Shown here piece after piece: positions 1 to 35,727 of a stretch of DNA of 35,727 bases. The number at the start of each line of letters is the position of its first letter. Position 1 is the stretch's first letter. The notes beneath the pieces were generated by a model that worked only from the letters and a program-made list of their open reading frames with translations, made no database searches and was not told the origin of the DNA. A program made the position numbers and the translations under genes. The stretch is from positions 1 through 35,727 of the forward strand of contig CANCPA010000024.1 of the NCBI GenBank assembly GCA_947379895.1. Reading direction: 5' to 3'. The DNA is from Chitinophagaceae bacterium (GTDB lineage Bacteria; Bacteroidota; Bacteroidia; Chitinophagales; Chitinophagaceae).

Positions 1-88
1 AAAACGAAAAACCTATAACGTAATACCAAAAACGTAAAACCTATTACTTAAACCCTACACCTTCTATCTCAAACCATTTACTAAAACC

Positions 89-549
89 GAGATTTCCAAC
101 ATTACTAAGCTCTAAAGCAACTTAGCAGAGCTATTAACCGACATATCCATGCTAAAAAGCAACGTTGCAGAGCTAATTAACAACATTGACAACATAATTA
201 ACAACATTGACAGCTTAATATTTATCCTTCAGACATTAAATAACAACATTTTGTAGCTAATGCTCATCATTGAATCGCTAATTTGTATCATCTTGTCACT
301 TATTAGCGGCAAAGGCGCATTCGATAACAACTTTGACGGGTTCGAAAGAAACTATGATGCCTTCAATAACAACCTTGATGCCTTCAATAAAGGCATTGAG
401 GTGTTCAACTGAAACATTGAGGTATTCAATAGTAAAGTAGGTGCTTTTAATAGAAACCCTTGACCCTTAATAGAAACTTTGATGCCTTCAATTGAAACAT
501 TGATGCGTTTATTTAAAACATGCATAGTCTCAATTTAAAAAATGCTAAA
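89..549. repeat. Degenerate 21-bp tandem array A (about 22 units, consensus near TTCAATAACAACATTGATGCC)
   Basis: Units stay in 21-bp phase, e.g. 173 ctaattaacaacattgacaac, 194 ataattaacaacattgacagc, 320 ttcgataacaactttgacggg, 341 ttcgaaagaaactatgatgcc, 362 ttcaataacaaccttgatgcc, 383 ttcaataaaggcattgaggtg, 404 ttcaactgaaacattgaggta; one 20-bp unit near 467. Confidence 0.85.
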
Positions 550-623
550 CCAAAAAGAAAAGTGATTAGATTGTCAATAAATCATTTTAATTATTCTATT
601 TCATTTAATGGTGAAATAAAAAA

Positions 624-804
624 GATAAATAGTATTTCAGCGTTCACTGAATCAAGCAGAGTATTCAAGTGGCAACCTTTATCTAGTAAATTCAATTTGC
701 AGTTCAATAATTTAAGACTCCTAACTTATTAATGGGAATTAATTTTATTTGCTCTTGTACAAAGAGTAATATAATCGGCATTTTAGTAGAGTGTTTGAAA
801 ATTT
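624..804 (+). repeat. Conserved upstream block, copy 1 (direct repeat of 8663-8845)
   Basis: Shares gataaatagta, caacctttatctag/aacctttatctag, taaattcaa.ttgc, ttatttgctctt.tacaaagagtaatataatcggcattttagta and gtgtttg.aaaattt with 8663-8845. Confidence 0.85.
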
Positions 805-1084
805 AAAACAAATTATACCACTTTTTTTAAAGTCGATTGATTTACCAAAGAAGGTTTTCAAATGTATTATTGTTGTTAAATCAAGGTTTCAAATAAAATT
901 GGATTAGAAAGTGAGTAGTTATGAAATTTAAAGGGTAAACAATGGAATATACATTTTCTAAAGTTCCGAATCAGACAACATTCTTTAATAAATTACTTAA
1001 GGAATCACTTTTTATAGATTTTAAACCTAAAATAGTTAGTACTTTACTAGGGTAGAATCTTCATTGAGTGTTAATTAAAACGTT

Positions 1085-1124
1085 GTTATCATTTATCAAG
1101 ATTAAATTTTTGATAAATGATAAC
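1085..1124. promoter_or_regulatory. Perfect 15-bp inverted repeat just upstream of the first beta-helix gene
   Basis: GTTATCATTTATCAA (1085-1099) / TTGATAAATGATAAC (1110-1124), 10-nt loop; the ATG is at 1163. Confidence 0.7.
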
Positions 1125-1162
1125 AGAAAAAACAACGATTAATTAACTAAACAATCAGCTAC

Positions 1163-4100
1163 ATGAAAAAGAATTTTCTCACCTATCTAATTTTGACATT
1201 TGTCTTAACGAGTGCATTCCATCCTTTGAATGCCAAGGCTAGTATTCAAGCTATTTATTTTGTTGATCCTTTAAATGGTAATGATGTAAATAATGGTACG
1301 AGCATCTCAACTGCATTTAAAACTATTGACAAGGCAAGACAAGTTGTAAGAACCATCAATAGTAGTATGACCGGCGATATATTTGTATATCTACGTGGAG
1401 GAACCTATACACTTTCGAGTACCATAACATTTGATGAATTCGATTCAGGAACTAATGGATTCAATATTATTTATCAGGCTTTTAGCAATGAAACCCCAAT
1501 TGTAAGTAGTGATGAAAGAGTAACAGGTTGGACTCTTTATGATGCAGCCAAGAACATTTATAAGGGTACTGCTTCAACTAGTTTTGATACTAGGCAATTA
1601 TATGTAAATGGTTTTCGTGCCATACGTGCTAGAAGTGGTGGAGGGCTGAATAATAGTTCCTTCGATTCTCTCGGTCATAAAACAACTGATATAGGTATAT
1701 TAAGTTGGAAAAATATTAACAACCTTGAAATGGTGTACAATGAAAAATGGACAAATTCGCGATGTGGTGTTAGTGCTGTTAGCCTTGATGATCCAGATAC
1801 ACTCCGAATCACCCTTAAGCAACCCGGTTGGAGATATTGTAGTAATAGGGGATTGACCTCTTGTACTAATCCTTGGTATTATGAAAATGCATACGAATTA
1901 TTAGATAGTGAAGGCGAATGGTATTTGGATAAGTCAGGGGCTATCAATGGCACAGCCAATACATTTTATTACAAACCCTATTCATCCGAAGATATGAATA
2001 CTGCAACAGTAGTTGCACCAAAATTAGAAAAACTAATAACTATTCAGGGCAGTAAATTTAGTTCCTTAGTCCATAATATTCAATTTGTTGGACTCAACTG
2101 TCAGTTTACAACTTGGGTAAGACCTAATGGTACTAGTGGGCATTCTGATGTTCAAAATAATGCGTTATTACAAACTGTTGCGAATACTTATACAGTAGAT
2201 GGCGCGGCAATCACTTTGAAAAATGCTAACAACATTCTTTTTGAAAGATGTGCTTTTTCCAAATTAGGTTGTGTTGGCATCAATGTATTTACTGGTTGCA
2301 AGAATAATTTAGTACAAGGATGTACATTTTCTGATATTTCAGGAAATGGATTACAATTTGGAGATTATAATGGTTGGAGTACTTCTACAAGTCCAAATTA
2401 TATCTTAACCAATAATGATACTGCCATTTTGAGAAATAATGATGTAAGGAACTGTTTTTTTGATAAATGTGGTGTGGAGTATCGCTCTTCTACTGCGATT
2501 GGTGCAGTATTTCCTCAAAATATGGATATAGTCAATAATGAAATTGGTAATATGCCTTATGGAGGTACTCATTTAGGTTGGGGTTGGACAAATTACAGTA
2601 CTTCTAACATGAAAAATAATACTGTAAAACATAACTATTACCATAACGTCTTAGCAGAATTAGATGATTGTGCAGGCATGTATTTCTTAGGACCAAATGG
2701 TTCTAGTTCAGAAGTATCTCCTGTGGATAGCAATTTTGTAAGAACATCGCATGATCATGCACTATATTTTGATAACGGTTCAAGTTGGTACACTGGAAAT
2801 AATAATGTTTTTGACGATATAGTATCTGTCAACATCAACATTTCTTCTGCCGATAAGCATGATATTCATATTAGTAATACTTATGCCGATGATAATACCT
2901 ATTGGAACAATGGCACAAATTGTACAGTAAATCCAATTAATGTAGTCTCTAACGGTAATTGGCCATTAACTGCTAAAAATGTAATTGCGGATGCAGGTCT
3001 AACTAATAACTATAAAGATATTAGAGGCAGTTATTATGTAAATGAACATTTTAATAATACCATATTGGGTGCAGCGCCGGATAATTGGGTTCCAAATAGA
3101 TCGGGTGGTACAGTTTCGGCAGTTGATGTATTGATTAATGGAGATAAGAGTATTAAGTTAACGAAGACAATTACTTCGAATAATCTCAATATCACTAAAA
3201 ACTTCTTGCCTGTAAGTGGATACGTTTATGTACGTTATAAGGTGAAAACAGATGAAACTACAAGTTGGAAAAATGCAGCATATCTATATGACAGGAGTGG
3301 TGTACCTGTCACATGTATGATATTTAATGCAGGAAATATTCAATTGTACAAAGGACCCGGATTGTACACTACCATACAGTCTTTTACAGCGAACACTTGG
3401 TATGATATTAAGATTGCCCTAAATACCGCGAGCAAAAAACTTGATGTGTATATAAATGACACCCTAAAGCTTACTCAAGATACATTCAGAAACCGTGTTT
3501 CTGATATCGCTTCTGTACAGTTCGCCATAGGAAGTGGAAATACAGGCACCTTTTATTATGATAATGTAAAAGTATTTGCAGACCAAAATTTTGTAAATGA
3601 AAGTTTCGACAGTACTAAAATGGGGACTATTCCTTATGGATGGAAAGCAAATAATGCAGGAGTTGTTGGAGTGGATACAATTTCAGGAATTAAGTGTGTA
3701 AAGGTTTATAAATCAAATTCCTCAGGGTATTTAAATGCTACAAAAACTGTTGCACCAATGAGCGGTAAAGTATTTGTATGTGCCAAAATAAGAACTGAGG
3801 CTACTACCGATTGGAAAGGAATGCCTACTGTAATGGATAGGACAGGAACTGTTGCCGCAAGTGTCATTTTTAAAGATGGTAACATTCAATTATATTATGG
3901 AAGTGGCAGTTATACAATGATTCAACCTTTTACAGCAGGCAATTGGTACAGAATTATGTTAGTTATGAATACAGAGACAAATAAATTGGATGTATATGTG
4001 GATAGTGTATTAAAGGTATCTCAAGCCAATTTCAGAAATCCTGTAAAAGATATCAGTCAGGTTCAATTTGGTATCGGGGCAACCTTTACAGGTACACTTT

Positions 4101-4444
4101 ATTATGATGATGTTCAAATTTTCATCGACAATGTGACTGTGGTTAATACTTCGGTTAATAGCGAAAGAAATCAACTTAACATTACACCTGAAAACTTCGT
4201 ACAGAATAAATTTGTAGCGTATCCAAATCCATTCACTAACAATATTACAATTTTGCACAGTGTTGCAGGTGCTAATGATATCGTTAATATTTATTCCTTA
4301 CAAGGTGCTTTGATAGGGTCACAAAAGATTGTTCCTAATTCAAGTCAAAGCTATTTTAATACAAGTAAGTTGGCAAAAGGGCAGTATGTAATAAAATATA
4401 TTGGAGCTGTTCAACAACAGACTATTTTGGTGAATAAATTTTAA
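1163..4444 (+). CDS. Secreted right-handed beta-helix (pectate-lyase-like) protein with two tandem LamG-like modules and a T9SS C-terminal sorting domain
   Basis: Signal peptide; YFVDPLNGNDVNNGTSISTAFKTIDKA opening typical of beta-helix proteins; repeated module (NEHFNNT...YYDNVKVF / NESFDST...YYDDVQIF); C-terminal AYPNPFTNNITI...KLAKGQYVIKY. Confidence 0.85.
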   Translation: MKKNFLTYLILTFVLTSAFHPLNAKASIQAIYFVDPLNGNDVNNGTSISTAFKTIDKARQVVRTINSSMTGDIFVYLRGGTYTLSSTITFDEFDSGTNGFNIIYQAFSNETPIVSSDERVTGWTLYDAAKNIYKGTASTSFDTRQLYVNGFRAIRARSGGGLNNSSFDSLGHKTTDIGILSWKNINNLEMVYNEKWTNSRCGVSAVSLDDPDTLRITLKQPGWRYCSNRGLTSCTNPWYYENAYELLDSEGEWYLDKSGAINGTANTFYYKPYSSEDMNTATVVAPKLEKLITIQGSKFSSLVHNIQFVGLNCQFTTWVRPNGTSGHSDVQNNALLQTVANTYTVDGAAITLKNANNILFERCAFSKLGCVGINVFTGCKNNLVQGCTFSDISGNGLQFGDYNGWSTSTSPNYILTNNDTAILRNNDVRNCFFDKCGVEYRSSTAIGAVFPQNMDIVNNEIGNMPYGGTHLGWGWTNYSTSNMKNNTVKHNYYHNVLAELDDCAGMYFLGPNGSSSEVSPVDSNFVRTSHDHALYFDNGSSWYTGNNNVFDDIVSVNINISSADKHDIHISNTYADDNTYWNNGTNCTVNPINVVSNGNWPLTAKNVIADAGLTNNYKDIRGSYYVNEHFNNTILGAAPDNWVPNRSGGTVSAVDVLINGDKSIKLTKTITSNNLNITKNFLPVSGYVYVRYKVKTDETTSWKNAAYLYDRSGVPVTCMIFNAGNIQLYKGPGLYTTIQSFTANTWYDIKIALNTASKKLDVYINDTLKLTQDTFRNRVSDIASVQFAIGSGNTGTFYYDNVKVFADQNFVNESFDSTKMGTIPYGWKANNAGVVGVDTISGIKCVKVYKSNSSGYLNATKTVAPMSGKVFVCAKIRTEATTDWKGMPTVMDRTGTVAASVIFKDGNIQLYYGSGSYTMIQPFTAGNWYRIMLVMNTETNKLDVYVDSVLKVSQANFRNPVKDISQVQFGIGATFTGTLYYDDVQIFIDNVTVVNTSVNSERNQLNITPENFVQNKFVAYPNPFTNNITILHSVAGANDIVNIYSLQGALIGSQKIVPNSSQSYFNTSKLAKGQYVIKYIGAVQQQTILVNKF

Positions 4445-4446
4445 TA

Positions 4447-6274
4447 ATGAAAATAACTTTAAAGAAGATTAATGAATTTAAAATTGAGGGTTCAATAATA
4501 GCATGGCAGGAAACCTGCCATGCTATTTTATTCTTTCTGCTGTTTGTCTGTGTTCCTTATTTAAGCGTTGCCTCCAATATTGAAAAATCAATCATCATAA
4601 AAGTAAAACCGATATCTCTTACTAAAGAACAAGTGGCCGCAGTAAGAAAGGAACTTTTAAAAAAAGAAAGTGCTTATGATGAAAAGGATTCTATGATAAA
4701 CTCACCATTTAGCAGTCCGGGTTATCATACTACCTTAAAAGGAGGGCGAATACATTCTACTTTAGCCTCTTTAGGTTATGCTTTAAATTTGTTAGATGCA
4801 AATCAAGACAATTTCACTAACAGAGCCATCAAAATAATTGAAAAGGTGATTAGTCTTCAAGACACCAATAGAATAAGTAAAACATTCGGGATTTGGCCTT
4901 GGTATTTAGAAGAACCGTTGGATAAAATGAATCCCCCAGACCAAAATTGGGCAGACTTTTGCGGAACTAAGTTATTAGAAATTGTCATTAATCACGGTCA
5001 AAGATTGCCTCCCACCACTTCAAAAAAAATGGAGACTGCAATTATCAATGCAGCCAAAGAAATAGAGAAAAGGGATGTAAAGCCTTCCTATACAAATATT
5101 GCCTTGATGGGTACTTTTGTAACATTAATGGCAGGAGAAGTTTATGAAATACCTGAAAATTAAAAAATACGCTACAGAACGACTCGATAGATTTTATAAC
5201 TATACAAAGTCTGAGAATGGATTTACAGAATATAACAGCCCGACATACACAAAGGTTGCTGTAGATATACTCAATAAATTGCGTTACTATACTACTGATT
5301 CCATAGTATTAAAAAAGGTAAATGAGTTGTATGAAAAGGCATGGAGAGAGATAGCACTACATTATCATGTTCCAACACATCAATGGAGTGGGCCACATAG
5401 CAGGTGTTATAATACCTTATTGACAGATGATATTTCAAGATTCATTGATAATGCGAATGCAAAGACAGGCGATGTAAGGGTTTCATTAGATAATTATCGG
5501 TATCATGATAGTATTTCAGACGGTTTGAAATCCTTTTTTACAAATGTAAATTCAACCCGTTTAGTGGTCGATACTTTTAAAAAAAGTTATCCATCATTGA
5601 TAGGTACAACTTATATCACACCCAAATATGCTATAGGTTCTATAAATCAATCGGAAATGTGGAATCAAAGAAGGAATCTTGTTGCCTATTGGGGAAGTGG
5701 CAATAAAGTCGCAGCCTTACAATTGAGGTTTTTACATGATGGTTATGATTTTTCATCGGCTATTTTTAAAGGGGTGCAAGATGAAAATAGTATAGTCGGG
5801 GCAATTGGGTTTATCACAAATGGCGGCGATATTCATCCTAGTCTCGACAAAGTGAAAGGGGCTACAATTAAGGCAAAAGAACTAAAACTTCGATTTGAAT
5901 TTACAGGATATGGGGCATCATCTATTTTAGTAAAGAATAGTGACGATATAAGAGGGTATAGTGATGTTATTTTGAATGACGTATTCATTGCCCTTACCGT
6001 TCCTTATGCAGTTTTTGAAGATTTCAAAATTGAAAGAATATTTGGTTATGATAAAAGTAAGTCTTGGATAGACTTTGTATTCTATAAGGGAATGGAAAGG
6101 CTTTTTCAACTAGATAAAATTGAAAAGGCTGCTACTGCAATTGCTCTAACTATTTCCGACTATCCCATTAATAACTATCCCAAAATGGGCGTTTCAATCG
6201 AAGAAGGACTAATGCATGTAAAATGGGATAAATTATCTATAGAATCTCCTATTAAACCCTATAAAAATAAGTAG
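4447..6274 (+). pseudogene. Secreted protein (possible alpha-toroid polysaccharide-lyase-like fold) split by a one-base frameshift near 5156-5161
   Basis: ORFs 4447-5163 and 5144-6274 overlap in different frames. Removing one A from gaaaatt (5155-5161) gives the continuous reading ...GEVYEIPEIKKYATERLDRFYNYT...; the first ORF carries a hydrophobic leader. Confidence 0.7.
4497..4534 (+). terminator. Terminator-like hairpin lying inside the N-terminal coding part of the 4447 ORF
   Basis: AATAGCATGGCAGG (4497-4510) AAA CCTGCCATGCTATT (4514-4527), 14-bp perfect stem, followed by ttattcttt. Confidence 0.7.
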
Positions 6275-6304
6275 TTAGTATGATTGTTCTATTGCGTAAT
6301 CTAG

Positions 6305-6392
6305 GTTAAACGACCCTAACCACTGTGGTCGTCATGTTGACCATAGGAGACATCTCATCGGAAATAGTCCACGTCATATTTAGAAAAATAAA
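6305..6392. repeat. Dispersed repeat R1, copy a
   Basis: gttaaacgaccctaaccactgtggtcgtcatgttgaccataggagacatctcatcg...cgtcatatttagaaaaataaa; near-identical copy at 6500-6588. Confidence 0.9.
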
Positions 6393-6499
6393 TTGAGCAA
6401 CTTTAATTTATCCAATAGGTCCTTTTTGATCAATTGAGAATCGTCTATTCGAATGGTTCAGCAGACATGCCTGAAATAAATGGGAATAAAGTGTTGTCA

Positions 6500-6588
6500 G
6501 TTTAAACGACCCTAACCACTGTGGTCGTCATGTCGACGATAGGAGACATCTCATCGAAAATAGTCAACGTCATATTTAGAAAAGTAAA
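6500..6588. repeat. Dispersed repeat R1, copy b
   Basis: gtttaaacgaccctaaccactgtggtcgtcatgtcgacgataggagacatctcatcg...cgtcatatttagaaaagtaaa. Confidence 0.9.
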
Positions 6589-6590
6589 TG

Positions 6591-6667
6591 CACTTATCAT
6601 TCATCACTCATAGTTCAGCACTCTCTCCCAATCCTAAAATCTCTAAATCCGAAAAATCCTAATTCAG
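6591..6667. repeat. Dispersed repeat R2, copy a
   Basis: cacttatcattcatcactcatagttcagcactctctcccaatcctaaaatctctaaatcc...ctaattcag; copy at 6740-6816. Confidence 0.9.
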
Positions 6668-6739
6668 ACAATTTCTGTCATGCCGTAGGCATCTCATCGC
6701 AATAAACCCTTCAATTATAATTCCCTTACTATTTCAAAG

Positions 6740-6816
6740 CACTTATCATTCATCACTCATAGTTCATCACTCTCTCCCAATCCTAAAATCTTTAAATCCT
6801 ACAAATTCTAATTCAG
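6740..6816. repeat. Dispersed repeat R2, copy b
   Basis: cacttatcattcatcactcatagttcatcactctctcccaatcctaaaatctttaaatcc...ctaattcag. Confidence 0.9.
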
Positions 6817-6837
6817 GTACCCGCCTTTTGTGAAAAA

Positions 6838-6908
6838 ATCACTCTAATCACAATTAATCACTCTAATCACAAATCAATCACTCTAATCATCATTAATCAC
6901 AAATAATC
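6838..6908. repeat. Short tandem repeat based on aatcactctaatca
   Basis: aatcactctaatcacaatt / aatcactctaatcacaaatc / aatcactctaatcatcatt / aatcacaaat. Confidence 0.8.
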
Positions 6909-6942
6909 CTAATTCAGCCCCCCTCCTTCGCAACACCCCTTC

Positions 6943-7252
6943 AGGGCAATGTCATTAAGTTAAGCAATTTCTTATTGAGTTAGCTACCAAATCCCGAAGG
7001 GATGAAATTATTATAACAAACAAAATCGACCTACTTTAAACCCCAAAGGGGTGACATTATTATCGTCCAATTTTCAATTATTCAATTAATTATACTGTCA
7101 TCCCTTCGGGATTTTGTGGTATATATTTGACAATTCTATAATCATTTCATCCCTTCGGGATTTTCGAATAAAATCATATTGTTACCCAAATATTCTACTC
7201 AACAATGATTTCGTTTTAAACGGAATCTGCCTTAAATTAATGACATTGCCCT
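6943..7252. repeat. Composite inverted-repeat element with four CCCGAAGGGAT/CCCAAAGGGGT-type hairpins
   Basis: Outer arms AGGGCAATGTCATTAA (6943-6958) and TTAATGACATTGCCCT (7237-7252); inside are two forward hairpins (atcccgaagggatgaaattattat; accccaaaggggtgacattattat) then two reverse ones (gtcatcccttcgggat; ttcatcccttcgggat). Confidence 0.8.
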
Positions 7253-7266
7253 TCAGGGGAAGGGGC

Positions 7267-7307
7267 AAAAAAAATGACTGATAAAAGTCAACCATTTCTA
7301 TCAGTCA
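7267..7307 (-). terminator. Rho-independent terminator for the 7337-8254 gene
   Basis: Minus strand reads TGACTGATA...TATCAGTCA followed by TTTTTTTT. Confidence 0.75.
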
Positions 7308-7336
7308 AAAACTCATCAATTATATCTCATAGTTCA

Positions 7337-8254
7337 TCACTCCTTTAGGCTCTCCATCTTAAAGTCTAAAGTATCAATCACTCCCTTATGAAAGGTATGT
7401 GTTATCTTTTGTGTTACGACTTTTGGACCAGAAACTTGAATGATTGCCGTACAAGGTTTTACCTTAATGATTGAATAATCTCCTAATAAATCACTTGTAT
7501 CAGCCTTCGAAGTGCCTATAATCTCCACTTTTATCCCTTCCAAGTCTGCTCCTGTAGTTTCCAAAGTAATTTTCCCTTGAAATCCTCCATGATGAACACC
7601 CAAATCAACTGTTTTGGCATTCAAATGAAACCCTGCAACGAAATTGGGATGCAATAATTGAAAAGTAGGTAATAATAATTCCATCATATCAATATTTCCA
7701 TGAATCAATTTGATGGTCGTATCAATATTATCGTTTGCCACTGTACCACTATTTACGATTGTTCCAACCAATCCAATCTGACCATTAAAATTGGTAGCCA
7801 AAGTGGAATATGCCCCAAGCTGTATAGCCGTAATTCCATAAGTTTTATAGACAATATCATCTAACAAGGGTGTAATAATCTTAACTATCTTCTTTACAAA
7901 ACCAAGAATTTCAGAATCCTTCATGTCTTCTATGTCACTCATACTATAAGACATCTTTGCCATCAAATCCTTGTCACCAATTTTGGTGGCATAGGCCTTT
8001 GTTGCACCACATAATATGACCCCTGTCATTGCAATTGACAATTTATCTGCTGCTTTTTGTTCAGTAATACCACCCGTCTCAATGACTTTCCCTTCAAAGA
8101 GAGTATCTAATGTGGTTAGATTAGTTCCCAAATCTTCAGCCTCATTGTTAAAAGGTATCAGATTTTTATAAATCAACACCTCGTCTATCAAATAGGTTTT
8201 TAATTTAGTAGCCCGTGTTTTCTCATCGTTTTGAGATTGTGTATATTTCATCAT
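7337..8254 (-). CDS. Hypothetical protein with a C-terminal carboxypeptidase-regulatory-like (beta-sandwich) domain
   Basis: 305-aa ORF; C-terminus GKITLETTGADLEGIKVEIIGTSKADTSDLLGDYSIIKVKPCTAIIQVSGPKVV resembles CarboxypepD_reg-like repeats; no recognised N-terminal family. Confidence 0.7.
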   Translation of the reverse strand: MMKYTQSQNDEKTRATKLKTYLIDEVLIYKNLIPFNNEAEDLGTNLTTLDTLFEGKVIETGGITEQKAADKLSIAMTGVILCGATKAYATKIGDKDLMAKMSYSMSDIEDMKDSEILGFVKKIVKIITPLLDDIVYKTYGITAIQLGAYSTLATNFNGQIGLVGTIVNSGTVANDNIDTTIKLIHGNIDMMELLLPTFQLLHPNFVAGFHLNAKTVDLGVHHGGFQGKITLETTGADLEGIKVEIIGTSKADTSDLLGDYSIIKVKPCTAIIQVSGPKVVTQKITHTFHKGVIDTLDFKMESLKE

Positions 8255-8346
8255 TTTAATTTTAATTGTGTAATAATTTTGTTTAATTAATCTAATAATC
8301 CATCAATTTTAACCAGTTTTCTTCATTATCCTCCAATTTTGACCTC

Positions 8347-8599
8347 TTCCCAGTAACCTTGAGAGGCGTCCCAGATAGGTTTGTAGTCATTCCAGTTAAC
8401 TCGTGTAGCATTCCAACAAAGGTTAGGGGCGTCCCAGTAACCTTTGACTTCATTCCAGACGCTTTTAACCGCATTCCAGGAACTTTTAGGGGTTTCCTTG
8501 TTGCATTTTATTTGCATTCCAGTAACCTTGTGGGTCATTCCAGTAACGGTGTTAGGCAATCCAGCTACTTTGTGGGACATTCCAGAGCGTTTGTGGTGA
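8347..8599. repeat. Degenerate 21-bp tandem array B (12 units, consensus near ATTCCAGTAACCTTGTGGGGC)
   Basis: ttcccagtaaccttgagaggc / gtcccagataggtttgtagtc / attccagttaactcgtgtagc / attccaacaaaggttaggggc / gtcccagtaacctttgacttc / attccagacgcttttaaccgc / attccaggaacttttaggggt / one 22-bp unit / attccagtaaccttgtgggtc / attccagtaacggtgttaggc / aatccagctactttgtgggac / attccagagcgtttgtggtga. Confidence 0.93.
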
Positions 8600-8662
8600 A
8601 TTTTTTGAAGATAATAGTCTAACATCACAGACCTGTATTGCTAACCTTCAACTTCGTAAACT

Positions 8663-8845
8663 GATAAATAGTAGTACACAGTTCCCCGAATCACGTTCAG
8701 GGTTTCAACTTGAAACCTTTATCTAGCAAATTCAACTTGCTATTCAAAAAATTTAAGACTGCTAACTTATTCGTGGGGATTATTGTTATTTGCTCTTATA
8801 CAAAGAGTAATATAATCGGCATTTTAGTAAGTGTTTGGAAAATTT
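8663..8845 (+). repeat. Conserved upstream block, copy 2 (direct repeat of 624-804)
   Basis: aacctttatctagcaaattcaacttgc...ttatttgctcttatacaaagagtaatataatcggcattttagtaagtgtttggaaaattt. Confidence 0.85.
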
Positions 8846-9295
8846 CAGTGGCGAAACTAAGGGTTTATATTGATAGTACATGAATAAAAAAAAGAAATTA
8901 AATAATAGTATTCTTGTAGTTAGAATCTAATAATATTAAGGTATTCAGTTTTGTTGTTTTTTGGTATAATCATATTGAATTTTTACTAATCAAGCTCAAA
9001 ATCTTGTGCTGAAAAGTTTGTCATCAGCAATTAAACCTTTTATGTGTTATTTCTATTAGCCTTACTCTTTTATTAATATACTCAAAGTGTGATAGTTTGC
9101 TAAAAATGAAATCCTGCAATCTTTTAGTATCAAGGTTTTTCTTTGTACCTCTAGGATGAGTGGTTCATCTTAATCAATCTATATCATTTAATTATTGGAA
9201 TAAAAGTCCTACTTATCATTTGGAATATGGCATGAAAGCATCTGTTGATAAGTATAGAGTAATCTTATTGAAAGTAGAGGAAAAAAATAAGTAAA

Positions 9296-12200
9296 ATGAA
9301 GATGGATAGCTGCATTTACAATTTTCGAGTAATTCGAGTATTTTATTTAATACTGTTTTTGGGTTCATTTGTATTTTCTACAGCAAAGGGTCAAAGAACA
9401 TTTTATGTAGATGCAGCTAAAGGCAGCGATATAAATAATGGACTTTCTGTAAGCACTGCTTTCAAAACAATTGCTAAGGCGCAAGCAGTTGTAAGGACGA
9501 TTAATACCAATATGAATGCTGATATTACTGTATATCTAAGAGGTGGTGACCATGTTTTAAGTAGTACTTTAACGATGGATGATAGGGATGCAGGCACGAA
9601 TGGATTTATGGTTATTTATAGTGCCTTTCCCAATGAAACTCCAATTATTCGTGGCGATAAAAAAATTACTGGTTGGACATTGTTTGATAGTTTGAACAAT
9701 ATTTATAAAGCATCTTCAGGAGTAGCCATTCAATCAAGACAATTATTTGTTGACGGTAGAAGGGCAACTAGAGCGAGAAGATTCGATACCCTTCAAAATA
9801 TCGCTTTTGATTCGGCTAATGGGCACACAACCTCAGATTTATCCATTGTGAATTGGAAGAATGCTAGCGATATTGAAATGGTTTATAAGGCTAGTTGGAC
9901 AAATCCTCGATGTGGAATTAATAATATTTCTGTTGTAGGAAATTTAGCTAAGCTTACAATGAAACAACCTGGATGGAAATATTGTACTAATAAAGGGCTG
10001 ACATCAGTAGGGGGAGGTTTCACAAGTTCACCTTGGTATATTGAAAATGCTTACGAGTTTTTGGATAGCAGTGGTGAATGGTATCTCGATAGGACAGGGG
10101 CAATTAGTGGTTCTGCGTATAATTTCTTTTACAAACCATTTCTAGGGGAAGAAATGAAAAGTGTTGATGTTTCGGTTCCTGTTTTGGAAAAGTTAGTCGT
10201 TTTACAGGGCAGGGATATTTCACGACCAATTCATCATATCAAATTTTCTGGAATTACTTTTCAATACACTACTTGGCTTTTGCCAAGTGGAAACAATGGC
10301 TTGTCGGATGCACAAAACAATATATTACGTTGGTCAGGTAAAGGGGAACGAATTATTGATGGTGCAGCAATCGTACTTGGATTTGCAAAATCTATTTTAG
10401 TAGAGGGTTGTAAGTTTACGCATTTAGGGGGTATGGGAGTTGAAATGTATTCAGGATGTCAAGATAATAAGATTGAGGGATGCTCGTTTTCTGATATTTC
10501 GGCAAATGCCATACAGGTAGGCGATGTATATGGCGCCTACAATGATACCTCTTATGTTGCCTTTAGAGAACCTTTTGATGCACGATTAATCTTGAAAAAT
10601 AATGACATTGTCAATAATTATATTACCGATTGTGGGGTAGAATATAGGTCGTCATGTGCGATAGCCGCTACGTTTCCCCAAAATATGAATATACTGCACA
10701 ACGAAATTGCGAATATGCCTTATTCGGGTATTCATATTGGGTGGGGGCAGGAATCTGTTGGCATTAATTCTTCTGCAAGAAATACGATGATTCGAGGGAA
10801 TTATATACACAATATGGTGGCACAGTTGGACGATGCAGCTGGTTTATATACCTGCGGTCCACAAGATACGCTTAAAAACTTATCGTTTATTGATAGTAAT
10901 TACCAAGTTGGTTCTCATGATAATGGACTCTATTTTGATGGTGGTTCTTGTTGGTGGAGTGCAAATAATAATGTTTTTGATGATATTACGACAGTGAATA
11001 TTAATATTTCCTCCCCAAATGGAAAAGCTAATCCACAAAAGCACGACATTACGGTAGCTAACACCTATGCTACTACAAATCAGTATTGGAATTATGGTAC
11101 AAGAACAAAAGTTGCAGCAATGAATGTTGTTGCAAACGGCAATTGGAATACGACTGCAAAGTATATAATTGATAACGCAGGTCTTCAATCGGATTATATT
11201 GATATTAGAGGAACTGTTTATCTTGATGAAAATTTTAATGATGATACATTAGAGAAAGTACCTGCTAATTGGGGTATTGTAAAGGATGGTGGAACTATCA
11301 GTATAAAAGATTCTGCAAGCAGTGGAGATAGGGTTATGACGTTTTCAAAAATCAGTAATGGTAAAAATCTGATGGCTTCAAAGTCAATCAAGCCTGTAAG
11401 TGGGAAAGTAATAATATATCAAAAGTTATTAACCAATGCAAATTCGGGGTATAAAACTTTACCTGATATAACAGATAGAAATGGAATTATCGCTGCTAGT
11501 TTGGTTATGAAAGATGGGAACATTCAGCTTTACAAAGGCAATAATACTTATTTAACGATACAACCATTTGTAAATAATCGGTGGTATTTAGTAAAAATGA
11601 TACTCAATACAGAAACTAATAAGCTAGACGTTTTTGTTGATGGGTTATTAAAAGTCTATCAGGATAATTTTAGAAATGTAGTTTCAGAGATAGCACAATT
11701 AAAGTATAGTATTAATGCATCAGATAGTGTCGGATTTGCAAGTATTGATAACATTAAAGTTATTGCAGACCGAAATTTTATTAACGAAGATTATAGTGGT
11801 TCAAAAATTGGAGTAGAACCTTTAGGATGGGCAGCGATTGATACTGCCGAAACAATTGTAGTGGATACTTTGACAGGAAATAATAATCGTATTCTACGGA
11901 TAACAAAAACTGCTGTAAATAGAAATGTTTTGAGTAGCAAGACTGTAAATCCAATTTTCGGAAAAATAGTGGCGACTTGCAAAGTGATGGTGCCAACTAT
12001 TACGGGGCAAAAGAATCTTCTTCAACTGTATAATCGCTATTCTAGTCTTGCAGTTGGCGTACTTTTCAAAGACGGTAATTTGCAGACATTTAATGGGAGT
12101 AGCAATGTAACAATTCATACATTTAAAGCGAATATTTGGTATAAACTGAAATTGGTGTTGAATACAGAAACGGATAAGTATGAGGTATATGTAAATGATA

Positions 12201-12904
12201 CCCTGAAAAAATCAGCCCTAAGTTTTCGGAATAAAATTGCCGAGGTTAGCAAGATGGAGTTTGGTATTTTGACTGGATTTGTCGGTACATTATTTATTGA
12301 TGATGTACAGTTATTTAATACTCCGTCACTTACTGAAAATACACTTCCTGTAAAATTGGTTTCTTTTGTAGCAAAACCAATGAACGAAAACAAAGAAGTT
12401 GCTATCAATTGGATAACTGCATCTGCTGTTAAAAATAATTGTTTCGTTGTAGAACATTCAACTAATAGTATTGACTTTACCATGTTAGATTCAATATGTT
12501 CAAATTCATATTCCTCAAGTTATTCAACTGTTGATAGATTTCCTAATGATGGAATCAATTATTATCGCTTAAAACAGATGGATGAGGATGGCACTATCAC
12601 TTATTCTGAATGTATATCTGTGAATTTAGGGATGAAATTAAAAGATAATTTAGTAATATTTCCAAATCCTGCAAAAGGCATGATTCATTTAAATATCAAG
12701 TCAACAATAAATCAAAAAGCAAGAATCCTTATTTATGATAATAATGGAAGGATAGTCCAAAATAGTCAAGTTGGGGTACTTACAGGAAAAGGTCAGTATG
12801 GAGTTCAAATTGCCAATTTATCAAAGGGAACTTACTATGTTACCATTCTTTTAGACAAGGATAATTTAAAATATTCAGGAACTTTTGAAAAGTTAGGGGA
12901 TTAG
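9296..12904 (+). CDS. Secreted right-handed beta-helix protein, paralog of 1163-4444, with LamG-like modules, an extra beta-sandwich domain and a T9SS C-terminal sorting domain
   Basis: TFYVDAAKGSDINNGLSVSTAFKTIAKAQAVVRTIN; extensive identity to the 1163 product; VSFVAKPMNENKEVAINWITASAVKNNCFVVEHS...YYRLKQMDEDG; IFPNPAKGMIHL...LSKGTYYVTI. Confidence 0.88.
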   Translation: MKMDSCIYNFRVIRVFYLILFLGSFVFSTAKGQRTFYVDAAKGSDINNGLSVSTAFKTIAKAQAVVRTINTNMNADITVYLRGGDHVLSSTLTMDDRDAGTNGFMVIYSAFPNETPIIRGDKKITGWTLFDSLNNIYKASSGVAIQSRQLFVDGRRATRARRFDTLQNIAFDSANGHTTSDLSIVNWKNASDIEMVYKASWTNPRCGINNISVVGNLAKLTMKQPGWKYCTNKGLTSVGGGFTSSPWYIENAYEFLDSSGEWYLDRTGAISGSAYNFFYKPFLGEEMKSVDVSVPVLEKLVVLQGRDISRPIHHIKFSGITFQYTTWLLPSGNNGLSDAQNNILRWSGKGERIIDGAAIVLGFAKSILVEGCKFTHLGGMGVEMYSGCQDNKIEGCSFSDISANAIQVGDVYGAYNDTSYVAFREPFDARLILKNNDIVNNYITDCGVEYRSSCAIAATFPQNMNILHNEIANMPYSGIHIGWGQESVGINSSARNTMIRGNYIHNMVAQLDDAAGLYTCGPQDTLKNLSFIDSNYQVGSHDNGLYFDGGSCWWSANNNVFDDITTVNINISSPNGKANPQKHDITVANTYATTNQYWNYGTRTKVAAMNVVANGNWNTTAKYIIDNAGLQSDYIDIRGTVYLDENFNDDTLEKVPANWGIVKDGGTISIKDSASSGDRVMTFSKISNGKNLMASKSIKPVSGKVIIYQKLLTNANSGYKTLPDITDRNGIIAASLVMKDGNIQLYKGNNTYLTIQPFVNNRWYLVKMILNTETNKLDVFVDGLLKVYQDNFRNVVSEIAQLKYSINASDSVGFASIDNIKVIADRNFINEDYSGSKIGVEPLGWAAIDTAETIVVDTLTGNNNRILRITKTAVNRNVLSSKTVNPIFGKIVATCKVMVPTITGQKNLLQLYNRYSSLAVGVLFKDGNLQTFNGSSNVTIHTFKANIWYKLKLVLNTETDKYEVYVNDTLKKSALSFRNKIAEVSKMEFGILTGFVGTLFIDDVQLFNTPSLTENTLPVKLVSFVAKPMNENKEVAINWITASAVKNNCFVVEHSTNSIDFTMLDSICSNSYSSSYSTVDRFPNDGINYYRLKQMDEDGTITYSECISVNLGMKLKDNLVIFPNPAKGMIHLNIKSTINQKARILIYDNNGRIVQNSQVGVLTGKGQYGVQIANLSKGTYYVTILLDKDNLKYSGTFEKLGD

Positions 12905-13070
12905 AAATGATTGAGTATTTTTTTGTAGAGTCTTGTTGAATCTAAATAATAGGCCATTCTTGATTTTTGAAGATTCTTTCGGAGTTTTTTAAATAAACTG
13001 CGAAATTTGAGTAGGTGCATAGTTAGTTTTTATTCAGTAGATAATAAATTATCTCTTGTTCTGTTTAATC

Positions 13071-13322
13071 ATTTCTGTAAAATTATAGCTCATTTCTCAA
13101 AGTTCGAACCTCTTTTCTTGAAGTGCTATCCATTTTTCTCGAACTTCCAACTCCATTTCTTTAAGTACTACATGCTTTGAGTGAACTCCTATAGTCATTT
13201 CTTAAACTCCCAATCATTTTTCTCAAACTTTCAACCTCATTTCTTTAAGTGCTAACCCCATTTCTCTAGGGTCGAACTCCATTTCTCTAGGGTCGAACTC
13301 CATTTCAATTCAGTTTGTTTAC
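13071..13322. repeat. Degenerate 21-bp tandem array C (12 units, consensus near ATTTCTTTAAGTCCTAACTCC)
   Basis: atttctgtaaaattatagctc / atttctcaaagttcgaacctc / ttttcttgaagtgctatccat / ttttctcgaacttccaactcc / atttctttaagtactacatgc / tttgagtgaactcctatagtc / atttcttaaactcccaatcat / ttttctcaaactttcaacctc / atttctttaagtgctaacccc / atttctctagggtcgaactcc x2 / atttcaattcagtttgtttac. Confidence 0.93.
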
Positions 13323-13435
13323 GTAAAATTTATAAATATTTTGTTTCAAAACTTTTTCTTTTAGTTAGTTGAAAATTTTAATCTCTTCTTATGTCTCTGA
13401 CACTTACATTTGCGCGATTTTATTTTTAAGATATT

Positions 13436-15082
13436 ATGCCTAAAGACAATTCAATTAAGTCAGTACTTATTATTGGTTCAGGTCCAATTATCATTGGACA
13501 AGCGTGTGAATTTGATTATTCTGGTACTCAGGCTGCCCGTAGTTTGCGTGAAGAAGGAATAGAAGTGATACTCATTAATAGTAATCCCGCTACTATTATG
13601 ACGGATCCTATGATGGCCGATCGGGTTTACCTACTCCCTCTGAATACAGAAAGTATTGAAAAGATACTGCAGGAAAATAAGATTGATGCAGTATTGCCAA
13701 CTATGGGGGGACAAACTGCTCTGAATCTTTGTAAAGAAGCAGAAGAGCAAGGTATTTGGGAGCGTTACGGGTGTAAATTGATAGGAGTAGATGTTGCTGC
13801 AATTGATACAGCTGAAGATAGGGAGAAATTTCGTCAATTAATGGTTAAGATTGGTGTAGCTGTAGCACCTAGTCATGTGGCAAATAGTTTTTTGGAGGGA
13901 AAAGAGTTTGCACAAAAAATTGGATTCCCATTAGTTATTCGTCCTTCATTTACACTTGGTGGTACAGGTGGGGGATTTGTACATAACAAAGAAGAGTTAG
14001 ATGCTGCACTTGAAAGGGGCTTGAAAGCGAGTCCAATTCACGAAGTATTAGTGGAAAAGGCAGTATTAGGCTGGAAAGAATATGAATTGGAATTATTGAG
14101 GGATAAAAATGATAATGTGGTTATCATTTGTACGGTAGAAAATTTGGATCCAATGGGTGTTCATACAGGAGATAGTATTACTGTTGCTCCTGCAATGACG
14201 CTTAGTGATACTGCATTTCAGGATATGCGAAACAAGGCAATGTTAATGATGCGTAGTCTTGGCAATTTTCAAGGTGGTTGTAATGTTCAGTTTGCATTAA
14301 ATCCTGAAACAGAAGAATTGATTGCTGTAGAAATTAATCCTCGGGTTAGTCGTTCTTCTGCATTAGCAAGTAAGGCAACAGGGTATCCAATTGCCAAAAT
14401 TGCCGCTAAATTAGCAATAGGGTATTCTTTAGATGAATTGAAGAATCAGATTACTCAAACTACTTCTGCCTATTTTGAACCTGCATTAGATTATGTAATC
14501 GTAAAAATTCCTCGATGGAATTTTGATAAGTTTAAAGGTGCTAATGATACACTCGGATTACAAATGAAGAGTGTAGGTGAAGTAATGGCAATTGGAAGAA
14601 GTTTTAATGAAGCACTTCAAAAGGCTTGTGTAAGCTTGGAAAATGATGCATTAGGATTGGGCTATTACGGTAAGAGTATGATGAAGAGTGCCGAAATAGT
14701 TGAATATATCAAGACTCCAAAGTGGGATAGGATTTTCAGAATTAAAGATGCCTTGATGCAAGGTTCAACTATTAAAAGTATTGCACAAGCAACAGGAATA
14801 GATCGTTGGTTTTTATATCAAATACAAAAACTTTGTGTCATTGAAAAAGAAATAGGATTGTATCGTTTAGATACTCTTCCTGAAGATTTATTGAAAGATG
14901 CTAAGAAGAATGGGTTTAGTGATGCACAGATTGCAAAGATTCTTCAAGGAAATTATAGTGACGAGCAGGTGTATGAAAAGCGAAAGAGTCTTGGCATTAC
15001 AAGGGTATATAAAATGGTAGATACTTGTAGTGCAGAATTTGAAGCAAAAACGCCTTATTTCTACAGTACTTTTGAAAATTAG
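13436..15082 (+). CDS. carB: Carbamoyl-phosphate synthase large subunit, N-terminal half only
   Basis: [51 protein letters not shown]...; ends at [21 protein letters not shown], the junction between the two internally duplicated halves of CarB. Confidence 0.93.
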
Positions 15083-15273
15083 GAGTAATTATCGAGAGAA
15101 TATTGCATTTTTATACTTTTTTTTAATGAAAATGAAAAATTAATTATTTTTTTTTCATTTTGTTAAAAAAAAATTGAATGGAATAATATTTATTACTTAA
15201 CATTGCATCCTGAAAAGATATTTTTTAGGGTTGCTTTGTCGCCAAAGTATAACGTTCCTTATAACATAACATT

Positions 15274-15534
15274 ATGAAAAAGGTTTCAACATTTGTAAAG
15301 CTTGTAGGCTTTGTATTATTAATGACTGTTTGTGTGCATTCTACAGTAAATGCTCAAACACCTGCTGACGATCCAGGAATTGGTGGCCCAGGTACAAGCG
15401 ATTCACCTCCTTCTGGAGATGGTTCTCCAATTGTACCTTTTGATGGTGAAATGAACCTGCTTTTAGTAGCTTCAGGCATTGCTTTTGCATCAATGAATTA
15501 CAAAAAGAAGGCATTCGCTTTCGTGAAAAATTAA
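15274..15534 (+). CDS. Small secreted/membrane protein with a PID-CTERM-like C-terminal sorting signal
   Basis: 86 aa; signal peptide, Gly/Pro/Asp-rich spacer, then PIVPFDGEMNLLLVASGIAFASMNYKKKAF. Confidence 0.7.
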   Translation: MKKVSTFVKLVGFVLLMTVCVHSTVNAQTPADDPGIGGPGTSDSPPSGDGSPIVPFDGEMNLLLVASGIAFASMNYKKKAFAFVKN

Positions 15535-15580
15535 ATTTAGCTGATAAAATACTGCATTGGTATTTAATAAAAATACATAA

Positions 15581-15627
15581 GTCTCTCAACAATTAACTTT
15601 CTTTAGTTTTGTTGAGAGGCTTTTTAT
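15581..15627 (+). terminator. Rho-independent terminator
   Basis: GTCTCTCAACAA...TTGTTGAGAGGC followed by TTTTTATTT. Confidence 0.85.
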
Positions 15628-15929
15628 TTACGAAAAGCCCGTTTTTTAAATTTAAAATTAATTGCTGTAATTGTCTAGACTTTTGTAATAAAGACAATAA
15701 GGGTTTTGTCAAAGAATTATAAGGGATAGAATTTAATTTTTATACCCCCGTGTTTATTATCATGACTATTTAAACTGTAAAAATATCAACTTGTATTATT
15801 GAGTTGCACCAATTTCCCTATATTTATTGCCGATAAACAACTTCTTTGAACAGATTAATAAGCATTTTTGTTATATATAATTTATTATGATAACATAATT
15901 GGCTTATTGCTGAACACTTAATTTTTGAT

Positions 15930-18590
15930 ATGACTGCAGAACATCAGCGCCTTTCCGTAAATGAACGTAAACAAATTCCACTAGAACAATGGGGCCCTTA
16001 TCTTAGTGAACGACAATGGGGTACTGTAAGGGAAGATTATGGTCCTCATGGGGATGCATGGAATTATTTTCCTCATGACCATGCTCCTAGTAGAGTTTAT
16101 CGTTGGGGAGAAGATGGATTAGCTGGTATATCAGATTATTTTCAAAATCTATGTTTTGCCATTGCCCTTTGGAATGGAAAAGACCCTATTCTAAAAGAAC
16201 GTCTTTTTGGATTAGGTAATAATGAAGGAAATCATGGTGAAGATGTGAAAGAACTCTATTATTATCTAGATAATGTTCCTACTCATTACTATATGGAATA
16301 TCTATATAAATATCCTCAACAAGCATTTCCCTACAAAAAATTGGTTGATGAAAATAAAGGCAGGAATAAGCAACAGCCTGAATATGAGCTTTTGGATACG
16401 GGAGTATTTGATAATAATGAATATTTTGATATTAAAATAACTTATGCAAAGCAAGGTCCTCAGGATATCTTCATAAAAATTGATATAACAAACAAATATG
16501 ATAAAGCCGCTCCAATTACAGTATTGCCAACATTGTGGTTTTATAACCGTTGGAAAAATGGTAGCGACGAAAAGAAAGGATCGATAGTATCAAATGGCAA
16601 GACATGTGTGAAAGCAGAACAGGAACGATTAGGAAGCTATTACTTTTATTATCAAAAGGCAGATGACGCATTGTTTACTGATAATGAAACCAATAAACTA
16701 AAAATAATGGGTGTCCCTAATGAGACCCCTTTTGTAAAAGATGCTTTTCATAATGCGGTGATTAAAGGTGAACATGTAAAAGAACTACGAGAAAGAAAAG
16801 TAGGAAGTAAATTTTCTCCTGTATATAAACTAACAATAAATGGGGGAGACACAAAATCTATCTATTGCAGGTTGTGCAGTAAACCACATGACTACGCTTT
16901 TGGAGCAGGATTTGAAAAGGTTTTTACAGAGAGAAAGCAACAGGCCGACGATTTTTATGCATCCCTATTACATCCAGATACTCACCCGGATTTATTGAAA
17001 ATGCAACGTCAAGCTTTTGCTGGATTATTATGGAGCAAGCAGTATTATCATTACGATGTTGAACGTTGGTTAAGTACAAGCGACGGTTTGACTCCCGTAA
17101 ATGATGGCAAAAAGAATGGACGGAATAGTGATTGGAAACATCTGAAAAATCAAGATATCATCCTAATGCCTGATAAATGGGAATATCCTTGGTATGCGGC
17201 TTGGGATTTGGCGTTTCATTGTATTCCAATGGCAATGATAGATGTGACTTTTGCCAAGCATCAATTAATACTCATCATGAGGGAATGGTATATGAAACCT
17301 GATGGTCAATTGCCAGCTTATGAATGGAACTTTGGCGATGTGAACCCGCCTGTACATGCTTGGGCAGCCTTACAGGTATATAAAATTGAAAAGGAAGCCA
17401 CTGGAAAAGGGGATATTACCTTCTTGAAACGAATCTTTCAAAAATTAATCATCAATTTTACTTGGTGGATTAATCGTAAGGATGAAAATGGAAACAACAT
17501 CTTTCAAGGTGGGTTTCTTGGGTTGGATAACATTGGCGTACTAGATAGAAGCTATGGTATTGCTGCCCACATGCATCTTGAACAAGCAGATGGAACAAGT
17601 TGGATGGGTAAATATGCCTTGAATATGATGGATATGGCCATTGAAATTGCGGTTAACGATATTTCATTTGAGGACACTGCTACGAAATTCTTTGAGCATT
17701 TTGTTTTAATTGCGGAAGCAATGAATGAACATATTCTTTGGAATAAGGAAGATCAGTTTTTTTATGATACCCTAAGCATTAAAGGAGGCGAAACAATTCC
17801 TCTTAAGACACAATCAATAGTAGGATTGATTCCACTACTTGCAGTATCAGTTGTAGAAAAGAGCACTTTGGATAAATTAGCCGATTTCAAACGAAGAATA
17901 ACATGGTTTGAAAACTACAGAAAGAAAAACAATCGCTTTTGGCCAAATGAGGAAAGTAGCGACAATGATAAGATATTACTATCGCTTGTGCCAAGAGATA
18001 GATTGATTGCATTATTAAAACGGATGTTGAATGAAGAGGAATTCTTATCAGAAGGGGGAATTCGTGCTTTATCAAAATATCATGAGAAGAATCCTTATTC
18101 TATTACACTCGATGATAGATTGTACACGATTTGCTACGATCCGGGCGATTCGACTTCCGACTTATTTGGAGGTAATTCTAATTGGAGAGGGCCTGTGTGG
18201 ATTCCTATTAATTATCTTTTGATTCGCTCAATACGGAAGTACGCAAGTTATTATCAAGATTCGTTGTTGGTAGAATGTCCTACTGGTTCGGGCAATATGA
18301 TGAATTTGGAACAAGTTGCTGATGAATTGACTAACAGAGTAATTAGCCTATTTCAAAAAGATGAAAACGGAAATCGTCGGTCAAATGCAGAATACAATCC
18401 TTTCTATAATCAACCCGGCAATGAAGACCTTGTCTTATTTTTCGAATACTTCCATGGGGATAGTGGAAAAGGGTTAGGCGCAAGTCATCAAACAGGTTGG
18501 ACAGCAGTAGTGGCAGATTTAATAAATCAAATGAATAGGAAGAAACCTAAGCCTGAGAAGGCAACAGTTGCAAATGATGAGGAAGAGTGA
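15930..18590 (+). CDS. MGH1/GH63-like glucosidase
   Basis: ERQWGTVREDYGPHGDAWNYFPHDHAPSRVYRWGEDGLAGISD; WEYPWYAAWDLAFHCIPMAMID; ENPYSITLDDRLYTICYDPGDSTSDLFGGNSNWRGPVW. Confidence 0.85.
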   Translation: MTAEHQRLSVNERKQIPLEQWGPYLSERQWGTVREDYGPHGDAWNYFPHDHAPSRVYRWGEDGLAGISDYFQNLCFAIALWNGKDPILKERLFGLGNNEGNHGEDVKELYYYLDNVPTHYYMEYLYKYPQQAFPYKKLVDENKGRNKQQPEYELLDTGVFDNNEYFDIKITYAKQGPQDIFIKIDITNKYDKAAPITVLPTLWFYNRWKNGSDEKKGSIVSNGKTCVKAEQERLGSYYFYYQKADDALFTDNETNKLKIMGVPNETPFVKDAFHNAVIKGEHVKELRERKVGSKFSPVYKLTINGGDTKSIYCRLCSKPHDYAFGAGFEKVFTERKQQADDFYASLLHPDTHPDLLKMQRQAFAGLLWSKQYYHYDVERWLSTSDGLTPVNDGKKNGRNSDWKHLKNQDIILMPDKWEYPWYAAWDLAFHCIPMAMIDVTFAKHQLILIMREWYMKPDGQLPAYEWNFGDVNPPVHAWAALQVYKIEKEATGKGDITFLKRIFQKLIINFTWWINRKDENGNNIFQGGFLGLDNIGVLDRSYGIAAHMHLEQADGTSWMGKYALNMMDMAIEIAVNDISFEDTATKFFEHFVLIAEAMNEHILWNKEDQFFYDTLSIKGGETIPLKTQSIVGLIPLLAVSVVEKSTLDKLADFKRRITWFENYRKKNNRFWPNEESSDNDKILLSLVPRDRLIALLKRMLNEEEFLSEGGIRALSKYHEKNPYSITLDDRLYTICYDPGDSTSDLFGGNSNWRGPVWIPINYLLIRSIRKYASYYQDSLLVECPTGSGNMMNLEQVADELTNRVISLFQKDENGNRRSNAEYNPFYNQPGNEDLVLFFEYFHGDSGKGLGASHQTGWTAVVADLINQMNRKKPKPEKATVANDEEE

Positions 18591-18605
18591 AGAAATATGA
18601 AATAT

Positions 18606-18695
18606 GAGTTATAAGTGATGAGTGGAATATTGAATACTAAAATCGAATTAATTTGAGATTAATTTTAAAAACTCATGACTTATCACTTATAATTC
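18606..18695. terminator. Inverted repeat between convergent genes, possible bidirectional terminator
   Basis: atgagttataagtgatgagt pairs imperfectly with acttatcacttataattcat. Confidence 0.4.
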
Positions 18696-18704
18696 ATCGC
18701 TATT

Positions 18705-19286
18705 TTAAGTGATATTAAAACTCATTCTATGGTAAGAAGTGAGTCCATATTGAGCAATCGCGTTTCTGTGAATCATAGTACCATATCCCTTGTTTTTATT
18801 CCATCCATACTCTGGAAATTGTTTATGCAATTGATACATAAAGGCATCTCTGTAAGTCTTGGCTAAAATACTAGCGGCCGCTATGTTCGCATATTTTCCA
18901 TCTCCTTTTATAATACATTTATGTTGAATAAATGGATAAGGTTTAAAGCGATTGCCATCAATCAATAATAATTCAGGGCGAGTATTCAGTTGATCAACAG
19001 CAAGATGCATTGCTTTGAAGGAGGCTTGAAGTATATTTATTTGGTCTATTTCTACGTTATTTATGATACCTACTCCAAAAGAAATTGCGTGTTCTTCAAT
19101 AAAAACACGCAATTTATCTCTGTCTTTCTCTTTAACTTGTTTACTATCGTTTAATAAGGGATGGTAAAAGTCTTTTGGTAGAATAACAGCTGCAGCAAAT
19201 ACAGGACCTGCGTAACAACCTCTTCCTGCTTCATCGCATCCTGCCTCTACTAAATTTTCTTGATAAGAATTGATTAATCCTGACAT
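18705..19286 (-). CDS. rnhB: Ribonuclease HII
   Basis: [24 protein letters not shown]...[15 protein letters not shown]...[11 protein letters not shown]. Confidence 0.95.
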
Positions 19287-19294
19287 GTATCTAA

Positions 19295-19927
19295 CTAAAC
19301 CAAATTGTTTGCATGTGCATACTTAATAATATCCGCAAAACTCTGAAAATTCATTTTTTCGAGAATACGAGACTTATAGGTACTCACAGTATTGATACTT
19401 ACTTTTAAATCTTCTGCGATATGAGTCACTGTTTTACCTTGAGCCAACATCTGAAACACTTCAAATTCCCTATCAGATAATGATTCATGAGGTTTCTTTT
19501 CTGTATCATCGAGGTAGGCATCTGCCAATAAAGATGCAATTTCAGGAGTTATGTATTTCTTTCCTCTCATCACATGTTCCATCGCCTTAATCAACTCTTC
19601 AGGAACCGTATCCTTACTTAAATAACCATTTGCACCTGCCCTAATTACTCGTACAGCATTTCTTTCAGGCAATGACATACTTAAGATAATAATTGGCACT
19701 TTATTTCCACTATCTCTTGCTTGCTTAATTATCTCTATTACAGGAGGTCCTGGCATAAATAAATCTGTCACTATAATATCATAAACCTGCGAAGTATTTT
19801 GCAGTGACTCACGTAATTCATCCCCATTACTTTTTTCTGTAATTTCTGCATTAGGATAAGACTGTCTTAACAGCAATACCAAACCCTGTCTGATCATTGA
19901 ATGATCATCTGCCAATAAAATTTTCAT
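19295..19927 (-). CDS. LuxR/NarL-family response regulator
   Basis: [16 protein letters not shown] receiver with [53 protein letters not shown]. Confidence 0.93.
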
Positions 19928-19979
19928 TTCTTTTCATTTTAAAAGCTCGTTAGTACAAGCTTTAGTGTTTAGATTAAAC

Positions 19980-20606
19980 CTATTCTAAATGGTGCTGAAT
20001 ACCATATTTAATCAAATCAGCATCACCCTGTAGATTCATTTTCTTTTGTATGTGAACTTTGTGCGACCGTACCGTATTAATACTAATGGACAACTTTTCT
20101 GCAATATCATTCATTTTGAGGCCATCAATCAGCATTTTAAATATCTGATATTCCCTGTCAGACAAGTTCTCGTGGGCATTAGATTTCGTTTTATTTTCAT
20201 AAGAAGAGGCTAATATTTCAGCAACTTCGAGATTCAAATATTTTCTTCCACTCAATATTTGATCCACTGCTTTTATTAATTCTTCGGATATATTATCTTT
20301 TGTTAAATATCCTGAACTACCTGCAGTAATACACCTGATTGCATATTCCTGTGCAGGGTGCATACTTAGTATCAATACAGGAGTTTTGGGAACATGTGTT
20401 TTAATTTGTTTTAAAACTTCAAGTCCTGATTGTCCAGGAAAGGAAAGATCTGAAATAATCAAGTCCCATTTTTCTTTAACGGCTTTTTTAAACAACGCAA
20501 CTGTGTTATCCACCTCTTCCAAAATTATATCTGGATAAGCTTCTGTTAGAATGTACCTCAACGCAATTCTAACTAAATGATGATCGTCTGCAATTAATAT
20601 TCTCAT
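19980..20606 (-). CDS. LuxR/NarL-family response regulator, paralog of 19295-19927
   Basis: MRILIADDHHLVRIAL receiver; LSDREYQIFKMLIDGLKMNDIAEKLSISINTVRSHKVHIQKKMNL HTH. Confidence 0.93.
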   Translation of the reverse strand: MRILIADDHHLVRIALRYILTEAYPDIILEEVDNTVALFKKAVKEKWDLIISDLSFPGQSGLEVLKQIKTHVPKTPVLILSMHPAQEYAIRCITAGSSGYLTKDNISEELIKAVDQILSGRKYLNLEVAEILASSYENKTKSNAHENLSDREYQIFKMLIDGLKMNDIAEKLSISINTVRSHKVHIQKKMNLQGDADLIKYGIQHHLE

Positions 20607-20896
20607 GATAGTTGTGCTGTATAAATGTTGTCAATAAACTTTGCCGTTAAATATAATAATTGAATGATTAAAATTTAAAATAAAAATAAATAATTCACTG
20701 TTTTAATTATCTCTGTTGATTATTTGCTTGGATAAAGGTATGATTCAATCTACTACAAAGAAGTAAACATGTGTGTAAATGAAATGTAGGACATTTACTA
20801 CAATAAAATTTCACGTCTAAAACCTCTATTAACAAGCAATCCCCACTACAAAAAAAAATGTTAATACTTATCTCTCAAGGCAATTACTTTGCAGCT

Positions 20897-21691
20897 ATGC
20901 AGCAGTATAAAACACTTCTAAAACATATTTTAGAACACGGGACACAAAAGACAGATAGAACAGGAACAGGCACATTAAGTTACTTTGGATATCAGATGCG
21001 ATTCAATTTGCAAGAGGGATTCCCAATGGTAACGACTAAGAAATTACACTTGAAAAGTATTGTTCACGAGTTATTGTGGTTCTTAAAAGGAAGTACAAAT
21101 GTTGCCTATCTAAAAGAAAATGGGGTAAGTATTTGGAACGAATGGGCAGATGAGAATGGCGATTTAGGTCCTGTTTATGGAAAGCAATGGCGTAGTTGGG
21201 AAGGAGTTGGAGGAGAAACGATAGACCAAATTACAGAACTTATCAATCAAATAAAGAAAACACCCGATAGCAGACGATTGATTGTTAGTGCTTGGAATGT
21301 GGCAGAATTACCAAAAATGGCTTTAATGCCTTGCCACACTTTGTTTCAATTCTATGTTGCAGACAATAAACTCAGTTGTCAGTTATATCAACGTAGTGCT
21401 GACGTTTTTTTGGGAGTTCCCTTTAATATTGCCTCTTATGCCCTGTTGACGATGATGATTGCACAGGTTTGTGACTTAGAAGTTGGGGATTTTGTGCATA
21501 GTTTCGGGGATGTTCACTTATATAATAATCATTTAAATCAAGCAGAGTTGCAATTAACTCGCATCCCTTATCAGTTGCCTAAGATGGAGATTAATCCAAA
21601 CGTAAAGGATATTTTTGAGTTTACATTTAATGATTTTTCATTGAAAGATTATGAATATCATCCTGCTATCAAGGCTCCTGTGGCTGTGTAG
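20897..21691 (+). CDS. thyA: Thymidylate synthase (start probably at 20897; ORF opens at 20858)
   Basis: [65 protein letters not shown]...[11 protein letters not shown]...[10 protein letters not shown]. Confidence 0.96.
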
Positions 21692-21723
21692 GCAAATGAA
21701 TTTTTATACTTTATTTTTTTTTC

Positions 21724-21888
21724 GTTACTACTCAGGAGGTTTTTCCACAAAGGCAACTAAGAAAAACAAAGAACACAAAGGCATCTTTTAAAATAATTGA
21801 CAGGTAAGTATCTAAAAAGTATACTGCTTCTTGTGTTACTTTGTTCAAAACCTTGTGACCCTAGTGGTAAAAATACCTGAGTAGTAAC
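21724..21888. mobile_element. MITE-like 165-bp inverted-repeat element
   Basis: Perfect 13-bp terminal inverted repeats GTTACTACTCAGG (21724-21736) / CCTGAGTAGTAAC (21876-21888); imperfect pairing continues inward (aacaaagaacacaaagg vs cttgtgttactttgttc); T-runs at both flanks. Confidence 0.6.
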
Positions 21889-21986
21889 TTTTTTCTATAA
21901 CTAGACAAGTGTAGCAAAATGAGATAAAGGAGTGGTTTAGCGGAAAGTGAATAGAGTGGTTTTTGTCATAAGAATGTGATGTAGAA

Positions 21987-22841
21987 TTATTTTTCTACGT
22001 CAAGCCTTTTTAAAAGGTCAGCAATAATTTGATTCTTTTCGTTTAATTCGTGATTCTTTTCGTTCAATTCCTGATCTTTTTCATTCAATTCTTTCTTGTA
22101 TTTCTTTTCCTTGTCTTCAAACATGGCATTTACAGTTCTCCATGCTTCTTGTTCTGTCTCAATCATCTTCTTTTCTTTGGGGTCAGTACCTGAATAATGT
22201 AGAATATCTGTCATAATCTTTACTTCTTCAATATCTGCAGTATGAATGAATTCTTTGATGATCTTTTTGTCGTCCACAAAGTTTGACTGTTCAAAAACGC
22301 TTAATAGCTTATCAAGTTTAGTTGAGTACCTATCAGTAATTCGTTCTACCTGAACTACATAGCTGTCGTGAGTCAACTTCTCAACAAAGTCGCTTTTGGT
22401 CTCAAGAAATATTTTATTAATAAGGTCTTTGTATTTCCTTTCCACCTTAATGCAAGGTGTCTCAATTTTAGGTAATTTGAACCCTAAAATATAGATGGTT
22501 GTAATGGGAAGTGCCACTTTCTCGTCATTAATCGTGTCTTCTTTTTTATAATGTTCAGCAAGGTAGTTCCTAAAGCGCATCACATCAATCTCATTCTTTG
22601 CCTTTTGAATTTCTATCAATACTTTTTTGTATTCACCTGTTTCAGTTTTAATGGTTGCAATAAAGTCGAGTCTAAAAACGGCAAGCCCTGCAAGTTCGTC
22701 CGTGTATGTAAATTCTTGTGGTTTAACTTCTACGTTTTCTATTGTCTGTTCAAGGAGTGTTCCGATAAAGAATTTGGCAACTTTATCATTCTCCATCATT
22801 CTTTTGAATACCACATCGTATATTGGATTTGCAATTACCAT
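21987..22841 (-). CDS. PD-(D/E)XK nuclease family (Rpn-like recombination-promoting nuclease/putative transposase)
   Basis: NPIYDVVFKRMMENDKVAKFFIGTLLEQTIENVEVKPQEF...FRLDFIATIKTETGEYKKVLIEIQKAKNEIDVMRFRNYLAEHY; C-terminal heptads ELNEKDQELNEKNHELNEKNQ; ORF opens at 22886. Confidence 0.85.
   Translation of the reverse strand: MVIANPIYDVVFKRMMENDKVAKFFIGTLLEQTIENVEVKPQEFTYTDELAGLAVFRLDFIATIKTETGEYKKVLIEIQKAKNEIDVMRFRNYLAEHYKKEDTINDEKVALPITTIYILGFKLPKIETPCIKVERKYKDLINKIFLETKSDFVEKLTHDSYVVQVERITDRYSTKLDKLLSVFEQSNFVDDKKIIKEFIHTADIEEVKIMTDILHYSGTDPKEKKMIETEQEAWRTVNAMFEDKEKKYKKELNEKDQELNEKNHELNEKNQIIADLLKRLDVEK
22030..22092. repeat. Coding 21-bp tandem repeat (3 units) in the C-terminus of the Rpn-like nuclease
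   Basis: tgattcttttcgtttaattcg / tgattcttttcgttcaattcc / tgatctttttcattcaattct. Confidence 0.9.
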
Positions 22842-22967
22842 TTTTTTATTTTTAATGAGGCAAAGGTATAGGGAATAAAGGGGCACTCCTAATGTTAAGG
22901 TAACAAAAGTGGAATCATTGTGTATGTATTATTAGGGATTTTTTTTTATTTTAATATAATGACTATG

Positions 22968-23003
22968 CGGCAGTCACTCAAGCACGTGCTTGAGTGACTG
23001 CCG
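22968..23003. repeat. 36-bp perfect palindrome at the edge of array D
   Basis: CGGCAGTCACTCAAGCAC|GTGCTTGAGTGACTGCCG. Confidence 0.95.
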
Positions 23004-23346
23004 TACGTAAGTAAGACGCTAAAGTACTTGCTTGAGTCGCAAAAAGAATCATTGAGTGGTTGCAGCACGTGCTTGAGTAATTGCCGTACATGCGGGAATG
23101 TTAGCCGCAAGTGCGGGAGTCTTGGAAAGAATATTTGAATGGTAGAAGCACGTGCTTGCGTGATCGCAGCACGTGCCGGAATGACAAAAGCAAATGCTAA
23201 AGGCTTTGAATGTCGAAATTGATGAGTTGCAGTACGCCCTTGAGTGATCAAAGTATTTACTAGCTTGGTTGCAGCATGTACATAAGTTGATTCAGCAAAT
23301 ACTTGCGTGTTTAAAAGACAAATTTGAATAGCTTCGGCATGAACTG
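22991..23346. repeat. Degenerate 21-bp tandem array D (about 17 units, consensus near TGAGTGATTGCAGCACGTGCT)
   Basis: tgagtgactgccgtacgtaag / taagacgctaaagtacttgct / tgagtcgcaaaaagaatcat (20) / tgagtggttgcagcacgtgct / tgagtaattgccgtacatgcg / ggaatgttagccgcaagtgcg ... gcttggttgcagcatgtacat / aagttgattcagcaaatactt / gcgtgtttaaaagacaaattt. Confidence 0.9.
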
Positions 23347-23869
23347 AGATCTCTGTAATAAGTGAAATTCTAAATTGAAAATATTTATTCAAAAAAAATG
23401 GCACAAAATAATCATGTACGATTCAATCCTGATATTTTATAAAATAGAATTTGCCACTTTTTTCTACTCATTCCCTTAAGGCGCAAAGACAAAAAGTATG
23501 ATGTTCTTCATTTTAAAAACACTCCTTTTTGCTTAGTTTGACATAGTTATTTTTGTCTTTATATTGAAGAAATAAATATTACTCCATTTTCTCATATTGA
23601 TGTTGACAAACCTATCTAAGAAAAAAAGACCGTGTAAAAATGATGAATTGCCTTTTATTTACCTATTATTTGTTCACATATTTAATAACTCCATAAAAAA
23701 TTGATAAGTTGCAACAATTACTCCTTTTTGAAAATAATCAGAAGGTGTTGACACAAAGAAATCCAAGTAAAAGCAGAATAATCACAATTTCATTTACCTT
23801 GTGTACCCTGTTTTTACCTAGTTTCTTAGTAGTAATAAAAAGAATTAAATGCCCGATTGGGTAAATATT

Positions 23870-25747
23870 ATGGCTTTATCAAATTACGAAGAAAGTGACA
23901 TTAAGAGTCTCGATTGGCGCGAACATATTCGCCTTAGACCGGGGATGTATATTGGAAAGTTGGGCGACGGTGCCGCAGCTGATGATGGTATCTATGTTCT
24001 GATAAAGGAAGTATTAGACAACTGTATCGACGAACACATGATGGGTCATGGTCGTCATATTGATATTAAATTAAAAGAAAAAGTCGTTACAGTCAGAGAT
24101 TATGGGCGTGGTATTCCTTTGGGAAAGGTGGTAGATGTGGTGAGCAAAATTAATACAGGTGCCAAATACGATAGTAATGCCTTCCAAAAGAGTGTCGGAT
24201 TGAATGGGGTGGGTACGAAGGCTGTTAATGCTTTGAGTAGCTATTTTAAAGTAACTGCTTATAGAGAAGGAAGGAAGAAAACGGCAGAATTTGAAAGAGG
24301 AGTGCTACTGAAAGAACATGCAGAAGAGGCATCTACAGAAGATAATGGTACTGAAGTAAGTTTTATTCCCGATGAAACGATTTTTAGGAACTACCATTTT
24401 TTGCATGAATATATCGACAATCAACTGTGGAATTATTGTTATCTGAATGCAGGATTAATCATTGATTTCAACAATAAGAAGTATGTCAGTAAGAACGGGT
24501 TATTAGATTTATTGAAAAGAAAGACCCCTGAAGAAGAATTGCGGTATCCAATCATTCATCTGAAAGGAGATGATATTGAATTGGCAATCAGTCATAATAA
24601 TGATTATGGAGAGGATCTATTTTCCTTTGTAAATGGACAATATACCACACAAGGGGGTACGCATCAGCAGGCATTTAGAGAGGCGTATGTAAAAACAATC
24701 CGTGATTTTTTCAAGAAAGATTACGAAGCGGCAGATATTCGACAAAGTATTGTGGCTGCAATTGCGGTGAGGGTACAAGAACCTGTATTTGAGAGTCAGA
24801 CAAAGACGAAATTGGGCTCACAAAATGTGAGTGAAGGTGGAAAGAGTATGAAGAATTTCATACAAGAGTTTTTAAGTAAAGAATTAGACAACTATTTACA
24901 TAAGAACCCCGCTACTGCCGACTCCATTAAAAGGCGGATTGAACAGAGCGAGAGAGAAAGAAAGGAATTGAGTGGCATTCGAAAATTGGCGAATGATAGG
25001 GCTAAGAAGGCAAACTTGCACAATAAGAAATTGAGAGATTGTAGGATACATTTCAACGATGAACCACCTGTAAAGAATCGGGAAGAATTTATTACGAATC
25101 AAAAAAATACCACCGTATTTATTACGGAGGGTGATAGTGCGAGTGGTTCGATTACGAAGGCAAGACGAGTAGATACACAGGCGGTCTTTAGTTTGCGTGG
25201 AAAGCCGCTCAACTGTTATGGGCAAACAAAAAAGATGGTGTATGAAAATGAGGAGTTCAACCTATTGCAACATGCCCTAAACATAGAAGATGGATTAGAA
25301 GGACTTCGTTTTAATAACATTGTAATCGCCACCGATGCCGATGTAGATGGGATGCATATTCGATTGCTTTTGATGACTTTCTTCTTACAATTTTTTCCAG
25401 ACTTAGTGAAGAGAGGGCATGTATATATATTAGAAACACCTTTATTCAGGGTAAGAAATAAACAAGAGACTATCTATTGTTATGATGACCCGGAAAGACA
25501 AAAGGCTATAAAAAAACTAGGAAATAAGCCTGAGATTACAAGGTTTAAAGGATTAGGAGAGATTAGTCCGGGAGAGTTTGAGCGTTTTATTACAAGTGAT
25601 ATGCGATTACAACCCGTTTTTCTCGATCAAGGGGAACATATTCAGCAATTGTTAGAATATTATATGGGTAAGAATACCCCACAAAGGCAGGATTTCATCA
25701 TTGCGAATTTGAGGGTTGAAGTAGATTTGGCAAATGAAGTTGTTTAA
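23870..25747 (+). CDS. parE: DNA topoisomerase IV subunit B (start probably 23870; ORF opens at 23849)
   Basis: [16 protein letters not shown]...[13 protein letters not shown]...[10 protein letters not shown]...[43 protein letters not shown]. Confidence 0.9.
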
Positions 25748-25932
25748 TGACATACTACATCTATCGAAGGAAAAAAGTAATAAGTAATAAGGTGTTGTAA
25801 AAAAGTTTTTGTTCACTTATAGGTTTGACATATAAAAGCAGTAGGTAAGTTGAAAGTTGAATCATTTTTAATTATACTTTTTATTGATTTCTTCTATAGA
25901 AATACAGAAGTGAAATTGCTTTGTTAGCATCA

Positions 25933-27189
25933 CTACTTGGTTGAATCGAAGATTAAAAGGTCGTTTTTGTCTTTTTCATCTTTTACTTTTCCTTCCAAAA
26001 TACTTTGTCCTGCATTTGCAGGATTGTTCCCTTTACCTAGTGGCCATGAACTGACAGTTTCATTTATTTTGATTCCCGCAATTGCGGCAATATCCAATCC
26101 GAAATCTGTGCAGTTATTGGAGTTTAGGTTGTATTTTTTACACTTATATTCTTTAACTAACTTGACGATTCTGTCAAATTTTCGTTTAGATATGAATTTG
26201 CCTACAACTTCGTCCCAAGGATGTTGTGAGTCATCTTTAAAAACTGATGTTGTTGAAGGGATAAGTGGAGTTGCACTTAGTAAGTTGTCCTTTTTGGGAT
26301 AAAATCCAAATGAGCGAGAGAGCGTAGTTGAATCAGAATTAAATTTAATAAGGGTTACGAATGTATGTCCAACGTTACTTATCTTAGCAAATACTCTTCT
26401 TTTTCCAGGTAAGGGTTGTTTTACATGAACCATTAGTCCATATCCAACAGCTTTTTTGCCATCATTAAAGCAATCTGTAATGTCTATTTTATTATCTATA
26501 GGTTGAGATTCAATTTCTTGCTCAAAATTTTCAGTAGAGTCAATAATGATTTCCTTTACCATGTTTTCTGAAGTGTCATCGGGAAGTTCCATTGCAGGGT
26601 TATTTATAATAGCAAATGAAGTGTCATTCAGTCTTGTTGTATCTTCTATTGATACATCACTGTTTTCCATAATGCTATCCTGCGCCTTTTTATTTGTGTA
26701 CTCCAAGTACACATAGTTGTTTTCTTTCTTTCCTATTTCATATGCACCCATCATTTTGTAATAGTATTTGAGGGCTTGAGGATATAGTTTCAGTCGGGCT
26801 AGGGTATTAGCCATTTTATAATAAAGATTTACAGAGAAGCTTTTGTCTTTTACTTCACGTTTTAATTTTAAGGATCGTAAAAAGTGAGATAATGCCTTTT
26901 TGTACTTGCCCTTTGAAGTATACACATCTCCAATATGAAATAATGCATTTGCCTCTCCCTTTGTATCATGTTTAAGTTGAGCAATTAGTAATGCTTCATT
27001 AGAAAATTGTATTGCTGAGTCTAGTTTGTTATTCTTAATATACTCTGCGCTTAATTTATTGAGATATTCAATTCTTTGAAGAGTGTCAGTTTGTAATAAG
27101 TTATTTGAAACAACTTGTTGTGCACTACTAATACTTGTGATTGAAAAAAGAAATATCCAAATGATGTATAAATAAATATTCGATTTCAC
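25933..27189 (-). CDS. Secreted TPR protein with a C-terminal papain/LRAT-like (His...Asn-Cys) region
   Basis: TPRs (AIQFSNEALLIAQLKHDTKGEANALFHIGDVYTSKGKYKKALSHFLRSLKLKREV); C-terminal KISNVGHTFVTLIKF...KKYNLNSNNCTDFGLDIAAIAG. Confidence 0.75.
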   Translation of the reverse strand: MKSNIYLYIIWIFLFSITSISSAQQVVSNNLLQTDTLQRIEYLNKLSAEYIKNNKLDSAIQFSNEALLIAQLKHDTKGEANALFHIGDVYTSKGKYKKALSHFLRSLKLKREVKDKSFSVNLYYKMANTLARLKLYPQALKYYYKMMGAYEIGKKENNYVYLEYTNKKAQDSIMENSDVSIEDTTRLNDTSFAIINNPAMELPDDTSENMVKEIIIDSTENFEQEIESQPIDNKIDITDCFNDGKKAVGYGLMVHVKQPLPGKRRVFAKISNVGHTFVTLIKFNSDSTTLSRSFGFYPKKDNLLSATPLIPSTTSVFKDDSQHPWDEVVGKFISKRKFDRIVKLVKEYKCKKYNLNSNNCTDFGLDIAAIAGIKINETVSSWPLGKGNNPANAGQSILEGKVKDEKDKNDLLIFDSTK

Positions 27190-27608
27190 GTTAAGTACTT
27201 TTAATGTTAATGCAAAATACTAAAACCCTACTAATTTAAAAGACAATTAGGTTTGTTTTAACTGTTTTAATCTGCTAGTTGAATATTTAGTCTGAACTAA
27301 GCATTTGTTTACTCGCATTGTTGTTGGAGAGATTGTCGCCTTTCTATTCTTTAAATGATTATATAACTGTACTGGAAATTGAATAATCTAAACAATAGAA
27401 TAATTAGGAGCGTGAAATTTGTTTCCATAACAAATTTTAAAGAGGAACTTGTCTTATTAAAAATCTTTTTTGGACTAAGTAATAGGATGATATTATAAAG
27501 GGAAAGCTTGCTGAGAGGTATGTGATATCTGTCTATTTTCAAAGTTTTTTGTTTGAGATATCTTTTGTATTATTGCTGTTTATCAATTACCCACCCTAAA
27601 ACGTTAAG

Positions 27609-30600
27609 ATGAAAAAGTGTTTATGTTATGTTCTTCAATTATTAGTCCTCCTTGTATTTACAAATGTAGATGGACAAATCAAGTCGAAAGCCGATGTTGA
27701 ACGAGCTATATCAAATAGTAATTCAGCAAAAGTTAGTATACTTAGCAGCAAGACAGAGTATACAGTTAAGAACTCCTACACAGATGAGAAGTTAGGTTTA
27801 GATTATGTTTATCTACAACAAACCTATAAGGGTATAATTGTTTATAATATTGTAAAGTCGCTTGTATTTAAAAATAATCAATTACAATATGGGTCAGGTA
27901 ATTTCTATATCGATATTGCTTCGAAGGCTCCGAGTGAAGTGCCGTCTATAACAGCCGATGTGGCGATAAATAAGGCTGCAAGCTATTTAAAGCTTCCAAA
28001 GATCACAAATTTGACACTTGTTTCTAATTCTTTAGCTACTGATAAAAAGATGGTTTATTCTGACGGAGGAATTTCCAAACAAAATATAAATTCCGAGTTA
28101 GTTTGGGTAAGTAATGATGATGGAAAAACTATTCATTTAGCTTGGAATGTATTTATAGAACCTAAAAACTCTTCAGATTATTTTCATGTCAGAGTTGATG
28201 CTGCGAATGGTAAAATTATCAATCAAGGCAATTATACTGTTTATGAAAATCGTAATAGCAAGCAACTAAAAAAAAAAGAACAAAGCACAAACAGTCAAAT
28301 GCTCAATTGTGAAGAAGAGTCAATAAATAATAGTGGTGAAAATATAAAGTCTTTAGCACATTTAATGGCACCTCCACCACCTCCTACAGTAACTTCGGCT
28401 ACCTATAATGTTATTCCTTTTCCTGCAGAGAGTCCATTTGTAACAGGTCCAACAGTTGAAACAGATCCTTGGAACTATGCCGGAACTAATAATAATGCCA
28501 CTACTTATGGTTGGCATTTTGATGGGACCACCAACTATAAAAACTCAAGAGGTAATAATGTATATGTTTATGATGACAGTGCCAATAAAAATAAACCGGG
28601 ACGACCTGATACTTCTTCAACTGCCATACCTACCCTTACTTTTAATTTTATACCCGACTTTACAAAGGCTCCATCCTTAGCTGCAAATAGAAAGTTTGCA
28701 GAAGCAAATCTTTTTTATTGGAATAACCTAATGCACGACTTGACCTATCAATATGGATTCACAGAAGCTGCCGGAAACTTTCAGGCGAATAATTTAGGTA
28801 GGGGAGGAGTACAGAAAGACTATGTAAATGCAGAGGCTCAAGATGGTTCGGGCACAGACAACTCGAACTTTAGTACACAACCTGACGGTACTTCGGGAAG
28901 GATGCAGATGTATTTATTTAATCCTTCGGTATCGACAGGTGCAAATATTACTATCACTACTCCATCCACTATTGCGGGTAATTATACTTATGTAGAAAGT
29001 GCATTTAGCACTGCTAATAAGTTAGGAACAGTAGGTGCAGTAAGTGGTAATCTTGCATTCTACGCTGATTCGGTCGGTACTTCACATATTGGCTGTACGA
29101 GTGCATCTAGTACTTTGAAAGGAAAGATTGCGGTTATTTATAGAGGTACCTGTAGTTTTGTGATTAAAGTAAAAAATGCGCAAAATGCAGGTGCAATTGG
29201 CGTAATTATGATTAATAATGCGGCAGGAACTCCAATTGCAATGGGAGGTACTGATAATACAATAACTATTCCCGCTGTCATGGTTTCTGATACAGATGGT
29301 GCTAAGATTATTGCTCCGCTTGCTTTGAATCAAACGATAACTGCAACAATTAATGTTTCTAAACAAGGGCAAATGTTTGATGGTGACCTTGATAACAGTA
29401 TAGTTTGTCATGAATACACTCACGGAATCTCTATTCGCTTAACGGGTGGTGCGTCTTTGGCAACTTGTCTGAATAATTATGAAGAAGGAGGAGAAGGATG
29501 GAGTGATTATGTGGCATTGATGATGCTTACCGATTGGAAGAAAACAACGATTATGGATGGAACAAAGAAGAGGACCGTAGGTCATTATGCTTTAGATCAG
29601 ACTCAGTCTTTCGACATTGGCGTTCGTTCATATCCTTATTCAACAGATCTAACAATTAATCCTCTAACGTATAAAGAAGTAGCTGATACTGCACATAATC
29701 CATCTTATGATGCCAATAATAAAGTTATTCCTAATGCAACGGAAGTGCATTTTATTGGAGAGATATGGTGTGCTGCATTGTGGGAAATGACTTGGGGAAT
29801 TATACAACAAGAGGGTATAATTAATCCTAATTTATTTGATCCTACAAAAGGTGGTGGCAATACAGTTGCTTTACAATTAGTGATGCAAGGATTAAAATTG
29901 CAGCCTTGTAGCCCAGGTTTTATTGATGCTAGAAATGCAATCTTGGCTGCCGACTCCATACTTTACAATAATGCACACAAGTGCGCAATTTGGAAGGCAT
30001 TTGCAAAGCGAGGAATGGGATATAGTGCAAAACAAGGTAGCAGTAATAATTGTGTAGATCAAACTGTGGCATTTGATGTGCCACCTTGTATTTTGCCTGT
30101 AACATTAATCAGTTTCAATGCAACTGTTCAAAGTAATGCAGTAGTACTCAAATGGGCTACTTCAGCCGAAGTGAATGAAAAGGATTATGTAATTGAATAT
30201 TCGACAGATAACACTACGTGGAATGTTTTAGGATCAGCAGATGCAAGAAACGGTACTGCAACAAATGATTATTTATATAAGCATTATCAACCTGTTAGCG
30301 GAAATAATTATTACCGTATTAAAATGGTTGAAAATGATGGTAGCTATAAATATAGTAACATAGTAGTTGTTAATTTTGATGGCAAGGAGGGTATTTCTAT
30401 TTATCCAAATCCAGTAAAGGAAACGTTGACTGTTGAGTGGAAAAAGCAAAAGTCCGAAAAAGTGTCTGTACAGATTACGGATATAACAGGAAGAATATTA
30501 AATCTACAGCACATTCAATTACAGAGTGGGAATAATTTATTTCAATTGAATACGAATAAACTTTCAAAAGGAACTTATTTTGTCGTAATAAATGGTGTAT

Positions 30601-30632
30601 ACAAGGAAGTAAAACAATTTATAAAAGAATAA
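27609..30632 (+). CDS. M36 (fungalysin-type) metallopeptidase with PA domain and T9SS C-terminal sorting domain
   Basis: SIVCHEYTHGISIRLTGG with downstream EGGEGWSDYVALM; PA insert GKIAVIYRGTCSFVIKVKNAQNAGAIGVIMINN; C-terminal IYPNPVKETLTVEW...LSKGTYFVVI. Confidence 0.93.
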   Translation: MKKCLCYVLQLLVLLVFTNVDGQIKSKADVERAISNSNSAKVSILSSKTEYTVKNSYTDEKLGLDYVYLQQTYKGIIVYNIVKSLVFKNNQLQYGSGNFYIDIASKAPSEVPSITADVAINKAASYLKLPKITNLTLVSNSLATDKKMVYSDGGISKQNINSELVWVSNDDGKTIHLAWNVFIEPKNSSDYFHVRVDAANGKIINQGNYTVYENRNSKQLKKKEQSTNSQMLNCEEESINNSGENIKSLAHLMAPPPPPTVTSATYNVIPFPAESPFVTGPTVETDPWNYAGTNNNATTYGWHFDGTTNYKNSRGNNVYVYDDSANKNKPGRPDTSSTAIPTLTFNFIPDFTKAPSLAANRKFAEANLFYWNNLMHDLTYQYGFTEAAGNFQANNLGRGGVQKDYVNAEAQDGSGTDNSNFSTQPDGTSGRMQMYLFNPSVSTGANITITTPSTIAGNYTYVESAFSTANKLGTVGAVSGNLAFYADSVGTSHIGCTSASSTLKGKIAVIYRGTCSFVIKVKNAQNAGAIGVIMINNAAGTPIAMGGTDNTITIPAVMVSDTDGAKIIAPLALNQTITATINVSKQGQMFDGDLDNSIVCHEYTHGISIRLTGGASLATCLNNYEEGGEGWSDYVALMMLTDWKKTTIMDGTKKRTVGHYALDQTQSFDIGVRSYPYSTDLTINPLTYKEVADTAHNPSYDANNKVIPNATEVHFIGEIWCAALWEMTWGIIQQEGIINPNLFDPTKGGGNTVALQLVMQGLKLQPCSPGFIDARNAILAADSILYNNAHKCAIWKAFAKRGMGYSAKQGSSNNCVDQTVAFDVPPCILPVTLISFNATVQSNAVVLKWATSAEVNEKDYVIEYSTDNTTWNVLGSADARNGTATNDYLYKHYQPVSGNNYYRIKMVENDGSYKYSNIVVVNFDGKEGISIYPNPVKETLTVEWKKQKSEKVSVQITDITGRILNLQHIQLQSGNNLFQLNTNKLSKGTYFVVINGVYKEVKQFIKE

Positions 30633-30653
30633 AAGGCTAGGCTAACTATCAAG

Positions 30654-30690
30654 CGGTACTGTTACTTAATAGTGACAGTACCGTTTTTGT
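30654..30690 (+). terminator. Rho-independent terminator
   Basis: CGGTACTGTTACT TAAT AGTGACAGTACCG followed by TTTTTGTTT. Confidence 0.9.
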
Positions 30691-30904
30691 TTACAGCAAA
30701 ATGGAATTAAATTGATAAGTACAATGAGTTGAAATTGCTTTTAGATGATTAGGGTTTTATAATCAAATTATTTTTTTCAATGAAATCAAAAATGGGTACA
30801 AAGCTTTCCATTAGGATAAAGGAATAAAAAATAAAATAGAATTAATAATCCACTTGTTTCTTTTAGTTTTAACCTCATGTAAAGAAGTTCACCTTTATTC
30901 GCAC

Positions 30905-31927
30905 TTATTTATTTTTTACATTTTTGTGATATTCTAAATAATAAATTCGAATAAGGATTAAGAAATAAGAAATAATCAAAGGCCCAAATATTAAACCTGT
31001 AAGTCCAAAATAGCGAAGCCCAATGATAACGCCTAATACTGTAACTATCGGATGAATATCGGCCATTTTTTTTGCTAATAAGAATCGAATTAGGTTATCG
31101 CTTGCGCCAATAATTATGATTCCCCATCCCATTAAGAAAAGCCCTTGCCAAGTGTGCCCCTGAACTAAAAGATATAATGATATGGGAAGCCAAATTAATG
31201 AGGTTCCCACAATTGGTATAATTGAGGAAAAGCCAGTGATTACACACCAAAATCCTGGATCACTAACATCCGAAATCAAATAAGCAATGAATGCAAGAAA
31301 TCCATGGGCAACGATAATTAAGGGAACTACAACCGCGTTACTAAATGTTTGCATTTTTAATTCGTTCCCAAATATTTTCATTTGACTTCTTTTGAAAGGA
31401 AGGTAAAACATGACAGACGCTTCTAAACGATTCGTACTCACTATCATAAAATAAAGAAAGAAATACATCATGCCGATTGTTGTAAAGAAGTTGATACTAC
31501 TATTAAGGATTGAAGAGACAAAGCTTGTTGCAAAATCCTGAATGCCACTGATACTACTATTTACAATATTGATATTGTATCTTTTTTGAACAATCTCACC
31601 AAAATGTTTGATGGGTTTAAATAAGGCTGCTGGATTTTGTGACACAGAAATGATTTTGCCATAAAGCATTGTCGCCACCAATCCAATTGGCAATAAAATA
31701 ATAAAAAATGAGACAACAATAATTAGTATCGCTATGAAACCTTTCTTTAATTTAAATCTTTTTAGCAGAAAGTCAATTGAAGGTTTGCTGAGCACATAAA
31801 ACATTAAGGCCGAAAGGAAAGCAGTAAAGAAATCTAAAAGACTCCACATTAATAAGCCTGCAAAAATGATGATTATGCAAAGGAAAAAGTATCTGTTTAC
31901 TGTGAAATCTGTTTTATTATTAGTCAT
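30905..31927 (-). CDS. AI-2E family transporter (PerM-like)
   Basis: 340-aa polytopic protein; FFTAFLSALMFYVLSKPSIDFLLKRF; FWCVITGFSSIIPIVGTSLIWLPISLYLLVQG; HPIVTVLGVIIGLRYFGLTGLIFGPLIISYF. Confidence 0.9.
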   Translation of the reverse strand: MTNNKTDFTVNRYFFLCIIIIFAGLLMWSLLDFFTAFLSALMFYVLSKPSIDFLLKRFKLKKGFIAILIIVVSFFIILLPIGLVATMLYGKIISVSQNPAALFKPIKHFGEIVQKRYNINIVNSSISGIQDFATSFVSSILNSSINFFTTIGMMYFFLYFMIVSTNRLEASVMFYLPFKRSQMKIFGNELKMQTFSNAVVVPLIIVAHGFLAFIAYLISDVSDPGFWCVITGFSSIIPIVGTSLIWLPISLYLLVQGHTWQGLFLMGWGIIIIGASDNLIRFLLAKKMADIHPIVTVLGVIIGLRYFGLTGLIFGPLIISYFLILIRIYYLEYHKNVKNK

Positions 31928-31998
31928 AATGTAGTGTCTGTATTTAAATGCTGTATTTTTACGAAAATTAAAAGTATAGTATTTTTAAATAAAAGATT

Positions 31999-32247
31999 AT
32001 GAATAGCAATCAAAAGTTTTGGAGTGGACTAATCTTAGGTGCAGCTGCGGGTGCAGCAATTGCGCTTCTGTTAAGTACCGATAAGGGAAAAGAAGTGTTG
32101 TCGGACGCTGCAGATTCAGCCGAAAAGATGGGAAATGATCTGAAATCAAAATTGGAAAGCCTAGACAAAGAATTGAAATCTATATTAGAAAGGGGGAAAG
32201 TTATTGCGGAGGAGTTAGAAAATAAAGTGACAGAGACCATTATATAG
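31999..32247 (+). CDS. YtxH domain-containing protein
   Basis: FWSGLILGAAAGAAIALLLSTDKGKEVLSDAADSAEKM. Confidence 0.85.
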   Translation: MNSNQKFWSGLILGAAAGAAIALLLSTDKGKEVLSDAADSAEKMGNDLKSKLESLDKELKSILERGKVIAEELENKVTETII

Positions 32248-32333
32248 TCTATTATGTTGAGGAGTTATGAGTGTTTGCTTACTGTAGTCACTTAATAATA
32301 GATTACATGTCGTACTAACTACTAAATATTATT

Positions 32334-32699
32334 ATGAAAAGAGAAGAAGCTTCTTTCTTTACTGAAACACGAAATCAGCTAGAGGATTATATTCAGGATA
32401 GGTTACTCTTGATAAAGTTACAAACGGCCGAGAAAACAGCGCGCCTAGCGGGTATACTCATTGCTTTGCTAGTCATTGCCTTGTTGAGCTTTTTTGTCCT
32501 TTTGTTTATTAGTATCATGGGCGGATATTATTTTGCGAGTCTTACAGGAAGTTTATTCTCAGGATTTGGAATTATAGCATCCTTTTATCTCTTATTATTA
32601 TTGGTAATTATTAAGAATCGAAAGAAACTAATCGAAACCAAAGTAAGTAATACAATTATTAAGACATTTTTCGAAAAAGAAGAAGAACCCGAATCATGA
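32334..32699 (+). CDS. Holin-superfamily-like membrane protein
   Basis: 121 aa, two hydrophobic helices: LAGILIALLVIALLSFFVLLFISIMGGYYFASLTGSLFSGFGIIASFYLLLLLVIIK. Confidence 0.65.
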   Translation: MKREEASFFTETRNQLEDYIQDRLLLIKLQTAEKTARLAGILIALLVIALLSFFVLLFISIMGGYYFASLTGSLFSGFGIIASFYLLLLLVIIKNRKKLIETKVSNTIIKTFFEKEEEPES

Positions 32700-33046
32700 A
32701 AACAAATGCAAATAACCTGTCGCTTACAAGTATTGAGGATACACAAAAAGCAATTCAAATTGTTAAAAAGAGAATTGAATTAAAAGAACAGATTTTAGAG
32801 GAACGATTGCAACAGCTACCTCAAGAAATTATAAAGGCAGGCATTGGTAAGGTCATCCCGGCTTTTATTAATGCAAAAATATCTAACCGCACGTGGAGCA
32901 TTTTTAAGGATGCTTTAGGTCTATTATCTCCGTTCTCTACTAATAAAGTCTCTTTAATGAAAGATGTTGTTAAGCAGGTGGGGTTGATTGGTTTGTTGAA
33001 ATTAGTGATTGCCTTTTTTACTAACAAGCAAGAAACAACACAATAA
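32696..33046 (+). CDS. Hypothetical protein overlapping the end of the holin-like gene
   Basis: 116 aa; the ATGA overlap suggests translational coupling. Confidence 0.75.
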   Translation: MKTNANNLSLTSIEDTQKAIQIVKKRIELKEQILEERLQQLPQEIIKAGIGKVIPAFINAKISNRTWSIFKDALGLLSPFSTNKVSLMKDVVKQVGLIGLLKLVIAFFTNKQETTQ

Positions 33047-33060
33047 TTCAAAGCTTCCTT

Positions 33061-33504
33061 TTATTTGTTATTTAATTTTTCAATTACAGCAGTAGGAACG
33101 CTAACTTTTTTCTTGTTTTTATAATCAAAACACATCATTCCTGTCTTTGCTTTTCCCGCAATTGCTTGGCCTTCATTTTCCAAAATTTCTATCAAATAAA
33201 AGATATCGAATCCTAATCTGTCGAATCCATTTGCTGCAACAGAAATTTTTACTAAATCCCCATATCCTAATTCTCGCTTATATTCAATTGCAACGTCGCA
33301 CATGATTAAACCTACACCTTCTATATCCATTTCTGTATATCCATGATGCTTTAAAAATTGCAACCTTGCTTCATGTATTAGTGATAGAAAAGAATCGTTA
33401 CCAACATGTCCACCATAATTCAAGTCTGTAATCCGAATAGCAATAGTTGTTGAATAATGAAAGCTGCCAGGTAAATTTATTTTTACTCTTTCCATTTTAT
33501 GCAA
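33061..33504 (-). CDS. Hotdog-fold acyl-CoA thioesterase
   Basis: TDLNYGGHVGNDSFLSLIHEARLQFLKHHGYTE...EYKRELGYGDLVKISV. Confidence 0.85.
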   Translation of the reverse strand: MHKMERVKINLPGSFHYSTTIAIRITDLNYGGHVGNDSFLSLIHEARLQFLKHHGYTEMDIEGVGLIMCDVAIEYKRELGYGDLVKISVAANGFDRLGFDIFYLIEILENEGQAIAGKAKTGMMCFDYKNKKKVSVPTAVIEKLNNK

Positions 33505-33538
33505 ATTAATATCGTGATTATACTTTTTTTAAGGAAAT

Positions 33539-34831
33539 TTAATTTGAGCTAACCGGGTTAATGCTACTTAAAGTCGCATTTGATTCTACAGGAACTTTAC
33601 CTTTTTTGTTGTAAGAAACCCAATATGAAACAAGAATGCAACTTATAAAAGGTGACGTGTAAAACAAATACAAATAAGGGACATCAACAAGCGTATAAAA
33701 AACAACTAAAGTTAGTTTTAAAGCTGCCAAAGGAATATTGTGTAAAATGATTTCCTTTTTTCTATAATTAATCCAAGCGCAAATAAGCACAAATAGCATT
33801 GGAACTACAAAGGAAAGTGTGACTAAAGAATAGTGTTGCAAGGCAATGTGATTAGGTCCGAAAAATCGGGCAAAGCCTAAACTTATTTCAAATACATGCG
33901 GACCATCATGCCAAACTCTTCTAGCAAAATCAATGTAGGCACCAGGCAAATTGATAAAGCTATTAAGTATTGACCATCCAAATGGCATTAATACCAATAA
34001 GCAAAAACAAGCGATACCACTAATTTTCAAATGTAACCATTGCTTTCTTTTCCGCTGTACATATAATAATATTAGCATAGCAGGTAACCATCCAATTAGT
34101 GCATAGCGACTAAGAAGACAAAAACAGGCAGCTGCGCCAATAAATAGATAGTTTTCGCTAAGTAATGCTATTGTAAGCCATACATAGTTAATAATTACAA
34201 CACCTTCTTCAGTATAGGGTACTAAACCTGCCGAGTCATTTGTGAAGAGCCACCAAAAAAGCATGAAAACAGCTACTTTATAGGTAAGTGAAAGTCGTCT
34301 GCTAGCAAAAGGATTCCAAAGAAGAATCGCAAGCGAAAAGGCAAGAAATAATGCAGTAATAGTAATCCAACGGATATCAATGTGTAACCATTCGGCCACA
34401 CTGAATGGAAGCCACATCGCTGGTAGGTAAATTGGTTTAACACCCTGCCAAATATTTGGGATTATATCATATACCTTTTCCCAATGTCCCTCTACAAAGC
34501 GTTGACTCATTACTTTGATAATTGGCAGCATATCTGAATCATGAAAATCGAGTGGTGCATCCTGCATGAATATTATTCCAAAATGGCACATCATTACACC
34601 CATAATCGCTATAGCCGAGAATTTGTATCCATTAAATGTGTCAGTGAAAAATTCTTTTTTGGGTAATGTTAAGTGTGATTGGGGAAGAAATAGTACCGCA
34701 ATTGCTATTGAAATCCCACTGATAAAATATAAAATACTAGAAAATGCAGCAAGTTCTGAAAATGAAAGCAGATAGGTGCAACTCAATATTTCTAAAAAAA
34801 ACGCAGCAGTTAAAATTCTTTTTTGTAGCAA
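33539..34831 (-). CDS. Polytopic membrane protein, possibly GT-C type glycosyltransferase
   Basis: 430 aa with many hydrophobic segments; loop MQDAPLDFHDSDMLPIIKVMSQRFVEGHWEKVYDIIPNIWQGVKPIYLPAMWLP. Confidence 0.65.
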   Translation of the reverse strand: MLQKRILTAAFFLEILSCTYLLSFSELAAFSSILYFISGISIAIAVLFLPQSHLTLPKKEFFTDTFNGYKFSAIAIMGVMMCHFGIIFMQDAPLDFHDSDMLPIIKVMSQRFVEGHWEKVYDIIPNIWQGVKPIYLPAMWLPFSVAEWLHIDIRWITITALFLAFSLAILLWNPFASRRLSLTYKVAVFMLFWWLFTNDSAGLVPYTEEGVVIINYVWLTIALLSENYLFIGAAACFCLLSRYALIGWLPAMLILLYVQRKRKQWLHLKISGIACFCLLVLMPFGWSILNSFINLPGAYIDFARRVWHDGPHVFEISLGFARFFGPNHIALQHYSLVTLSFVVPMLFVLICAWINYRKKEIILHNIPLAALKLTLVVFYTLVDVPYLYLFYTSPFISCILVSYWVSYNKKGKVPVESNATLSSINPVSSN

Positions 34832-35030
34832 AGTAGTCTTTTCAATTAGTTAATAGAAAATGTTAATGCAAAAAGCATACTCAATTCTTAAAATCGAAGC
34901 TTTTTTTCAATTATTGCTAAAATAAGTAAATATTAGATTATTAAAAAATATTTAATTCAATCAAATAATTCATAAATCAATTTCGTAAGGTTCTGTGGTT
35001 TGCCTGTTTTAAAAGAATACAAGAAGGGAA

Positions 35031-35282
35031 GTTGCTGACGCTAACACTTTAGCATCTAACGTTAATACAAAAGTTGCTGACGTTAACACTTTAGCATCTA
35101 ACGTTAATACAAAAGTTGCTGACGCTAACACTTTAGCATCTAACGTTAATACAAAAGTTGCTGACGCTAACACTTTAGCATCTGACGTTAATACAAAAGT
35201 TGCTGACGCTAACACTTTAGCATCTGACGTTAATACAAAAGTTGCTGACGTTAACACTTTAGCATCTGACGTTAATACAAAA
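35031..35282. repeat. Array E: six near-identical 42-bp units (2 x 21 bp)
   Basis: gttgctgacg[c/t]taacactttagcatct[a/g]acgttaatacaaaa x6; the two 21-bp halves match at about 12 of 21 positions. Confidence 0.97.
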
Positions 35283-35429
35283 GTTGTGATATCTAACCTT
35301 TTTTAGGAAAATTAGTGTATTTGATTTCTGCGTAGGACAAAACTAGAATCATCGCTACAAATTTGTTTTCTGCAGTACCATTTTATTTATCAAACCTATT
35401 TTTTACCAAAATAATAAAAATAAAGTAAT

Positions 35430-35466
35430 GGAAACTTTGGTAACGTAAAAAGTTTCCGTAGTTTCG
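35430..35466 (+). promoter_or_regulatory. Bacteroidota-type promoter overlapping a dyad operator upstream of the TetR gene
   Basis: TTTG (35436-35439), 19-nt spacer, TAgtTTCG (35459-35466); dyad GGAAACTTT (35430-35438) / AAAGTTTCC (35449-35457). Confidence 0.65.
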
Positions 35467-35482
35467 CAGCTGATTATTAACA

Positions 35483-35727
35483 ATGGAAATACAAGAAAGA
35501 ATAGTAGTAAAAGCACATGAATTATTTATGCGATATGGCATCCGCAGTATCAGCATGGATGAGATTGCGAGTACTCTTGGGATTTCTAAAAAAACTATCT
35601 ATCACTCCTTCAAAGATAAAGATGCGCTTTTAGATAATGTACTTGAAATTGAAATGAACAGAAGGGAATGTAATTGTTCAAAGACAAAGGAGATTTGTGA
35701 AAATGCTGTACATGAAATATTTCTAGC
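35483..35727 (+). CDS. TetR/AcrR-family transcriptional regulator, truncated by the window end
   Basis: MEIQERIVVKAHELFMRYGIRSISMDEIASTLGISKKTIYHSFKDKDALLDNVLEIEM: canonical TetR HTH. Confidence 0.9.
   Translation, partial: MEIQERIVVKAHELFMRYGIRSISMDEIASTLGISKKTIYHSFKDKDALLDNVLEIEMNRRECNCSKTKEICENAVHEIFL

Follow-up and report, generated by a model that had tools for sequence, protein, structure and literature searches.

The window analysed here, a stretch of 35,727 nucleotides, is an entire contig, and for this reason the gene at its right-hand end is cut: only the N-terminal part of a TetR-family regulator is present (35483–35725, plus strand; Pfam TetR_N, 1e-13). TetR orthologues occur in 12 of 13 genomes of the genus. 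Just upstream of the gene, an alignment of nine species reveals an inverted repeat at 35430–35457, GGAAACTTT-N-AAAGTTTCC (also given as GGAAACTTTGGTAACGTAAAAAGTTTCC then TAGTTTCGC), which is likely a TetR autoregulatory operator overlapping the promoter, a role that we infer. Further out, about 200–450 bp upstream of the TetR start and outside this inverted repeat, lies the tandem repeat studied here, array E (35029–35286). On its far side is a divergent membrane-protein-like gene (33539–34831, minus strand), for which no Pfam match was found and which has different neighbours in seven relatives. The source genome is a Chitinophagaceae MAG, probably from fresh water. The relatives carrying the gene that flanks array E are Chitinophagaceae MAGs too, and we read their isolate names as suggesting lakes and reservoirs.

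The original prediction described array E as six near-perfect 42-bp units, each a diverged dimer of 21 bp, with only two variable positions. TRF bears this out, reporting 6.1 copies of a 42-bp period with 98% matches, no indels and a score of 481, far above any other array in the window. Read one by one, the six units show exactly the two variable sites and the order of haplotypes that had been proposed (c-a, t-a, c-a, c-g, c-g, t-g). Within the unit, the halves AAAGTTGCTGACGYTAACACT and TTAGCATCTRACGTTAATACA are identical at 12 of 21 positions, a similarity reached by 0.28% of shuffles (p=0.0028). With head-to-tail tandem units in the range of ~10–100 bp by TRF, array E has the form of a VNTR or minisatellite, and the proposed recent block duplication is supported. 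The array is single-copy in its own 5.3-Mb genome (G000); no copy of its unit was found in viral contigs, and Rfam models gave no match up to E=1 against positions 34800–35727.

Array E is not the only repeat of its kind, and TRF found further period-21 stretches in the same window. These include a degenerate array of about 20 units at 79–592 (also recovered by lag analysis), an array at 8335–8605 and a third at 13045–13379, upstream of carB. Separately, the window holds a near-duplicate at 6304–6582, TTAAACGACCCTAACCACTGTGGTCGTCATG...GACATCTCATCG, whose copies lie about 200 bp apart. Defining a period-21 segment by a self-identity at lag 21 of at least 55% over 105 bp, and counting in sampled stretches rather than whole genomes, we found 31 segments in 815 kb of the own genome; 590 kb of congeneric genomes added 30, for a total of 61 in 1.41 Mb of the genus or about one per 23 kb. 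Under the same criterion, 313 kb from 17 other Chitinophagaceae genera contained none; G034, a genome of a different genus, has four in 40 kb. Control lags returned no segment at lag 20, and two and three at lag 22. Extrapolated, these counts amount to roughly 200 such arrays per genome in most species of the genus, with a patchy distribution (none in 64 kb of G005 and one in 76 kb of G008). Array-bearing gaps are long, with a median of about 535 bp, and most separate codirectional genes. An array marks the end of a contig 7 times where ~2 would be expected (p=0.0035), which fits assembly trouble caused by repeats or by strain variation.

Whether array E is a gene was the next point on which the original prediction could be judged. 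As predicted, the plus-strand frame through the array (35013–35306) is open and has no ATG; it comprises 97 codons with a stop at the end, and GTG and TTG are also missing before the last codons. The reading that this frame encodes a repeat protein, a heptad peptide VADANTLASNVNTK, draws on the length of the frame and on weak, sub-threshold Pfam matches to DUF948 and Laminin_II; coiled-coil-like repeats often give weak matches of this sort. It is countered by the missing start codon, by the two variable sites, both of which are non-synonymous in this frame (A/V and N/D), and by the opposite strand, which is open as well: an 82-aa frame at 35009–35257 on the minus strand has its GTG start only inside the repeat. 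Furthermore, when codon-position bias was tested on 76 arrays of the class, p≤0.05 was obtained in just 2.6%, and open frames crossed 30 of them where 33 were expected, so that stops are not avoided. Because there is neither a codon-position signal nor stop avoidance, the 21-bp class is non-coding. We accordingly judge both frames across array E as non-coding and consider a repeat-protein gene highly improbable; a heptad-repeat peptide is thus not supported. By eye, the short ORFs that span some class arrays have no N-terminus in common.

Three repeats that touch on reading frames were seen alongside. A 100-aa ORF with W-N heptads and no Pfam match (8326–8628, minus strand) reads through the 21-bp array at 8335–8605 and could either be open by chance or encode a genuine small protein. 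A period-21 repeat at 22030–22091 lies within the C-terminus of a transposase-like ORF (21987–22886, minus strand), where it codes for a stretch of the heptad KNHELNE. In a dehydrogenase E2-like protein (L079:15834–17060), the linker is a 7-aa repeat, QQPATSN, made of 7-bp repeats, an exception of a related kind inside a real gene.

The preferred repeat length extends beyond the 21-bp segments themselves. Across 1.58 Mb, TRF assigned a multiple of 7 as the period to 82% of the intergenic arrays (154 of 188), namely 7 (6 arrays), 14 (42), 21 (60), 28 (3), 35 (1), 42 (19), 63 (12) and 84 (11). Periods of 19, 20 and 22 account for just 4, 2 and 6 intergenic arrays, and none of 31–32 bp was seen. 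Arrays inside genes differ from the intergenic ones in having mixed periods. Diverged 7-bp repeats are abundant (L011:17500–17570, L014:10125–10318, L017:12307–12498 and 14979–15140, L074:11105–11295), and several of the 7-bp arrays are built as two halves in inverted orientation, which would fold into long hairpins, possibly terminators.

These periods recall the heptanucleotide direct repeats of Beggiatoaceae, cyanobacteria and some Bacteroidetes, which have a fixed motif, TAACTGA, near start codons (PMC4679880). Both kinds are intergenic and tandem and share a preference for sevens; in contrast to the published repeats, the units here measure 21 or 42 bp, with a motif that differs from array to array. 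One could therefore read the 21-bp step as a three-fold, higher-order form of the heptamer class, given that 7- and 14-bp arrays are plentiful in the same genomes and that every frequent period is divisible by 7. However, 21-bp units lack internal 7-bp similarity (lag-7 z=-2.6), so the idea that they are heptamer trimers finds no support, and we regard this derivation as distinctly unlikely.

Comparison between species shows how quickly the arrays change. Past the inverted repeat upstream of TetR, period-21 arrays are present in five species, namely G000 (array E), G002, G003, G004 and G006, and represent four unrelated motifs, sharing being confined to G003 and G004. The copy-number variability that had been anticipated for array E is seen at this same promoter between those two species, with ~5 units in G003 and ~15 in G004, between flanks that are 77–80% identical. 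The remaining TetR orthologues with enough upstream sequence have no array or, in G011, a weak signal only. At a second site (L011), upstream of an asparaginyl-tRNA-synthetase-like gene, the own genome carries ACTTATAAGTTAAGCGACGCA and the sister species G009 carries AATCACCGTACGCAAATTCCA in the same gap. One edge unit of the own-genome array resembles the G009 motif in inverted orientation and looks like a relic of the other motif. Turnover between species is thereby demonstrated at two 21-bp sites. At a third site, both genomes hold heptamer repeats that differ in sequence and length. The array at carB is found in the own genome and is missing from that site in the nine other species checked.

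The motifs of most arrays are unrelated to one another: only 22 of 3240 pairs of unit profiles exceed the null maximum, and some of these are one array sampled twice or arrays picked by similarity. Within arrays, units differ from their own consensus by about 30%, and the similarity of 0.65 between neighbouring units declines to 0.45 at a distance of ten units, as expected from local duplication followed by drift. On average the units are also dyad-symmetric. More specifically, the unit consensus resembles its own reverse complement beyond the level of flanking 21-mers (p=3e-6), 43% of arrays fold within the lowest 5% of column-permuted versions (mean z=-1.7, the strands being alike), and some arrays, for example that of G002 at TetR, contain inverted units in register. 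Array E's own self-complementarity was not significant in either the dyad or the folding test. An apparently strong RNA fold on its minus strand (z=-4.4 against dinucleotide shuffles) was set aside, since column permutation, which keeps the repetition, gave p=0.10.

A length of 21 bp corresponds to two turns of the DNA helix. The arrays could hence be functional DNA, such as rows of protein sites or bent segments placed two helical turns apart, in which the register is selected and the motif drifts. This explanation would account for the unit length, the average dyad symmetry, the near absence of 20- and 22-bp arrays and the recurrence of arrays upstream of TetR in five species. It is harder to reconcile with motifs that are swapped between species despite flanks ~80% identical, as a dedicated binding protein would be expected to allow slower change, with the several TetR orthologues whose upstream sequence has no clear array, and with a carB array in one of ten species checked. 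Periods of 31–32 bp are whole helical turns too and were not seen. Nor is a scarcity of indels, as selection on register would have it, proven. In a first count on class arrays, substitutions outnumbered register shifts by more than 300 to 1, but a power test showed that this method detects just ~29% of inserted indels. A more sensitive aligner yielded 74 shifts per 3903 differences, some of them probable edge artefacts, compared with about 24 substitutions per shift in two non-array intergenic alignments. Strong indel exclusion was therefore dropped, the controls having shown that the count varies with the aligner, and for the same reason we do not claim that the register is under selection. 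All in all, we hold functional DNA to be unlikely, if still worth entertaining.

The arrays might also be products of a mobile or reverse-transcribing element of the REP/RAYT, retron or DGR kind. The dyad symmetry of many arrays would suit such an origin, as would a 3.3-kb segment that G000 and G009 share at 99.7% identity and that overlaps one array. This stretch (L167:1658–4944 in G009:C133; L168:2215–5501 in G000:C119) has internal repeats and is likely a recently shared mobile element, the two genomes being otherwise ~81–88% identical. Separately, dispersed, MITE-like repeats of ~165 and ~100 bp (L179:5330–5496 and L179:9676–9779) occur in many copies in both G000 and G009. Against such an origin, the presence of reverse transcriptases or Y1 transposases does not track array abundance among the genomes compared. 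For Y1 transposases, array-poor G005 gave 7 matches and array-rich G009, which is 67% complete, gave none, and reverse transcriptases are present in G005 and G008 and absent from array-rich G001, G004, G006 and G009. Motifs are mostly not common to different arrays, and a linked Y1 transposase with a shared palindromic motif, the mark of REP/RAYT systems, was not found. We consider an origin of this kind very unlikely.

We rather think that array E is a tandem array of satellite-like character, young and non-coding and one of a genus-wide class, and on the present evidence this is probably the case. In our reading it was amplified recently, by a satellite-like process with fast turnover and a fixed step of 21 bp. 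More specifically, a pre-existing 21-bp array, or a 2 × 21-bp piece, would recently have been amplified in 42-bp blocks, probably with one or two adjacent units copied by replication slippage or template switching. At each intergenic site one variant unit would be amplified, with the older ones degenerating towards the edges of the array and later giving way to a new variant; motif and copy number would thus shift between species, and what stays is the site and its 21-bp step. Array E would represent a fresh stage, and the arrays at 79–592, 8335–8605 and 13045–13379 older ones; the earlier suggestion that it shows, at a younger stage, the process that gave rise to the window's other 21-bp arrays is supported. 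As the driver we infer slippage or template switching, helped by hairpin-forming units and mostly mutational rather than selected, although the lack of significant self-complementarity in array E itself counts against this account.

Slippage alone leaves unexplained why 21 bp is favoured over any other length. The step could come from a span of two helical turns, from slippage based on heptamers or from a length-measuring protein. For the favoured 7-bp length of heptanucleotide repeats, slippage set by polymerase contact has been proposed in work cited by PMC4679880. A bolder version, which we would put forward only tentatively and think improbable, is that DNA is amplified by dedicated, sequence-indifferent machinery whose step is fixed at 21 bp (or at 7 bp and its multiples), the period being inherited and the sequence not.

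Among known systems, Borg tandem repeats behave most like this class. They are likewise pervasive, site-specific, fast-evolving, in many cases intergenic and near-absent from relatives (PMC9879509), and the arrays described here are site-unique and fast-evolving too. Borg repeats consist of perfect copies with variable unit lengths, about half lie in genes, and 14–38% of intergenic lengths are divisible by three (PMC9879509); unlike them, the 21-bp class has diverging units, lengths locked to 21 or 7n and a mostly intergenic location, and belongs to a bacterial genus. With bacterial VNTRs or minisatellites the class shares near-identical head-to-tail units and copy numbers that shift between lineages, but here a single period predominates throughout the genome and one motif gives way to another at a given site. 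Tandem, dyad-symmetric units are also known from PARCEL repeats, which, however, code for a 25-residue protein motif (PMC2996958); the arrays here are non-coding, with a 21- or 42-bp unit. In lake planctomycetes, structural variation has been described at intergenic tandem repeats (PMC9426551). Searches of the open-access literature, including for 21-bp repeats in Bacteroidetes, returned no description of such a class, which speaks only weakly for novelty because nothing beyond open-access work was covered.

The unit lengths of tandem repeats ordinarily vary widely, and what the repeats share is an ancestry of sequence. Here, it is the length that is conserved, over hundreds of unrelated sequences, and the sequence that is replaced between sister species. 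With length constant and sequence replaced, the question of where a preferred repeat length comes from can be put to a direct test, and the arrays provide many candidate fast-changing loci for freshwater bacteria.
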